Source: Geobacillus thermocatenulatus (lineage in GTDB: Bacteria > Bacillota > Bacilli > Bacillales > Anoxybacillaceae). Taken from it: a DNA stretch of 64,000 nt. Both the position numbers and the translations under genes were made by a program. Positions 1 through 64,000 of the stretch are shown here, piece by piece (positions within the stretch are counted from its first letter, which is position 1; each line of letters starts with the position of its first letter). The notes below the pieces were generated by a model, which saw only the letters and a list, made by a program, of their open reading frames with translations, had not been told where the DNA came from and did not search any database. The stretch is taken from assembly GCF_002217655.1 (NCBI RefSeq), contig NZ_NEWK01000001.1, positions 1,250,001-1,314,000 on the forward strand. The letters are read 5' to 3'.

Positions 1-2
1 CA

Positions 3-1562
3 AGCGGCTTGCCGCGCGTGCTGAAAACGAGGCAGACCGAATTTCATCAGGAAGTGGAACTGGCCAATGGAAAAAAATTGATCACCACCCGCATCCCGAT
101 CATCGATGACAATGGCAAACTGTTTGGGGCGCTCGCGGTATTCAAGGACATCACCGAGCTTGTCGCTTTGGCGGAAGAAATTACGGACTTAAAAGAAGTC
201 CGCATGATGCTTGAAGCGATCATCTATTCGTCGGAAGAGGCGATTTCCGTCGTCGATGAGAATGGGAACGGCATTTTGATCAACCCAGCGTATACAAGGC
301 TCACCGGTCTGACGGAGGAAGATGTCATCGGCAAACCGGCGACCGCCGACATCGCCGAAGGGGAAAGCATGCATATGCAAGTATTAAAAACGCGCCGCCC
401 GGTGCGCGGGGCGCGCATGAAAGTCGGCCCGAAAAACCGCGATGTCATCGTCAATGTCGCCCCGATCATCGTCGACGGGGTGCTCAAAGGAAGCGTCGGC
501 GTCATTCATGATGTGTCAGAAATTCAGCGGCTGACGGCTGAGCTCAACCGGGCGCGGCAAATCATTCGCACGCTCGAGGCGAAATATTCGTTTGCGGATA
601 TTGTCGGTGAGTCAGAGGAGATGAAGGTGGCGATCGAGCAGGCGAAGCTGGCGGCGAAAACACCGGCGACGATTTTGCTACGGGGGGAATCAGGGACAGG
701 CAAGGAGCTGTTCGCCCACGCCATTCACAACGCGAGCGATCGAAAGTATAACAAGTTTATCCGCGTGAATTGCGCGGCCATTCCGGAAACATTATTAGAA
801 AGCGAACTGTTTGGCTATGAGGAAGGAGCGTTTTCTGGTGCGCGGCGCGGCGGCAAGAGAGGGTTGTTTGAGGAAGCAAACAACGGCAGCATTTTTCTTG
901 ACGAAATCGGCGAGCTGTCGGCCAGCACGCAGGCGAAGCTGCTCCGCGTTTTGCAGGAGCGGGAAATCGTTCGCGTCGGCGGGACGAAGCCAATCCCGAT
1001 CAACGTCCGCGTCATCGCCGCGACGAACGTCAACCTTGAAAAAGCGATTGCCGAAGGCGCCTTTCGCGAAGACTTATACTATCGGCTCAATCGGATGCCA
1101 ATTTATATTCCGCCGCTGCGCGCCCGCAAGGAAGACATTCCAGCCCTTTGCCGGCATTTGATCCAGAAACTGAACCAAGATTATGGGCGCAACGTCGAAG
1201 GTGTCACGGACGAAGCGATGGCGAAGCTTCTTGCCTATGATTGGCCGGGAAATGTCCGCGAGCTCGAAAACGTGCTCGGGCGGGCGATGATTTTCATGAA
1301 GTTTCATGAAGTGATGATCGATGCCGCGCACTTGCCGCCGCTCGCTTCCCCTTCGTCAGTGCCGGCTCATCGAGTGGACACGGAGGAGGAGATTCGGCCG
1401 CTTGAGGAAATGGTGAGCCGATACGAAGCGAGCTTGATTGAGCAGGCGCTTCGCCGCCATCGCGGCAATAAAACAGCGGCGGCCCGGGCGCTTGGCATTT
1501 CGGTGCGCAACTTATATTACAAACTCGAGAAATACGGACTTGACAAAAATAGCGTGCAATAA
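3..1562 (+). CDS. bkdR: Sigma-54-dependent activator BkdR (5' end outside window)
   Basis: Activator of the adjacent branched-chain keto acid operon, working with RNA polymerase carrying SigL (sigma-54). The frame is open to the left edge, so the N-terminus (probably a further sensor region) is missing and no true start is visible; about 520 residues remain. Visible domains are a PAS-like sensor segment in the first third, then an AAA+ domain with Walker A GESGTGKE, the sigma-54 contact loop as GAFSGA (Ser instead of the usual Thr), and Walker [11 protein letters not shown]-terminal Fis-type helix-turn-helix ([20 protein letters not shown]) ends the protein. A perfect sigma-54 promoter follows about 80 bp after the stop, which fixes the target. 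Identity as BkdR is family knowledge plus synteny; a RocR-like paralogue is excluded mainly by position. Confidence 0.93.
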
Positions 1563-1592
1563 TTTGCGTATAACGAAAAATATTGCACATAC

Positions 1593-1608
1593 CTGTTTAC
1601 GAAAACAG
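1593..1608. promoter_or_regulatory. Inverted repeat, candidate BkdR upstream activating site
   Basis: A perfect 6-bp inverted repeat, CTGTTT-ACGA-AAACAG, lies about 33 bp upstream of the -24 element of the ptb promoter. Sigma-54 activators bind such dyads upstream of their promoters. The dyad is seen; the assignment to BkdR is inference. It is closer to the promoter than typical enhancer sites, so it could also bind another regulator. Confidence 0.4.
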
Positions 1609-1613
1609 TTTAT

Positions 1614-1627
1614 TTTAAAGCGCTTTC
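1614..1627 (+). promoter_or_regulatory. cre-like (CcpA) site upstream of ptb
   Basis: The 14 bases starting near 1615 (TTAAAGCGCTTTCA) match the cre consensus TGNAARCGNWWNCA at all but one defined position and contain the palindrome AAAGCGCTTT at 1617-1626. It sits between the dyad at 1593-1608 and the sigma-54 promoter, a place where bound CcpA could block activator contact. The match is seen; carbon catabolite control of this operon is inferred. Confidence 0.4.
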
Positions 1628-1640
1628 AGTTGTTTTTAGT

Positions 1641-1656
1641 TGGCACGGTTTTTGCA
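1641..1656 (+). promoter_or_regulatory. Sigma-54 (SigL) -24/-12 promoter of the bkd operon
   Basis: TGGCAC (1641-1646), five bases, TTGCA (1652-1656): an exact match to the -24/-12 consensus, with invariant GG at 1642-1643 and GC at 1654-1655. It is directly upstream of ptb and downstream of a sigma-54 activator gene. Transcription should begin near 1668, so the upstream TTG at 1640 cannot be the ptb start codon. Confidence 0.93.
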
Positions 1657-1702
1657 TAAAAAGACCGTGCCGCACGATTTGCAGAAAAGGTTGGTGCAGA
1701 CG

Positions 1703-2602
1703 ATGAAGTTGGAAACATTGATCGAGGAAGCAAGTCAATGTCAAGGTCGGACGGTGGCCGTGGCGGCGGCGGAAGATGAAGAAGTGGTCGAAGCGGTGGC
1801 GATGGCGCTCGAGCATCGCCTCGGCCGGTTTGTGCTGTACGGAGACCGGGAGCGAATTGGACGGTTGCTGAAAGAAAAAGGAGGGGCGCGTTTTGACGAT
1901 GTCGACATCGTTCACGCCAATTCGGTTGCCCAAGCGGCTGAACTGGCGGTGCGCGCCGTTCATTTGAATGAAGCAGATGCCTTGATGAAAGGGCACGTAC
2001 CGACGGCGACCTTGCTGAAAGCCGTTTTGAACAAAGAATACGGGCTGCGCACGGGAAAAGTGTTGTCCCATGTCGCGGTGTTTGACGTGCCGGAGTTCGA
2101 GCGGCTGGTCATCGTGACCGACGCGGCCATGAACATCGCCCCCGATCTCGAGCAAAAGGTGCAAATTGTCAACAATGCCGTCAGCATCGCGCGTTCCATC
2201 GGCATCGAGCGCCCGAAAGTCGCAGCGCTGGCGGCGGTGGAGACGGTCAATCCGGCTATGCCGGCGACCGTCGATGCAGCAGCGCTCGCGATGATGCAAA
2301 AGCGGGGTCAAATCGAACATTGCCTGCTTGACGGACCGCTTGCGTTAGACAATGCGGTGTCCATGACGGCGGCGAAGCATAAGCGGATTGAAAGCGAAGT
2401 GGCTGGACAGGCTGATATTTTGCTTGTGCCGGACATTGAATCCGGCAACATGCTGTACAAGTCGCTCGTCTACCTTGCAAAAGCCAAAGTCGGCGCCGTC
2501 ATCGCCGGGGCGAAAGCGCCGATCGTGTTGACGTCGCGCGCCGACTCAGCGGAAAGCAAACTGTATTCGTTGGCGCTCGCCATCTGTTCAGCAACGAAAT
2601 AA
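1703..2602 (+). CDS. ptb: Phosphate butyryltransferase
   Basis: Converts butyryl-, isobutyryl- or isovaleryl-CoA plus phosphate to the acyl phosphate, which Buk then uses to make ATP. The product is 299 residues, normal for Ptb of the PTA/PTB family. The start is the ATG at 1703 ([20 protein letters not shown]): it follows AGAAAAGG and lies downstream of the predicted transcription start, unlike the longer in-frame TTG start at 1640. First gene of the bkd operon, 20 bp before bcd. Cytoplasmic. Expression is expected to need SigL and BkdR from the promoter at 1641-1656. Confidence 0.94.
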
Positions 2603-2622
2603 ACAAAAGGAGGCCTCTTTCG

Positions 2623-3726
2623 ATGGAACTGTTTAAATATATGGAGATGTACGATTATGAACAAGTATTGTTTTGCCAAGACAAAGAATCCGGATTGAAG
2701 GCGATCATCGCTATCCATGACACGACGCTCGGCCCGGCGCTCGGCGGGACGCGCATGTGGATGTACAATTCGGAAGAAGAGGCGCTTGAAGACGCCTTGC
2801 GCCTCGCTCGCGGCATGACGTACAAAAACGCGGCTGCCGGCCTCAATTTGGGCGGCGGCAAAACAGTGATCATCGGCGATCCACGCAAAGATAAAAATGA
2901 AGCGATGTTCCGCGCGTTCGGCCGCTTCATTCAAGGGCTGAACGGCCGCTACATTACGGCGGAAGACGTCGGCACGACCGTTGCCGATATGGACATCATC
3001 TACCAAGAAACGGACTATGTGACTGGCATTTCGCCGGAATTCGGTTCATCCGGCAACCCGTCGCCGGCCACGGCTTACGGCGTATATCGTGGGATGAAAG
3101 CGGCGGCGAAGGAAGCATTTGGCAGCGATTCGCTTGAAGGAAAAGTTGTCGCCGTCCAAGGAGTCGGCAATGTCGCCTACCATTTATGCCGCCATTTGCA
3201 CGAAGAAGGAGCGAAACTCATCGTTACCGACATCAACAAGGAAGCGGTGGCGCGCGCGGTCGAGGAATTTGGAGCGAAAGCGGTTGACCCGAACGACATT
3301 TACGGCGTGGAGTGCGATATTTTTGCTCCATGCGCGCTCGGCGGCATCATCAACGACCACACGATTCCGCAGCTGAAAGCGAAAGTAATCGCCGGATCGG
3401 CGAACAACCAGCTGAAAGAGCCGCGCCATGGCGACATGATCCATGAAATGGGCATCGTCTATGCACCGGATTATGTGATCAACGCCGGCGGCGTCATCAA
3501 CGTCGCTGATGAGCTGTACGGCTACAACCGCGAACGGGCGATGAAAAAGATCGAGCAGATTTATGACAACATCGAAAAAGTGTTTGCCATCGCCAAGCGC
3601 GACAACATTCCGACGTATGTGGCCGCCGACCGAATGGCGGAAGAGCGGATTGAAACGATGCGCAAAGCGCGCAGCCAATTTTTGCAAAATGGCCATCATA
3701 TTTTAAGCCGCCGCCGCGCCCGCTAA
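2623..3726 (+). CDS. bcd: Leucine dehydrogenase (branched-chain amino acid dehydrogenase)
   Basis: NAD-dependent oxidative deamination of leucine, isoleucine and valine to the 2-oxo acids, which feed the dehydrogenase complex encoded downstream. The product is 367 residues, the usual size. The Glu/Leu/Phe/Val dehydrogenase signature is clear: glycine-rich segment with catalytic lysine ([14 protein letters not shown], near residue 80) and a Rossmann nucleotide-binding segment [14 protein letters not shown] near residue 175-190. Strong RBS AAAGGAGG precedes the ATG at 2623. Second gene of the bkd operon. Bacillus and Geobacillus leucine dehydrogenases are well characterised octamers. Confidence 0.96.
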
Positions 3727-3781
3727 TAGCGGCGCGGGGCGGCCTTCCGCCCCGCCGGCGGATGATGGAGGGACAGCAACG

Positions 3782-4894
3782 ATGGAAGAGCAGAAGTTTC
3801 GCATTTTAACGATCAATCCAGGCTCGACTTCAACGAAGATCGGCGTGTTTGAAAATGAACGGCCATTGCTCGAAAAAACGATCCGTCACGAGGCGGACGT
3901 GCTTCGGCAATATAAAACGATTGCGGATCAGTATGAGTTCCGCAAACAAACGATTTTGCAAGCGCTGGATGAAGAAGGGATCAATTTATCGAAGTTGAGC
4001 GCCGTCTGCGGCCGCGGCGGGCTTCTCCGTCCGATCGAAGGCGGGACGTACCGCGTCAATGAGGCGATGCTTGAAGATTTGCGCCGCGGTTATTCGGGAC
4101 AGCACGCCTCCAATCTCGGCGGCATTTTGGCTCATGAGATCGCCTCAGCCTTAAACATCCCGGCGTTTATCGTCGACCCAGTCGTCGTCGACGAACTCGA
4201 TCCAATCGCCCGGATCAGCGGGTTCCCGCTCATTGAGCGGCGCAGCATTTTCCACGCCTTAAACCAAAAAGCGGTCGCGCGCCGCGTCGCCAGGCAGCTC
4301 GGCAAACGGTATGACGAACTGAACTTGATCGTCGCCCATATGGGCGGCGGCATCACGGTCGGCGCCCATAAGCAAGGGCGGGTGGTTGACGTGAACAACG
4401 GGCTTGACGGCGAAGGCCCGTTCAGTCCGGAGCGCGCCGGGACGGTGCCGGCCGGCGATTTGGTAGCGCTATGCTTCTCGGGCGACTACTATCGCGAGGA
4501 AGTGATGCGCATGCTTGTCGGCCAAGGCGGACTTGTCGGGTACCTTGGCACGAACGATGCGGTGAAAGTCGAGAACATGATCGAAGCCGGCGATGAAAAG
4601 GCCAAGCTCGTGTATGAGGCGATGGCGTACCAAGTGGCGAAAGAAATCGGTGCGGCAAGCGCTGTATTGGCGGGCAAAGTTGACGCCATCATTTTGACCG
4701 GCGGACTGGCGTATGGCAAATCGTTCGTCGAACAGATCACTCGCCGCGTGCAATGGATCGCCGATGTGATCGTCCATCCGGGCGAAAACGAACTGCAGGC
4801 GCTCGCCGAAGGCGCGCTTCGCGTCCTGCGCGGCGAAGAAGAGGAAAAAGTGTATCCAGGCGAGGCCGTTTCGCCGGTTCCAGCCCGGCGCTGA
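3782..4894 (+). CDS. buk: Butyrate kinase (branched-chain fatty acid kinase)
   Basis: Transfers phosphate from butyryl or branched acyl phosphate to ADP, completing the Ptb-Buk substrate-level phosphorylation route. The product is 370 residues with the ASKHA-fold acetokinase signature at the N-terminus ([16 protein letters not shown], residues 8-23) and the conserved glycine-rich stretch [18 protein letters not shown] near residue 182. ATG at 3782 follows GGAGGGACAGCAACG. It sits between bcd and lpdV, as in B. subtilis. Confidence 0.95.
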
Positions 4895-4924
4895 TGCGGC
4901 AACGGACAGAAAGGAGAAGGCAAG

Positions 4925-6346
4925 ATGGCAAAGGAATACGATGTCGTCATTCTTGGCGGAGGAACGGGTGGCTATGTGGCCGCCATTCGCGCCTCGCAGC
5001 TCGGGTTGAAAACGGCCGTTGTGGAAAAAGGAAAGCTCGGCGGCACGTGCCTGCACGCCGGCTGCATTCCGTCCAAAGCGCTGCTTCGCAGTGCTGAAGT
5101 GTACGCGCAAACGAAAAACGGCGAGGCGTTTGGCGTCATCGCCGACGGCGTGCGCCTTGATTTTGCCAAAGTGCAGGCGCGCAAAGCGGCGATTGTCGAC
5201 CAGCTCCATAAAGGTGTGCAGCATTTGATGAAAAAAGGGAAAATTGATGTGTACGCCGGCATCGGCCGCCTGCTCGGCCCGTCGATCTTTTCCCCGCTGC
5301 CGGGGACGGTGTCGGTCGAAATGAACGACGGCAGCGAAAACGAAATGCTCGTCCCGAAATTCGTCGTCATCGCCACCGGTTCGCGCCCGCGCACGCTGCC
5401 GGGGCTCGAGCCGGACGGCGAATTCGTGATGACGTCCGATGAAGCGCTGCAAATGGAGACGCTTCCCTCGTCCATCTTGATTGTCGGCGGCGGTGTGATC
5501 GGCATGGAATGGGCGTCGATGCTCAACGATTTCGGCGTGGAGGTCACCGTGCTTGAGTATGCCGATCGCATTTTGCCGACAGAAGATGAAGATGTCTCAA
5601 AAGAAATGGAAAAACTGCTCCGCCGCCGCGGTGTCAACATCGTCACAGGAGCGCGGGTGCTCGCGGAAACGCTCGAGAAAGGAAACGGCGTCACGATCCA
5701 AGCGGAGCATCAAGGCGAGCGAAAAACGTTTGCGGCTGACAAGATGCTCGTTTCCGTCGGACGGCAAGCCAACATTGAAGGAATTGGTCTCGAAAACACC
5801 GAAATTGTTGTGGAGAAGGGATATATTCAAACAAACGAGTTCGGCCAAACGAAAGAATCGCACATTTACGCAATCGGTGATGTCATCGGCGGCCTGCAGC
5901 TTGCCCATGTTGCGGCCCATGAAGGGATTGTCGCCATTGAGCATTTGGCCGGGCGCAACCCAGCGCCGATTGACTATACGATGGTGCCCCGCTGCATTTA
6001 CACCCGTCCGGAAGCGGCGGCAGTTGGCTTAACCGAACAAGAGGCGAAAGCGAAAGGCTATGATGTCAAGGTCGGCAAATTTCCGTTTAAAGCCATTGGC
6101 AAGGCGCTTGTGTTCGGTGAGGCGGAAGGGTTTGTGAAACTCATCGCCGACCGGAACACGGACGATCTGCTTGGCGTCCATATGGTCGGGCCGCACGTGA
6201 CCGATTTGATTTCCGAAGCCGGTCTCGCCCGCGTGCTCGATGCGGCCCCGTGGGAAGTGGCGCATGCGATCCATCCGCACCCGACGCTGTCAGAGGCCAT
6301 GGCGGAAGCAGCGCTGGCGGTCGATGGCAAAGCGATTCATTTTTAA
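4925..6346 (+). CDS. lpdV: Dihydrolipoyl dehydrogenase, E3 of the branched-chain 2-oxo acid dehydrogenase
   Basis: FAD flavoprotein that reoxidises the dihydrolipoyl groups of the E2 subunit and reduces NAD. The product is 473 residues. FAD-binding GGGTGG is at residues 11-16, and the redox-active disulphide is Cys42/Cys47 in GGTCLHAGCIPSK. An NAD-binding ILIVGGGVIGMEWAS follows, and the C-terminal active-site base lies in HAIHPHPTLSEAM. RBS AAAGGAGAAGG precedes the ATG at 4925. Its position in the bkd operon marks it as the complex-specific E3 rather than the pyruvate dehydrogenase E3. Confidence 0.95.
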   Translation: MAKEYDVVILGGGTGGYVAAIRASQLGLKTAVVEKGKLGGTCLHAGCIPSKALLRSAEVYAQTKNGEAFGVIADGVRLDFAKVQARKAAIVDQLHKGVQHLMKKGKIDVYAGIGRLLGPSIFSPLPGTVSVEMNDGSENEMLVPKFVVIATGSRPRTLPGLEPDGEFVMTSDEALQMETLPSSILIVGGGVIGMEWASMLNDFGVEVTVLEYADRILPTEDEDVSKEMEKLLRRRGVNIVTGARVLAETLEKGNGVTIQAEHQGERKTFAADKMLVSVGRQANIEGIGLENTEIVVEKGYIQTNEFGQTKESHIYAIGDVIGGLQLAHVAAHEGIVAIEHLAGRNPAPIDYTMVPRCIYTRPEAAAVGLTEQEAKAKGYDVKVGKFPFKAIGKALVFGEAEGFVKLIADRNTDDLLGVHMVGPHVTDLISEAGLARVLDAAPWEVAHAIHPHPTLSEAMAEAALAVDGKAIHF

Positions 6347-6409
6347 GTTCTAGCGGCATCCGTTCGGTGCATGATCATTCATTGACAAGGAATAAGGGAG
6401 GTTGTTGCG

Positions 6410-7405
6410 ATGGCGCAAAACCGTCATCAGGCGCTCGGATTAAGCGATGACACCGTGTTGGAAATGTATGAAACAATGCTTCTCGCCCGCAAGCTCGATG
6501 AGCGGATGTGGCTGTTAAACCGCGCCGGGAAAATTCCGTTCGTCATCTCGTGCCAAGGGCAGGAAGCGGCGCAAGTCGGCGCGGCGTTCGCCCTTGATCG
6601 GACGAAGGACTATGTACTGCCGTACTACCGGGATATGGGGGTTGTGTTGACGTTCGGCATGACGCCAAGAGAATTGATGTTAGCGGCGTTCGCCAAGGCG
6701 GAAGACCCAAACTCCGGCGGCCGGCAAATGCCCGGGCATTTCGGGCAAAAGAAAAACCGGATCGTCACCGGCTCCTCGCCGGTGACGACGCAAGTGCCGC
6801 ATGCGGTCGGCTTTGCGTTGGCGGCGAAAATGGAAAAGAAAGATTTCGTCGCTTTCGTCACCTTTGGCGAAGGATCGTCGAACCAAGGCGACTTCCATGA
6901 AGGGGCCAACTTCGCTGGCGTTCACAAGCTTCCGGTGATTTTTATGTGCGAAAACAACAAGTACGCCATTTCCGTGCCGATTTCGAAACAACTCGCGTGC
7001 GAAAAGGTGTCGGACCGCGCCGTCGGCTACGGCATGCCGGGCTATACGGTCGACGGCACCGATCCGCTTGAAGTGTACCGCGTCGTCAAAGAAGCAGCCG
7101 ACCGCGCCCGCCGCGGCGAAGGGCCGACGCTCATCGAGGCGGTGACATACCGGCTGACGTCGCACTCGTCGGACGACGACCATCGCGTCTACCGGACGGA
7201 AGAAGAGCTCGCTGAGGCGCGCGCCAAAGACCCGATCGTCACATTTGCCAACTATTTGAAAGAAACGGGCGTTTTGACCGATGAACGGGATGAAGAAATT
7301 CAAGCGCGCGTCATGAAGGAAGTGAACGAAGCGACCGACTACGCCGAAAAGGCGCCGTACGCCGAGCCGGAGCACGCGCTTCGCTACGTGTATGCCGAGG
7401 AGTAA
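6410..7405 (+). CDS. bkdAA: Branched-chain 2-oxo acid dehydrogenase E1 alpha
   Basis: Thiamine-diphosphate-dependent decarboxylase alpha chain; pairs with the E1 beta subunit encoded next. The product is 331 residues. The thiamine-binding motif is visible as GEGSSNQGDFHEGANFA followed by ENNKYAIS (about residues 153-185), and the phosphorylation-loop-like SSDDDHRVYR occurs near residue 255. ATG at 6410 has RBS AGGGAGG. Fifth gene of the operon; 63 bp separate it from lpdV and 17 bp from bkdAB. Confidence 0.95.
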   Translation: MAQNRHQALGLSDDTVLEMYETMLLARKLDERMWLLNRAGKIPFVISCQGQEAAQVGAAFALDRTKDYVLPYYRDMGVVLTFGMTPRELMLAAFAKAEDPNSGGRQMPGHFGQKKNRIVTGSSPVTTQVPHAVGFALAAKMEKKDFVAFVTFGEGSSNQGDFHEGANFAGVHKLPVIFMCENNKYAISVPISKQLACEKVSDRAVGYGMPGYTVDGTDPLEVYRVVKEAADRARRGEGPTLIEAVTYRLTSHSSDDDHRVYRTEEELAEARAKDPIVTFANYLKETGVLTDERDEEIQARVMKEVNEATDYAEKAPYAEPEHALRYVYAEE

Positions 7406-7422
7406 GGGAGGGGGACTTGACG

Positions 7423-8406
7423 ATGCCTGTTATTTCCTATATTGATGCGGTTACGATGGCGATTCGCGAAGAGATGGAACGAGACCCACGCGTGTTTGTG
7501 TTAGGAGAAGACGTCGGCCGAAAAGGCGGGGTGTTCAAAGCGACGCAAGGATTGTACGAGCAGTTCGGCGAAGAGCGCGTCATCGACACGCCGCTTGCTG
7601 AATCGGCGATCGTCGGCGTCGGCATCGGCGCGGCGATGTACGGCCTGCGCCCGATTGCCGAAATTCAGTTTGCCGATTTTATCATGCCAGCGGTCAACCA
7701 AATCATTTCGGAAGCGGCGCGCATCCGCTACCGCTCGAACAACGACTGGAACTGCCCGATCGTCATCCGCGCCCCGTACGGCGGCGGCGTTCACGGTGCT
7801 CTGTACCACTCTCAATCGGTGGAAGCGATTTTCGCCAACCAGCCGGGGCTGAAAATCGTCATGCCGTCGACGCCGTATGATGTAAAGGGATTATTGAAAG
7901 CGGCGATTCGCGACGAAGACCCGGTGCTCTTTTTCGAGCATAAACGCGCCTACCGCCTCATTAAAGGGGAAGTGCCGGAGGACGACTATGTGCTTCCGAT
8001 CGGCAAGGCGGATGTCAAGCGTGAAGGCGATGACATCACCGTCATCACGTACGGGCTGTGCGTCCATTTTGCCTTGCAGGCGGCCGAGCGCGTCGCGCAA
8101 GACGGCATTTCCGTTCACCTGTTGGATTTGCGCACCGTCTACCCGCTCGACAAAGAAGCAATCATTGAAGCGGCGAGCAAAACAGGAAAAGTGCTGCTCA
8201 TTACGGAAGACAATAAAGAAGGCAGCGTCATGAGCGAAGCCGCCGCCATTATCGCGGAGCATTGTTTGTTTGATCTCGACGCGCCGATTATGCGCCTCGC
8301 CGGTCCAGACGTCCCGGCCATGCCGTATGCGCCGACGATGGAAAAGTTCTTTATGGTCAACCCGGAAAAAGTCGAAAAAGCGATGCGTGAACTCGCGGCG
8401 TTTTAA
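7423..8406 (+). CDS. bkdAB: Branched-chain 2-oxo acid dehydrogenase E1 beta
   Basis: Beta chain of the E1 heterotetramer; binds the pyrophosphate half of thiamine diphosphate and the E2 core. The product is 327 residues from the ATG at 7423 (MPVISYIDAVTMAIREEM). This start has GGGAGGGGG at good spacing; the TTG at 7417 is too close to that RBS. The transketolase-like pyrimidine-binding domain (VFVLGEDVGRKGGVF; DTPLAESAIVGVGIG) is followed by the transketolase C-terminal domain. The next gene is separated by an unusually long 148-bp gap. Confidence 0.95.
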   Translation: MPVISYIDAVTMAIREEMERDPRVFVLGEDVGRKGGVFKATQGLYEQFGEERVIDTPLAESAIVGVGIGAAMYGLRPIAEIQFADFIMPAVNQIISEAARIRYRSNNDWNCPIVIRAPYGGGVHGALYHSQSVEAIFANQPGLKIVMPSTPYDVKGLLKAAIRDEDPVLFFEHKRAYRLIKGEVPEDDYVLPIGKADVKREGDDITVITYGLCVHFALQAAERVAQDGISVHLLDLRTVYPLDKEAIIEAASKTGKVLLITEDNKEGSVMSEAAAIIAEHCLFDLDAPIMRLAGPDVPAMPYAPTMEKFFMVNPEKVEKAMRELAAF

Positions 8407-8554
8407 TGGAAGGATCCATGCCGCCTCCCGTCTAGGAGCAGTGGAGGAGGGAGAAACCCCGGTCCGTTGCGGAGCTTCTCAAGTTTTGAGGCGAACCGCA
8501 GGCGGCCGGGGCGCCGCGGCGAAGACATTGCAGCGAAGATAGGAGGGTATCGAT
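8407..8554 (+). other. Intra-operon gap between bkdAB and bkdB
   Basis: 148 bp without an open gene, much longer than the other intra-operon gaps. It is GC-rich, has no clear sigma-A promoter and no terminator with a T tract, and ends with the bkdB RBS AGGAGGG at 8541-8547. It contains only a short CTCAA/TTGAG hairpin near 8478-8490. It may set RNA processing or relative E2 expression, but nothing specific is demonstrated. Confidence 0.35.
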
Positions 8555-9898
8555 GTGGCCATCGAACAATTGACGATGCCTCAGCTCGGGGAAAGCGTCA
8601 CGGAAGGCACGATCAGCAAATGGCTCGTCTCCCCGGGCGACAAAGTGAACAAATACGACCCAGTTGCCGAAGTCATCACCGATAAAGTGAGCGCGGAAAT
8701 TCCGTCGTCATTTGCCGGCGTCATTCGCGAGCTGATCGCCAAAGAAGGGGAGACGCTCCCGGTCGGCGCGCCGATTTGCACGATCGAAGTCGAAGGCGCT
8801 GCACCGGCTCCGGAAGCGAAGCCGGCGGATGAAGCGCCGAAAGCAGAAGACAGCGCGGAACCAGCCGCTCCGAAAAAGGCCGCTCGGGCAAACAACGGCC
8901 GCTATTCGCCGGCCGTGCTCCGCCTCGCCCAAGAGCACGGCATTGACTTGGAACAAGTCCAAGGCACCGGTCTTGGCGGGCGGGTGACGCGCAAAGATTT
9001 GCTCAAACTCATTGAGTCCGGGCAAATTCCGAAAGCGGGAGCGGCACCGGCGGCGGAACAAGCGGCGCCAAAAGCGGAACCGAGAACGGAGCAGCCGGCC
9101 CCGGCCGCCGCGGCGGCTCAACCGTCTGCCGCTGCCGCGCCAACCGCGCCGCAAGCAGCGCCGGTCAAACTAGCGGCCCCGAACGTCGAAGCCGGAGCGG
9201 GCGACATCGAAATTCCGGTCACCCCGGTGCGCAGAGCGATCGCCGCGAACATGCTCCGCAGCAAACACGAAGCGCCGCACGCGTGGACGATGGTCGAAGT
9301 CGACGTGACCGACCTGGTCGCCTACCGCGATGCGATCAAAGACGAGTTCAAGCGGCGTGAAGGGTTCAATTTGACGTATTTCGCCTTCTTCGTCAAGGCG
9401 GTCGCCCAAGCGCTGAAAGAATTTCCGCAGCTGAACTCGACGTGGGCGGGCGATAAGATCATTCAACGCAAAGACATCAACATCTCGATCGCCGTCGCGA
9501 CCGATGACGCCTTGTTCGTGCCCGTCATCAAGCACGCCGATGAAAAAACGATCAAAGGCATCGCCCGCGAAATCGCTGAACTGGCGGCGAAAACGCGCGC
9601 CGGCAAACTGCGCCCGGAAGACATGCAAGGCGGCACGTTCACCGTCAACAACACCGGCGCGTTCGGCTCGGTGCAGTCGATGGGCATTATCAACTACCCG
9701 CAAGCGGCCATTTTGCAAGTGGAAACGATCGTCAAACGACCCGTCGTCAAAAACGGCATGATCGCCATCCGCGACATGGTCAACTTATGCTTGTCGCTTG
9801 ACCATCGCGTCTTGGACGGCCTCATTTGCGGCCGCTTCCTCGCCCGCGTCAAAGCGATTTTGGAAAACATGAACAAAGACAACACGCCGATTTATTAA
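8555..9898 (+). CDS. bkdB: Branched-chain 2-oxo acid dehydrogenase E2 (lipoyl acyltransferase)
   Basis: Core of the complex: carries acyl groups on lipoyl-lysine and transfers them to CoA. The product is 447 residues from GTG 8555, preceded by AGGAGGG; an overlapping ATG at 8553 is out of frame. Order of domains: lipoyl domain (1-78) with lipoylated Lys44 in EVITDKVSAEIPS; Ala/Pro/Glu-rich linker; peripheral-subunit-binding domain (about 113-153, RYSPAVLRLAQEHGIDLEQV, then GTGLGGRVTRKDLL); second Ala/Pro linker (about 160-205); catalytic domain to the C-terminus with active-site HRVLDG. Last gene of the operon, followed by a terminator. Confidence 0.95.
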   Translation: MAIEQLTMPQLGESVTEGTISKWLVSPGDKVNKYDPVAEVITDKVSAEIPSSFAGVIRELIAKEGETLPVGAPICTIEVEGAAPAPEAKPADEAPKAEDSAEPAAPKKAARANNGRYSPAVLRLAQEHGIDLEQVQGTGLGGRVTRKDLLKLIESGQIPKAGAAPAAEQAAPKAEPRTEQPAPAAAAAQPSAAAAPTAPQAAPVKLAAPNVEAGAGDIEIPVTPVRRAIAANMLRSKHEAPHAWTMVEVDVTDLVAYRDAIKDEFKRREGFNLTYFAFFVKAVAQALKEFPQLNSTWAGDKIIQRKDINISIAVATDDALFVPVIKHADEKTIKGIAREIAELAAKTRAGKLRPEDMQGGTFTVNNTGAFGSVQSMGIINYPQAAILQVETIVKRPVVKNGMIAIRDMVNLCLSLDHRVLDGLICGRFLARVKAILENMNKDNTPIY

Positions 9899-9904
9899 CG
9901 ATTC

Positions 9905-9937
9905 CCCCATCGCCATCGGTTGGCGGTGGGGTTTTTT
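9905..9937 (+). terminator. Rho-independent terminator of the bkd operon
   Basis: Stem CCCCATCGCCA / TGGCGGTGGGG (one G-U pair) with a 5-base loop, followed by six T (9932-9937), 7 bp after the bkdB stop. Confidence 0.93.
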
Positions 9938-10017
9938 GCGTGGCGGGATTTCAAACTTCTTTCACAAATATGAAGTATAATGTGGGCAGAAACGAACGTG
10001 CGAAGGAGAAAAACGAG

Positions 10018-10995
10018 ATGAAACGAGCGAGCGTGTCGGTGCTGTTGTGCTGGTTCTTTCTGCTAAGCGGCTGCGTCCATCCGTCGTTTCCCCCGGTGGC
10101 CGCTTCGCTTTCTGTCGTCATCAGCCTCGATGTCAAAGCGGAAACGGTCACCTTTTTGAATGCAGAAAACGGCCGCAAAATCGCCCGTTGGAACATCAAT
10201 GAACCGTTTCAAGGAGGGGCGTTGAGCCCAGACGGCCGGACGCTTCTTTTGTACGGACGGGAGCTTGACGGCGTATATCGGTATGATTTGGCGACGGGAA
10301 AGCCGCTTTCAGAGTGGAAAACGGGAAGCGGCATCGTCAGCGCGGCCCCGTCCCCGGATGGCCGGACGTGGTTTTTGGGCGACAGCGAACATCACGCGGT
10401 GCGCGTTGTGAGCCGGGTCGGGAAAGAGATCGCCCGCCTTTCGGTCGGACACTCCCCGATGACGCTGCTTGTCAATCGCCAAGGAACGGAGATGTATGCC
10501 CTCGACTTCCAAGACGGCCGCGCCTTTGTCATTGATACGAGCCGCCTTCGTGTCATTCGCTCATTTTCGGTGCCGAAGATGGCGCTAGGCGGATTGATGC
10601 GCGAGCAGCAAGGGGAGTTGTGGATCGGCGGACATGGAAGCGGAAGCAAGGTGGAGACCAATATCCATGTCTATTCACTTCGAGACGGCCGCTTGTTGCG
10701 GACGGTTGCTGCGCCGGTCATGCCGGTCGATTTTGTCGAAACGAGCCGCGGCGTGTTTGTGCTAAGCCATGGTTCGAACACGATCCATCGGTTTTCGCCA
10801 AGCGGGAAGCGGCTCGGCTCCATCTCTGTCGGCGCCAATCCATTTGCGATGGAAGCGGCGTTCGGCCAGTTGTATATCGCGAGCTATGACAGCGATGAAA
10901 TCATCGTGGTCGATGAGGCGACGCTGCGCCCGCTCGCCCGCTGGAAGACGGGAGACGGCCCGCTGCAGCTATTCATTCGGGAGGGACGAACATGA
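10018..10995 (+). CDS. Beta-propeller (YncE/surface-antigen-like) lipoprotein
   Basis: Probable membrane-anchored extracytoplasmic protein of 325 residues. The start is ATG 10018 (RBS AAGGAG), giving a lipoprotein signal peptide with a hydrophobic core and lipobox LSGC, Cys19 as the lipidated residue; upstream extension to 9826 would run through the bkd terminator. The mature part is made of repeated blades of the type 'LSPDGRTLLLYGRELDGVYRYDL', typical of YncE-like seven-bladed propellers. A TATAAT at 9976-9981 gives a likely promoter with a weak -35. Its stop overlaps the start of a response regulator by 4 bp, suggesting it senses or modulates the signal for that two-component system. Function not known. 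Confidence 0.8.
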   Translation: MKRASVSVLLCWFFLLSGCVHPSFPPVAASLSVVISLDVKAETVTFLNAENGRKIARWNINEPFQGGALSPDGRTLLLYGRELDGVYRYDLATGKPLSEWKTGSGIVSAAPSPDGRTWFLGDSEHHAVRVVSRVGKEIARLSVGHSPMTLLVNRQGTEMYALDFQDGRAFVIDTSRLRVIRSFSVPKMALGGLMREQQGELWIGGHGSGSKVETNIHVYSLRDGRLLRTVAAPVMPVDFVETSRGVFVLSHGSNTIHRFSPSGKRLGSISVGANPFAMEAAFGQLYIASYDSDEIIVVDEATLRPLARWKTGDGPLQLFIREGRT

Positions 10996-11666
10996 AGGAG
11001 TGCGTTGTTTTAATTGTGGATGATGAGGAAGACATGCGTCTGCTCGTTGGCATGTATTTGGAAAACGCCGGTTTTCGCTGCCTCGAAGCAGGGGACGGGG
11101 AAGAAGCGCTGGTGCTGCTTTCGCAACATCCGGTCGATGTTGTGCTGTTGGACGTCATGATGCCAAAACAGGACGGATTCGCCGTCTGCGCCCGCATCCG
11201 CGAGCAGTCGGACGTGCCGGTGTTGTTTTTGACCGCGCTTGGCGAAGAATGGGATAAAGTGAAAGGATTGAAGCTGGGCGGCGACGATTACATTGTCAAG
11301 CCGTTCAGCCCGGGGGAGCTCGTCGCCCGCCTCGAGGCGGTGCTGCGTCGGACCGGTCGCGGTTTTGAACATGAGGGGCATCTCCGATTTGGCAACCTGG
11401 CCATCGACGAAAAAGGCCGAACCGTGACTGTTGGCGGCCAGGCGGTGAAGCTGACGCTGAAAGAGTTTGAGCTGTTGCTGTTTTTGGCAAAACACCGCGG
11501 CCAGGTGTTCAGCCGCGACGACTTGCTCGTCAAAGTATGGGGGTACGACTATACGGGAAACGCTCGCACGGTCGATACGCATATCAAAACGCTGCGTATG
11601 AAGCTGAAAGACGCTGCCCGCCACATCCAAACCGTCTGGGGCATCGGCTACAAGTTTGAGGGATGA
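10992..11666 (+). CDS. OmpR/PhoB-family response regulator
   Basis: Two-component DNA-binding response regulator, 224 residues. The receiver domain (1-120) has the acidic pair Asp10/Asp11, phospho-acceptor Asp54 in VVLLDVMMPKQDGF, and the conserved Lys in DDYIVKPFSPGEL. A winged-helix DNA-binding domain (about 130-224) ends in VWGIGYKFEG. It overlaps the lipoprotein upstream (ATGA) and the histidine kinase downstream (4 bp), so the three are translationally coupled. The regulon is unknown. Confidence 0.93.
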   Translation: MKECVVLIVDDEEDMRLLVGMYLENAGFRCLEAGDGEEALVLLSQHPVDVVLLDVMMPKQDGFAVCARIREQSDVPVLFLTALGEEWDKVKGLKLGGDDYIVKPFSPGELVARLEAVLRRTGRGFEHEGHLRFGNLAIDEKGRTVTVGGQAVKLTLKEFELLLFLAKHRGQVFSRDDLLVKVWGYDYTGNARTVDTHIKTLRMKLKDAARHIQTVWGIGYKFEG

Positions 11667-13075
11667 ACATGAGGCGGCTTCGGTTAGGACAGAAAATATG
11701 GCTTTCGATCGGCGCCGCGGTCGTGGTGACGCTGGCGTTTTCCTTTGGCCTTCTGAATTATTTTTACAGAACGGTGTACATGAAAGAAGTCGAGCGAACA
11801 TTGATCGCGGAAGGGACGAGCCTCGCCCGCGATTATCGCGGCGGGGCGGTGACGGAGGCGTATCGCCGTCAAATCGAATGGTATGATGAAAAATCGACGG
11901 CCACGATCTTGTTGATCGACAACCCGCGCGAACTGAGCGCCTGCTTTCCGTTTCCGGTCCACTATGACGCGTTGGTCAGCGGCCGCGACCGAGAAACGCT
12001 GTTAAATGGAAAGCCTGTCGTCAAAACGGGATACGAAAAGCGGTTCGGCCGCCGCGTGATGGCGGTCGTCGTTCCGCTTTTGGACGGCAGACGGCTTGAA
12101 GGAGCGATTTACTTGTATTTGCCGTTAGCCGACGTTCAGGCGGCAACGAAGCGGGCAGCCGCTGTGTTTTGGCCGTTCGCCGCCGTGTTCGCAGGCGCGC
12201 TGTTGGTGGCCGGGCGGCGGATGGTGCGGCAGATGACCGAGCCGCTCCAAGCGATGGAACAAGCGGCAGAACGCATGGCGGAAGGGCGTTATGAGGCGGA
12301 CATTCCCGTGCGGAGCGATGATGAAATCGGCCGCCTGGCGAAGGCGTTCAACCAAATGGCGGACGCCATTGCCAAAGAAGACGAGCGGAAGCGCGCGTTT
12401 TTAGCGAACGTCTCGCATGAATTGCGCACGCCGCTCAGCTATATGAAAGGATACAGCGAAGCGCTCCTTGCAGGCCTTGCGAAAACGGAAGAAGAGGAAA
12501 AGGCGCATCTTCGCCTCATCCACCGCGAAACGGAGCGGATGGAGCGGCTGGTGCGCGATCTTTTGGATTTGGCGCGCCTTGAAGGGCAAAGCGTGCCGCT
12601 CGAGCGCGCGCCGTTGGCGTTCGCCCAAGTGATCGAAGATGTCATCGCCACGTATGAACCGATCGCCGCGCAAAAGCGGATCGAGCTGGCGTGCGAGTTG
12701 GACTATGACATCATCGTCAACGGCGACGCCGACCGGCTCGAACAAGTCGTGCGCAACTTGCTTGACAACGCCATCCGCTACACCCCAGAAGGCGGTGTGG
12801 TGACGGTGCGGCTTTCCCGCTTGTCGGAAACGGAAGGCGAGCTTGTCGTCCAAGACACGGGCAAAGGCATTCCAAAAGACCAGCTCCCGTTTCTCGGCCA
12901 GCGCTTTTTCCGCGTCGACCGCGCCCGCACCCGCAAAGAAGGCGGCACTGGCTTGGGGCTTGCCATCGTCAAACAAATCGTCTCTCTTCATGACGGCGCG
13001 ATTTCGTTCGACAGCGACCTTGGACGTGGGACGACTGTATCGGTTCGCCTGCCGCTCGTTTGGGAAGAGGAGTAA
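11663..13075 (+). CDS. Membrane sensor histidine kinase
   Basis: Cognate kinase of the upstream response regulator, 470 residues. There is an N-terminal transmembrane helix (about 13-35), an extracytoplasmic sensor loop of about 130 residues, and a second helix (about 168-187). A HAMP domain (about 190-240) follows, then a HisKA domain with phosphorylated His252 in FLANVSHELRTPLSY. The HATPase domain has the N box NLLDNAIRYTP, G1 DTGKGI and G2 GGTGLGLAIVKQI. The ATG overlaps the regulator stop. No terminator with a clear T tract follows. Confidence 0.93.
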   Translation: MNMRRLRLGQKIWLSIGAAVVVTLAFSFGLLNYFYRTVYMKEVERTLIAEGTSLARDYRGGAVTEAYRRQIEWYDEKSTATILLIDNPRELSACFPFPVHYDALVSGRDRETLLNGKPVVKTGYEKRFGRRVMAVVVPLLDGRRLEGAIYLYLPLADVQAATKRAAAVFWPFAAVFAGALLVAGRRMVRQMTEPLQAMEQAAERMAEGRYEADIPVRSDDEIGRLAKAFNQMADAIAKEDERKRAFLANVSHELRTPLSYMKGYSEALLAGLAKTEEEEKAHLRLIHRETERMERLVRDLLDLARLEGQSVPLERAPLAFAQVIEDVIATYEPIAAQKRIELACELDYDIIVNGDADRLEQVVRNLLDNAIRYTPEGGVVTVRLSRLSETEGELVVQDTGKGIPKDQLPFLGQRFFRVDRARTRKEGGTGLGLAIVKQIVSLHDGAISFDSDLGRGTTVSVRLPLVWEEE

Positions 13076-13139
13076 ACATCGTTCAAGACACAGGAATGGA
13101 TGGTGTATAATCAATATAAATAGGAGGCAGGTGGAGGAT

Positions 13140-13202
13140 ATGGGTTCACCAGAAAAGGAACAGGCCCCTATGACCTACAAAGAGTATGTGGTACTCGGAT
13201 GA
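13140..13202 (+). pseudogene. N-terminal remnant, possibly of a Uma2-family (DUF820) protein
   Basis: A 20-codon ORF (MGSPEKEQAPMTYKEYVVLG) with tandem RBS-like sequences (AGGAGG at 13122, GGAGG at 13133) and a TATAAT at 13106-13111 stops abruptly at TGA. The MTYxEY pattern is how many Uma2-family proteins of Bacillaceae begin, so this may be the stub left by a deletion or by arrival of the adjacent minus-strand cluster. A functional short peptide cannot be excluded. The family assignment is from memory of the N-terminal pattern only. Confidence 0.35.
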
Positions 13203-13291
13203 GTGTATAACCGGGATGGGGCTGTTTTGGTTCGAGGATCGATTTGCGGAACGTTTTTTCGGAAATGACAACTCTCATTGACGGTGATGGT

Positions 13292-13346
13292 GAACAAAAG
13301 CTCCTTTCATTCCGTTTCAACAAGGTGATGAAAGGAGCTACTGTTC
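13292..13346. repeat. 19-bp imperfect inverted repeat at edge of the ABC/secreted-protein insert
   Basis: GAACAAAAGCTCCTTTCAT (13292-13310) and ATGAAAGGAGCTACTGTTC (13328-13346) pair at 17 of 19 positions around a 17-base loop. No T tract follows on either strand, so it is not a standard terminator. It lies between the probable Uma2 stub and the end of the minus-strand permease, that is, at the boundary of the AT-rich insert. Confidence 0.6.
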
Positions 13347-13406
13347 GATTATGGGGTTGCCTTATTCAAAAGGATTGCAAGAATGGGAAAAGGGAAGGCG
13401 AGAAGA

Positions 13407-15821
13407 TTATTCCGACAGTTGAACAAGGCGAGATCCAATCATGGAACCCAAGGTTATGGCTACCATCAAGACAGCGATTCCTATGCCGATGCAAATCCAC
13501 TTCATTGAGACGTTTAGCATACAAAGGATTGTTCCACTTATCACTGCTCCTGCCAAACTTGCCCAAGCAGACCATGCGAACGTTTCCATAAATAAAAATT
13601 TCACTATCTTTCCTTTTGTCCATCCAATCATTCTATACATGACGAATTCTTGTTTTCGTTCGTTGAACAAGGATGCTACTCCTTCACTCAATGAGATTGT
13701 GTTTAAGTAAAACACAACGATTGCAACAAACAGTCGAAAGAAATTCGTTCGATCATTAATGTAGTTTCCCATTGATGTCGTCGATGATCGTTGCCAAGCA
13801 TCTCCTAATGCGGCGATATGGATGGCTAATAACGTCAGAGCGAGGCAAAGCACGAACATCATCGGGATGATCAGTTGTTTATAGTAGAAAATGGAGGCCA
13901 GCTGTTTGTATGCATGTATTCTCTTTCGTGTTTTCTCTCGTCTCATCCATAAAAGAGCAACAGCAGCCAACGTAAAGATCCATAACAGAACAGCAACGGC
14001 GTACATCGAAGGAGTGGCGTCCCATTGATACAAAAAGAAAAGCGACACAATAAGAGCAATGGATGTCAACATATATTGTTCAAGGATATTTCGCCAGCGA
14101 ATCTTTTCCTTTTCCCATCCAATAATAGAAAGAAGTTCATTTTCTCTTGCCAATGTGTTCTGTTCAAATATAAATCGAACAACCAACCAGAACCCCGCGA
14201 AGAGAATGAGTAAAATTGTGGTGAGGATATAGAACCCATTCCATGTTTCTGTCAATGTTTGCGCAACGCCTAATGTCGTCCATGATTCTTTGACATTCCC
14301 AATCCCCTCTACCCGCAGCGTCATTTCCTTAAAAGAGGAACCGGCTACCACGTCCACCTCATATCCCATTTTTAGCAATTTGGTGGCGACTTTCTTGATT
14401 TTCTCCCGAGCTGCTTCGTTATAATTGGTGATTCCAGCAATCTTGATCCGTATGGCATCAATTGGTTTTTTGCCTTTAATCAGTTCTGCTGCATCAAGAG
14501 TGGTGACCCCGCTTGCTGGTGAAGGAATAAAGCTTCCTGGATGGGTGGTGGGGGTTAGAATGGTTCCGTCTTCAGCTATAGCTTTCATTTCCCCGTAAAT
14601 GCCTAACGGGCTAGCAGCAAGTCTGTTTCGGGAGGACGTATTCTGTGAAAACGTTCCAACTTGTTCAATAAGAAAAGGTATGTCTTGAGATTCCTGCATT
14701 GATACGCCTTTTTTCTCTATTTTTTTATAAGAAGGCGGTTCGCCATGATGCACAATGTTTACTGTCGGTACAGATTGTACGTGTTCATATTGAAGTTTTG
14801 AAGCCACATAGTAGACGGACGTATTATGATCGGCTACAAATCTTTCCGACAGCATCGGCACAAATTGATCGGATAATGCTAAAGCAGAGCCATCAAACGG
14901 TTTTTGAAAATGGGATAAATTGATTTCCATTGTTTGAGATGATTGAATTGGCGCCTTTTGCAATGTCGACAAGGCCGCATCGATTTTTTCGGGAGACGCT
15001 TCCATCATCCATTGGCTTTCTCTGAGACCGAGCATCGTTAAATAGTCTGGCAGCTTGACATCCAATTGGTCAACAGTGAGCTTCAAATACAATGGGATAT
15101 GTAAGTCGCGGTTTTGCAACACTTTTACAACAGGCGGATTTCCATAGCTTTTTAAAATGTCTTGGAGAATAGGGTTATTTGTCTTTTTCTTTAAAGCTGA
15201 AAAATCAATTCTGGTTAATTTTCCCTCGCTATCTGGATCGATAGCAACTAAAAGGTAGTAGTTCTCTGGCATAAGAACAGACATGGATGAACTAAACAGT
15301 TGTTGCTCTCTGTTATTGGTTATATACTGAATCATGCCCGGATGCGGCCGCTCAAAATAGACAATGGATTTTTCTTTGTTTAATGGATATTTTTTTCGGC
15401 CATCTGATGTATAAAATTGATATGTAAAGCGGGTCGGTCGGTTAAGTACGGGAAATTCTATTGAAACCTTTTTTCCACGGAAATAACCAAGAGATGCGAC
15501 AGGCGCGGCAATTTCTACATCTGGATCTTCTTTGATTTTTTTCCATTCAGAAATGGAGATTCCTCCTTTGCTGTCTCCAATATAGTTTTCCTCGACCATA
15601 TGGAGCGCCCGTTCAATCGTTGTGCGGGAAGAAGGTGGGCGTACAAGCAGGTCGTAGCTGCCTCGGCCGTACTGTTCAATCGATTTTTGAATGGTCGTTG
15701 TGGCCGTTTTCGACTTGTCCCATCCAAAAGGAATAAGAGTATAAATACTGATGAAGGCGAGGAGCGTGGTGATCGATATCCATTTTCGAGAATAGAGACG
15801 TTTCCATGTGATGGAAATCAT
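13407..15821 (-). CDS. Large FtsX-type ABC transporter permease
   Basis: 804-residue membrane protein translated downstream of its ATPase (ATG overlaps the ATPase stop). It has one N-terminal transmembrane helix (about 15-33), a very large extracytoplasmic domain (about 34-540), then about seven hydrophobic segments in the C-terminal third (for example ILTTILLILFAGFWLVV, then FVLCLALTLLAIHIAALG). This topology fits two-FtsX-domain permeases of the MacB/LolCE/BceB group, which export or extract peptides and lipoproteins rather than import nutrients. Base composition is clearly more AT-rich than the flanking metabolic genes, suggesting transfer. Likely substrate is the small secreted protein encoded upstream or an antimicrobial peptide; this is inference from context. 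Confidence 0.8.
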   Translation of the reverse strand: MISITWKRLYSRKWISITTLLAFISIYTLIPFGWDKSKTATTTIQKSIEQYGRGSYDLLVRPPSSRTTIERALHMVEENYIGDSKGGISISEWKKIKEDPDVEIAAPVASLGYFRGKKVSIEFPVLNRPTRFTYQFYTSDGRKKYPLNKEKSIVYFERPHPGMIQYITNNREQQLFSSSMSVLMPENYYLLVAIDPDSEGKLTRIDFSALKKKTNNPILQDILKSYGNPPVVKVLQNRDLHIPLYLKLTVDQLDVKLPDYLTMLGLRESQWMMEASPEKIDAALSTLQKAPIQSSQTMEINLSHFQKPFDGSALALSDQFVPMLSERFVADHNTSVYYVASKLQYEHVQSVPTVNIVHHGEPPSYKKIEKKGVSMQESQDIPFLIEQVGTFSQNTSSRNRLAASPLGIYGEMKAIAEDGTILTPTTHPGSFIPSPASGVTTLDAAELIKGKKPIDAIRIKIAGITNYNEAAREKIKKVATKLLKMGYEVDVVAGSSFKEMTLRVEGIGNVKESWTTLGVAQTLTETWNGFYILTTILLILFAGFWLVVRFIFEQNTLARENELLSIIGWEKEKIRWRNILEQYMLTSIALIVSLFFLYQWDATPSMYAVAVLLWIFTLAAVALLWMRREKTRKRIHAYKQLASIFYYKQLIIPMMFVLCLALTLLAIHIAALGDAWQRSSTTSMGNYINDRTNFFRLFVAIVVFYLNTISLSEGVASLFNERKQEFVMYRMIGWTKGKIVKFLFMETFAWSAWASLAGAVISGTILCMLNVSMKWICIGIGIAVLMVAITLGSMIGSRLVQLSE

Positions 15822-16495
15822 ATTCTCACCTCAGCCCTTGCAAGCATTCCATTCACTAAACGATAGATGTGATTGGCATGAACAGCTACTTCCATATCAT
15901 GCGTGACGACAACCATCGTTTTTCCTTGTATGTGTAATTGGCAAAACAGTTGAACGATATGATTGCGATTCTCATGATCGAGATTGCCGGTAGGTTCATC
16001 GCAAAAAAGAACATCCGGGTTGGCGATTAATGCGCGGGCTATCGCCACCCGCTGCTTTTCTCCCCCAGATAGGCTTTCTGGCAGTCGAGAGAATAAAGAC
16101 TCGTCAATTCCCATCATATGAAGCAGTTTTTTGGCTTTTTTGCGCAATTCATGTTTTGGGTGATCGTAATATAAGGGAAGGATCACATTATCCAATACAG
16201 AGTAGTAAGGAAGCAATTTGAAATCTTGAAAGACAAATCCGATATGGTTTCGCCTCCAATTGCTTCGTTGACGCTCTGTCAACTGATAAATGTTTGTATC
16301 GTTGAAACACACGTCCCCCGAGTCAGGATGGAGCAAACCAGATGCAATATGCAACAAGGTTGATTTTCCGCTGCCGGACGGTCCAACGATGGAAACCCAC
16401 TCCCCTTTTGAAATGGCAAGCTGAATGTTTTTTAAAACTTCGAGTCGGCCCGACTGGATATGGAATGATTTGCTAATGTTTTTTAATGAAATCAT
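15818..16495 (-). CDS. ABC transporter ATP-binding protein (MacB/LolD type)
   Basis: 225-residue ATPase partner of the downstream permease. Start is ATG 16495 ([11 protein letters not shown]) with RBS AAAGGAG; a longer GTG start at 16522 would lie inside a hairpin. Walker [10 protein letters not shown], signature [15 protein letters not shown] and Walker [14 protein letters not shown] are all intact. The family exports peptides or extracts lipoproteins with an FtsX permease. AT-rich like its partner. A strong hairpin at 16518-16551 separates it from the secreted protein gene and may set their ratio. Confidence 0.92.
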
Positions 16496-16517
16496 GATGT
16501 CGCTCCTTTCATCATTG

Positions 16518-16551
16518 AGCACCCTAGTTTTTTTATTGAAACTAGGGTGCT
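16518..16551 (-). promoter_or_regulatory. 13-bp perfect hairpin between secreted-protein gene and ABC genes
   Basis: AGCACCCTAGTTT / AAACTAGGGTGCT with an 8-base loop lies between the stop of the 123-residue secreted protein and the start of the ABC ATPase. On the minus strand no T run follows, so it is more likely a partial terminator or RNA-stabilising/processing hairpin that lets the small protein be made in excess over the transporter. Confidence 0.6.
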
Positions 16552-16570
16552 TGATGGATGATTCAGTGTG

Positions 16571-16942
16571 TTATCTGTCTTTTAAAGTGACACTTCCGTA
16601 GGCTGCATCGCTTGTGCCATTGGAGACATAAAGAGACGTATACCATGTTTTTGTACTTAGTGATCCTTTATTGTAATAAGAAGTGCTATAAGTAGAATAA
16701 TAATTGGCTTTTGGATCGTAAAAAGAAGTGGTGACCCCATTCCAATATTCCACATAATACGTATTGGTCGCCCCTCCGCCCCACGACAACTGTTTGGTGA
16801 AGTATGCAGAAGTGCCGATTTTTGTTTCATTAGCTGGACTTAAACTGGCGTACGTTGGTTCAGCGGCAAAGACATGAGGAATAGCGCTTGTCAGCAAAAT
16901 TGCACTTCCCAGAATAGCGGATGTGAGTTTGTTCAGTTTCAT
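16571..16942 (-). CDS. Small secreted protein, candidate exported peptide of the ABC cluster
   Basis: 123-residue precursor. Start ATG 16942 follows AGGAGGGG, giving MKLNKLTSAILGSAILLTSA and a Sec signal peptide with probable cleavage after VFA or FAA near residue 26-28. The mature part of roughly 96 residues is rich in Tyr, Ser, Thr and Asn, has no cysteine and ends SVTLKDR. I do not recognise the family. The set 'small secreted protein + FtsX permease + ATPase' resembles the layout of lactococcin-972-type bacteriocin loci, but the lactococcin 972 sequence pattern itself is not visible. A minus-strand TTGACA lies 60 bp upstream. Could be a bacteriocin, a signal or a surface protein. Confidence 0.65.
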   Translation of the reverse strand: MKLNKLTSAILGSAILLTSAIPHVFAAEPTYASLSPANETKIGTSAYFTKQLSWGGGATNTYYVEYWNGVTTSFYDPKANYYSTYSTSYYNKGSLSTKTWYTSLYVSNGTSDAAYGSVTLKDR

Positions 16943-16981
16943 GATCTTCCCCTCCTTTTTATACAAAAAATTCTATATATT

Positions 16982-17010
16982 ACACATATCAAAAAAAAAG
17001 AAATTGTCAA
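16982..17010 (-). promoter_or_regulatory. Probable promoter of the secreted-protein/ABC operon
   Basis: On the minus strand a perfect -35 TTGACA (17005-17010) is followed after 16 bp, including nine consecutive T, by TATGTG (16983-16988), a weak -10. The whole 16943-17060 stretch is very AT-rich. Confidence 0.45.
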
Positions 17011-17332
17011 TATTTTTTGTCATCCAAACCCTTTTTAGTTTTGATTTGGTTCAGCAATATTGCTTAAAGAGATGTACGGTATAAAAAGAAAAAAATGTTG
17101 TGTTGGTTTTCCTCATCATGATCGTCTTTCTTTGTCAAGTATACTTTGTGGTGAAGATCCTTTGATTTGGATGATTTGTAAATTGTCTACACTTCACATT
17201 TCCGATCTTCTTGGTGAAATGGGGGAGTGCTTTCCATTCCCATGTCAAATGAATTCTTGACACATGTAAAATCCTTGCGATTTTGTGCGAAGTCCATGTC
17301 CCGTTTGACAGCAACCAAGAAGTCTTTGTTCA
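17011..17332. other. AT-rich intergenic region without supported gene
   Basis: Between the divergent secreted-protein and mut promoters. A 66-codon ORF on the plus strand (17060-17260) lacks a ribosome binding site and recognisable content. The only structure noticed is the short palindrome GCAATATTGC near 17053-17062. It probably represents the right edge of the AT-rich insert. Confidence 0.5.
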
Positions 17333-17361
17333 TTGCCCAAAACCAGCCTATGTACTACAAT
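17333..17361 (+). promoter_or_regulatory. Sigma-A-type promoter of the mut operon
   Basis: TTGCCC (17333-17338), 17 bp, TACAAT (17356-17361), about 150 bp upstream of mutA. The 5' leader of about 145 nt is long, but no clear riboswitch (for example cobalamin) structure was recognised in it. Confidence 0.6.
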
Positions 17362-17513
17362 AAACATAGAACCCGTTTTTTCCCACCCAAGCACGGCTTC
17401 ATTTGTTTGGCGTGAGGCGCCATTGGGTGTTGCCCGTCTTCAGGTGGAAAAAGGCGCGGAAAAACGAAAGCGGTTTCTTTTTTGGGAGAAAGACGCGAAA
17501 GGGGAATGGGGAA

Positions 17514-19562
17514 ATGAGCGATGTCGCAAAGATGAAGGAAGCGGTGTTTCCAGCTCCGACGGTGGAGGAGTGGGAGCGGGAAGCGGAAAAATCGCTGAAA
17601 GGCAAGCCGCTCGAGCGGCTTGTGACGATGACGTATGAAAACATTGCGGTGAAACCGCTCTATACGCGTCGCGATGTAGAGGCGCTCGGCCCGCTTGAGC
17701 AGTACCCGGGCTTTGGGCAGTACGTGCGCGGGGCGCGGCCGGAAGGGTATCGGGGCGGGCCGTGGAAGGTGAGCCAGGAGATTTCGGCGGCGAGCCCGTC
17801 CGATTGGAACGAAGCGGTCAAGCACGACTTGGAGCGGGGGCAGACGGAAATCCATCTTGCCCTTGGTCGGCTGCCGTTTGCCGTCGAGTCGGTTGAGGAT
17901 GTGGCGGTGATGTTTGCTGGCGTGCCGCTCGATCGCTATTCGCTCCGGGTGGACGCCGGGGAGCGGTCGCTTTCGTTTTTGGCGCTGCTTGTCGCTTATT
18001 TCAAGGAGCAGGGAGTGCCGCTATCGAGCGTACGGGGCGCGATCGGCATGGATCCGCTCGGAGCGTGGGCGGAACAGGGGACGCTTTCGTGTTCGCTTGA
18101 GCGGCTGTATGATGAAATGGTGGAAGCAACAAAGTGGGCGAAGGACGAGATGCCTGTCGTCCGCACGATGTTCGTGCGCGGAGAGCCGTATCATAACGGC
18201 GGGGCGAACGCCGTGCAGGAGCTGGCGTTTGCGCTGGCGACGGCGGTCGAGTACATCCGCGCCGGGCTCGATCGAGGCTTGGCGGTCGACGACATCGCGG
18301 TGCGGATGCAAGCGTCGTTTGCGGTTGGAGCGGATTTCTTTATGGAAATCGCAAAACTGCGGGCGGCGCGGCGCTTGTTTGCGCAAGTGATGGAGGCGTT
18401 TGACGGCGGCGAATCGGCAAGGCGGATCGAGCTATATGTGCGCACCTCACCCTTTACGAAAACGGTGTACGACCCATATGTGAACATGCTGCGGGCGGCG
18501 GCGGAAGCGTTTGCGGCTGTTGTCGGCGGCGCCGATGGAGTGCACGTGTCGCCGTTTGACGAAGCGATCGGTCTTCCTGATGAGTTTTCGCGGCGCATCG
18601 CCCGCAACACGCAGCTCATTTTGCTTGAAGAGGCGCATATGGCGAACGTCATCGATCCGGCCGGCGGTTCGTATTATGTGGAAACGTTGACCGCTAGACT
18701 TGCCGAAGAAGCGTGGAAGCTGTTCCAGCGCGTCGAAGAACAAGGCGGCATGGCGAAGGCGCTCGAAGCCGGCTTCGTGCAGGCGGAAGTGGAAGCGGTC
18801 GCCAAGCAGCGGCTTGATCGGGTCAAGATGCGGAAGGAAAAAATCGTCGGCACGAACGTGTATGCGAACTTAGAAGAAACGCCGATCGAAAAGCCGACGC
18901 AAGCCGCGGTGAACGAGTTGCCGCCGCTGGAGGAAAAGCGGGTGGCTGATATTCGCAGCGCGCTTGCCTTCGGGAAGTGGATGGAAGCGGCGATTGATGC
19001 GGCTCGTCGCCGAGCAACCGCTCGGGAAATCGCGGCGGCTCTCGCTGACGGAAACACGTCCGTCCGCATTGCGCCGATTCGCGCATGGCGCTTGGCCGAG
19101 CCGTTTGAGCGGCTGCGCAAGGAGGCTGAGAAGCATGCGGAGCGCACGGGAAGCCGGCTTTCCGTTCACTTGATCAATATCGGACCGCTTGTCCGCCATC
19201 AGGCGCGCGCCGATTTCATCGCCGGGCTGTTTGCGGCCGGCGGGGTGGCGGCTGAACGAAGCGATGGCTTCGCCTCGGTCGAGGAAGCGGTCGAATGGGT
19301 GCAAAGCACGAGCGGGACGCATTATATCGTGTGCGGCGTCGACGACGATTATCCGGCGTTTGTTCCGGCGTTGGCTCGGGCGTTCAAGCAAGCGAAGCCG
19401 GACGCGAAGCTGTATGTGGCCGGAAAACCGCCGGAAGAGCTCGAGAACACGTACGCGGCCGCGGGCGTGGACGGATCGATTCATCTCGGTTCGAACGCGT
19501 ACGAGGTGATCGCGGCGTTTCTCACGGAAAGAGGGGTGGCGTTGGATGGCGAAGTACATTGA
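17514..19562 (+). CDS. mutA: Methylmalonyl-CoA mutase small (beta) subunit
   Basis: Non-catalytic partner of MutB in converting (R)-methylmalonyl-CoA to succinyl-CoA. The product is 682 residues from ATG 17514 ([20 protein letters not shown]), preceded by AAAGGGGAATGGGG; the longer frame to 17403 has no support. It has the mutase TIM-barrel fold and a C-terminal Rossmann domain whose cobalamin motif DxHxxG is missing ([13 protein letters not shown] in its place), as expected for the small subunit. It overlaps mutB by 17 bp, so translation is coupled. Confidence 0.93.
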
Positions 19563-21741
19563 TTTTACAAAGATGACGCTTTCCGCCATAGCGGCCGATG
19601 TGGAGGAGAAACAGTGGAAAGACGCCATCGAGCGGCGCGTGCAAGCGTCGATCGATGAGCTGTTGGTTGAGACGAATGAGCACATTGCGGTGAAGCCGTT
19701 GTATACAAAGAATGACATCGATGGGTTCGATTTTCTTGATTATCTGCCCGGCTTGCCGCCGTACTTGCGCGGGCCGTATCCGACGATGTATGTCGTGCGG
19801 CCGTGGACGATCCGCCAATACGCCGGTTTTTCGACCGCCGAGGAGAGCAATGCCTTTTATCGGCGCAACTTGGCGATGGGGCAAAAAGGGTTGTCGGTCG
19901 CCTTTGACCTGGCCACCCACCGCGGCTATGACTCCGACCATCCGCGCGTCGTCGGCGACGTCGGCAAAGCAGGGGTCGCCATCGACTCGGTGCTCGATAT
20001 GAAAATTTTGTTTGACGGCATCCCGCTTGACCAAATGTCGGTGTCGATGACGATGAACGGAGCGGTGCTCCCGATTATGGCGTTTTACATCGTCACGGCC
20101 GAAGAGCAGGGAGTGACGCAAGACAAACTGTCCGGCACGATTCAAAACGATATTTTGAAAGAATATATGGTGCGCAACACGTACATTTATCCGCCGGAGA
20201 TGTCGATGCGCATCATCGCCGACATTTTCGCCTATACGGCCAAATACATGCCGAAGTTCAACAGCATCAGCATCTCCGGCTACCATATGCAGGAAGCCGG
20301 GGCGCCGGCCGATCTGGAGCTGGCGTACACGCTCGCCGACGGGCTTGAGTACGTGCGCACCGGCTTGAAAGCGGGCATTGACATCGACTCGTTCGCGCCA
20401 AGGCTGTCGTTTTTCTGGGCGATCGGCATGAACTACTTTATGGAAGTGGCGAAACTGCGGGCGGCGCGCCTCATGTGGGCGAAAATGATGAAAACGTTCA
20501 ACCCGAAAAACCCGAAATCGCTTGCTCTAAGAACGCATTCGCAAACGTCGGGCTGGAGCTTGACCGAGCAAGATCCGTTCAACAACGTCGTGCGCACGCT
20601 CATCGAGGCGCATGCGGCGGCGATGGGGCATACGCAGTCGCTCCATACGAACGCCTTGGATGAAGCGATTGCCTTGCCGACGGATTTCTCGGCGCGCATC
20701 GCCCGCAATACGCAACTGTACTTGCAGGAAGAAACGGGCATTTGCCGGACGATCGACCCGTGGGCCGGTTCGTATTACGTCGAAGCGTTGACGAACGAAT
20801 TGATGAAGCGGGCGTGGGCGCATATCGAAGAAATCGAAAGCTTGGGCGGGATGGCGAAAGCCATTGAAACCGGCATCCCGAAAATGCGCATCGAAGAAGC
20901 GGCGGCCCGCCGCCAAGCGCGCATCGATTCAGGAGCGGAAACGATCATCGGCGTGAACCAATACCGCCCGGACAAAGAAGAACCGATCGACATTTTGGAA
21001 GTCGACAACACCGCCGTGCGCCAGCGGCAAATCGAGCGGCTGAACGAGCTCAAGGCGATGCGCGACAACGAGCAGGTCGAAGCGGCGCTTGCCGCCATCA
21101 CGAAAGCGGCGGAAACGGGCGAAGGGAACTTGCTTGAGCTCGCTGTCCAAGCGGCGCGCGTCCGGGCGACGCTCGGGGAAATTTCGTATGCGATCGAAAA
21201 AGTGGCGAGTCGCCATCGCGCCGCCATCCGCTCGATCAGCGGCGTGTACAGCTCGGAATACAAAAACGAAACCCAGCTCGAACGGGTGAAGCGGCGGGTG
21301 GAGCAGTTTGCCGAACTGGAAGGGCGGCGTCCGCGCATCTTGATTGCGAAAATGGGGCAGGATGGCCATGACCGCGGGGCGAAAGTCGTCGCCACAGCGT
21401 TTGCCGATCTGGGGTTTGACGTTGACATCGGCCCGCTTTTCCAGACGCCGGAAGAAACGGCGCGCCAAGCAGTTGAAAACGACGTGCACGCCGTCGGCAT
21501 CAGCTCGCTCGCCGGCGGACATAAAACGCTCGTGCCGCAGCTTGTGGCGGAGCTTGAAAAACTCGGCCGCGGCGACATTCTCGTTTTTGTCGGCGGCGTC
21601 ATCCCGCCGCAAGACTACGCGTTTTTGTATGAACACGGCGCTGCCGCCATCTTCGGGCCGGGCACCGTGATTCCGGAGTCAGCGGAAAAAGTGTTGGATG
21701 AAATTTACGCCCGGCTTGGCTATGAGGAAGTGAACCCATGA
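19546..21741 (+). CDS. mutB: Methylmalonyl-CoA mutase large (alpha) subunit, catalytic
   Basis: Adenosylcobalamin-dependent isomerisation of methylmalonyl-CoA to succinyl-CoA, the end of propionyl-CoA catabolism from valine, isoleucine and odd-chain fatty acids. The product is 731 residues, the usual size. Catalytic barrel in residues 1-560 (for example [20 protein letters not shown]). C-terminal B12-binding domain has the cobalt ligand His608 in [13 protein letters not shown] and later [12 protein letters not shown]. Second of three overlapping genes. Confidence 0.96.
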
Positions 21742-22886
21742 GCGGGGAAGAGAAACGGCGGGAACAGGAAAGCGGCCAGAGCGCAGCTTCGGACGGGCAG
21801 CCGCGGCGCCCGGAATGGGCGGACGGCAATGGCTTGTCGTCGTACGTGCAAGCCGAGCGTCCGCCGGCGCCAAAGCGGGTCGTGAGACGGAAAGAGCGGT
21901 CGGTCGAAGAGTACGTCCAAGGGGTGCTCGCCGGCGACCGCACCATTTTGGCGCAGGCGATTACACTTGTCGAAAGCAATGCGTCTAGGCATATGGATCT
22001 TGCCCAGCAAGTGCTCAATGAACTGCTCCCCCACGTCGGCCGCTCGATTCGCATCGGCGTCACCGGCGTGCCGGGAGCGGGAAAAAGCACGTTCATTGAA
22101 GCGTTCGGCACGTTTTTGTGCGAGCAAGGGCACCGCGTCGCCGTCTTGGCCGTCGACCCGACAAGCTCGTTGACCGGCGGCAGCATTCTCGGCGACAAAA
22201 CGCGGATGGAGGCGCTCGCCCGCCATCCGCGCGCCTTCATCCGCCCATCTCCATCCGGTGGGGCGCTTGGCGGCGTGCACCGGAAAACGCGCGAGACGAT
22301 GATGCTGTGCGAAGCAGCCGGCTATGACATCATCCTCGTCGAAACGGTCGGCGTCGGGCAAAGCGAGTTTGTCGTCCGCGGGATGGTTGACTTTTTCCTT
22401 CTTTTGGCGCTAACCGGCGCCGGCGACGAGCTGCAAGGCATGAAGCGCGGCATCATGGAGCTGGTCGACGCCATCGTCATCAACAAGGCGGACGGCGACA
22501 ACAAAGAAAAAGCGCGGACGGCGCAAAACGAATACAACCAGTTTCTCCATTACCTCCGCCCGGCCACGCCCGGCTGGGAGACGAAAGCATACACATGCTC
22601 AGCGCTGTTGGGCGAAGGGATCGCCGATATGTGGCGCGTCATTCAAACGTTCGTCGAGACGACGAAGCGATCGGGCGTGTTTTTCGACCGCCGCCGCCAG
22701 CAGCAAAAAGACTGGATGCATGCCATGATCAAAGAATATATCGAAACGCGCTTTTTCGCCGACCCGATCGTGAAAGAAACGCTCCCGATGCTCGAGAACA
22801 GCGTCATTTCCGGCGCCAAGCCGGTCACCGCCGCCGTCCGCGAGCTGATCGAAGCGTATGAACGGAAGCGAGGCGGTGAACTGTGA
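21738..22886 (+). CDS. meaB: MeaB/ArgK-type GTPase chaperone of methylmalonyl-CoA mutase
   Basis: G-protein that gates cofactor loading and protects MutAB. The product is 382 residues, with an N-terminal Arg/Glu/Pro-rich extension of about 50 residues before the family core. P-loop [12 protein letters not shown] is at about residues 109-120, an [12 protein letters not shown] switch region follows, and the base-recognition motif is NKADGD. The ATG overlaps the mutB stop (4 bp). Old annotations as LAO/AO transport kinase ArgK refer to this family. Confidence 0.94.
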
Positions 22887-22918
22887 TATGATAAAGGCAA
22901 ACCGAAGGAGGTGTTGAG

Positions 22919-23356
22919 ATGTTCCAATTTCAATTTCCGCTCTATCACGACATCGTCGAACAAGCGCGGCGTGAAGCGGTCGAAGCCGGATTTGAAGAGC
23001 TGCGCACGCCGGAAGACGTCGATGCGGCATTCCGCCGTCCGGGCACCACGCTTGTCCTCATCAACTCCGTGTGCGGCTGCGCCGGCGGCATCGCCCGTCC
23101 CGCAGCGGCCCACGCCGTTCATTACGACAAGCGCCCGGACCATTTGGTGACCGTCTTTGCCGGCCAAGACAAAGAAGCAACGGCCCGTGCACGCGAATAC
23201 TTTGTCGGCGAGCCGCCGTCCTCGCCGTCGTTCGCCTTGTTAAAAGACGGAAAACTGTGCGCCATGCTCCACCGCCACGACATCGAAGGGCACGAACCGG
23301 TCGCCGTCGTGCAAAAGCTGCAGGCGCTGTTTGACGAATATTGTGAGGAAGTGTGA
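22919..23356 (+). CDS. brxB: Bacilliredoxin (YphP/YqiW family)
   Basis: Thiol-disulphide protein that removes bacillithiol from S-bacillithiolated proteins. The product is 145 residues, with the CxC active site Cys52-Gly-Cys54 in [11 protein letters not shown] 22919 follows AAGGAGGTG. In B. subtilis the orthologue yqiW lies beside the bkd operon, then yqjA; here yqjA is 21 kb away, so brxB marks the left border of the accessory island. Terminator follows directly. Confidence 0.93.
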
Positions 23357-23360
23357 ACCG

Positions 23361-23394
23361 AAACACCCGAAGCCAAAGAAGGCTTCGGGTGTTT
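23361..23394 (+). terminator. Terminator after brxB
   Basis: Perfect 14-bp stem AAACACCCGAAGCC / GGCTTCGGGTGTTT with a 6-base loop just after the brxB stop; only a short T run. Confidence 0.85.
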
Positions 23395-23449
23395 GCGTGA
23401 TTGTTGGAAACCCTTCTCATAAACATTGAACAAAAGCAGGGGCCAATCA

Positions 23450-23478
23450 TTGTGTTTGCTTTCGCTCTATGCTATGAT
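23450..23478 (+). promoter_or_regulatory. Promoter of the AbrB/RelE-type toxin-antitoxin pair
   Basis: TTGTGT (23450-23455), 17 bp, TATGAT (23473-23478), 55 bp upstream of the antitoxin ATG. Confidence 0.5.
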
Positions 23479-23532
23479 CATTAGTAAAGAAACCAAGAAA
23501 TTTGGTTATGTTTTGGGGAGGAGGGGAATACT

Positions 23533-23940
23533 ATGATACCATCAGATGCCATGACAAAGGAGAAGGTATCGATGGACAAACTCCCAGATGACAAGAAAAA
23601 ACGTGTGAAGCGCATTGCTGTATCAAGGAAAAAACAAATTACAATCCCAAAAGATTTTTATGAGCAATTAGGGATTGGAAATGAAGTGCTGATTGAGCTG
23701 GCGGATAATAAATTAATTATTCATCCGATTCATGAGGACCACTTTGACTTTTCCGATCTGATTTTAAAAGACTTGATCAGGGAAGGGTATGCAGGTGAAG
23801 AACTATACAAAGAATTTGTATATCGTAAATCGCAAATCGCTCCTGCTTTAGATGCCATGATTGCTGAGGAAAGACCAAAGGCAAAAACGTATACGGCGGA
23901 TGCGTTAGAGGAGTTATTTGGCGAAGATGATGAATCATAA
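23533..23940 (+). CDS. AbrB/MazE-type antitoxin
   Basis: 135-residue protein with a SpoVT/AbrB swapped-hairpin domain at about residues 25-62 (VSRKKQITIPKDFYEQLGIG, then LIELADNKLIIHP), the DNA-binding part, and an acidic C-terminal tail ending EELFGEDDES that would bind the toxin. ATG 23533 has an excellent RBS (GGGGAGGAGGGG). Its end overlaps the toxin start, the classic type II arrangement. It probably represses its own promoter at 23450-23478. First gene of the accessory island. Confidence 0.85.
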   Translation: MIPSDAMTKEKVSMDKLPDDKKKRVKRIAVSRKKQITIPKDFYEQLGIGNEVLIELADNKLIIHPIHEDHFDFSDLILKDLIREGYAGEELYKEFVYRKSQIAPALDAMIAEERPKAKTYTADALEELFGEDDES

Positions 23941-24265
23941 TCAACTGCAATTGCTTCCGAAAGCAGAAAAAGCCATTAAAAAATTGACAAAAAAGGATGC
24001 AGCTCTGAAGCAGCGTTTGATCGAAGCCTTGCGGCAGATTCTTACCGATCCCGCCGAAGCAGGGGAAGCGAAAACAGGTGATTTGGCAGGAATTTACGGT
24101 TATGACATTTATCATCGAGGCATCAATTACGAGATTGCTTATTTGATCGACCAAGATGACAGCGGACATGTTGTGGTCGTGGTTTTGGTGGGGACGCGTG
24201 AAAATTTTTACGAAGAGCTGAAGCGTTATATAAAGACGAAGCGAGCGCCGTTTTCGAAGGCATAG
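23927..24265 (+). CDS. RelE/ParE-superfamily toxin
   Basis: Toxin partner of the AbrB-type antitoxin. About 112 residues from ATG 23927, overlapping the antitoxin stop by 14 bp; an alternative TTG at 23918 is too near the RBS-like GAGGAG. The sequence fits the compact RelE fold: N-terminal helices with LPKAEKAIKKLTKKDAALKQ, then a beta sheet with DLAGIYGYDIYHRGINYEIA and a C-terminal strand VVVVVLVGTRENFYEEL. RelE-like toxins cleave ribosome-bound mRNA; ParE-like ones act on gyrase. Which applies is not visible. Confidence 0.82.
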   Translation: MMNHNQLQLLPKAEKAIKKLTKKDAALKQRLIEALRQILTDPAEAGEAKTGDLAGIYGYDIYHRGINYEIAYLIDQDDSGHVVVVVLVGTRENFYEELKRYIKTKRAPFSKA

Positions 24266-24307
24266 ATGCAGATCCATTTAGGACAATGGGCAAAGGAGAA
24301 CGATGGC

Positions 24308-24772
24308 ATGGATGAGCGAGAATCGATTGTATTATCGTACCAGCATGCGTTTCGATTGTTGCTTCATTTGAAGAATGTCATTGCCGCGTCGGAACAAGTG
24401 GCGGAAGAGGATGAACTCTTGAGGGAAGTATACCGCGATTCGATTGTGAAAAAATACGAAATTTTGGAAGACCAAATCTAGAAGTTGCTATCGAGAATTT
24501 TCAAAGCGTCCGGTCTTGAATTGAACAACCCGCGGGCATGTTACCGCCAGGCGTTGAAAGAAGGATGGATCAAGAATATTGACGTATGGAACGATATATT
24601 GCACTCCCGCAATGCCACGGCTCATGTGTATAATGAAGACGATAATGAGCGGATCAAAAACCGAATTGCATCGGAATAATCGGAATATGTCCACGAAATC
24701 GAAGCGCTGCTCGAACATATCAAAAGAGAAGTGATCGACCGTGATGTATGGAATGAGCCCGACCGTGTTTGA
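24308..24772 (+). pseudogene. HEPN-domain (HI0074-like) gene, interrupted by two stop codons (copy 1)
   Basis: Frame from ATG 24308 (RBS AAAGGAG) to TGA 24770-24772 reads as one HEPN protein of the nucleotidyltransferase-substrate-binding type, but in-frame TAG at 24479-24481 and TAA at 24677-24679 break it. The HEPN motif region RNATAH is present (DILHSRNATAHVYNED). HEPN proteins of this class are RNases or antitoxin/toxin partners of the MNT nucleotidyltransferase encoded next. The pieces are all in one frame, so only two point changes are needed to restore the gene; decay looks recent. Confidence 0.85.
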
Positions 24773-25027
24773 CGGTTGATGGCGTATTTCGCGGGCGAAG
24801 AAAATATACAAAAAGTCGTTTTGTTCGGCTCGCGGGCGCGCGGCACGGCCCGCTACAACTCGGACATTGACTTGTGCATTGACTACACCGGAAAACAGAA
24901 GTGGAAAATCAAAGAGGATCTTGACGAGATTGTCGGCATTTACTCATGTGATGTGCTCTTTTTCGACGCGCTGAACGAAGCGATCCGGCGCGAAATCGAG
25001 CGCGACGGGAAGACGATTTATGAGAAA
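24731..25027 (+). repeat. 297-bp direct repeat, left copy
   Basis: Matches 41151-41448 with four differences only (one deletion and three substitutions). Covers the HEPN 3' end and nearly all of the MNT gene. Upstream of 24731 the two loci are still homologous but clearly more diverged, so similarity jumps at this point. The two copies bracket 16 kb of restriction/defence cargo in direct orientation. Confidence 0.93.
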
Positions 25028-25039
25028 TCTCCGTCGTGA
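24741..25039 (+). pseudogene. MNT minimal nucleotidyltransferase, frameshifted near the start (copy 1)
   Basis: Nearly identical to the intact copy at 41164-41460. Here the sequence reads GTTTGACGG where the intact copy has GTTTGAACGG; this one-base deletion near 24771 breaks the N-terminus, leaving an ORF from TTG 24776. The catalytic GSRARG ... SDIDL core is intact. MNT proteins AMPylate or inactivate the HEPN partner. The ending EKSPS differs from the EKARS of copy 2. Confidence 0.85.
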
Positions 25040-25182
25040 GCGTAGGCGGCTTGCCCTGCATGAGTGGGCGGCTGTTTTTTTTGTGTCCGGCGGCTATAGG
25101 ACGGCGCGCACTATGTTAAAAAGGTGCAATTTCCACTCTTTGGACAAGGGAAAGAAAAAGTAACTCAATTACTAACTTATTG
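25040..25182. other. Intergenic region after MNT copy 1
   Basis: Begins with a weak hairpin (GCCC/GGGC, near 25050-25070) followed by eight T (25076-25083), probably the terminator of the MNT gene. It then changes from GC-rich to strongly AT-rich sequence at about 25120, which marks the start of the foreign cargo. No gene seen. Confidence 0.5.
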
Positions 25183-25212
25183 TTGATTTTTTATTATTAT
25201 TGGCATTATAAT
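25183..25212 (+). promoter_or_regulatory. Promoter of the methylase-specificity fusion gene
   Basis: TTGATT (25183-25188), 18 bp, TATAAT (25207-25212). Confidence 0.6.
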
Positions 25213-25245
25213 GAAGATAGAAAGTTTTTTGGTCAATACTTAAAA

Positions 25246-25264
25246 TAAGTAATTTTATTACTAA
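25246..25264. promoter_or_regulatory. Palindromic operator candidate upstream of the methylase
   Basis: AGTAAT-TTT-ATTACT (25248-25262) is a perfect palindrome, extended with one mismatch to TAAGTAAT/ATTACTAA. A further half site ATTACTAA occurs at about 25169-25176, upstream of the promoter. Located between promoter and start codon, it could be an operator for a repressor, perhaps the methylase itself. Inference only. Confidence 0.45.
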
Positions 25265-25289
25265 AAAAAAATAATGAGGTGACTTTTAA

Positions 25290-27194
25290 ATGGTGTATGA
25301 AAGAGAATTATCTCATTTCATGGATCAGTTGCGCAGCGAGGCGAATATAAGCGTGATCGATTCTGTGCAGACGATTGCGTCGATTGCAAGCGTGAAATTT
25401 TTAGAACTGGATAAGGAGCGTTACAGTCTTCCAGACGAACTCTCTTTAGGGGCGATTTTAAAAGAAGGAGCTTTTTTGGCGGAGAAGGTAAAGGCAGTTT
25501 TAAATGAAATAGAAGCACATGTCCCTTTCCTAAAGGGAGTATATGAGCTTTCCGACTTGTTTGGCCGATTAAGCAACAATACATTATATCATTTGTTGTC
25601 GCGGATTCATTCTTTTGCATTCACGAAAGAGCAGTGGAAACAATGGATTGAATCGTTGTTTGTGTACGCAGGCAATATGGCCGATGTTGAAGGTGTAGAG
25701 CTGATCACGCCGGTTGGTGTTAATGAGCTGGGCATTCGCCTTTTAAATATGGAAGGAGGGGAGTTTTATGATGGTGTTTCAGGGCTGTCCGGCACGTTGT
25801 GCGCAGCAAGCGAATATGCACGGCGACATCATTGCGAAGTGGCGCTGTACGGTCAGGAAATCAACCAGCGAGCATGGGCGCTTGGAAAACTGCGTCTGTT
25901 ATTTCACGACCGGACCGATGCTCATTTAGCCAAAGGAGATACGCTTACCGAGCCTGCATTTGTAGAGGGAAACAAGTTGAAAAAGTTTGATTACATTATG
26001 ATGAATTTTCCGTTTGGCATGAGAATAAACAGCTATGAACAACTGATGAATGACCGTTATGATCGGTTTGTATACGGCCGATTGCCGCGAACGAGCGCTG
26101 ACATGGCTTTTATTTTGCACGCTCTCTCTTCGTTGAAGGAAAACGGAAAAGCGGTTCTTGTTGTCACAAACGGAATGCTGTTTAGAGGAGGGCCGGAGGC
26201 GGTGATCAGGGGGCATTTATTGTCTGCCGATTTGATTGAGTCCGTGATCGCTCTGCCATCATCTTTGCTTGATGGTGCAGCCATTCAGATCAACCTTCTT
26301 GTGCTGAATAAAAACAAAAGTGCAGAGAGGGAAGGAAATATTTTATTCATTAACGCGGAAAATTATTATGGCGAACGGAGAAGAGGCAGAAGATATTTGC
26401 GCCAAGAAGATATCGACCGGATTGTGGCCATATATCATGAAGGGCTGGAGATCGATGAAGTAAGCAAATTCGTATCCGTCCGGGAGATTGAAGAAGCGAA
26501 CCTTTTAAGCAACCGGTATTTGCAAAGCAGTGAATGGACGATCGAGCCGTATGGAAAAGTGAAGTTTTACCCTGATCACATAAAGAATTTGCCATGCGTA
26601 CAACCATTGAAACGGATCGGCACTTTCTACCGCGGCATCAATATCTCAGCCAAAGACGCGGAAATAGAGAATGGGCCATATAAAGTGATTAAGTTATCTG
26701 ACGTCCAAAATGGGGAGGTGTTGATCGACCAGCTCGCGTCTTATGAAATTACAAACAATGCCAAAATTGAATCATATCTTGTCCAAGAAGGCGATGTCAT
26801 TATATCGGTCCGGGGGGCGGGGATCAAAATAGCGGTCATCCCGCCGCATGAGGGGGATATACTGATTTCCCATAATTTTATTGGCATTCGTCCGCACCGC
26901 CATGTTGACCCATTTTACTTAAAGGTCTTCTTGGAAAGCCCTGTTGGGCAATATCTTCTTTTGAGCAAACAGGCAGGGACAAATGTCACGATTTTGAATA
27001 TGAAAGATTTGGAGAACATTCCGATTCCAGTGCGGCCGTTCGAAGAGCAGAAGGAAATCATCATGTCCTATCTCGAAGAACAAAAACATATTCAAGACAT
27101 GATGAAACAACTCGAGAAGCAACGTCTTGAATCGAGTTTAAAACTGTACGAAAAAATGGGAATTCGTTCGACGTTTACACTGATGCAATCGTAA
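25290..27194 (+). CDS. N6-adenine methylase fused to an HsdS-like recognition domain
   Basis: 634-residue DNA methyltransferase. N-terminal helical region (1-140), then a type I HsdM-like N6-MTase domain (about 145-390): SAM motif I is divergent (YDGVSGLSGTLCAA) and catalytic motif IV is NFPF (Asn239) rather than NPPF. The C-terminal part (about 430-625) resembles one half of an HsdS subunit, a target recognition domain followed by a helical conserved region (NIPIPVRPFEEQKEIIMSYL). One recognition domain per chain implies dimerisation. No adjacent nuclease is intact, so it may be an orphan methylase or the protective arm of the downstream helicase system. AT-rich like that system. RBS ATGAGGTGA. 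Confidence 0.85.
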   Translation: MVYERELSHFMDQLRSEANISVIDSVQTIASIASVKFLELDKERYSLPDELSLGAILKEGAFLAEKVKAVLNEIEAHVPFLKGVYELSDLFGRLSNNTLYHLLSRIHSFAFTKEQWKQWIESLFVYAGNMADVEGVELITPVGVNELGIRLLNMEGGEFYDGVSGLSGTLCAASEYARRHHCEVALYGQEINQRAWALGKLRLLFHDRTDAHLAKGDTLTEPAFVEGNKLKKFDYIMMNFPFGMRINSYEQLMNDRYDRFVYGRLPRTSADMAFILHALSSLKENGKAVLVVTNGMLFRGGPEAVIRGHLLSADLIESVIALPSSLLDGAAIQINLLVLNKNKSAEREGNILFINAENYYGERRRGRRYLRQEDIDRIVAIYHEGLEIDEVSKFVSVREIEEANLLSNRYLQSSEWTIEPYGKVKFYPDHIKNLPCVQPLKRIGTFYRGINISAKDAEIENGPYKVIKLSDVQNGEVLIDQLASYEITNNAKIESYLVQEGDVIISVRGAGIKIAVIPPHEGDILISHNFIGIRPHRHVDPFYLKVFLESPVGQYLLLSKQAGTNVTILNMKDLENIPIPVRPFEEQKEIIMSYLEEQKHIQDMMKQLEKQRLESSLKLYEKMGIRSTFTLMQS

Positions 27195-27206
27195 AACTCA
27201 AAACGC

Positions 27207-27254
27207 CGCTCTCCCTGTTGTCGCCTGCCGATAGTCTGGATGATAGGGAGAGTG
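27207..27254 (+). terminator. Hairpin after the methylase gene
   Basis: CGCTCTCCCT / AGGGAGAGTG (10 bp with one wobble) around a 28-base loop, just after the stop at 27194. No T run, so terminator function is uncertain. Confidence 0.35.
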
Positions 27255-27357
27255 GGGCTATAGGAAATTAGTTCCTTAATGGCAAAGATTTTTATGGTAA
27301 AATAGACTCTGGGAATCAAATTACATATCGTGTCAAACGGGAAAGGAGCAGCGACAG

Positions 27358-28138
27358 ATGGCGACGATCGGTTTTGAAGAAAAGTTATGGTCCGCAGCCG
27401 ATAAGTTGCGAAACAATATGGATGCGGCAGAATATAAACACGTCGTCTTAGGACTTATTTTCTTAAAATACGTGTCTGATACGTTTCAAGAAAAATGGGA
27501 AGAACTGATGAAAGAAAATCCCGATTTTGCGGAAGACCGCGACGCTTATATGGCGGACGGAGTGTTTTGGGTGCCGGAAACGGCCCGTTGGAGCTATATA
27601 CCGGAAACGCCAACTACGCCTGGCTGCAGCATATGATCGACAAGCTTGGCCAAAACGGAAAAGCCGCCGTTGTGCTCGCGAATGGCTCGCTGTCCTCGAT
27701 GACGTCCGGCGAAGGGGAGATTCGCAAAAACATTGTCAACGCAGATTTAGTCGACGCGATCATCGCGTTGCCAGATAAATTGTTTTATACAACGCAAATC
27801 CCGGTGTGCATTTGGATTTTAAACCGCAACAAGAAACATCCGAGGAAAACGTTATTCATCGATGCGCGCAAATTCGGCCAGCTCGTCACCCGGAAGTTGC
27901 GAGAGTTGACGGATGAGGATATCCGCAAAATCGCCGATACGTATATCAATTGGCAAAACAACGAGAACTACGAAGACGTGCAAGGCTTTTGCAAATCAGC
28001 GACGATCGACGACATTCGCGAGCATAACTACATTCTCACGCCCGGCCGCTACGTCGGCATTGAAGAAGAGGAAGAAGACGGGGAATCGTTTGAGGAAAAA
28101 ATGGAGCGGCTGACAGCGACATTGGCGAAGCAATTTTT
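27358..28138 (+). pseudogene. hsdM: hsdM, type I modification subunit with internal deletion
   Basis: The N-terminal part (27358 to about 27600; MATIGFEEKLWSAADKLRNN ... ARWSYI) and C-terminal part (about 27603-28138; GNANYAWLQHMIDKLGQNGK ... ATLAKQF) are recognisable HsdM but lie in different frames. The central 200 or so residues, including SAM motif I and the NPPF catalytic motif, are missing at the junction near 27600. The C-terminus is cut by an IS fragment at 28139. Strong RBS GGAAAGGAGC before the ATG. No activity is possible. Confidence 0.9.
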
Positions 28139-28315
28139 ACGGCCGCTCAAGATATCCAGAGTGATCAGGCTGACGATATCGCTGGTTCGGGTTTGGCGTT
28201 GGCGATCCACCGGAACCAGCCGGTCAATCAGCTGGGGGAGGCCAAGATCCTTGAAGATGGCGTTTATGATAGTCAAATAGGAACGTTCATCAATCGCACG
28301 AATGCGAACGTCCAT
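28139..28315 (-). mobile_element. 5' fragment of an IS1634/IS4-type transposase gene
   Basis: On the minus strand, 59 codons read MDVRIRAIDERSYLTIINAI and onward through LPQLIDRLVPVDRQRQ to SLITLDILSGR. This is the N-terminus typical of the IS1634-like (IS4 group) transposases common in Geobacillus; the frame then runs into hsdM sequence. Only the beginning of the IS survives, wedged between hsdM and hsdS. Its terminal inverted repeat should lie within 28316-28410 but was not identified. The family call is from memory. Confidence 0.75.
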
Positions 28316-28410
28316 GGTGTGGAAACTCCTTTGCTTTCCTTGTGCACCAAGGATCGATTCGGCATGGGGACGAAAAAATCCTCCCGATGTTGGTCGAGAG
28401 GGTGCGAAAT

Positions 28411-28557
28411 GTGAGTAATAAAGTAGAGAAATCCTTGGAAGAAAATGTGTCTCTTTCTGCTTTACGCGACACCCTTCTTCCCAAACTTATGTCCGGAGAA
28501 ATTCGTGTCGTTGACGCCGAACGGGAGGTGGAAGTGTGTTTACAGAAGAGCAGCTAG
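28411..28557 (+). pseudogene. hsdS: hsdS C-terminal remnant
   Basis: About 45 codons ending in the conserved HsdS tail (LSALRDTLLPKLMSGEIRV) and overlapping the hsdR start, as in intact hsdS-hsdR operons. Both target recognition domains are gone, replaced by the IS fragment. Confidence 0.85.
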
Positions 28558-30999
28558 AGCAAGCCGTCATTGAATATTTTCAAGAGCTCGGCTACCCATA
28601 TATGCCAGCGAAGGAGTTAAAGCGAGATAAAAAGGACGTTTTATTGCTTGACCGTTTGGAAGAAGCGTTAGTGAAATTGAATCCAGAAGTGCCTGTTGAG
28701 ATCATTCGCGAGGTGATGCGCAAAATCCACTATTTTGAAACGAATGACGTGCTTACAAACAACAAAATGTTTCATAAGTACTTAACAGAAGCGGTAGTAG
28801 TGCCTGAGCTTGTGAATGGAGAGACGGTTTACCATCATGTTCGACTCATCGATTGGGAAACGCCAGAAAACAACGATTTTCTCGTTGTCAACCAATTGGA
28901 AGTCATTGAAAAAGGACAGGAGAAAATTCCAGACATCGTGCTGTATGTCAAAGGTCTTCCCCTTGTTATTGCAGAGTTAAAAAGCACGTCACGCGAAGAA
29001 GTCGATATTGAGCGAGTGAATTTTTATGGCAAACACCATTACAAGCGGAAACGCGCAGCCATTTGAAAGAGTTGTTGGAACATCGGCAAACGGGCGGCAT
29101 CGTTTTTTCAACGATTCAAAAGTTTGAAGAAGAAACCGGCTTGCTTTCTGAACGGGAAAACATCATCGTGATGGTTGACGAAGCCCACCGCTCCCAATAC
29201 GGCGTTGATCCGAAATACGATATCGAAACGGGGGAGCAAAAGTACGGGACGTATATCGCATTTACAGGGACGCCGATTGAAACGACCGATCGATCGACGA
29301 CCGGCTTGTTTGGCGATGTCATTGATGTGTATGATATGACCCAAGCGGTGGAAGACGGGGCGACGGTCAAAATTTATTACGAATCTCGCTTGGCGAAAGT
29401 GAAATTGGACGAGAAGAAAATGAATGAAATTGACCAAGAATATTGGCGCATGCAAGTTCACGAAGGTGTCGGCGACTATATTATTGAACAAAGCCAAAAA
29501 AGCTTGAGCCGCATGGAGCAAATCATAGGCGACCAAGACCGAATTCGCGAAGTCGTCACGGACATTATCCACCATTACGAGGAGCGCGAACATCTTGTCA
29601 AAGGAAAAGCGATGATCGTTGCTTATTCGCGCAACACCGCGTTTGCAATGTATAAAGAGATCATGCGTCAACGTCCGGACTGGAAAGACAAAGTGAAAAT
29701 TGTCATGACCGAAAACAATCAGGATCCGGAGGAGCTCGCGAAGCTTGTCGGAAATAAACAAACGCGGAAACAGCGGGAAAAAGAATTTAAAGATGGCGAT
29801 CATCCGTTTAAAATCGTCATTGTTGTTGATATGTGGCTCACCGGTTTTGACGTGCCGGCGCTCGATACAATGTATATTGACAAGCCCATGAAGACGCATA
29901 ACTTGATGCAAGCGATCGCCCGCGTCAACCGCGTTTATCCGGGGAAAACAGGCGGATTGATTGTTGATTACATCGGCTTAAAGAAAAATTTAACGGAAGC
30001 GTTGCAAACGTATACGAAGCGCGACCAAGATAAAGTGCAAGAAAATACCCAAGCCCGCGACATCGCGTTAAACATCCTCGAAGTGTTGCACAATATGTTC
30101 CATTCGTTTGATTATCGCGCCTTTTTCGGTGATAGCGACACAAAGCGTTATGAAGTCATTCGCGACGGAGCAGAATTTGTGCAGCAAACGGAAAAAAGAA
30201 AATTGCTGTTTATGACGGAAACGAAAAAGCTGAAAGATGTTTATAAAATTTGCACCGGCTTGCTTTCGAAAGAACAAAAAGAGGAAATTTCCTATTTTAT
30301 CGCTGTTCGTTCCTTTATTATGAAATCTTCGCGAACAGGCACACCTGACTTAAAAGAAGTGAATGAACGAATCGCGAAAATGTTGGAAGAAGCGATTTTG
30401 GAAGATGAAGTGATGGTGTTGACCCAAGCGGTTTCATCGGAAAGTTTTGATTTGTTGAATGAGGAGAACATCAAAAAATGACGCGCCTTGCCGCAAAAAA
30501 ATATTGCGTCGACCATTTTAATGCGCGTATTAAAGCAAAAATTGCAAGATGTGAAAAAGACAAACATGACGGTGAGCCAAACATTTTCCAAACGTTTTGA
30601 AAAAATATTAGAAAAATACAACAATCGAAATGATTACACGGATGTGTATGAAGTATTTGAGGAATTGCTTAAATTTAAAGAAGAGTTGCAGGCGGCGATT
30701 GAAGAAGAGAAACAGCTTGGCTTAACCGAGGAGGAGAAGGCGTTTTTCGACGTGTTAGGTTCTGACCCGGATATAAAAAAATTAATGGAAGATGAGGTAT
30801 TAATTCAAATCGCAAAGGATTTGGCGAAAACGGTAAAGGAAAACCGGACGCACGATTGGGATAAAAAAGCGCAAGCCCAAGCGCGCATGCGCCTTGAAAT
30901 TAAGAAGGTGCTGCGCAAGTACGATTATCCACCAAATAACAGCCGAAAGCGGTGGAAGATGTGCTTGAGCAAGCGAAGCTGCAGTGCATGAATATGTAA
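28536..30999 (+). pseudogene. hsdR: hsdR, type I restriction subunit with deletion, stop and frameshift
   Basis: The N-terminal nuclease region (28536 to about 29025) retains the PD-ExK pattern in PDIVLYVKGLPLVIAELKS. A deletion near 29030-29060 removes the first helicase segment including Walker A. The reading then resumes in another frame at HLKELLEHRQTGGIVFSTIQ with DEAH (VMVDEAHRSQYG) and later helicase motifs (TGFDVPALDTMYID, QAIARVNRVYPG). An in-frame TGA at 30479-30481 and a frameshift near 30939 damage the C-terminus; the original end is probably the TAA at 30997-30999. Restriction is dead, consistent with the loss of hsdM and hsdS. Confidence 0.9.
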
Positions 31000-31143
31000 G
31001 GAGATCAATCGGTGCTTTGAGGAGAGACAGTTATGGAGAATATGCTGTCTCTCTCCGCGAAATTCATCGTTTTGTCAATAGTTTATTGAAGTGGTCAAGA
31101 TATAAAACAACATCCAGTCATTTTTGTAAGGGGTTCTGTTCAT
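31000..31143. other. Intergenic region before the helicase operon
   Basis: AT-rich 144 bp. It contains TTGTCA at about 31074 and TATAAA at about 31103, but their spacing is not that of a standard promoter, so the promoter of the four-gene operon cannot be fixed. RBS AAGGGG lies before the ATG at 31144. Confidence 0.4.
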
Positions 31144-32664
31144 ATGGAAAGAGCACTTAACCCGTTAGGACAACTTGTTCATGCGAAAAACGCACATAAG
31201 TATGGGGTTGTCTATACGTGTCCATGCTGTGGCGCGAGAGTATTTAAAGCAGAAGGAAGGGTGCAGTCCGCTCACTTTCGTCACGAACGCGGGCAAGGGT
31301 CTGAACGATGCGAACTTTATGTTCAACGTTTGTCAGGTTCATCCCATCTTCATGATTATTCAGTGATGATAAGCCGCCCCTTTATTACATTTGAACCATT
31401 GGAACATGAGTGGGAACTTTTTATTACCTTTCCTTATTTAACGCCTTTTCAAGCGATGCAATGTGACGCGCATCATTTGCACTTTAAAATAAAATGCAAT
31501 GAAATGAATTCCTTTATCTCATCTGCACAGCTTTGGCCTAACTCTAGTGAAAATAAACTGCAGATTGTTCCGAAACAGGGTTACAGTTTTTCTTTTGCGA
31601 CTAGAAAAGATGAAAAATGTTATGAGAAACTCGGCTTGTTTTGGCCTGAATATATTAAAGGGTTTCAAAACCATACATATTTGTTTCGGCCAATAAACCA
31701 AAGCTTTTGCATGATTGAGCCTAGAGAACTATCACTGAGTGATACGTTTTATATGATGTCACGAAAAAAAATAGAGTTTCCGAGGGAAATGGATGTAACA
31801 CCATTAAATCAAAAGTATGGATGGTTTGCCTATAAAATCCGTCTTCCTTTTCTATTGGCGGAGCCGTTAATAGAGTGGTTTCGGCAATTTGGATATGACT
31901 TGAAACCGCCGTATTATTATTTGGATATAGTTGCCCCTTCAATTTTTGGCAGAAAAGGAGAAGCGATGTTAATCGGAACAGGAAAATGTAGAATCCAAAT
32001 ATCTTTTCGTGACTTTCAACCGCAAAAGTACAGCCTAGTTCATATCCAACCGGATTATACGAGTCGGGAATATCCGCTGTCGAGTTCTTATGTTGACATT
32101 ATATTGCATAAAAAAGGTTTTCATACTTTTTATATTAAAAAACATGAAGGAAAGATGTTACATCTATTTTATGATCCAAACGCGAACCCATATTTTTCGG
32201 AACGATTGGAATCCGGGGTTGTGGTTGACCAGCGGACATTGGCGCTGTGTGAGGAAAAAAGCATCTTGAAATACACAACGGTTTCGGTAACAGATCCTCT
32301 TTTGTTTCCTTACTGGATCAAAGAAAAAAATCGGTTTGCCAGAGAGCTCAGTCAAGGGGGAGAGTTTTTTCATCCATCTGTTGAGAAGCTTTTTATTCCT
32401 GGGGTTTGGGCGTTTGACTTTTCTGCTCAAGAGATGTGCGATTTAGCCCATCCCGATTGGCGCAAAGTTTTATTGGCGTATATGCAGCTTGAGCAAACAA
32501 AGTGTTGTTGGATTTCAAATGAACAATATCGTTTTCTAGAGTTTTTGTTGCAAGATGTAGGGGATAAAATGTTGCGGGCAAAACTAGCCTACTATGTAAA
32601 GACGTATCGAAACAAGGTTCCAAAAATAGTAAAGGAATTTATTGATGGGAGGAGATCGTCGTGA
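31144..32664 (+). CDS. Druantia-like operon gene 1: zinc-ribbon protein with CoiA-like N-terminus
   Basis: 506-residue protein, function unknown. The N-terminus carries a zinc-binding motif like that of competence protein CoiA: CPCCG at residues 26-30 and HFRH at 44-47 (C-x2-C ... H-x2-H). The rest is an AT-rich-coded mixed alpha/beta protein without nuclease, ATPase or membrane signatures that I can recognise. First gene of a compact four-gene operon: its TGA overlaps the GTG start of the next gene. By position and size it could correspond to DruB of Druantia-type systems; this rests on layout, not on sequence comparison. Confidence 0.75.
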   Translation: MERALNPLGQLVHAKNAHKYGVVYTCPCCGARVFKAEGRVQSAHFRHERGQGSERCELYVQRLSGSSHLHDYSVMISRPFITFEPLEHEWELFITFPYLTPFQAMQCDAHHLHFKIKCNEMNSFISSAQLWPNSSENKLQIVPKQGYSFSFATRKDEKCYEKLGLFWPEYIKGFQNHTYLFRPINQSFCMIEPRELSLSDTFYMMSRKKIEFPREMDVTPLNQKYGWFAYKIRLPFLLAEPLIEWFRQFGYDLKPPYYYLDIVAPSIFGRKGEAMLIGTGKCRIQISFRDFQPQKYSLVHIQPDYTSREYPLSSSYVDIILHKKGFHTFYIKKHEGKMLHLFYDPNANPYFSERLESGVVVDQRTLALCEEKSILKYTTVSVTDPLLFPYWIKEKNRFARELSQGGEFFHPSVEKLFIPGVWAFDFSAQEMCDLAHPDWRKVLLAYMQLEQTKCCWISNEQYRFLEFLLQDVGDKMLRAKLAYYVKTYRNKVPKIVKEFIDGRRSS

Positions 32665-34643
32665 AGACGATATTTGGGATTGTCGAAAAAGAAAGAAAGC
32701 CAAATAAAAAATACGTGTTTGTTAAAGTTTTAGCGGAATATCGCGATCACCAGTTAATCGAGGTTCAGGAAGCACGATTGCATTATCCAAGTGAGGGGGA
32801 AGTGATATGGTCTCCTGCTCCTGAAGACATTCACGCAGGGAAAGTGGGATTTTATACAGTTGAAGAAAGAAATGAGGAAGAATACACAGGAAGACCTGTA
32901 TATTCAAAATTTATCGTAAGAAAAGAATTGGAGAATTTAAAATATTATGAGGTATTCCCAATACCGTTTTCACTTGCGCAAAATCATGACATTGTTTATT
33001 TGATTCAGAACGGGTTTGATGCTCCGCAGCGGTTTAGTTCAGAAATTTTACTCTTAACGAACGATGATTATTTAGTTGGACCTTGCCGTGTCAAACAGAC
33101 AAAAGAACAAAAATGGGTGATTGATTCTTCCGAGGATAAGTTGCTCGAAATAAGAAAAAAAGGGATGCATCTCGTTAAATATAATGATAAGAATGTCGGA
33201 ATCGAACGATACTTTGTATCGACGATGCTAGCGAGCCCTGTCGAAGATTATCTCGATTGTGCCACTAACGATCGGATTATGCGTTATGCTTTAAAAACGT
33301 TGAAAGACCAGCAACAGGTTCAGGAAATTTCACGAAAAGTCATCAGTCAGCTATCTGAGTTGGTTAGCGATCTCCCTCCGCAAGTTCGTTATGAGCGCAT
33401 TATGCGAGCCATTGAATTGTTGGATAAATATCAAATAACAAAGGAAGATATTGGTCAATTTGAGGAGGAATTATTACAGTACCCAGTGATTCAAAGGAAA
33501 ATAGAGGAAAAATTAGAGGGAAGGTTTGCTGCGGAGAAAGCAAGAATCGAAGATGAGCATCGAAAAGTATTGAACGAAACAGAACAGCTGCGTAGAAAAA
33601 AAGAGCATTTGCTCGTTGAGATGGAAGAAATCGGAAGGTGGATAAAAGAAAGGGAAGAAAGACTAAAAAAAGCCGATAAGGCATTGGAATTAAAGATCAA
33701 GGAAATGAAAGATAATATTTTCCACACTTTGGTTGATTTACTGCCTTTCACGAATTTGGGGTTAAATGTCCCTGTACATAACGCATCAGACGATCGAAAT
33801 CATTCGGAATGGGTGGTGAAGGATGTTGATGAAACAACAGTTTATTATGAAGATATAAATCATTTAATGACATCCATTGCAGAAAACCTATGCATGATTG
33901 GCATGCAGGAGAATAAAGCATGGTTGACAGCGAAAACGATCATCGGAGCGATTTTGTTTCGTAAACCAGTCGTGGTCAAAGGAGAATTTAGTTTTGAACT
34001 GTCACAGGCAATCGGCTGGGCGGTTGCAGGAAACGATCATCTAACGGTTTTTCCAGATATACGGAATTTTACTAATAAAACGCTGATCAATTCCTTTTCT
34101 TGTTATACACGGCCTGACTGTGTAAAGTCTCTTCATTTATGCCAAATTGAAAATTCGCCTGCTGAATTGTATTTACAATCGTTTCTCGACCATTGGCGCG
34201 TGTCTATTGATGAGTCGTTGCCGGAATTGATTTTGATAAGCATAAAAGAAGAAAGTGAGTTGACCGATTCGTTCATCCAAAAGTTGTCGTTTTCGCCTGT
34301 GATCAGCGCAAATGAAATGATAACAACTCCTGATATTCGGTTACTAAGAAAGACGCATCGTCTAGTCTTTGGATCCATCCCTGCTCGATTACTTGTAGAA
34401 GGTAAAATATTAAAGGAAAAATCTAGTGAGTTCAATAATTTTGTGGAAATTGTGCAAGAAGTCATGTCGTTTACGAAACAAAAAGAAGCATTTAAAAAAT
34501 GGTTTCGGTTATTAGAGGATGAACGGTTTGAGGAAGAAGCCGTGTCTGTATGGGTTGTCAAGGTGCTACTGCAGCCGTATGTTGACCGTGAGCAGGCAAA
34601 GAAAATCTTAGAAGAGTTTGACAGCGAGAATATTTTGATTTAG
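32661..34643 (+). CDS. Druantia-like operon gene 2: coiled-coil protein with degenerate ATPase-like C-terminus
   Basis: 660 residues from GTG 32661 (RBS GGGAGGAG; GTGA overlap with gene 1). A mixed N-terminal domain (1-250) precedes a highly charged coiled coil at about 266-353 (for example RFAAEKARIEDEHRKVLNET). The C-terminal third has the feel of an AAA+ fold: KPVVVKGEFSFELSQAIGWA sits where a P-loop would be, but the lysine-containing Walker A is absent. Hence it is probably a structural or sensing subunit rather than an active ATPase. Position and length are compatible with DruC. No family recognised directly. Confidence 0.75.
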   Translation: MKTIFGIVEKERKPNKKYVFVKVLAEYRDHQLIEVQEARLHYPSEGEVIWSPAPEDIHAGKVGFYTVEERNEEEYTGRPVYSKFIVRKELENLKYYEVFPIPFSLAQNHDIVYLIQNGFDAPQRFSSEILLLTNDDYLVGPCRVKQTKEQKWVIDSSEDKLLEIRKKGMHLVKYNDKNVGIERYFVSTMLASPVEDYLDCATNDRIMRYALKTLKDQQQVQEISRKVISQLSELVSDLPPQVRYERIMRAIELLDKYQITKEDIGQFEEELLQYPVIQRKIEEKLEGRFAAEKARIEDEHRKVLNETEQLRRKKEHLLVEMEEIGRWIKEREERLKKADKALELKIKEMKDNIFHTLVDLLPFTNLGLNVPVHNASDDRNHSEWVVKDVDETTVYYEDINHLMTSIAENLCMIGMQENKAWLTAKTIIGAILFRKPVVVKGEFSFELSQAIGWAVAGNDHLTVFPDIRNFTNKTLINSFSCYTRPDCVKSLHLCQIENSPAELYLQSFLDHWRVSIDESLPELILISIKEESELTDSFIQKLSFSPVISANEMITTPDIRLLRKTHRLVFGSIPARLLVEGKILKEKSSEFNNFVEIVQEVMSFTKQKEAFKKWFRLLEDERFEEEAVSVWVVKVLLQPYVDREQAKKILEEFDSENILI

Positions 34644-34664
34644 TAAGGGGGTGGAGCTCGAGAG

Positions 34665-35618
34665 ATGTTGATAGATGCATGGGAGAATATAATTATACAA
34701 TTCAGACAAATAAAACGTCATGTCCTTTCTTTGGTGCACTTTTATGCATTCGAGGACTATAAAATGAACCCGGTGCATTTTCAGCGGCTTATCCCGCCTT
34801 TGCAAAGATTGCTAAAGGGGCGCTTTTTTGAAGATCTTCGAAACGTTATGAAAGAAGAAGATCAAACCGAAGCACAGTCATTGCTCGAACTGTTATCTGG
34901 TTTGGGGGAAATATTGAAGCTTGCCAATGGATATTATTTGCCGTTGCCCCCGCGCTGTGTCGAACTTCCCGTGTCTAAAAGCTTGGTTGTGCTCAGCAAC
35001 CCTGAAGGAAAGAGCGACAGGTATTACGGGTGCGGCAACGGTTATATGGAAGAGGGCAGTCATGTTCCAACGTTGATGATTGACGAATGGATGACTTCAC
35101 CGACTGTAAATGAATTTATCGAAACACTCAAATTGCAGAACCCAGTAAAACTAAACGATGAACCAACAGAACTATTTTTGCCTCAAAAACGGCGCAAATG
35201 GCACCCATTTCAAATGAATCTTGCATCAAAGTCTGATTGTTATATTGCTAGGTATGCATTAAAAAACAGTCAACCGCTCTACTTTTGGGTTGAGAACATG
35301 GGGAGGGGTGATGCGCGTTATTACAAGATACCCGAATATTATTTAGAAACGGCTAAGTATGCCTTAGAGTATAAGGCTCAGGTGAAAACAACGATAAAGT
35401 GTGCAAAAATTCGTGAAGATATTATTTATGTCCGTCTTTTTAAAAAGTTTCCTGTGTTTGAACAAAAGATGGCGATGCTTTTTTGTTTCCCGCTTTCCTT
35501 TATCAAACCGATTGAGTGGATTGTGCCTTTGTGGCATTATTCAGATTTTATTTGGGTTTTGCGGCGCTTGGGGATTGATGAGGATTCAATACGATGGGAA
35601 GGAGTCGAAATGGGATGA
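34665..35618 (+). CDS. Druantia-like operon gene 3: unknown protein
   Basis: 317 residues, start ATG 34665 with RBS GGGGGTGGAG. No motif recognised: helical N-terminus, then a beta-rich middle (SLVVLSNPEGKSDRYYGCGN), no membrane helix, no conserved metal ligands apparent. Its TGA overlaps the ATG of the giant helicase gene (ATGA), so the two products are probably made in concert and may interact. Position and length are compatible with DruD. Confidence 0.7.
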   Translation: MLIDAWENIIIQFRQIKRHVLSLVHFYAFEDYKMNPVHFQRLIPPLQRLLKGRFFEDLRNVMKEEDQTEAQSLLELLSGLGEILKLANGYYLPLPPRCVELPVSKSLVVLSNPEGKSDRYYGCGNGYMEEGSHVPTLMIDEWMTSPTVNEFIETLKLQNPVKLNDEPTELFLPQKRRKWHPFQMNLASKSDCYIARYALKNSQPLYFWVENMGRGDARYYKIPEYYLETAKYALEYKAQVKTTIKCAKIREDIIYVRLFKKFPVFEQKMAMLFCFPLSFIKPIEWIVPLWHYSDFIWVLRRLGIDEDSIRWEGVEMG

Positions 35619-38600
35619 TGGAATTTACCATTAACTCCGTTTCTGCACGGCTGCATCAAAAATTGCGCGAATATATTGAAGCTCAATATCCAATCAGCCA
35701 TCCCTCTTTGCTGTTAGAGCGCAGAGAGTTATTGGATTCACCAGGGGTCATTTCGAAGGAGCCTTATATTGAGGCCACTCCTGTTTATGAGCTGGGGCCT
35801 GCCTACGAGCAGATGAATTTACCTGCTCATTGTAAAGAAGCAATGACTTATTTTTCGGAGTTGTCTCCTAGTGTAGGAATTTATAAGAGGCCGTACGTCC
35901 ATCAGCAGGAGGCGCTTGAATCATTTTTAGTGGATGGACATGATTTAGTTGTAGCGACTGGAACCGGCTCAGGTAAAACGGAATCATTCTTACATCCCAT
36001 TTTAAACTCATTAATTGATGAAGGATTTAATAGAAGGGAACAGTTTCAAATACATGCGGTTCGGGCGTTAATACTATATCCGATGAATGCGCTAGTCAGC
36101 GATCAAATCACAAGATTGCGCCAGCTTTTTGGTGATGAGAGAGTGTCCAAGTACTTTCGGGATCATTTCGGCCGTCATCCATTATTCGGTATGTACACAT
36201 CAAGAACACCTTACCCGGGAGAGCGGACAAAGGAAAAAGACGACTACCAGTTGAAGGAGATTATTGATTATTATTTGGATATTGAAAAGAATCGGCCGCA
36301 ACTGGCGCTGGAAATGAAAAAAAGAGGGAAATGGATAGCGAAAAATTTAACAAACTTTCGTTCAGGCAAAAAAGGCGACTGGAAATCTCGATATTTGACC
36401 TCTCCTGACGACCGGGAATTGTTTACTAGACACGAGATGCAAACGACTCCCCCGGATATTTTGGTAACGAACTATTCCATGCTGGAGTATATGTTGATGC
36501 GCCCGATTGAGCGGCCAATTTGGGAGAAAACAAGACAATGGCTTGCAGAAGATGAAGCGAACACATTGATTCTAGTGCTTGATGAGGCGCATATGTACCG
36601 AGGAACGAGTGGTGCAGAGGTGGCTCTACTCATTAGAAGGTTGCAGGCAAGATTAGGAATTACACGCGATCGATTGCGCTGCATTCTAACGAGTGCAAGT
36701 TTGGGCGCGGAGGATGATAATTCTGCGGCTATTGAGTTTGCTGAACAATTAACGGGCAAACTGAAAAAACGTTCGTTTAAGTTGATCAAAGGAGTGAAAG
36801 AAAAAAGAAAGTCCGGAAGAATTGGCACGACAGAAGAGGCCTATGCATTCGCCTTGCTAGACAGCGAGCAGTTTACCAATCGCATTCATCAGTACGATAC
36901 ATTGCGGTCGAATCTCCAGGCTGTAGCAAAGCGGCTTGGATGGGGAGATGTCCCACATAATTTAGATGAGCTGCCGTCGTATTTATATAAAAGCTTAGAC
37001 GGATTTGGACCGCTCGAATTAATTATTGAACAAATAAGCGGAAATGCTAAAAAGTTCAGCGATATTGCCAAGTTAGTATTTCCAAGTGTCGATATGAAAA
37101 TGGCCCAAAAAGCGACAAGCCATTTATTAATGTTGGCCAATGCAGCGAAAAATAATGAGCGAGTGCTATTGCCGGTAAGGATCCATTTATTCTTTAAAGG
37201 TGTATCAGGCATTTATGTTTGCACCAATCCGAAATGTGAGGAAAAAAGAGTAAAAGGAAACGATTCGATTTTAGGAAAAATGTATGATTCTCCGAAATTA
37301 CAATGTACTTGCAGCAAGGAAGCAAGGGTCTACGAATTGCTTACCCATCGAAAATGTGGAACTGCATTTATTCGAGGGTATATATCGAAAAAGGACGGCA
37401 ACTACTTATGGGCTGAAAAAGGGAAAGGCATTGTTGGCGAGGAGTTGACAGAGATTCACTTGCTGGTTGAACCGCCCCATGAAAAAATACAAAAAGGAGA
37501 ACGATCGGTGCGCCCTGTATGGCTCGATATCAGGACGGGATACTTAATGAAGTCGCCGCCGGAAGATCCTGAAGGTTATCTAAAATTGTATTTGCCTCAT
37601 GATGAGGCAAATAAGAACAAAAAGAAAAAGCAAACAATTACATTCCAAAAATGTCCGTGCTGTATGAGAAAAGTGCAGGGAACGATTACAGACTTAAAAA
37701 CAAAAGGTGAGCAGCCTTTTGCTAATTTAGTTCGCGAGCAATTTTTATTGCAACCTCCGGTAAAGCTGAATAAACAATTGCCTAATGAGGGACGGAAAGT
37801 GCTGCTGTTTTCTGACGGACGCCAAAAGGCTGCACGTCTTGCTAGGGATATTCCCCATGAAGTAGAGCTTGACTCTTTTAGACAGTCCATTTTATTGGCG
37901 GCTCAAAAATTAATTGATCAAGATATTGAACCGAAACTGAGCGGCGCTTTATATTGTTCGTTGCTGCAAGTGATTGATGAGCATAAATTATACTTTTTTG
38001 AAGGACAGGATCGAAAATCGTTGGCCTATCATGTTCAAATTTTACATGAGGATTTTGATGGCGACTATGAGGAGCTGATTGAAAACGGCGACATTGAACT
38101 GCTGCCTCGTTTCAAAACAGAACTTCTTCGCCAGCTTTGCCATCCACTCTACTCTGTTTATACAACGGCCACAGGCTACGTAGAGCCTGTTAAAAGAGAA
38201 ATGGCAAGAGTAGAAAGAAAGCTAAAAGAGATATTGTCGAAAGAAGACATTTATGTACTGACTATGCTGTTTATTCAAGAAATGCTGGATAGAGTGGCCA
38301 TAGATTCAACCATTCATTTCTATGAGAGGCTGAAGATTAGAGGGTTCGGGGGCGATGATTGGGGAGTTGAGAAAGGTTATATACCGAAAAACTTAGAGAA
38401 TATCATTCATCTTTATGTTCAAAGTGAGGAGCATAAGAAGGAAATTGTCGATGCATTGTTTAAATTGTGTACAGAATCGGAAGGGAGATATTATTTATCC
38501 CCTAGAAAATTAAAACTGATTCCCGGCATTTATACAACTTGGTATAAATGCAATGATTGCAAAGAAATGAATATCGTTGCAGCAAAAAACAAATGTGTGA

Positions 38601-40975
38601 ATTGTTTATCGGAAAATATCGAGATATTAGACGTGAACAGTAAACGGTTAGATTCAGAAAAAGGATTTTGGCGTTCACCTATACAAAAAATATTGACAAA
38701 CCATGAGAAAATTTCGAACGTCACCGTTGAAGAGCATACCGCTCAACTGTCGCAAAAGGATGCGAAAATAGCGATCGCAACAACAGAAGAGTACGAATTG
38801 CGGTTCCAAGATATCATATTAGATGTTTTAGAAGGACCTGTCGATATTTTAAGCTGTACAACCACAATGGAAGTTGGCGTCGACATCGGTTCACTGACTG
38901 CCGTTGGACTACGAAATGTTCCGCCACAACGTGAGAACTACCAGCAGCGTGCGGGACGTGCTGGACGGAGGGGAACGGCTTTATCGACCGTAGTTACTTA
39001 TGCCCAGGGAGGGCCGCACGATTATTATTATTTTCAACAGCCTGAAAAAATGATCAGCGGTTCGGCTCGCAAACCCATTGTTTATATTGATAATAAAAAA
39101 ATCACCAAAAGGCATTTGAACGCATTTCTCATTCAAACGTATTTTCATGAAAACGTTTCTACAAGTGCCGTTGCGTCAAGCATTCTCAGCAGTTCGTTAG
39201 GTGATACAAAATCATTTTTTGAAGGTGCTCCGCCTTTTAATTATGAGCAGTTTAAAAAATGGCTGAATGACAATATCGCCTGTCGTTTTCGCGACTATCC
39301 GGTGATTTTTGACTTGATTCCGGATGAGGTTGTTTCGACAGAAGGAATATTAGGCGGGGATATGGTAGAACGAAAATGGTATATTGTTGAGGAAGCATGT
39401 AATGAGCTAGTAAGCGAGTTGGAACGGAATTATGAGAAAGTCAAACATACAATACAACCCATCGATGGTGACGATATAGCGGAAGTAAATCCGAACGATA
39501 AATTTCTCGATTTTTTGTTCAATCACGGCTTGCTTCCAACCTATGCATTTCCACAAGATTTATGCAGTTTTTACATCGAAGGGAAGGATGAAAGAACGGG
39601 GAGAATAATCGTTAAACAACGACCGCAATTGGAGATAAATAGAGCGTTGAGCGAGTATGCGCCAGGAAGACAAATTGTTGTTGATAAGAAAACATATCGA
39701 ATAGGGGGAATTTATGTACCTAATCCACACGATCCGTTAAAACCGGCTAAAGATTTGTTGCTTGACAGTTTGCCGGTTATCACCTATTGTGAATCGTGCT
39801 TATTTGTTTCTTTGGATCCAATCCAAACGAAAAAATGTTCAGTGTGTGGTGGTGAGTTGAAAAACAGTCCGTTGTTGCGACCAACGGGGTTTTCGCCTGA
39901 GAAAGGGATGGAGGTGAAGGAAGGAGATAGGGAACAGGAATTCACCTATGCAGTTCCTCCTCAGTTACCTATTCCTGTGTCTGGCGAAAAACTAAGTTTG
40001 AAGGCTTATTCAGGTTCAGAGCGGCTTCAATATGCTAATGAGATGAACAAACAGCTTATCGTCATGAATAAAGGGACGGATCGACAGGAAGGATTCGAAA
40101 TCTGCACGGATTGTGGGGCTATTTGGCCAGCAGGGGAGAGTGAACATAAATTGACCCATGATGTACCTTACAGGTTGAAAACACATCTTGGTCAAAGGGA
40201 TAGCCGCTGTAGAGGAAGTATTATGAAAGTGTTTCTTGGAAATATATTTAACTCTGATTTATTACTATTGCGGATGAGTTTTGATGAAAAAGTCGATTTT
40301 CACCCGAATCATCAATGGGTTCATGACGGTTTGAAGACGATTGGCGAGGCGCTCGTATTGGCTGCAAGCCGGGTATTGGACATCGATTATAATGAGTTAC
40401 TGTCTGGATATCGCATTCTTCCATTAGAGACAAAAAGTCCACAACATCTGTATCAAGCTGATGTTTACCTGTTTGATACTTTATCCGGAGGAGCGGGGTA
40501 TTCACACATTGCAGGGGAAATGCTCCCTGATATTATTAAAATGGCAAGGGAAATTTTGTATGAATGCGAAAACCATTGCGAGACATCTTGTTATAAATGC
40601 TTAAGACATTACTCCAATCAATTTTATCATCATCAGTTAAATCGTTTTGTCGCCCTAGAGTTGCTTGATTATATCGTTAAAGGTGAATTGAAGACATTAA
40701 CATTAACGGAACAACAAAAAGTGTTGGCCCCCATTAAGCGCATGTTAGAAATACACAATGAAAAATTCGAGGAATTCGAAGAAGGGGGACGATATCTCAT
40801 TAAAGTCAAATCGAAAGGGAATCGCTTAATTGGCGCAAAAAATAATATAGAAAGAATGTTGGTATGCGCATACAGCCAGCCTGCTATTGCGTATGTTTCG
40901 GCTTATGAAGTTTTGCATGATTTGCCCAATGTATATTTAAATGTTGTAGAAGGCAAACAACAGTTGCTCGTTTGA
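35615..40975 (+). CDS. Giant DEAH helicase with DUF1998-like C-terminus (DruE-like)
   Basis: 1786 residues from ATG 35615 (ATGA overlap; RBS GGAAGGAG). Superfamily 2 helicase: Walker A ATGTGSGKTE at about residue 115-125, Walker B/DEAH in LILVLDEAHMYRG at about 322, TSASLGA motif, and motif VI QQRAGRAGRRG at about 1110-1120. Several Cys pairs form zinc-binding sites (CTNPKC, CPCCMRK, CNDCKE, CESC, CSVCGG, CTDCG). The C-terminus has the DUF1998 pattern CENHCETSCYKCLRHYSNQ followed by HHQLNRFVALELL (about 1650-1685). This architecture is that of DruE of Druantia defence, and more distantly DISARM DrmA/B. All motifs are intact and the frame is unbroken. Confidence 0.9.
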   Translation: MMEFTINSVSARLHQKLREYIEAQYPISHPSLLLERRELLDSPGVISKEPYIEATPVYELGPAYEQMNLPAHCKEAMTYFSELSPSVGIYKRPYVHQQEALESFLVDGHDLVVATGTGSGKTESFLHPILNSLIDEGFNRREQFQIHAVRALILYPMNALVSDQITRLRQLFGDERVSKYFRDHFGRHPLFGMYTSRTPYPGERTKEKDDYQLKEIIDYYLDIEKNRPQLALEMKKRGKWIAKNLTNFRSGKKGDWKSRYLTSPDDRELFTRHEMQTTPPDILVTNYSMLEYMLMRPIERPIWEKTRQWLAEDEANTLILVLDEAHMYRGTSGAEVALLIRRLQARLGITRDRLRCILTSASLGAEDDNSAAIEFAEQLTGKLKKRSFKLIKGVKEKRKSGRIGTTEEAYAFALLDSEQFTNRIHQYDTLRSNLQAVAKRLGWGDVPHNLDELPSYLYKSLDGFGPLELIIEQISGNAKKFSDIAKLVFPSVDMKMAQKATSHLLMLANAAKNNERVLLPVRIHLFFKGVSGIYVCTNPKCEEKRVKGNDSILGKMYDSPKLQCTCSKEARVYELLTHRKCGTAFIRGYISKKDGNYLWAEKGKGIVGEELTEIHLLVEPPHEKIQKGERSVRPVWLDIRTGYLMKSPPEDPEGYLKLYLPHDEANKNKKKKQTITFQKCPCCMRKVQGTITDLKTKGEQPFANLVREQFLLQPPVKLNKQLPNEGRKVLLFSDGRQKAARLARDIPHEVELDSFRQSILLAAQKLIDQDIEPKLSGALYCSLLQVIDEHKLYFFEGQDRKSLAYHVQILHEDFDGDYEELIENGDIELLPRFKTELLRQLCHPLYSVYTTATGYVEPVKREMARVERKLKEILSKEDIYVLTMLFIQEMLDRVAIDSTIHFYERLKIRGFGGDDWGVEKGYIPKNLENIIHLYVQSEEHKKEIVDALFKLCTESEGRYYLSPRKLKLIPGIYTTWYKCNDCKEMNIVAAKNKCVNCLSENIEILDVNSKRLDSEKGFWRSPIQKILTNHEKISNVTVEEHTAQLSQKDAKIAIATTEEYELRFQDIILDVLEGPVDILSCTTTMEVGVDIGSLTAVGLRNVPPQRENYQQRAGRAGRRGTALSTVVTYAQGGPHDYYYFQQPEKMISGSARKPIVYIDNKKITKRHLNAFLIQTYFHENVSTSAVASSILSSSLGDTKSFFEGAPPFNYEQFKKWLNDNIACRFRDYPVIFDLIPDEVVSTEGILGGDMVERKWYIVEEACNELVSELERNYEKVKHTIQPIDGDDIAEVNPNDKFLDFLFNHGLLPTYAFPQDLCSFYIEGKDERTGRIIVKQRPQLEINRALSEYAPGRQIVVDKKTYRIGGIYVPNPHDPLKPAKDLLLDSLPVITYCESCLFVSLDPIQTKKCSVCGGELKNSPLLRPTGFSPEKGMEVKEGDREQEFTYAVPPQLPIPVSGEKLSLKAYSGSERLQYANEMNKQLIVMNKGTDRQEGFEICTDCGAIWPAGESEHKLTHDVPYRLKTHLGQRDSRCRGSIMKVFLGNIFNSDLLLLRMSFDEKVDFHPNHQWVHDGLKTIGEALVLAASRVLDIDYNELLSGYRILPLETKSPQHLYQADVYLFDTLSGGAGYSHIAGEMLPDIIKMAREILYECENHCETSCYKCLRHYSNQFYHHQLNRFVALELLDYIVKGELKTLTLTEQQKVLAPIKRMLEIHNEKFEEFEEGGRYLIKVKSKGNRLIGAKNNIERMLVCAYSQPAIAYVSAYEVLHDLPNVYLNVVEGKQQLLV

Positions 40976-41008
40976 GGATGGTTAGAATCAATGCTAATCG
41001 CTCAAAAA

Positions 41009-41192
41009 GAGGAATGGATTTATTTACTCAATTCGCGCAACGCCACGGCCCATGTGTATAACGAGGAAGACTATGAACAGATTAAAAACCGAAATTGTAT
41101 CACAATATGTCCACAAAATCGAAGCGCTGCTGCAAAACATCAAAGAAGAAGTGATCGACCGTGATGTATGGAATGAGCCCGACCGTGTTTGA
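41009..41192 (+). pseudogene. HEPN gene 3' fragment (copy 2), frameshifted
   Basis: Reads WIYLLNSRNATAHVYNEEDY, then a one-base insertion near CGAAATTGTA (about 41091) shifts to the frame giving SQYVHKIEALLQNIKEEV and DRDVWNEPDRV, ending in TGA 41190-41192. Homologous to, but diverged from, the corresponding part of copy 1 at 24587-24772. The N-terminal two thirds are absent. Confidence 0.8.
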
Positions 41193-41448
41193 ACGGTTGA
41201 TGGCGTATTTCGCGGGCGAAGAAAATATACAAAAAGTCATTTTGTTCGGCTCGCGGGCGCGCGGCACGGCCCGCTACAACTCGGACATTGACTTGTGCAT
41301 TGACTACACCGGAAAACAGAAGTGGAAAATCAAAGAGGATCTTGACGAGATTGTCGGCATTTACTCATGTGATGTGCTCTTTTTCGACGCGCTGAACGAA
41401 GCGATCCGGTGCGAAATCGAGCGCGACGGGAAGACGATTGATGAGAAA
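41151..41448 (+). repeat. 297-bp direct repeat, right copy
   Basis: Partner of 24731-25027 in direct orientation; see that entry. It contains one more base than the left copy, so the MNT frame is intact here. Confidence 0.93.
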
Positions 41449-41460
41449 GCCCGCTCATAA
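41164..41460 (+). CDS. MNT minimal nucleotidyltransferase (copy 2, intact)
   Basis: 98-residue MntA-like protein from ATG 41164 (a GTG lies just upstream at 41161). Nucleotidyltransferase motif GSRARG at residues 29-34 with metal-binding Asp41 and Asp43 in SDIDL; a later Asp in DVLFFD may be the third. MNT proteins act as antitoxins by adding AMP to a HEPN toxin. Its HEPN partner here is only a frameshifted fragment, so it is an orphan. The gene would overlap the HEPN end in an intact locus. Confidence 0.85.
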   Translation: MYGMSPTVFERLMAYFAGEENIQKVILFGSRARGTARYNSDIDLCIDYTGKQKWKIKEDLDEIVGIYSCDVLFFDALNEAIRCEIERDGKTIDEKARS

Positions 41461-41583
41461 ACTATTTTTGTTTAGGATGGTCTGTCCCGTATCGGGGAGA
41501 TGAGGTGGGGGTCGGACGGGGGGGCGTCCAACGAACGGAGAACACACCAGCAAGCCCCCACATTCCTCTGTTGGGTTCCGCCC
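41461..41583. other. Junction region after MNT copy 2
   Basis: Starts with GGTCTGTCC-like sequence resembling the beginning of the terminator stem behind the third MNT fragment (44761), then turns into GC-rich sequence with runs of G and no recognisable gene. It looks like a rearrangement joint. Confidence 0.4.
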
Positions 41584-41837
41584 TCGTTTACCAAAACTCC
41601 CGTCCAATCAAAATGGCGGCGATCACAATGCCCGCCCCCAGCCACATCATGGGGAGAAGGAGGGACAGCGAATCCGCCGGCGCTTGAAACAAAAACAGAT
41701 GCGGCCACGGTCGTTTACCAAAACTCCCGTCCAATCAAAATGGCGGCGATCACAATGCCCGCCCCCAGCCACATCATGGGGAGAAGGAGGGACAGCGAAT
41801 CCGCCGGCGCTTGAAACAAAAACAGATGCGGCCACGG
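41584..41837. repeat. Perfect 127-bp tandem duplication
   Basis: 41584-41710 and 41711-41837 are identical, base for base (both run TCGTTTACCAAAACTC ... GCGGCCACGG). The right copy is the 3' end of the permease gene on the minus strand, including its stop; the left copy is a spare 3' end outside the gene. Perfect identity indicates a very recent slippage or unequal-exchange event, or an assembly artefact. Confidence 0.97.
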
Positions 41838-42347
41838 CATGAACGTCCCTTGCGTCGCGACTTCCATAAACGTATAGACCGCGATGACGGACAAGGCGAC
41901 ATCCAGGCTGCCAAAAACGCCTAACAAGGCAAGCCCAATCAACTGGTAAAACCAAAACAGCAGAAACAGGTGCCCCAACACGGGGGCGGTGAGAAACATC
42001 GTTCCTTGAATCCCTATGACCGCCCCCACAAGAAGAACGATGCATCCCCCATGCAAAACGGCATAGCGAACCAAGTCGAAGACGACCGCTTTCCGGTAGT
42101 GCCATACCAACGCGTCTTTCGCCCCTTCGTCGTACAAATGGCGGTACAAAAAGACGAGATGCCATCCGGCGATCGGCACGGCAATGCCTTGGATGACGGT
42201 GTACGGCAAAAACGGTTCGTCGGAGCGGGCGGACAAGACCGCCATCAACCCGACGCACAGCCCATACACGAGAAACGGAAACCAGTACAATCGGCCGAGC
42301 AAGCGGCGGTCAAAAGAAAAATGATGGGCGATCGTTTTTTTATCCAT
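41715..42347 (-). CDS. Small ABC-2-type permease
   Basis: 210-residue membrane protein with about six hydrophobic segments (for example YWFPFLVYGLCVGLMAVL; LFWFYQLIGLALLGVFGSLD; MMWLGAGIVIAAILIG). Its ATG overlaps the end of the ATPase gene by 8 bp, so the two form a transporter. The 3' end lies in the 127-bp tandem duplication, but the reading frame itself is complete, ending REFW. Substrate unknown. Confidence 0.75.
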   Translation of the reverse strand: MDKKTIAHHFSFDRRLLGRLYWFPFLVYGLCVGLMAVLSARSDEPFLPYTVIQGIAVPIAGWHLVFLYRHLYDEGAKDALVWHYRKAVVFDLVRYAVLHGGCIVLLVGAVIGIQGTMFLTAPVLGHLFLLFWFYQLIGLALLGVFGSLDVALSVIAVYTFMEVATQGTFMPWPHLFLFQAPADSLSLLLPMMWLGAGIVIAAILIGREFW

Positions 42348-43206
42348 GCGCTTCCGCCTCTTTCAACAACGCCAAATATCCGTCCATCAGCCGCGGGGCG
42401 ACAGGCCGGCCGATGGGTTGTTCGGACAAGACGCGCACGACGACGTGGGAAGGCTCTTCGCTCATTTGAACGACTTCGTTGGCGGCCAGAACCGAGTCCA
42501 GCTCCTCCAATGGCACGTCCAACTCATACGTATAAGGGGCGGCTTTTTGCTTGAGCTCATCGGGACTGCCTTCAAACAGCACCACGCCGCGGTCCAACAC
42601 CCCGATTTTCGTGCACAAAAATTCAATGTCCTCGACAAGGTGCGAAGAGATGACGATCGTATGATCGTGCCCCAGCCGCTTCAACAAATTGCGAAACCGC
42701 ACGCGCTCGCGGATGTCAAGCCCGGCCGTCGGCTCATCAAACAGGAGGATGGACGGCTCCCGAAGCAGCAGCATGGCAATGCCGACCCGCCGCCGCATGC
42801 CGCCGGACAGCTCGCGCATTTTTTTGTTGAGGTGCGAAGACAAGTTGACTTGTTCGATGACCTTCTCGATTTTGGAGCGGCAGGCGGCGGGATGTTCTCC
42901 TTGCAAGACGGCGAGATGCTCAAGCACTTCATACATCGTCAGCTCCGGATACATCATAAACTCTTGCGGCAAATAGCCGATCTCGTTCACCCGCTTCACT
43001 CTCGTGCCCGTGCTGATCGGCTCGTCTCCGAGCGACACCCGTCCGGCATTAAACTCCAACAGTCCGGCCACAATGCGCATCAACGTCGTCTTGCCGGCGC
43101 CGTTTGGCCCCAGCAAGCCGTACACGCCGGAGAGGGTGAGGGAGACATCGGATAAAATCGGCTTCTTTTTCACGATTTTCGTCAATCCTTCAATGACGAC
43201 CGCCAA
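42340..43206 (-). CDS. ABC transporter ATP-binding protein
   Basis: 288 residues. Walker A GPNGAGKTT, signature LSGGMRRRVGIAMLL, Walker B SILLFDEPTAGLD; CcmA/NatA-like with a C-terminal extension after about 215. The start overlaps the upstream gene's stop by 17 bp. Energises the 210-residue permease; family members export small molecules, peptides or ions. GC-rich, unlike the helicase operon. Confidence 0.92.
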   Translation of the reverse strand: MAVVIEGLTKIVKKKPILSDVSLTLSGVYGLLGPNGAGKTTLMRIVAGLLEFNAGRVSLGDEPISTGTRVKRVNEIGYLPQEFMMYPELTMYEVLEHLAVLQGEHPAACRSKIEKVIEQVNLSSHLNKKMRELSGGMRRRVGIAMLLLREPSILLFDEPTAGLDIRERVRFRNLLKRLGHDHTIVISSHLVEDIEFLCTKIGVLDRGVVLFEGSPDELKQKAAPYTYELDVPLEELDSVLAANEVVQMSEEPSHVVVRVLSEQPIGRPVAPRLMDGYLALLKEAEAHG

Positions 43207-44476
43207 TGCCGTTCACCTCCTGCATCATCTCCAAGATGCGGTCCCATGTCCAACCGTCGTCCATGTTCGCATACCATATCCGCAAACATTGTTGCTTTTG
43301 GTCGACATCCAGCGGCTGAAACGCCTGATAAATGGCTTCAATTTGCTTCTTGACGGATGACGGCTGCGACTCGAACCACTCGCTTTTGGAGCTCCAGTCG
43401 ATCACCAAAAGGCCTTGTTTTTGCATCAGCCAGCGGGTGGCCAGCGAAATCCACTCGTTGTACATGATCCGCGATCCTTTCGGCGGTACGGAAAGCCGAA
43501 GTATTTTTTCGTAAAAATTTTGTTCCATAATATATTGATCGATCCCATATAAGTCATCTGTGTTATATACAAGATGATCGTTTGCGAGAAACGAGGACAG
43601 TCCGAAACTAGAGAAGACAATCTTGTTCGGCAACGATGAAACCGCCGTGGATGCGATTTGTTGTACATGACGGAATGTTTTTTCCATCTGGCGGATGACC
43701 GTCGGCGCCCGTTCCGCCATGTGCGGCCAATCGGCCGGGTAGGTGATCTCATATCCTTGATCGACGAGTTGATGCCCTTGCCCTTTGATCAAGGTGACCG
43801 CCTGCGCTTTCCCTTGGTAACCCTTTCCACGCTTTGGCACATTGCAAAACAGCACATCGCCGTCCACGTTCAAGGTAAAGGTGTATGTTTCATTCGGAAC
43901 GAATTGATCGGTGAACGCCCCATCCCAAGCTCTCGTTCCCGCCACCCGATATTCATAAGTCCGATACATGTGCGAAGCCCTCCTTTTCGGATACCACGCC
44001 CGGTCCGCCAGCAGGACGATGCGGCCGTTCGTGTACGGAATGAGCGCCGTGTCGACGATCTCATAGGAAAAGGTGAGCGTCGAGGCGCGTTTCGGCAGCC
44101 GCACGGTCACGAGATCGCCGTTTCTCGTAAACGTGACGGGCTGATGGTCCGCTTCAATCGAGTGGAGCGGATACAAATGGTACAGTTGAAACGTGGGCCG
44201 GTTCGTGTCCAACTGGGACAAGGCCACGCGCACGACCGCACGCGATCCATGCAAAGAAATGTCATACGACTGGATACGGTAGCGCAAATCGGCCTTGATG
44301 GTTTGCGGCATTCGACGGTACTCCTCGAGTTCGGTCGTCTGATCGGCCCGGGTGAACGCCTTGGTGTTCGTTTGCAAGGAGTGGAAAATGCGAGTATGAA
44401 AATAGTTTCGGCTTTTAAGCGGAACGTCATTCTTGACATGAACACCCATTTCATATGGAATGCCCTCTCTAATCAT
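43190..44476 (-). CDS. Protein resembling the extracytoplasmic M1-peptidase-like part of an ABC permease, probably truncated
   Basis: About 428 residues from ATG 44476 (the frame extends to 44536 through a run of Phe codons made by a 16-base A/T homopolymer, so the real start is doubtful). The beta-rich N-terminal region (LRYRIQSYDISLHGSRAVVR; HLYPLHSIEADHQPVTFTR) looks like the first domain of M1 aminopeptidase-like modules, which in Bacillaceae are fused behind ABC-2 permeases. No HExxH is visible and no transmembrane part is present. I infer the permease half has been lost at the junction near 44500. First gene of the minus-strand ABC operon. Confidence 0.5.
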   Translation of the reverse strand: MIREGIPYEMGVHVKNDVPLKSRNYFHTRIFHSLQTNTKAFTRADQTTELEEYRRMPQTIKADLRYRIQSYDISLHGSRAVVRVALSQLDTNRPTFQLYHLYPLHSIEADHQPVTFTRNGDLVTVRLPKRASTLTFSYEIVDTALIPYTNGRIVLLADRAWYPKRRASHMYRTYEYRVAGTRAWDGAFTDQFVPNETYTFTLNVDGDVLFCNVPKRGKGYQGKAQAVTLIKGQGHQLVDQGYEITYPADWPHMAERAPTVIRQMEKTFRHVQQIASTAVSSLPNKIVFSSFGLSSFLANDHLVYNTDDLYGIDQYIMEQNFYEKILRLSVPPKGSRIMYNEWISLATRWLMQKQGLLVIDWSSKSEWFESQPSSVKKQIEAIYQAFQPLDVDQKQQCLRIWYANMDDGWTWDRILEMMQEVNGIGGRH

Positions 44477-44509
44477 GAATTTGAAATGTTTGTAAAATTC
44501 AATGGCATT

Positions 44510-44525
44510 AAAAAAAAAAAAAAAA
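44510..44525. repeat. 16-base A/T homopolymer at a sequence joint
   Basis: Sixteen consecutive A on the plus strand, in the 5' part of the M1-like gene. Such a tract is frameshift-prone and lies where GC-rich coding sequence gives way to AT-rich DNA. Confidence 0.9.
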
Positions 44526-44644
44526 GAAGATGTCAACCTTTTATATGGAAATTCACAGTATATTCACAAATAACAGGAAAATCGTATTGTCATGATGACG
44601 ATTTTTGGAAAATTTTGCGTCTTTCGGTGTAGGGAGTGTTCATT

Positions 44645-44737
44645 GTGCAACGTGCTTTTTTCGATGCGCTGAACGAAGAGATCAGGCTCGAAATTGAACG
44701 CGATGGGAAAACGATCTATGAGAAAGCCTGCTCATGA
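44645..44737 (+). pseudogene. MNT nucleotidyltransferase C-terminal fragment (copy 3)
   Basis: Thirty codons, reading FFDALNEEIRLEIERDGK and ending EKACS, match the last quarter of the MNT proteins at 24741-25039 and 41164-41460 with visible divergence. A GTG with an upstream AGGGAG could permit translation but the catalytic part is absent. A good terminator follows, then yqjA, so this is probably the original 3' end of the resident locus. Confidence 0.85.
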
Positions 44738-44760
44738 ACTGCGCCTCTGTTGGTGTCTAC

Positions 44761-44798
44761 GACGGTCTGTCCTATATGAACGGACAGCCGTCTTTTTT
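44761..44798 (+). terminator. Terminator after MNT fragment 3
   Basis: GACGGTCTGTCC / GGACAGCCGTC stem with a 9-base loop followed by six T. Confidence 0.88.
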
Positions 44799-44865
44799 GT
44801 CCTTCCGTATGTTGGGGCCGAGCGGCTTTTGGTCGGTGTGTGAGGACAGGATTGTCCGTTTTTCC

Positions 44866-44895
44866 TTGCATCGAAAGCGCCGTCATCGGTACAAT
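44866..44895 (+). promoter_or_regulatory. Promoter of yqjA
   Basis: TTGCAT (44866-44871), 18 bp, TACAAT (44890-44895); 33 bp before the start codon. Confidence 0.6.
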
Positions 44896-44928
44896 GAAGT
44901 CGGCAACCATTGGCAAAGGAGACTCGCG

Positions 44929-45903
44929 ATGAAAATCGGCTATCGGACGTTGAAAACGGCGGTGGGGGCGGCGCTGGCGATTGCGATCGCTCAGCTGATC
45001 GGCCTGCATAATTTCGCTTCCGCTGGCATTATCGTCATTTTATGCGTCCAAGTGACGAAAAAGCGGTCGTTGGAAACAGCGCGGGCCCGTTTTGCGGCGT
45101 GCGTCGTTGCGATCGGGTTTGCGGCGTTGTTTTTTGCCATCTTCGGCTATCATCCGTGGACGATTGGGCTGTTGCTTTTGTTGTTCATTCCTGTGACGGT
45201 TCGCTTGAAAATCAATGAAGGCATTGCGACAAGCTCGGTCATTATTTTGCATTTGTATGCGGCCAAGGACATCACGTGGGGATTGGTCGCCAATGAGATC
45301 TTGCTGGTGGCGGTTGGCATTGGGGTGGCGCTGCTGATGAACATGTACATGCCGAGCGTGGAACGGCAGTTGAAGGAGCATCAACGCACGGTTGAAGATT
45401 TGTTCCGCATCATTTTAAAAGAAATCGTCCGCTACTTGCGCACGAATGAACTCGATTGGGACGGCAAAGAGCTGCCGCTTGCGGCGGAGACGCTCGACAA
45501 AGCGAAAAAGCTCGCCATGCGCCACGCCGACAATCAATTATGGCGGAATGAGGATGAATATGTCCGCTACTTCCGCATGCGCGAGCGGCAGTTGGAAATC
45601 ATTGAGCATATGCTTCCGCTTGTGACATCGCTCGTCTACACGGTCGAGCAGCGGATGATGATTGCGGATTTTATCGACGAATTAAGCGACGCCATTCATC
45701 CAGGGAATACGGCGGACCGCTTTTTGCGGCGCCTTGCCGAGATGCGCGAACAGTTTAAAGCGATGCCGCTGCCAAAGACGCGCGAGCAGTTTGAAGAGCG
45801 GGCGGCGTTGTTTCATTTAGTGCGCGAATTGGAGCGATATTTAATCATCAAAAGCGAATTCCACCCCGGAAACGAACGAAAACCGCAGCGGCTGAAGGCA
45901 TGA
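44929..45903 (+). CDS. yqjA: Aromatic acid exporter family membrane protein YqjA
   Basis: 324 residues from ATG 44929 (MKIGYRTLKTAVGAALAI, RBS AAAGGAGA); the longer frame would run through the terminator at 44761. N-terminal half has about four to five transmembrane helices (AVGAALAIAIAQLIGL; VVAIGFAALFFAIFG; TIGLLLLLFIPVTV; ILLVAVGIGVALLMNMYM). The C-terminal half is a soluble helical domain. The FUSC/ArAE-like fold suggests export of organic acids, but the function of YqjA is unproven. In B. subtilis it follows yqiW, so it marks the right border of the island. Confidence 0.88.
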   Translation: MKIGYRTLKTAVGAALAIAIAQLIGLHNFASAGIIVILCVQVTKKRSLETARARFAACVVAIGFAALFFAIFGYHPWTIGLLLLLFIPVTVRLKINEGIATSSVIILHLYAAKDITWGLVANEILLVAVGIGVALLMNMYMPSVERQLKEHQRTVEDLFRIILKEIVRYLRTNELDWDGKELPLAAETLDKAKKLAMRHADNQLWRNEDEYVRYFRMRERQLEIIEHMLPLVTSLVYTVEQRMMIADFIDELSDAIHPGNTADRFLRRLAEMREQFKAMPLPKTREQFEERAALFHLVRELERYLIIKSEFHPGNERKPQRLKA

Positions 45904-45971
45904 TGCAGGGCATATGTCCATCTGTTTTGGCGCACACTATAGCCAAACATTCAAGCAAAGGATGGACGGAT

Positions 45972-46478
45972 ATGCGGGTATGGTTGGCCATTTGTTTCGT
46001 GCTCACCGCCGTGTTGGGAGCGCCTTTCCCAACAGCGGCGGAGGCAAAGCCGCTTGTCATTGTGAACAAAGCGATCAATAAGCTCGCGCTCGTCCGCGAC
46101 GGCCGCATCGAAGCCGTTTATCCGGTGGCGACCGGGGTCAATGCCGATTTGACGCCGGAAGGGAAGTTTACGGTGACGGTGAAGGCGAAACACCCGTACT
46201 ATCGGAAAAAGGACATTCCGGGCGGGGCGCCGAACAATCCGCTCGGCGCAAGGTGGATCGGCTTTAACGCGCGCGGGACGGACGGGCGCATCTACGGCAT
46301 TCACGGCACGAACAACCCGGCGTCGATCGGCCGGTATGTGTCGCAAGGCTGCGTGCGCATGCACAACCGCGATGTCGAGCATTTGTATGAACGGGTGCCG
46401 CTCGGCGCCCGTGTGCTCATTCTTCGCAGCCATGAATCGTTTTACGCCATCGCCAAACGGCACGGCGCTGTCCGATGA
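45972..46478 (+). CDS. yqjB: L,D-transpeptidase (YkuD domain), YqjB-like
   Basis: Cell-wall cross-linking enzyme of 168 residues. Start ATG 45972 (MRVWLAICFVLTAVLGAPFP) gives a Sec signal peptide ending near AEA; RBS AAAGGATGG. The YkuD domain has the catalytic motif H ... SxGCVR: YGIHGTNNPASIGRYVSQGC then VRM, with Cys as nucleophile. Follows yqjA with 68 bp and ends in a terminator. Confidence 0.9.
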   Translation: MRVWLAICFVLTAVLGAPFPTAAEAKPLVIVNKAINKLALVRDGRIEAVYPVATGVNADLTPEGKFTVTVKAKHPYYRKKDIPGGAPNNPLGARWIGFNARGTDGRIYGIHGTNNPASIGRYVSQGCVRMHNRDVEHLYERVPLGARVLILRSHESFYAIAKRHGAVR

Positions 46479-46515
46479 AAAACGCAAGCTCGGAAACGGA
46501 GCTTGCGTTTTTTGG
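46479..46515 (+). terminator. Terminator after yqjB
   Basis: AAAACGCAAGCTC / GAGCTTGCGTTTT hairpin with T run, immediately after the stop codon. It also lies just beyond the 3' end of the minus-strand gene at 46522, so it may serve both directions. Confidence 0.9.
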
Positions 46516-46521
46516 GCAGGT

Positions 46522-46614
46522 TTAAAACCACATGCTGATGCCGGCGAGGAGCGTCGTCAGCAGCATGCAAATAAGCATTACATACACGATGAATTTTTGC
46601 GTTTTCCGCGACAA
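46522..46614 (-). CDS. prli42: Prli42-like stressosome-associated membrane miniprotein
   Basis: A 30-residue protein, too short for routine ORF calling: TTG start at 46614, then SRKTQKFIVYVMLICMLLTT and LLAGISMWF. It has a short basic N-terminus and one transmembrane helix. GGAGG lies 8 bases before the start, and there is a near-consensus promoter at 46650-46678. Pattern and length match Prli42, the membrane anchor that recruits the stressosome in Listeria and relatives. Family assignment is from memory; coding potential is supported by promoter, RBS and helix. Confidence 0.8.
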   Translation of the reverse strand: MSRKTQKFIVYVMLICMLLTTLLAGISMWF

Positions 46615-46649
46615 CGGTCCGTCCTCCTTCCGTCCGCTGTTCTACGTTT

Positions 46650-46678
46650 ATTGTAACGGCAAACCGCAGGGCGGACAA
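46650..46678 (-). promoter_or_regulatory. Promoter of the Prli42-like gene
   Basis: Minus strand: TTGTCC (46673-46678), 17 bp, TACAAT (46650-46655), about 36 bp upstream of the start codon. Confidence 0.75.
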
Positions 46679-46818
46679 GGAAAAATGCCCGATGCGAAGC
46701 GAACCGATCCAAGGCTCGACCGTGGCACGGACAAAGAAAAACAAAAAAGCAGGATTTTTTGTCGAAACGGCGAATGATAAAATGTTGGCCTCATCATTTT
46801 GCGGCAAAGGGGATGCAG

Positions 46819-47244
46819 ATGATGGAAGTGAAAAAAGTCGACCATATCGGCATTGCCGTCCGTTCGATCGAGAAAGCGCTTCTGTTTTATACCGATGTGC
46901 TCGGCCTGCCGTTTCTCGGCATCGAGGAAGTCGAGTCGGAACAGGTGAAAGTGGCGTTTTTGCAGGCGGGAGAGGCGAAAATTGAACTTCTTGAGCCGCT
47001 GTCGCCAGAGAGCGCGGTGGCGACATTTATCGAGAAGCGCGGCGAAGGGATTCATCATGTGGCGCTTGGGGTGGAAGACATCACCGAGCGCATCCGCGAG
47101 CTGAAGGAGCACGGCATCCGCATGATTCAAGATGCGCCGAAACGCGGCGCCGGCGGGGCATGGGTCGCGTTCATGCACCCGAAATCGACCGGCGGCGTGT
47201 TGTATGAGCTTTGTGAACGGACGAAAACGGAGGGACACAAATGA
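46819..47244 (+). CDS. mce: Methylmalonyl-CoA epimerase
   Basis: Interconverts (S)- and (R)-methylmalonyl-CoA between the carboxylase and MutAB. 141 residues from ATG 46819 (MMEVKKVDHIGIAVRSIEKA), RBS AAAGGGG; upstream in-frame starts lack a site. Vicinal-oxygen-chelate fold with metal ligands in KVDHIGIAV (His), GEGIHHVALGV (His) and a C-terminal Glu in VLYELCE. B. subtilis orthologue is yqjC. Its stop overlaps the next gene (ATGA). Confidence 0.92.
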   Translation: MMEVKKVDHIGIAVRSIEKALLFYTDVLGLPFLGIEEVESEQVKVAFLQAGEAKIELLEPLSPESAVATFIEKRGEGIHHVALGVEDITERIRELKEHGIRMIQDAPKRGAGGAWVAFMHPKSTGGVLYELCERTKTEGHK

Positions 47245-48791
47245 GCGACATGTACGACAAAATCAATGAATTATATGACCGCCGACGTGAGATTGAACTG
47301 GGCGGCGGCGATGAGAAAATTGAACAGCAGCACGCGAAAGGGAAGCTGACGGCGCGCGAGCGGATTGATTTGCTTTTGGACGAAGGGACGTTTGTCGAGC
47401 TCAATCCGTTCATCGAGCACCGCTGCACCGATTTTGGACTTGGCGAAAAGAAGGGGCCGGGCGATGGGGTGGTGACCGGCTACGGGAAGATCAACGGCCG
47501 CACCGTGTTTGTGTTTTCGCAAGATTTCACCGTCTTCGGCGGGGCGCTTGGGGAAATGCACGCGAAAAAAATTGCGAACATCATGGATTTGGCGGCGAAA
47601 ACCGGGGCGCCGGTCATCGGTTTGAACGATTCGGGCGGCGCCCGCATTCAAGAAGGGGTCTTGTCGCTTGACGGGTACGGACACATTTTTTACCGCAACG
47701 CCATTTATTCGGGCGTCATCCCGCAAATTTCCGTCATTATGGGGCCGTGCGCCGGCGGGGCCGTCTATTCGCCAGCCATCACGGATTTTGTGTTCATGGT
47801 CGAAAAAACGAGCCAAATGTTCATCACCGGTCCGAAAGTGATTGAAGCGGTGACCGGGGAGAAAATCAGCGCCGAAGATTTAGGCGGCGCCCGCGTGCAC
47901 AACACGATCAGCGGCAACGCCCACTTTGCGGCAGCGAATGAAGAGGAGGCGCTCGCCGAAGTGCGGCGGCTCTTGGGCTATTTGCCGTCCAACAACAACG
48001 AAAAGCCGCCGTTCGGCCCGATTCCGGACGGGGACGACTACCGCCCCGATTTGGCCGATGTCGTGCCGATTGACGCTGTCCGCCCGTACGATGTGCGCCA
48101 CGTCATCGCCCAAGTCGTCGATGACGGGTCGTTTTTTGAGGTGCAAAAAGATTTCGCGAAAAACATCGTGATCGGCTTTGCCCGCATTAAAGGCGAAGTG
48201 GTCGGGCTTGTGTGCAACCAGCCGAAGTTTATGGCCGGCGGGCTGGACATCGACTCGTCCGATAAGGCGGCGCGGTTTATCCGCTTTTGCGATTCGTTCA
48301 ACATCCCGATCATTACGTTTGAGGACGTCACCGGCTTTTTCCCGGGCGTCAAGCAGGAGCACGGCGGCATCATCCGCCATGGGGCGAAAATTTTGTACGC
48401 CTACTCAGAAGCGACCGTGCCGAAAATTACGGTCATTTTGCGGAAAGCGTACGGCGGCGCCTACGTCGCCTTAAACAGCAAATCGATCGGCGCCGATGTC
48501 GTCTATGCGTGGCCGAACGCCGAAGTGGCGGTCATGGGGCCGCAAGGAGCGGCGAACATTATTTTCGCGAGCGAAATTGAAAAAAGCCCGAATCCGGAAG
48601 AAACGAGGGCGCAAAAAATTGCCGAATACCGCGAGAAATTCGCCAATCCGTACGTCGCCGCGAAATATGGCATGATCGATGACGTCATCGACCCGCGCGA
48701 CACGAGAATCAAGCTCATTCAGGCGCTCGAGATGCTTCGCCATAAGCACGAGGAGCGGCCGAAGAAAAAGCATGGCAATATTCCGCTGTAA
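47241..48791 (+). CDS. yqjD: Propionyl-CoA carboxylase beta / methylmalonyl-CoA carboxyltransferase subunit (YqjD)
   Basis: 516-residue biotin-dependent carboxyltransferase of the AccD5/PccB/MmdA type. N-terminal carboxyltransferase half: VFVFSQDFTVFGGALGEMHA, SGGARIQEGV, and acyl-CoA oxyanion segment GPCAGGAVYSPA. C-terminal half: DVTGFFPGVKQEHGGIIRHG and YGGAYVALNSKSIGAD. Provides methylmalonyl-CoA from propionyl-CoA; the biotin carboxylase/carrier subunits are not in this window. Overlaps the epimerase, which fixes its pathway. Confidence 0.92.
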   Translation: MSDMYDKINELYDRRREIELGGGDEKIEQQHAKGKLTARERIDLLLDEGTFVELNPFIEHRCTDFGLGEKKGPGDGVVTGYGKINGRTVFVFSQDFTVFGGALGEMHAKKIANIMDLAAKTGAPVIGLNDSGGARIQEGVLSLDGYGHIFYRNAIYSGVIPQISVIMGPCAGGAVYSPAITDFVFMVEKTSQMFITGPKVIEAVTGEKISAEDLGGARVHNTISGNAHFAAANEEEALAEVRRLLGYLPSNNNEKPPFGPIPDGDDYRPDLADVVPIDAVRPYDVRHVIAQVVDDGSFFEVQKDFAKNIVIGFARIKGEVVGLVCNQPKFMAGGLDIDSSDKAARFIRFCDSFNIPIITFEDVTGFFPGVKQEHGGIIRHGAKILYAYSEATVPKITVILRKAYGGAYVALNSKSIGADVVYAWPNAEVAVMGPQGAANIIFASEIEKSPNPEETRAQKIAEYREKFANPYVAAKYGMIDDVIDPRDTRIKLIQALEMLRHKHEERPKKKHGNIPL

Positions 48792-48797
48792 ACGAAC

Positions 48798-48820
48798 GGG
48801 GGCCGAGGGGCCCCTTTTTT
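48798..48820 (+). terminator. Terminator after yqjD
   Basis: GGGGCC / GGCCCC stem followed by six T, 7 bp after the stop. Confidence 0.9.
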
Positions 48821-49009
48821 GTTGCTCGGCTCTTCATTTTCGCACGGGGATTCACGTATGTCAGGCTCTTTCCGATGCCGCGCTTTCCAATCGCTCATCG
48901 GATTTTTTCGCTTATATACGGACACGACATTTGATCCGGCAGTCCGCGCCGGTGCATTTCGAGCGCGTCCGTATGCGTCTTAGGCGTGCGGATCGTTCCG
49001 GCGTCCGGT
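48821..49009. other. Intergenic region, no feature seen
   Basis: About 190 bp between terminator and the next promoter; no ORF with RBS, repeat or RNA motif recognised. Confidence 0.5.
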
Positions 49010-49039
49010 TTGGCTCTTGGCGGAACATTTCGGTATACT
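49010..49039 (+). promoter_or_regulatory. Promoter of the M20 peptidase gene
   Basis: TTGGCT (49010-49015), 18 bp, TATACT (49034-49039). Confidence 0.55.
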
Positions 49040-49073
49040 TAAGGTGGAATACATAAGCAGGAGGAAGAAAGTT

Positions 49074-50198
49074 ATGGTCAATGAACAGCGTCTTGTCGAC
49101 GAATTTTTGGAACTTGTGCAAATCGATTCGGAAACGAAGCATGAAGGCGACATTGCGAAGGTGCTGAAGCAAAAGTTTGAAGCGCTCGGCCTCGAGGTGA
49201 TCGAAGACGATGCCGCTGCAAAAACCGGGCACGGCGCCGGCAACTTGATTTGCACGCTCGCGGCGACGAAAGACGGGGTCGACCCGATTTACTTCACGTC
49301 GCATATGGATACGGTCGTGCCGGGCAAAGGGGTGAAGCCATCGATTCAAGACGGCTATGTCGTCACCGACGGGACGACGATTTTAGGCGCGGACGATAAA
49401 GCGGGCTTGGCGGCGATGTTGGAAGCGATTCGCGTGTTGAAAGAGCAAAACATCCCACACGGCGTGATCCAGTTTATCATCACCGTCGGAGAAGAGTCGG
49501 GGCTTGTCGGGGCGAAGGCGCTCGATCCGTCGCTGATCCAAGCGAAATACGGCTATGCCTTGGACAGCGACGGCAAAGTCGGCAACATCGTCGTCGCCGC
49601 GCCGACGCAGGCGAAGCTGAAAGTCGTTGTGCACGGCAAAACCGCCCATGCCGGCGTGGCTCCGGAAAAAGGAGTGTCCGCCATTACGATTGCGGCGAAA
49701 GCGATCGCGAAAATGCCGCTCGGCCGCATCGATGAGGAAACGACGGCGAACATCGGCCGCTTCGAAGGCGGCACGCAAACGAACATCGTCTGCGACCGCG
49801 TCGATATTTTAGCCGAAGCCCGCTCGCTCGTCCCAGAAAAAATGGAAGCGCAAGTGGCGAAAATGAAAGAAGCGTTTGAAACGGCGGCCGCGGAAATGGG
49901 CGGCCGCGCCGATGTCGAGGTCGAAGTGATGTACCCGGGCTTCAAGTTCAGCGACGGCGACCACGTCGTCGAGATCGCCAAGCGGGCGGCGGCGAAAATC
50001 GGCCGGCCGTGCAAGCTCGAGCGAAGCGGCGGGGGCAGCGATGCCAACATCATCGCCGGCTTCGGCATTCCGACGGTCAACCTCGCAGTCGGCTACGAAG
50101 AAATCCATACGACGAATGAACGGATGCCAATTGAGGAGCTGGTGAAGCTGACGGAGATGGTCGTCGCCATTGTCGAGGAAGTCGCCAATGCCGAATGA
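49074..50198 (+). CDS. yqjE: M20-family peptidase, tripeptidase-like (YqjE)
   Basis: Zinc-dependent aminopeptidase-type enzyme of 374 residues, start ATG 49074 with RBS AGGAGGAAG. Metal ligands are visible in TSHMDTVVPG (His, Asp), LGADDKAGLAAM (bridging Asp) and TVGEESGLVGAK (catalytic Glu-Glu); dimerisation domain at about 180-290. Orthologous by order to B. subtilis YqjE, annotated as PepT-like. Cytoplasmic. Confidence 0.9.
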   Translation: MVNEQRLVDEFLELVQIDSETKHEGDIAKVLKQKFEALGLEVIEDDAAAKTGHGAGNLICTLAATKDGVDPIYFTSHMDTVVPGKGVKPSIQDGYVVTDGTTILGADDKAGLAAMLEAIRVLKEQNIPHGVIQFIITVGEESGLVGAKALDPSLIQAKYGYALDSDGKVGNIVVAAPTQAKLKVVVHGKTAHAGVAPEKGVSAITIAAKAIAKMPLGRIDEETTANIGRFEGGTQTNIVCDRVDILAEARSLVPEKMEAQVAKMKEAFETAAAEMGGRADVEVEVMYPGFKFSDGDHVVEIAKRAAAKIGRPCKLERSGGGSDANIIAGFGIPTVNLAVGYEEIHTTNERMPIEELVKLTEMVVAIVEEVANAE

Positions 50199-50225
50199 GC
50201 ATCCCAAGTCCGGATGCTCTTTTTT
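50197..50225 (+). terminator. Terminator after yqjE
   Basis: GAGCATCC / GGATGCTC stem with 7-base loop, then six T; it overlaps the stop codon. Confidence 0.92.
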
Positions 50226-50302
50226 CTTGAACCATTCGGTAAACATTCGGTCGGAATCAGCCGATAAAAAAAGCAGAATGCATCATGAAAGAGGTGGCGG
50301 GG

Positions 50303-50797
50303 ATGGACAAATACGTGGTGTTTCGCGTCGAGCGGGAACAGTACGCCGTCTCGATCGCGTATGTTGTCTCGATTGAAAAAATGACGGCGCCGACGGCCGT
50401 GCCGCATATGCCGGACTGTATGGCGGGCGTCGCGCGCATCCGCGGCGAGCTCGTGCCGGTGCTCGATATGCGAAAGCTCCTATACGGGCGGACGATCGAA
50501 GAAACGGACCAGACGCGTCTTGTCGTCGCCGCGGTCGACGGGTTGTCAGTCGCGTTTATCGTTGACGAAGCAAAGGAAATTGTGGATATTGAACCGGAAG
50601 CCATCAAGCCGCTGCAGCTCGTATCCGCGGAGCGCACACCATATGTCGTCGGGATCGCGTCGATGCCGGAGCGGCTGCTGACGGTGCTGGACCCGCGCGT
50701 CTTGTTTGCCCATTTGGACGAAGCGGACGCAATTCGCGAGCAAGTGGCCGCCGCCCAAGCCGCGGCCCAGGCGATCCAAGAAGGAGAGGCGGTATAG
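50303..50797 (+). CDS. CheW-domain chemotaxis coupling protein
   Basis: 164 residues from ATG 50303 (MDKYVVFRVEREQYAVSIAY), RBS AAGAGGTGG; an ATG 18 bp upstream lies before that site. A single CheW SH3-like domain fills residues 1-145 (IRGELVPVLDMRKLLYG; AFIVDEAKEIVDIEPEAI; LLTVLDPRVLFAHLDE), with an Ala/Gln-rich helical tail. Couples receptors to CheA. It stands alone here, away from the main motility cluster, so it may be a second CheW. Confidence 0.9.
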   Translation: MDKYVVFRVEREQYAVSIAYVVSIEKMTAPTAVPHMPDCMAGVARIRGELVPVLDMRKLLYGRTIEETDQTRLVVAAVDGLSVAFIVDEAKEIVDIEPEAIKPLQLVSAERTPYVVGIASMPERLLTVLDPRVLFAHLDEADAIREQVAAAQAAAQAIQEGEAV

Positions 50798-50819
50798 GTG
50801 TTTGCCTATACCGTTTTTT
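50790..50819 (+). terminator. Terminator after the CheW gene
   Basis: CGGTATAGG / CCTATACCG stem followed by six T (50814-50819), starting inside the end of the gene. Confidence 0.93.
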
Positions 50820-50836
50820 CTTCCGCGCATATCCTA
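50810..50836 (+). promoter_or_regulatory. Sigma-K-like promoter of the Gly/Tyr-rich protein gene
   Basis: AC (50810-50811), 16 bp, GCATATCCTA (50827-50836), matching the sigma-K pattern AC ... GCATANNNTA. It lies 42 bp before the start codon of the next gene and partly within the T run of the preceding terminator. No sigma-A promoter is apparent there. Confidence 0.55.
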
Positions 50837-50878
50837 ACCATGGAAATGAACTTCAACATATGAGAGGAGGCGCATTCC

Positions 50879-51070
50879 ATGGTTCGACCGTTCGGTCCGT
50901 ATATGGGCGGCTTTTACCCGCCTTACTATGGCGGCTACGGCCACTATCCGTATGGCTACTATCCTTATTGGCACGGAGGCTACGGCGGCTATCACCACTT
51001 TCCATACGGGATGCATGATGGCCACTATCCGTTTTCACCGTACGGCTTCCCGCACTATGGAGGCTACTAA
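50879..51070 (+). CDS. Gly/Tyr/His/Pro-rich small protein, probable spore-coat component
   Basis: 63 residues almost wholly of Tyr, Gly, Pro, His and Phe with imperfect GGY/YPYGYYPY repeats; no signal peptide. ATG 50879 follows GAGAGGAGGC and is closed by a terminator. Such Tyr/Gly-rich miniproteins are typical of spore outer layers of Bacillaceae, and the sigma-K-like promoter upstream supports mother-cell expression. The exact family is not recognised. Confidence 0.75.
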   Translation: MVRPFGPYMGGFYPPYYGGYGHYPYGYYPYWHGGYGGYHHFPYGMHDGHYPFSPYGFPHYGGY

Positions 51071-51075
51071 GCATG

Positions 51076-51097
51076 AGGGGCGTTATACGCCCCTTTC
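51076..51097 (+). terminator. Terminator after the Gly/Tyr-rich gene
   Basis: AGGGGCG / CGCCCCT stem with 5-base loop TTATA and a short T run. Confidence 0.8.
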
Positions 51098-51159
51098 CAT
51101 ATGAACATGTCAAGCAAAGCTCGTCGTGCAGCCCCGTTCCTAAATCGGTTTAGAAAAAC

Positions 51160-51189
51160 TTGCAGGCAAACGCAGACGTATGGTATGTT
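51160..51189 (+). promoter_or_regulatory. Promoter of gndA
   Basis: TTGCAG (51160-51165), 18 bp, TATGTT (51184-51189). Confidence 0.5.
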
Positions 51190-51228
51190 GTTTGATGAAC
51201 AAACCAAAACGGAAAGGGACGTTGGACA

Positions 51229-52638
51229 ATGGCGAAACAGCAAATCGGCGTCATCGGACTGGCGGTCATGGGGAAAAACTTGGCGCTCAACATTGAAAGC
51301 AAAGGCTATTCGGTGGCGGTCTACAACCGTTCGCGCGAAAAAACGGATGAGTTTTTGCAAGAAGCGAAAGGCAAAAACATTGTCGGTACATACAGCATCG
51401 AAGAATTCGTCAACGCTCTGGAAAAACCGCGGAAAATTTTGCTGATGGTGAAAGCGGGCGCGCCGACGGACGCGACGATCGAACAGCTGAAGCCGCATTT
51501 GGAAAAAGGCGATATTGTAATTGACGGCGGCAATACGTATTTTAAAGATACGCAGCGCCGCAACGAAGAACTCGCGAAACTCGGCATCCACTTTATCGGC
51601 ACGGGCGTCTCGGGCGGCGAGGAAGGGGCGCTGAAAGGCCCGTCGATCATGCCGGGCGGCCAAAAAGAAGCGCATGAACTCGTGCGCCCGATTTTTGAAG
51701 CCATCGCTGCCAAAGTCGACGGCCAACCGTGCACGACGTACATCGGTCCGGACGGCGCCGGGCATTACGTCAAAATGGTGCACAACGGCATTGAATACGG
51801 CGACATGCAGCTGATCGCTGAAGCGTACTTCCTGCTCAAACATGTGCTCGGCATGGATGCTGCAGAGCTGCACGAAGTGTTCGCCGACTGGAACAAAGGC
51901 GAGCTGAACAGCTACTTAATCGAGATCACCGCCGACATTTTCACGAAAATCGATGAAGAAACAGGCAAGCCGCTTGTCGACGTCATTTTGGACAAAGCCG
52001 GGCAAAAAGGGACGGGCAAATGGACGAGCCAAAACGCCCTCGATTTGGGCGTGCCGCTGCCGATCATCACGGAATCGGTGTTCGCCCGTTTCCTCTCGGC
52101 CATGAAAGACGAGCGCGTGAAAGCAAGCAAAGTGCTGGCAGGCCCAGCGGTGAAGCCGTTTGAAGGCGACCGCGGCCACTTCATCGAAGCGGTGCGCCGC
52201 GCGCTTTATATGAGCAAAATTTGCTCGTACGCCCAAGGATTTGCGCAAATGAAGGCGGCTTCTGAGGAATACAACTGGAACTTGCGCTATGGCGACATCG
52301 CCATGATCTTCCGCGGCGGCTGCATCATCCGCGCGCAATTTTTGCAAAAAATTAAAGAGGCGTACGACCGCGATCCGGCGCTTCCGAACTTGCTCTTGGA
52401 TCCGTACTTCAAAAACATCGTCGAAAGCTATCAAGACGCGCTCCGCGAAATCGTCGCCACCGCGGCGATGCGAGGCATTCCGGTGCCAGGGTTCGCCAGC
52501 GCCCTCGCCTATTACGACAGCTACCGCACTGCGGTGCTGCCGGCCAACTTAATCCAGGCACAGCGCGACTACTTCGGCGCCCACACGTACGAACGCGTTG
52601 ACAAAGAAGGCATTTTCCATACGGAATGGTTGAAATAA
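51229..52638 (+). CDS. gndA: 6-phosphogluconate dehydrogenase, decarboxylating
   Basis: Oxidative pentose phosphate enzyme: 6-phosphogluconate to ribulose 5-phosphate, CO2 and NADPH. 469 residues. NADP-binding [19 protein letters not shown] at residues 5-23 and the family signature in the active site ([20 protein letters not shown], about 180-199, with the catalytic Lys) are intact. RBS AAAGGGACG before ATG 51229. Acts with zwf, which lies 6 kb downstream here rather than adjacent, because accessory genes intervene. Confidence 0.96.
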
Positions 52639-52642
52639 GTGA

Positions 52643-52682
52643 AAAACCCTTAGAGCCGAAGGCGGTTCTAAGGGTTTTTTTG
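52643..52682 (+). terminator. Terminator after gndA
   Basis: AAAACCCTTAGAGCCG / GCGGTTCTAAGGGTTTT hairpin with a long T run, directly after the stop. Confidence 0.93.
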
Positions 52683-52932
52683 TGCTTGATGAAAATTCTC
52701 TCCAACCGGTAAGTTGCCCGATATCATCGCCTCGCAGACCTTTCCGTTCATGCTGGGCATTTGATTACGTGCGTCGATCAATGGCATCGCCGACTATAAT
52801 GGTAATGAAAACTGTAGGTGAGCAAATTTGCAACGGCTCTTTTCCCGTAGAGTCAGTCAAGACTTTGTGGAGAACTTTTTTCGGTTCATTCCTTCCCCCT
52901 GTCAGGGTGCCAAGTGTGAGCAGCAATAAGGG
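52683..52932. other. Region without supported gene
   Basis: 250 bp in which two overlapping ORFs (plus 52682-53209, minus 52765-52977) have no RBS, no recognised domain and atypical composition. Probably debris from the event that removed most of the adjacent BceB-like gene. Confidence 0.45.
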
Positions 52933-52967
52933 GGCTGACGCCAACAGCCCATATTTTGGCGTCAGCC
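52933..52967 (-). terminator. 12-bp perfect hairpin downstream of the permease remnant
   Basis: GGCTGACGCCAA / TTGGCGTCAGCC with an 11-base loop, a few bases beyond the stop of the minus-strand remnant; followed on that strand by CCCCCTTATT, so a modest terminator. Confidence 0.6.
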
Positions 52968-52973
52968 TCTTGT

Positions 52974-53609
52974 TCACAGCGCCTTGCGAATCAGCTGTTT
53001 GTCATAACGAACGGACAACACCCCAAACAGCGAATAGCAGGCCGTGTACATCGCCATCACGGTCAACATCGGCGTCCACAGTTCGGTGCCGAAAAAGAAC
53101 CAGCCGGAACGGACGGCGAAATAGCTGTGAGACAATCCCAGCAGCAACGGAATGCCAAAGTAGAACAGCTGTTTCCGCCGAATGCCCCCAAGCAAGTCTT
53201 TTTCGGTGAATCCCAGTTTGCGCAAAATCGTGTAGTTCGGCCGCTCTTCTTCGCCGGCGCCCATTTGCTTGAAGTAAAGGATGCAGCCGGATGTGACCAA
53301 AAAGGCGAGTCCTAAAAAGGTGACGACAAACATGATCAATCCGAACGTCTGCTTTTGGTGGCGGCTCATCATAAGGAGCGAATCGGCGATGGAGGAAAAC
53401 TCCATGCGTTGAAACAACTGATCAGCCCGTTCGATATTGGTTTCATCGGTCAGGTGAATGCCGATGTGCACCTTTTTCTTTTGTGGATCGGTTTCTTTTT
53501 GCAAATGGTCAAACATTGTTTGGTCGACGATGACGGTCGGCATGCCGTACGTGAAATGATAGTTGACGTAATAGTCTTTTTTCATCCCAAGGTAATGAAG
53601 CGGGACCAT
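52974..53609 (-). pseudogene. C-terminal remnant of a BceB-like FtsX ABC permease
   Basis: 211 codons corresponding to the last third of bacitracin-resistance-type permeases: end of the extracellular domain (HIGIHLTDETNIERADQLFQ), then transmembrane helices (LIMFVVTFLGLAFLVTSGCI; LFYFGIPLLLGLSHSYF; WTPMLTVMAMYTACYSLFGV). The tell-tale GEEERPNYTILRKLGFTEKD segment lies between the first two. The N-terminal two thirds, the ATPase and any two-component system are missing, and there is no RBS at the ORF start. Non-functional remnant of an antimicrobial-peptide detoxification module. Confidence 0.85.
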
Positions 53610-53650
53610 GCGGCCGAACAGGGTGCGTATGGCAAAAAGAGCTTGAAGTG

Positions 53651-53773
53651 ATGATCAACGGTGGGCTATCATGGATATTGAGGATGGATAAGGAATGGTC
53701 AAATGTCGGTGCTCGATTGTTTGAGCTATGCTATGCGCAAGGAATGTATAAGGAATTAGAAATCATCGTTTGA
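53651..53773 (+). other. Short ORF, possible tail of a lost gene
   Basis: 40 codons (MINGGLSWILRMDKEWSNVG, then ARLFELCYAQGMYKELEIIV), the frame being open further upstream towards 53620. The composition looks like genuine protein, but no RBS is evident and no family is recognised. It ends 12 bp before the next gene. Probably the 3' remnant of a deleted gene at the same joint that cut the BceB-like permease. Confidence 0.35.
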
Positions 53774-53785
53774 CGGGGGATTGGA

Positions 53786-55597
53786 ATGGGAACAACATTT
53801 AGGAAAGGTTTTTTATTTTGTCTCTTCTTGTTTATCTGTTTTTTCCATGTGTTTCCTTCCGCTAAAGCGGAAGCGGCCGGACCGCGTACGCAACAGCTTC
53901 CTGGGCGCGTGCTCGATTGGGTCATGGATGATCAAAATGGGTATATTTATGCGCTCACGGAAAAGGGGATGTTATTATTTATTGAAGCGAGCACATTGTC
54001 CATCAAAGAGCAGGAACCCGTTTCTCTGCGGGCATACAGCGCTTTATGGCGGAAATATACCCAGCGGTCGGTCACTCTTCTTTTGCGGGGCGGGAAGCTG
54101 TATGTGCCGTCTGAAACATCGATAGACGTTTTTGACGTCAAAACGAAACGGCTGATTCAACGAGCTCCGTATAACGGATTGCCGTTTGGCCTATTAGGCA
54201 ACAAAATCGTAACTTTCGGAAAGCAGTACGGGCGCGGGAAGACAACGTATGAGATGTACATGTGGGATTTGGCGGCGAAACGCCAAACAAGCCGGCTGAT
54301 TGCTGATCCTAACTTTTTTTCCGTTTTTTCAGAGGAAAATACGTTGTTTTTCGATGAGAAGCGAGGTCTGGCCTTCATCGGCCGCAATGTTTCCATTCCT
54401 GATTTAGCGGTATTGCGCCTGTCCGATTTGAAGGTGGTGAAGCGAGTTTCGTATCAAGGGCCGAGAGGCAGCGCGCCCACCCATCCGCTCATCGTTGACG
54501 GAAGCGATGTGTTTTTTGCGGGAAGGCGCATTGATGCCGGAAATATCAACATGGTGCACGACTGTTATAACGGCCCCGTTTTAGATGTTCAAGGGGTCTA
54601 CGTGGTGACAAATAAGGCGGTGTATGACCGTTACACCTCTGCTAAGATAAACATGCTTCCATTCCCGACGAACTATGCGTTGATGGATGCAAAGTACAAT
54701 TTGTATTTGATCAAAGAAGGGGAAAATCGAATTTATAAATATCCATTGCCGGCCGATGAGAGCTATTATGTTCGATCGTCCCATTATGCTTTCACCAATG
54801 TCCCCATTTCCCATTTGTCTTATGATTCGTCGACCGGATGGTTGTATGTGTTGTCCGCCGAAGACAGCAAACTGTTTGTCATTCGCGCCAGCGACATGAA
54901 AATGGTGAAAGAAATTCATCCCGGACCGCAGCCGACGGATGTAAAAATTGATGGCGGCAAGGTGTATGTTGCGCTATCGGGAGCGACGAAAATGGCGATT
55001 TACGACGCCAAAACAATGCGGTTTCTTGGAACGGTGCCGCTGATCGCTGCTCCCCGTTCATTGGCGATCGGGGACGGGAAAATTTTCTTCACGGACAATA
55101 GCCGCACGTTGACGGGATCGATTGCCGTTTATGATATGAAGACGAAAAAACAATGGCGAATCCCAAAGGTATTCATCAATCCGTTGATTGGGTATGACGA
55201 AAAACAAAATGTATTGTATGTCGGACAGGAAGGAACATCGGATCATGATCTGTATGCGGTGCGGCTTTCCGATTGGCATGTTTCGCCACTATTGTCCTTC
55301 CCTGGAGGGGATGATGCCTTTTTTATGAACGGCGGGGAGATTTTTTACGGAAAGGCGCGCATCAATCCAGCCCAGCCCAGCGCATTGGTGGCCGCTGAAT
55401 TTCCGGAGCCGCTGCGGGCGGCGAGCCGTCAATATATCATCACCAGCCGCGCCATTTATAACCGGGCAACAGGAACGAAAATCGCCGATTTGTCATCTGA
55501 AGCGTTGCTCGCAACGGCTGGAGATGATGGAATGATCTTCACGTATCGAAAAGTGGCTACGAACCATTATTTGATTAAGCAAAAACTGTCTCAATAA
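53786..55597 (+). CDS. Secreted beta-propeller protein
   Basis: 603 residues from ATG 53786 (RBS GGGGGATTGGA). Sec signal peptide with hydrophobic core FLFCLFLFICFFHVFP and likely cleavage after AKAEA near residue 31. The mature part is a series of WD40/YVTN-like blades (VLDWVMDDQNGYIYALTEKG; LSYDSSTGWLYVLSAEDSKL; PTDVKIDGGKVYVALSGATK). No enzymatic motif, anchor or LPXTG visible. It is of the same general class as the lipoprotein at 10018-10995. Function unknown. Confidence 0.75.
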   Translation: MGTTFRKGFLFCLFLFICFFHVFPSAKAEAAGPRTQQLPGRVLDWVMDDQNGYIYALTEKGMLLFIEASTLSIKEQEPVSLRAYSALWRKYTQRSVTLLLRGGKLYVPSETSIDVFDVKTKRLIQRAPYNGLPFGLLGNKIVTFGKQYGRGKTTYEMYMWDLAAKRQTSRLIADPNFFSVFSEENTLFFDEKRGLAFIGRNVSIPDLAVLRLSDLKVVKRVSYQGPRGSAPTHPLIVDGSDVFFAGRRIDAGNINMVHDCYNGPVLDVQGVYVVTNKAVYDRYTSAKINMLPFPTNYALMDAKYNLYLIKEGENRIYKYPLPADESYYVRSSHYAFTNVPISHLSYDSSTGWLYVLSAEDSKLFVIRASDMKMVKEIHPGPQPTDVKIDGGKVYVALSGATKMAIYDAKTMRFLGTVPLIAAPRSLAIGDGKIFFTDNSRTLTGSIAVYDMKTKKQWRIPKVFINPLIGYDEKQNVLYVGQEGTSDHDLYAVRLSDWHVSPLLSFPGGDDAFFMNGGEIFYGKARINPAQPSALVAAEFPEPLRAASRQYIITSRAIYNRATGTKIADLSSEALLATAGDDGMIFTYRKVATNHYLIKQKLSQ

Positions 55598-55657
55598 AAT
55601 TGCCATTGCTGGGAGCGTTGGTGCTCTCCAAAGCGCATGAAACAGTTTTCACAATGT

Positions 55658-55691
55658 CTAGACGGGCTCGTACCTCCGCCCGTCTAGTTTT
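55658..55691 (+). terminator. Terminator after the beta-propeller gene
   Basis: CTAGACGGGC / GCCCGTCTAG perfect 10-bp stem with 10-base loop and four T. Confidence 0.85.
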
Positions 55692-55782
55692 ATAAAGAAG
55701 CAAATATGTCATAATGAGGATGATGCCCAAGGGTGAATTTTCCAAGGCGTTCAATCACTGAAACACGTCTGTTCACAGATAG

Positions 55783-57162
<1,380 letters not shown>

Positions 57163-57188
57163 ACAGAGGCGGGGAAGCCCCCGCCATT

Positions 57189-57605
57189 TTACCAGTCTTT
57201 AGGGCGGCCATGGCGAATATTCAATCGTTTAAAATGTTTGTCCCAAGTCACGACATCTTCTGGGGGATTCGCTTTTGCATGAGCGGCGATATATGCGTCG
57301 ATGAAGTCCACCTTTTTCTCGCCATAATCTCGAAGCGCCTGTTGCACAACATCTTTTTCCTCTGTTTCGATCCCGATCCCGTTGGTAAACTTTAATAAGG
57401 CGGCGGAAATGTCGGACGGCGATGCTTGATAGACGGAGGCCAGCACCCAGCAACATTCTGCGACGACGAGCGGATTAAGGCGCAAAATCAATTCTCCTGC
57501 TTCTACTTTCTGCAACATGTCTCCAACTTCTTCCGCAAGCTCTTGAGGATGGCCGGTCATGATTCGAATCACGACATTTGTGTCAATCCACAGCTTGCGA
57601 GCCAC
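57189..57605 (-). CDS. PIN-domain (VapC-like) toxin
   Basis: 138-residue RNase-fold protein with the PIN acidic set: Asp8 in LWIDTNVVIRI, Glu50 in VVAECCW, Asp99 and Asp102 in KVDFIDAYIAA, and Asp121. GTG start at 57605 directly abuts the antitoxin stop, so translation is coupled. VapC-type toxins cleave tRNA or rRNA. Intact. Confidence 0.9.
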   Translation of the reverse strand: MARKLWIDTNVVIRIMTGHPQELAEEVGDMLQKVEAGELILRLNPLVVAECCWVLASVYQASPSDISAALLKFTNGIGIETEEKDVVQQALRDYGEKKVDFIDAYIAAHAKANPPEDVVTWDKHFKRLNIRHGRPKDW

Positions 57606-57917
57606 CTATTTTTCCTCCCCGTCTTTCAATTCCTCTGCTCCCATCGTCCGATATGCTTCATCTCGGATTTCCTCAACAGGGCGGAACGGCTGATTGGTTT
57701 TGAGAATGCCGATTAATTGTGACAAGCGATATTTCTTCGTGACTTCCACTTTTATTTCTCCATCTTGGTTGACCATAAACGTCAGATCGTCTCCTTCGGT
57801 GAGGCCTAATGTTTTTCGGATTTCAACGGGAATCACCACTTGGCCGCGGCTCGACAGCTTGCTTGTCGCTTTCATGACGATCGGCGATGGTTGATCCGAA
57901 ACATTCATTTTTTCCAT
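57606..57917 (-). CDS. AbrB-family antitoxin of the PIN toxin
   Basis: 103 residues from ATG 57917; the GTG at 57944 would put the RBS (GGAAGGAG) inside the gene. The SpoVT/AbrB DNA-binding domain is TSKLSSRGQVVIPVEIRKTL to about residue 55, followed by a toxin-binding tail (LSQLIGILKTNQPFRPVEEI). Likely autorepressor; the AT-rich 57945-58020 stretch should contain the promoter. Confidence 0.88.
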   Translation of the reverse strand: MEKMNVSDQPSPIVMKATSKLSSRGQVVIPVEIRKTLGLTEGDDLTFMVNQDGEIKVEVTKKYRLSQLIGILKTNQPFRPVEEIRDEAYRTMGAEELKDGEEK

Positions 57918-58126
57918 TGGCGTGTTTCGCTCCTTCCTAAACACTTTTTATACTTATCTTTATTATATGTCTTATTTGTGTGTTTAATCAATCATTGAAA
58001 ATCATATTATTTTTGGTGTAGTAAGAAATTATGTAGGGGGACAACAACAAGGATGAGAATGGACGTTGAACACTCTCTTGCCTACGCTCATACGTGGAAG
58101 AGGGGGCTTCTCGGTTTGAAAAGATC
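57918..58126. other. AT-rich promoter region and spacer
   Basis: Upstream region of the toxin-antitoxin operon; a plus-strand ORF at 58053-58244 lacks support. Nothing else seen. Confidence 0.4.
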
Positions 58127-58161
58127 AAACAGCCGGTCCCATCGGGGGATCGGCTGTTTTT
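58127..58161 (-). terminator. Terminator of the cyclase-family gene
   Basis: AAACAGCCGGTCCC / GGGGATCGGCTGTTT hairpin overlapping the stop codon of the minus-strand gene; T runs occur on both sides, so it may act in both directions. Confidence 0.75.
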
Positions 58162-58777
58162 ACGGCTCGCGGTCCAACAGCAAGACGCGCGCCGGTGCGG
58201 CGTCGGTGCCGACGAGTTTGAGCGGAGCGGCGACCATGAAATAGCGGCCTTCGGGGACGTCTTTCAGCCGCAGCCCTTCGATGATGATGACGCCGGCCGA
58301 AAAGAGCGTTTTATGGGTCGGATGGCCTTCTTGCGCTCGCTCAATGCCAAGGGCGTCGATGCCGACGCCGCGGATTTGTTTGTCGGCTAGATACCGGGCC
58401 GCGTCTTCGGCGACGAAAATAAACTCAAAGTTAAATGCATCATCAAAGGAGTTTTTCGTTTTAAACAGAACGAAGTCCCCTTCTTGAATGTCAAGATGCG
58501 CGATGTCGTCTTTCGTGATCCGGTCGTTGACATCGGTTAAATCGAACAGCTTGCACGGGCCGACGAGGTCGTCCAATGGAATCGTTTCAAACGTCGCCCC
58601 GCCTTCGACCATATGGAGGGGGGCGTCAATGTGCGTGCCGGTGTGCACGTCCATGTCAATGCGCGATTCGGTCACATAGCCGTTGGTGACGGTGGTGCGC
58701 TTCGGTTGTTTTTCCGGTTTGTTTTTATATACGGGCATGCCCTCGTAAATCGGGGCCGTGACGTCATACACCTTCAT
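58160..58777 (-). CDS. Cyclase-family metal-dependent hydrolase (KynB-like)
   Basis: 205 residues with the cyclase/kynurenine formamidase signature HTGTHIDAPLHMVEGG (about 45-60) that binds the metal, and a later conserved His/Glu region (QEGHPTHKTLFSAGVIIIEG). Hydrolyses amide or lactone bonds of small molecules. No tryptophan-catabolism genes are nearby, so kynurenine formamidase is not supported. Lies 73 bp downstream of zwf on the same strand. Confidence 0.85.
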   Translation of the reverse strand: MKVYDVTAPIYEGMPVYKNKPEKQPKRTTVTNGYVTESRIDMDVHTGTHIDAPLHMVEGGATFETIPLDDLVGPCKLFDLTDVNDRITKDDIAHLDIQEGDFVLFKTKNSFDDAFNFEFIFVAEDAARYLADKQIRGVGIDALGIERAQEGHPTHKTLFSAGVIIIEGLRLKDVPEGRYFMVAAPLKLVGTDAAPARVLLLDREP

Positions 58778-58850
58778 CGTTCATTCGCTCCTTTGCATGA
58801 GAGATAACGCTCGCTTGTCCAAAAGGGCGGCGGGCGCAAACGATTCGCGG

Positions 58851-60344
58851 TTATGGCCGCGGATGCTCGATCGGCCACCAGTGGAAGCCGTCTTGTTTGA
58901 GCAGCTCGTCCGCGGCCGCCGGGCCCATGGAGCCAGCCGCGTAGTTCGGAAAGTCGGAAGCTTTTGTGTTCGCCCACACTTCAGAAATCGGGTCGACAAA
59001 CTGCCATGACGCTGCCACCTCGTCCCAATGGGTGAAGTTCGTCGCATCGCCCCGCATGCAGTCGTACAGCAGTTTTTCATACGCTTCCGGCGTGTTGATC
59101 CCGTCGATGCAGTTGTTGCAATAGTCGAGTTGAAATGGAGCTGTTATGGTCGTCGATTCCCCGGTTTTTTTGCCGTTTAAATGAAGGGTGATCCCTTCGT
59201 CTGGCTGGATGTGGATGACGAGCAAGTTCGGGGCGATCGTCTCATTCGTCCGGTAATACAAGTTCATCGGTACATCTTTAAATTGGACGACGATTTTCGT
59301 CGATTTTTCCGCCATCCGTTTGCCGGTGCGGATGTAAAACGGCACGCCGGCCCAACGGAAGTTGTCGATCAAAAGTTTCCCAGCGACGAACGTTTCCGTG
59401 TTCGAGTCTGGATCGACGTTTGGCTCCTCACGGTACGCCGGCACGTGTTTGCCGTGGATGGCTCCGCGCCCGTATTGGCCGCGCACGAAATAGCGGTCGA
59501 CTTCATCGTGCGCAATCGGGCGCAAGGCGCGCAACACTTTCACTTTTTCATGGCGGATGTCATCAGTTGTTAGTTTGATCGGCGGCTCCATCGCCAACAG
59601 GGCGACCATTTGCAGCATATGGTTTTGCACCATGTCGCGCAGCGCCCCGGAATGGTCGTAGTAGCGGCCACGGTCTTCGACGCCGAGCGTTTCGCTTGAT
59701 GTGATTTGAATGTTGGCGATGAACCGGTTGTTCCAAAGCGGCTCGAAAATGGCGTTTGAAAAGCGGATGACCTCGATGTTTTGCACCATTTCTTTGCCGA
59801 GGTAATGGTCGATCCGGTAAATTTCCCGCTCGGAAAAGACGCGGCGAATCTCGCCATTCAGCTTCTCGGCGCTCGCCAAGTCGTGCCCGAACGGCTTTTC
59901 GATGACGAGCCGCTTAAAGCCGCGCGTTTCCGTCAATCCTTCTGACTGCAAGCGGGACGTGACGGTGCCGAAAAATTCCGGCGCCATCGCCAAATAAAAG
60001 ATGCGGTTGCCTTCGGCCGCGTATATGCCGTCGAGCTGTTCGAGGAGCGACTTTAAGCGCTGGTACGACTCGGCTTCCGTCACGTCGAACGGATGATAGT
60101 AGAAATGGGAGGTGAATCGGCCGTCGGTGAGCTTCTGCTGAAACGCCGTTTCGACCGAGTCGCGCACATAGTTCCGGAACTCATCGGCCGACAGCGGACG
60201 GCGCGCGACGCCGACGACGGCGAACTGGTCGTTTAGGTGCCCTTTTTCATACAGGCGGTAAAGGGAAGGAAACAGTTTCCGTTTCGCCAAATCTCCCGTT
60301 GCTCCGAAAATGACGATGATCGATTTCGGGTTCATGTTGTCCAC
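58851..60344 (-). CDS. zwf: Glucose-6-phosphate 1-dehydrogenase
   Basis: First step of the oxidative pentose phosphate pathway, giving NADPH. 497 residues. Nucleotide-binding IIVIFGATGDLAKRKLFPSL at residues 9-28 and active-site RIDHYLGKEMVQ at about 180 are intact. Start GTG 60344 (MDNMNPKS), or the ATG 9 bp later. Promoter at 60389-60417. Synteny zwf-rnz-namA-proI as in B. subtilis. Confidence 0.96.
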   Translation of the reverse strand: MDNMNPKSIIVIFGATGDLAKRKLFPSLYRLYEKGHLNDQFAVVGVARRPLSADEFRNYVRDSVETAFQQKLTDGRFTSHFYYHPFDVTEAESYQRLKSLLEQLDGIYAAEGNRIFYLAMAPEFFGTVTSRLQSEGLTETRGFKRLVIEKPFGHDLASAEKLNGEIRRVFSEREIYRIDHYLGKEMVQNIEVIRFSNAIFEPLWNNRFIANIQITSSETLGVEDRGRYYDHSGALRDMVQNHMLQMVALLAMEPPIKLTTDDIRHEKVKVLRALRPIAHDEVDRYFVRGQYGRGAIHGKHVPAYREEPNVDPDSNTETFVAGKLLIDNFRWAGVPFYIRTGKRMAEKSTKIVVQFKDVPMNLYYRTNETIAPNLLVIHIQPDEGITLHLNGKKTGESTTITAPFQLDYCNNCIDGINTPEAYEKLLYDCMRGDATNFTHWDEVAASWQFVDPISEVWANTKASDFPNYAAGSMGPAAADELLKQDGFHWWPIEHPRP

Positions 60345-60388
60345 CGTATGTACCTCGCTTTAGCCAATTTTTTCTCTTCAATGAAACC

Positions 60389-60417
60389 ATTGTAGAGGTT
60401 TGCCGGTCGGAACGCAA
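60389..60417 (-). promoter_or_regulatory. Promoter of zwf
   Basis: Minus strand: TTGCGT (60412-60417), 17 bp, TACAAT (60389-60394). Confidence 0.7.
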
Positions 60418-60464
60418 ACACTTTGTTGCGTTCCGGCGGCAAAGCATTTTATGTTCATGAAAGA

Positions 60465-60488
60465 GCCGGGCGCCAACCCGGCGTTTTT
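60465..60488 (+). terminator. Stand-alone terminator-like hairpin between zwf and rnz
   Basis: GCCGGG / CCCGGC stem, 6-base loop, then GTTTTT. No plus-strand gene ends before it, so it may attenuate rnz or end an unannotated short transcript. Confidence 0.6.
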
Positions 60489-60573
60489 GAGCGCAAAAGA
60501 AAGTTGAAAAGCGGTTTTGACATTGGTACGCTAACAACAGGCCATATTGAGCGAGAAAAAGGAGTGAAGCGCG

Positions 60574-61497
60574 TTGGAACTGTTGTTTTTAGGCACGGGC
60601 GCCGGCGTGCCGGCCAAAGAGCGCAACGTATCGTCCGTCGCCTTGCAGCTGCTTGACGAGCGCGGGGCGACATGGCTGTTTGACTGCGGAGAAGCGACGC
60701 AGCATCAAATTTTGCATACCGCCATTCGCCCACGCCGCATCGAGCATATTTTCATCACCCATTTGCATGGCGATCATCTATTCGGCCTGCCTGGGCTGCT
60801 TGGCAGCCGTTCGTTTCAAAGCGGCGAAACGCCGCTTACGGTCTTCGGCCCGAAAGGCATTCGCGCGTTTGTGGAGACGGCGCTGTCCGTCAGCGGGACG
60901 CGGCTGCGGTATGAATTGAACATCGCCGAGATCGAAGAAGGAGTCATTTTTGATGATGAACGGTTTCAAGTCATCGCCAAACGGCTCGACCACGGCATGC
61001 CGTCATACGGCTTCCGCGTCGTGGAAAAAGATTTGCCCGGCCCGCTCTTGGTTGAGCGATTGCAAGCGCTCGGCGTCCGCCCCGGCCCGATTTATCAAGA
61101 AATTAAGCAAGGAAAAACGGTCGTGCTGGATGACGGCACGGTCATCGACGGGCGCGAATTTGTCGGGCCGCCGCAAAAGGGGAGAATCGTCGCGGTGCTC
61201 GGCGACACCCGTTTTTGCGAAGCGGCGATTGAACTCGCCCGCGATGCCGATGTCGTCGTCCACGAGGCGACGTTTGCCGCGGCGGAACAGCGGCTGGCCC
61301 ATGACTATTTCCATTCCACGACCACAGACGCAGCCGAGGTGGCGAGGCGGGCCGGGGCGAAGCGGCTCATTTTGACCCATATCAGCTCTCGCTACCAAGG
61401 TGCGGCGGCGCTGCAGCTCGTCGCCGAGGCGCGCAGCGTGTTTCCGAACACCGAGCTAGCCGTTGATTTCGCCTCATTTTCGATCCCGCGCGGTTAA
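60574..61497 (+). CDS. rnz: Ribonuclease Z (tRNA 3' endonuclease)
   Basis: Removes 3' trailers from tRNA precursors lacking encoded CCA. 307 residues from TTG 60574 ([20 protein letters not shown]), RBS AAAAAGGAG. Metallo-beta-lactamase fold with metal motif [15 protein letters not shown] at about residue 61-75, further ligands in [17 protein letters not shown] and LTHIS. Its stop overlaps the convergent namA stop by 4 bp. Confidence 0.95.
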
Positions 61498-62516
61498 AAC
61501 CGCCAGCCGCGCTCATATTGGACGGGCGCCGAGATTTTTGCGCCCAGCTCTCTCGCCGCGGCGTATGGCCAATACGGGTTGCGCAGCAGCTCGCGCCCCA
61601 AAAAGACGAGATCGGCGCGGCCGTTTTGCAAAATTTCTTCCGCTTGCCAGCCGGACGTAATGAGGCCGACAGCGCCGGTCGGGATGTCCGCTTCACGGCG
61701 GATCAGTTCGGCAAACGGCACTTGGTAGCCGGGATAGACGTTCATGCGCGCCGGCACGACGGCGCCGGAGCTGACGTCGACAAGGTCAACCCCTTGTTCT
61801 TTCATCCGCTTGGCGTATGGGACATAGTCTTTGGCCGTCAGCCCGTCCGGATGGTAGTCGGACGCTGAGATGCGGACAAAAAGCGGTCCGTCCCACACCT
61901 CGCGGACAGCGTCGATCACGTCGCCCAAGAAACGGTAACGGTTTTCCGGAGAGCCGCCGTATTCGTCTTGGCGCCGATTCGATAGCGGCGATAAAAATTC
62001 GTTAATGAGATAGCCGTGGGCGGCATGGATTTCAATGACGTCAAAGCCGGCTTCTTTTGCCCGCCGCGCCCCGTTTTGGAACGCCTGCACCGTTTCTTCA
62101 ATGTCGGCTTTCGTCATTTCTTTTGGCGTCGGCGACGAATCATCAAACGGGACGGCTGACGGAGCGATGATCTCTCCCGGCACTTGCGATTTTCTCCCCG
62201 CATGGGCAAGCTGGATGCCGATGGCCGCTCCATGCTCTTTCACAAGCCCAACGAGTTCGCGAAGCCCGGCGATATGGTCATCGCTCCAAATGCCTAAGTC
62301 GCGTTCAGAAATGCGGCCTTGCGGCGTCACGCCAGTCGCTTCAACGATAATCAAGCCGACTTGGCCGACAGCGCGAGCCGGGTAGTGGATTTTATGCCAC
62401 GTGCGTACGGCGCCGTCTTTCGTGTCGCACGAATACATGCACATTGGCGACATGACAATTCGGTTTTTCAGCGTCAGCCCGCGGATTGTATACGGCGAAA
62501 ACAGCATCGTGTTCAT
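61494..62516 (-). CDS. namA: NADPH dehydrogenase, old yellow enzyme family
   Basis: FMN-containing ene-reductase of 340 residues, B. subtilis YqjM type, reducing electrophilic alkenes and nitro compounds. Conserved N-terminus ([20 protein letters not shown], then MCMYSC with the modulating Cys), substrate His pair in [11 protein letters not shown] and [20 protein letters not shown], and FMN-binding [31 protein letters not shown] upstream of ATG 62516. Confidence 0.94.
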
Positions 62517-62622
62517 GACAAGCAGCTCCTTTCTAGGCCAATGAATGGTTCATGACTGAATGATAGCACGCTGCTTATCAAAAGCAAAATAAAACGGATT
62601 GTCGCCGTGTTCGGGCTAGGCG

Positions 62623-62643
62623 GGAAAAGGAGCGGCGCGCTCC
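62623..62643 (-). terminator. Terminator after proI
   Basis: Minus strand GGAGCG / CGCTCC hairpin followed by TTTT, about 15 bp after the proI stop. Confidence 0.75.
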
Positions 62644-62656
62644 GGAGGTCCGCTCT

Positions 62657-63499
62657 TTACGCTTCGGCGATGGCAGCGAGAAGAGCGCTGCCGAGCTCTT
62701 CGGAGCGGGCCGTCGCCCGGCGGATGCAGGCGATGACCGCTTCTTGGAACCGGTATTGCTCAAGCACGCCAATGCCGGCTTCGGTCGTGCCGCCTGGGCT
62801 CGTGACTTCACGGCGCAGGACGGATGGGTGCTTGTCGGACGCTTTTAGCATCTCGGCTGCGCCGATGATCGTCTGCAAAATGAGCCGTTTGGCGACATCT
62901 CGCTCAAGGCCGATATCCGCCGCCGCTTTTTCCATCGCTTCGACCAAGTAATACACATACGCCGGACCGCTTCCGGACAGGCCGGTGACCGCATGCAAGT
63001 CCTTCTCCGGCACAACAGCGACGATGCCGACCGTTTCAAACAGCTGTTTGGCGATCTCAAGATGTTCTTTCGCGGCGAAGCGGCCGCCAGCGATGGCGGT
63101 CGCCGACAAACCGACGGCGGCGGATGTGTTTGGCATGGCGCGCACGACAGGAATGTTGCGCCCGGCGAGCCGTTCGATCGTTTCCGTTGTCACGCCGGCC
63201 AACAGTGAAAGAATAAGATGATCGGACCGGATGGATGGTGAGATGGCGTTCATGGCTTCGGCGATGTCTTTCGGCTTCATCGCCAAAATGACGATATCCG
63301 CTTGTTTGACGGCTTCTTGCGCGCACCCCGCTGCGCAAACACCGTATTGGCGCGCCAGTTCCTCGAGCCGAGCGCGGTTTTGTCGGTTGGCGACGACAAT
63401 GTGCGCCGGATGGCAAAACGCTTTCGTCATGCCGGCGATGAGCGCTTCCGCCATCGAGCCGGCGCCGATGAGCGCGATCGTTCGTTCGTTGTTCATCAT
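62657..63499 (-). CDS. proI: Pyrroline-5-carboxylate reductase
   Basis: Last step of proline synthesis. 280 residues from ATG 63499 (RBS AAGGAGGAG); the longer frame to 63532 would start inside the leader terminator. NADP-binding IALIGAGSMAEALIAGM at the N-terminus; signature region GLSGSGPAYVYYLVEAMEKA and TSPGGTTEAGIGVLEQ in the C-terminal dimerisation domain. Named proI by synteny with namA and by the T-box in front of it. Confidence 0.93.
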   Translation of the reverse strand: MMNNERTIALIGAGSMAEALIAGMTKAFCHPAHIVVANRQNRARLEELARQYGVCAAGCAQEAVKQADIVILAMKPKDIAEAMNAISPSIRSDHLILSLLAGVTTETIERLAGRNIPVVRAMPNTSAAVGLSATAIAGGRFAAKEHLEIAKQLFETVGIVAVVPEKDLHAVTGLSGSGPAYVYYLVEAMEKAAADIGLERDVAKRLILQTIIGAAEMLKASDKHPSVLRREVTSPGGTTEAGIGVLEQYRFQEAVIACIRRATARSEELGSALLAAIAEA

Positions 63500-63530
63500 T
63501 CCACTCCTCCTTGCCTTGGTGTATCCATCC

Positions 63531-63797
63531 AAAAGAAAAAGGTTTCCCGTCCTGCAAAAGGACGGAAAACCTTCGTTTCCGCGGTACCACCTTTTTTGGC
63601 CCGATTTGGCCCAAGCGCCAAACAGGCCCGACTCTGCCCCGATAACGCCGGGGAGGCGTTTAGGTTGGCCTAACAGCTCCTAGGGTAGGTTCAACCGCAA
63701 AGAGGGCCGCAAAGCCTTCCAGCCGCGGGCTTCGCTCTCTGGTGCCGTTTGCGGTTTACTGGCCCTGTTCATCGCCTGTTTTGCCGTATCATGATTT
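63531..63797 (-). ncRNA. T-box leader of proI, probable proline specifier
   Basis: Minus-strand leader of about 265 nt. The T-box sequence GGTGGTACCGCG is exact at 63580-63591, followed by terminator GGTTTTCCGTCC / GGACGGGAAACC (63541-63572) and TTTTTCTTTT. Upstream lies a stem I region with paired GCAAACGGCACCAG ... TGCGG segments; the specifier loop GAACCTACC offers CCU (Pro) at 63687-63689 followed by the usual purine. Uncharged tRNA-Pro should stabilise the antiterminator. Matches known T-box control of proI in Bacillus. Confidence 0.93.
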
Positions 63798-63804
63798 ATT
63801 TGTC

Positions 63805-63834
63805 ATTATGCCGCGGGACGAGCACGGTTGTCAA
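63805..63834 (-). promoter_or_regulatory. Promoter of the T-box/proI transcript
   Basis: Minus strand TTGACA (63829-63834), 18 bp, CATAAT (63805-63810). Confidence 0.8.
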
Positions 63835-63926
63835 GAGAGGAGAGCGAATTTTTTTGCAATTTCGTCGTGCGGAAGAAAAAGGCATGACAAATGGATGAAA
63901 TCAGTGTAAACTGTAAAATAAAATAT

Positions 63927-63944
63927 AATGAATCATTATTCATT
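63927..63944. promoter_or_regulatory. ArgR/AhrC-type ARG box over a plus-strand promoter
   Basis: AATGAATCATTATTCATT matches the 18-bp ARG box palindrome (WNTGAATWWWWATTCANW) with one mismatch. It overlaps the -10 TATAAT at 63924-63929 of a plus-strand promoter. GAAGGGAA at the right edge (63993-64000) looks like the RBS of a gene starting just outside the window, presumably an arginine gene such as argC; that identity is inference. Confidence 0.65.
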
Positions 63945-64000
63945 TTGCATGATGAAACGGTTCGAACGGGATGGTTCATGAACTTTGGGAAAGAAGGGAA

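Follow-up and report, generated by a model that had tools for sequence, protein, structure and literature searches.

Druantia and related helicase systems

Several defence systems are known in which a large YprA-family helicase is accompanied by partner proteins. Druantia type I has been described as a five-gene system, DruABCDE, that includes DruA (PMC13316683), and the nuclease domain of its DruE has been predicted to be inactive (PMC12458937). For type III, composed of DruH and DruE, it has been proposed that DruE is a helicase recognising DNA structure and that its partner is the sensor of the trigger (PMC13192584, PMC13316683), this partner carrying an Ig-like domain (PMC13192584). Druantia type II, with the gene set DruMFG, and the type IV CoCoNuT systems hold, beside the DruE helicase, a protein that joins a coiled coil to an inactivated NTPase domain of McrB-like type; ARMADA and DISARM pair a YprA-family helicase with a PglX-like methylase (PMC12458937). 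Further background on mechanism is found in PMC8565338, PMC7251935 and PMC11090510. In the literature searched no account of the mechanism of type I Druantia was found, and no description of a type I system lacking DruA appeared in the titles and abstract openings among the matches listed.

A Druantia type I operon without DruA in Geobacillus thermocatenulatus

The window, by which we mean the whole stretch of 64,000 nucleotides analysed, corresponds to C1:1250001-1314000 of a 3.56-Mb genome of Geobacillus thermocatenulatus, for which Geobacillus icigianus and G. jurassicus, with DruE at 98-99%, are the closest named relatives in the set fetched. It carries four consecutive plus-strand frames, all intact (506, 660, 317 and 1793, or 1786, codons), with a GC content of 39-42%, while the flanks outside the surrounding island are mostly at 49-61% GC. 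The features of the operon and its surroundings are the following:

24679..25027, plus strand: nucleotidyltransferase remnant, left copy of a direct repeat around the island (99% identity over 256 nt and 90% over 94 nt)
25290..27194, plus strand: N6 DNA methylase with one specificity domain, intact (PF02384, 195.6 bits; PF01420, 37.9 bits)
27358..28280, plus strand: HsdM, broken; a 266-codon remnant matches the HsdM profile (497 aa in locus L014)
28273..28554, plus strand: HsdS remnant, a 94-codon match (429 aa in L014)
28536..30991, plus strand: HsdR in three pieces, with HSDR_N, SWI2_SNF2 and T1RH-like_C on two of them (1003 aa in L014)
31144..32664, plus strand: DruB (PADLOC DruB1, PDLC00004, 999.7 bits, 1-504 of 504)
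32661..34643, plus strand: DruC (PADLOC DruC1, PDLC00007, 1266.8 bits, 1-659 of 659)
34665..35618, plus strand: DruD (PADLOC DruD1, PDLC00011, 625.3 bits, 1-316 of 316)
35594 (or 35615)..40975, plus strand: DruE (PADLOC DruE1, PDLC00013, 2261 bits, 2-1773 of 1776)
41099..41448, plus strand: nucleotidyltransferase repeat, right copy, found by repeat search 16.42 kb from the left copy

The original prediction had spoken of four overlapping AT-rich genes; they are intact and AT-rich, and the first two share 4 nt, but the second and third lie 21 nt apart. It had also given the fourth gene 1786 residues, counted from 35615, although an earlier in-frame ATG exists at 35594 (1793 aa). The later start is likely the correct one, since conservation in an alignment of three sequences sets in at residue 9. 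Promoter-like sites between 30900 and 41200 were not above chance (23 against 25.0).

The suggestion that these genes equal DruB-DruC-DruD-DruE was borne out by the PADLOC profile search, in which DruB, DruC and DruD, each matched over nearly the full profile length, precede DruE in an order identical to that of type I. DruE is best matched by DruE1, followed by DruE2 (693 bits) and DruE3 (557 bits). The closeness of the window genes to single models suggests that the PADLOC models were built from such sequences, and hence that the lineage is in part already within PADLOC. The other suggestion, that of an undescribed Druantia relative, was rejected: the operon falls within Druantia I proper, as part of a Bacillota clade lacking DruA. 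What separates it from type I as published is that no DruA was found beside the operon or elsewhere in the genome. With type III it shares a DruE-family helicase, but none of genes 1-3 matches DruH, and its DruE shares 24.6% identity with a homologue on an E. coli plasmid, which is taken as type III from its neighbours. The first three genes likewise gave no PADLOC match to the type II proteins DruM, DruF and DruG or to the DISARM proteins DrmB and DrmC, their matches being DruB1, DruC1, DruD1 and a single weak one to LeoBC. The DrmA profile reaches 53.6 bits, against 2261 for DruE1, on the helicase parts of gene 4, among the matches listed. The YprA-family helicase is shared with DISARM and ARMADA, but DruBCDE is not accompanied clade-wide by any one methylase family. 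In NCBIfam no family was named for genes 1-3, and gene 4 gave only matches below cut-off.

Domains and conservation of the four proteins

DruE is a YprA-family DEAH helicase with a zinc-binding domain, and the motifs GTGSGKT, DEAH and QRxGRxGR are present in 83/83 aligned proteins. Pfam recognises DEAD, Helicase_C and MZB (PF09369) in gene 4, so that the predicted zinc domain stands, while the anticipated DUF1998 itself gave no match. DruB shows a CoiA-like zinc N-terminus, beta domains that include an Ig-like one (approximately residues 256-346) and a helical C-terminus, in an AlphaFold2 model of medium confidence (pLDDT 75, pTM 0.56); the Ig-like domain comes from a VIA-align comparison in which the match is generic. 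The CoiA-like motif proposed for this protein is well conserved, C26, C29, H47 and C56 each being kept in 60 of 61 sequences, but Pfam CoiA_N remains below its threshold (18.1 bits against a cut-off of 26.3). DruB was also considered as a CoiA-like nuclease and this candidate was set aside, no nuclease title being present among the 50 Foldseek and 50 VIA-align matches listed, which hardly cover the head and linker; a few of these same matches are chains of the INTAC complex.

DruC is composed of N-terminal beta domains, a coiled coil (approximately residues 275-359) and an AAA+-like domain from about residue 393, again in a model of medium confidence (pTM 0.46). The coiled coil and P-loop-less ATPase-like domain that had been read from the sequence are thus backed by the model, by fold comparison and by a motif scan, in which the Walker A pattern GxxxxGK[ST] occurred in 0 of 60 DruC sequences; judged as a McrB-like AAA+ domain, it has the AAA+ fold in the model. 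The build, a coiled coil joined to an inactive AAA+-like domain, is what DruC has in common with the type II and type IV CoCoNuT partner, the likeness being one of build only. Searches for relatives of solved structure by sequence gave nothing above chance for DruB, DruC and DruD, except for matches to the DruC coiled coil (among the best 60 of 371 for DruC). A nuclease hidden in DruD is possible. Many operons of the clostridial group (L071, L074-L076, L081, L082, L088-L090, L092-L096 and L098-L100) encode a DruC of 895-985 aa in place of the usual ~650, and in the three of these long proteins that were scanned no Pfam match rose above cut-off.

That intactness reflects selection for function, as had been argued, agrees with the purifying selection found in both comparisons. 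Against G. icigianus, dN/dS is 0.216, 0.153, 0.200 and 0.079 for DruB, DruC, DruD and DruE, respectively; against Anoxybacillus it is 0.153, 0.131, 0.120 and 0.046, with dS of 1.3-2.1, near saturation. Between the window and the Sporosarcina locus L029, DruE retains 51% identity and DruB, DruC and DruD 23%, and within DruB the zinc head is at 41% while the other parts are at 10-27%. The fast divergence of DruB-D could be due to relaxed constraint rather than to an arms race.

Distribution of the operon and absence of DruA

GTDB species genomes were scanned with three aligned DruE proteins as query, and the best 80 of 544 relatives were followed up. With home-built profiles, DruA was found in the fetched stretch of 32 of these loci and in none of the other 48, which comprise 39 Bacillota and 9 others; the former are 9 Bacilli and a mostly clostridial group of 30 that includes one Paenibacillus. 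Three of the 9 non-Bacillota loci belong to genomes that hold DruA further off, and three Bacillota loci with DruA (L036, L038 and L056) fall outside the DruA-less clade. Within the genus, DruB was found in 4 of 14 genomes. When 398 genomes were drawn evenly from the class, 7 matched at E 0.001, 4 of them covering most of DruB.

In a DruE tree of 83 sequences (L013-L016, L018, L023, L026 and L102 being excluded as duplicates, pieces or an odd one), 8 changes suffice to explain the DruA label, compared with 26.5 after shuffling. Because L040, L043 and L044, whose genomes do hold DruA, carry the DruA-less label in both trees, the counts of changes are upper values. Midpoint rooting of this tree places the two DruA-less Bacillota groups apart, with a weak support of 57. 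In a second tree, rooted on two distant DruE proteins, with 16 more near-copies, pieces or long branches excluded and 5 sequences added, the 31 DruA-less Bacillota sequences form one clade with a support of 86, short of the 95 mark. The basal loci, from Meiothermus (L115), Leisingera (L023), Paracoccus (L114) and haloarchaea/ANME, carry DruA. This topology may be read as one loss of DruA in the Bacillota clade, two losses being the alternative.

Some loci depart from the canonical order. In the basal L114, L115 and L023, which lie on plasmids, home-built profiles found no DruB, DruC or DruD, though DruA and DruE are present; in L023 the annotation further shows a NERD nuclease and ATP-binding proteins next to them. 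These loci may represent an unclassified Druantia type. In the haloarchaeal L021, L072 and L073, DruA diverges from the operon and a long DruD-type gene (~610 aa) is present, with no separate match to DruC. The order is permuted in L037, L062 and L063, with DruA 3' of DruE, followed by DruB in L037 or DruB-DruC in L063.

Distance from the operon proves nothing by itself: in L039, L068, L040 and L043, several kb or a contig boundary separate DruA from it. Whole genomes were searched with the DruA profile PF14236. In a first search, of the window's own genome, neither DruA nor any of 14 standing controls matched; the search was repeated over 53 genomes or records, L079 being left out, and then matched 7 of 7 chosen positive controls, as well as the genomes of L040, L043 and L044, in which DruA lies outside the fetched stretch. 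No match was obtained in the window's own genome, as had been predicted, nor in any of the 37 DruA-less Bacillota entries searched whole (13 Bacilli and 24 of the clostridial group). These entries represent 36 distinct genomes, G001 and G410 looking like one assembly with 81,460-base contigs in both. The six other DruA-less entries searched (Chloroflexota, Thiotrichaceae and Nocardia, some of them MAGs) were equally without a match. The genome of L036, an Alicyclobacillus, has four scattered 303-codon ORFs with the DruA domain and identical scores on G450:C1, as if the domain also travelled there in a mobile element.

The island and its restriction-modification neighbours

The operon is part of an island that occupies a variable site of the chromosome. 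Direct repeats of 349 nt, derived from a nucleotidyltransferase-like gene that we take to be MNT-like, stand on either side of the island. Ten genomes of the genus are free of DruB, and the site was fetched in eight of them: the flanks stand within ~2.3 kb of one another in seven, four of which hold one copy of the repeat, and the remaining site, in G010, has a different insert of nearly 12 kb. The single copy at 4 of the 8 sites suggests that the island is swapped by recombination between the copies. By eye, a third nucleotidyltransferase-like piece is seen near 44650, and a perfect 127-nt tandem duplication (41584-41837) follows right after the island. No near DNA match to plasmids was obtained. 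With the window DruD alone as query no relative was found on viral contigs, and two IMG/VR contigs carry the clostridial form of the operon.

Upstream of druB the surroundings are decayed, as had been noted: the HsdR profile matches three ORFs in the window, where the type I restriction-modification (R-M) system is fragmented, and the same system is open in the sister genomes G002 and G005. The intact methylase-specificity fusion had been put forward as a replacement for DruA. This did not hold, its close relatives being confined to four Geobacillus genomes (that of the window and those of L013, L014 and L016/L024), in two of which the open type I R-M system stands between the fusion and druB. 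The remaining relatives among the Bacilli (L019, L025 and L027-L032) lack it in the flanks that were fetched, and outside Geobacillus its profile matches only L080 and L087, more weakly and downstream of the operon. The fusion is a Geobacillus-specific neighbour outside the conserved unit. It is intact in all four Geobacillus genomes, even where the adjoining R-M genes are broken.

A wider proposal is that the DruA-less operon and the R-M genes in the place of druA form one unit, R-M cutting or nicking phage DNA whose ends DruBCDE processes, or methylation marking self for DruBCDE. We regard this as rather unlikely. In its favour, 11 of 30 loci of the clostridial group (L071, L074-L076, L078, L079, L084, L085, L087, L088 and L092) have a C5 methylase and/or a nuclease of EcoO109I or Eco47II type upstream of druB, the nearer gene ending at most ~40 nt from the druB start. 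Nine have both; L076, at a contig edge, has the nuclease alone and L092 the methylase alone, so that each gene occurs in 10 loci, the nucleases being six of EcoO109I and four of Eco47II type. Their recognition sequences are presumably of the GGNCC kind. The six-gene order recurs in 2 of 16 IMG/VR loci, L126 and L127, one with each nuclease; the organisms behind L126 and L071 may be of one kind. In the Bacilli, the open type I system ends ~150 bp upstream of druB in G005, and alike in G002, and Anoxybacillus L025 keeps the C-terminal part of HsdR 120 bp upstream. With profiles that cover some R-M families only, 0 of 36 loci with DruA had a C5 methylase, HsdM, HsdR or one of these nucleases. Co-directional upstream genes were also compared by Pfam, 4 DruA-containing and 15 DruA-less loci being excluded as near-copies, pieces or non-Bacillota. 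The 61 proteins upstream of DruA-less Bacillota operons, from 29 of 33 loci, include 9 C5 methylases, 5 and 3 nucleases, 1 N6 methylase, 1 HsdR tail, 3 GmrSD and 4 ResIII proteins among the 25 of 79 families listed. For the 32 proteins upstream of DruA-containing operons (21 of 28 loci), the 25 of 42 families listed include one ResIII but neither a DNA methylase nor an R-M family of type I or II. Yet 19 of the 30 clostridial loci, some on contigs that end early, and the Caryophanaceae loci have no such upstream R-M. Other DruA-less loci have unrelated genes in that position (an SLH protein, Gabija, a photolyase, a WYL regulator, a Rep protein), and defence genes gather in islands anyway. L080 has a type I R-M system downstream of the operon, and a C5 methylase lies downstream, on the opposite strand, of the non-Bacillota DruA-less operon L035. 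In G. icigianus only three HsdR fragments are left while the fusion and DruBCDE are intact; this, together with the same pattern in the window, indicates that DruBCDE is independent of the type I R-M system. A stronger version, according to which Bacillota Druantia I dropped DruA and was remodelled into one coupled to restriction, with a methylase and an exchangeable nuclease before druB whose sequence-specific cleavage feeds ends to a nuclease-free DruBCDE, is to us doubtful.

It could also be supposed that the operon is a decaying leftover, non-working after a recent loss of druA, as the broken R-M genes adjoining it and the place of DruA in the published definition of type I (PMC13316683) might lead one to expect. 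This is highly improbable given that, within the reach of the contigs, no frame is interrupted in four Geobacillus genomes and in distant genera, that dN/dS stays at 0.05-0.22 and that DruA is missing clade-wide. Hardly more credible is that the system is completed by a DruA from a different sequence family, located elsewhere in the genome: known DruAs can indeed sit at a distance from their operons, but PF14236, which also picks up divergent two-part DruAs, found none in the 37 DruA-less Bacillota entries, and any one gene family within 10 kb is shared by at most 11 of the 46 loci compared. The explanation that we favour, and hold as a whole to be somewhat probable, is that of an intact Druantia I from a druA-less Bacillota lineage, carried on a variable-site island and acting through DruBCDE by the mechanism outlined below. 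DruA appears dispensable in this lineage.

Proposed mechanism of DruBCDE

By analogy with the type III homologue, DruE would load at single-stranded/duplex junctions of replicating phage DNA and translocate. DruB, with its conserved zinc head and fast-changing body containing an Ig-like domain, as in the proposed type III sensor, may sense a phage protein or structure and license DruE. The coiled coil and inactive AAA+-like domain of DruC would make it a scaffold on which the complex assembles, and DruD may be the adaptor that couples this complex to the DruE motor. The output would probably be that phage DNA is blocked, unwound or handed to other nucleases, of the host or of neighbouring R-M systems, given that the nuclease domain of type I DruE has been called inactive and that neither DruB nor DruC showed a recognisable nuclease.

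Significance

The existence of a large natural clade without DruA implies that DruA need not belong to the minimal machine of type I Druantia, and DruBCDE offers a smaller four-gene unit to reconstitute. The P-loop-less AAA+-like putative scaffold in DruC and the candidate Ig-like sensor in DruB suggest roles, open to test, for proteins whose function is listed as unknown, and these roles would bring type I into line with the thinking on types II and III. In addition, the restriction nucleases exchanged before druB provide a handle on whether Druantia acts on DNA ends made by restriction.
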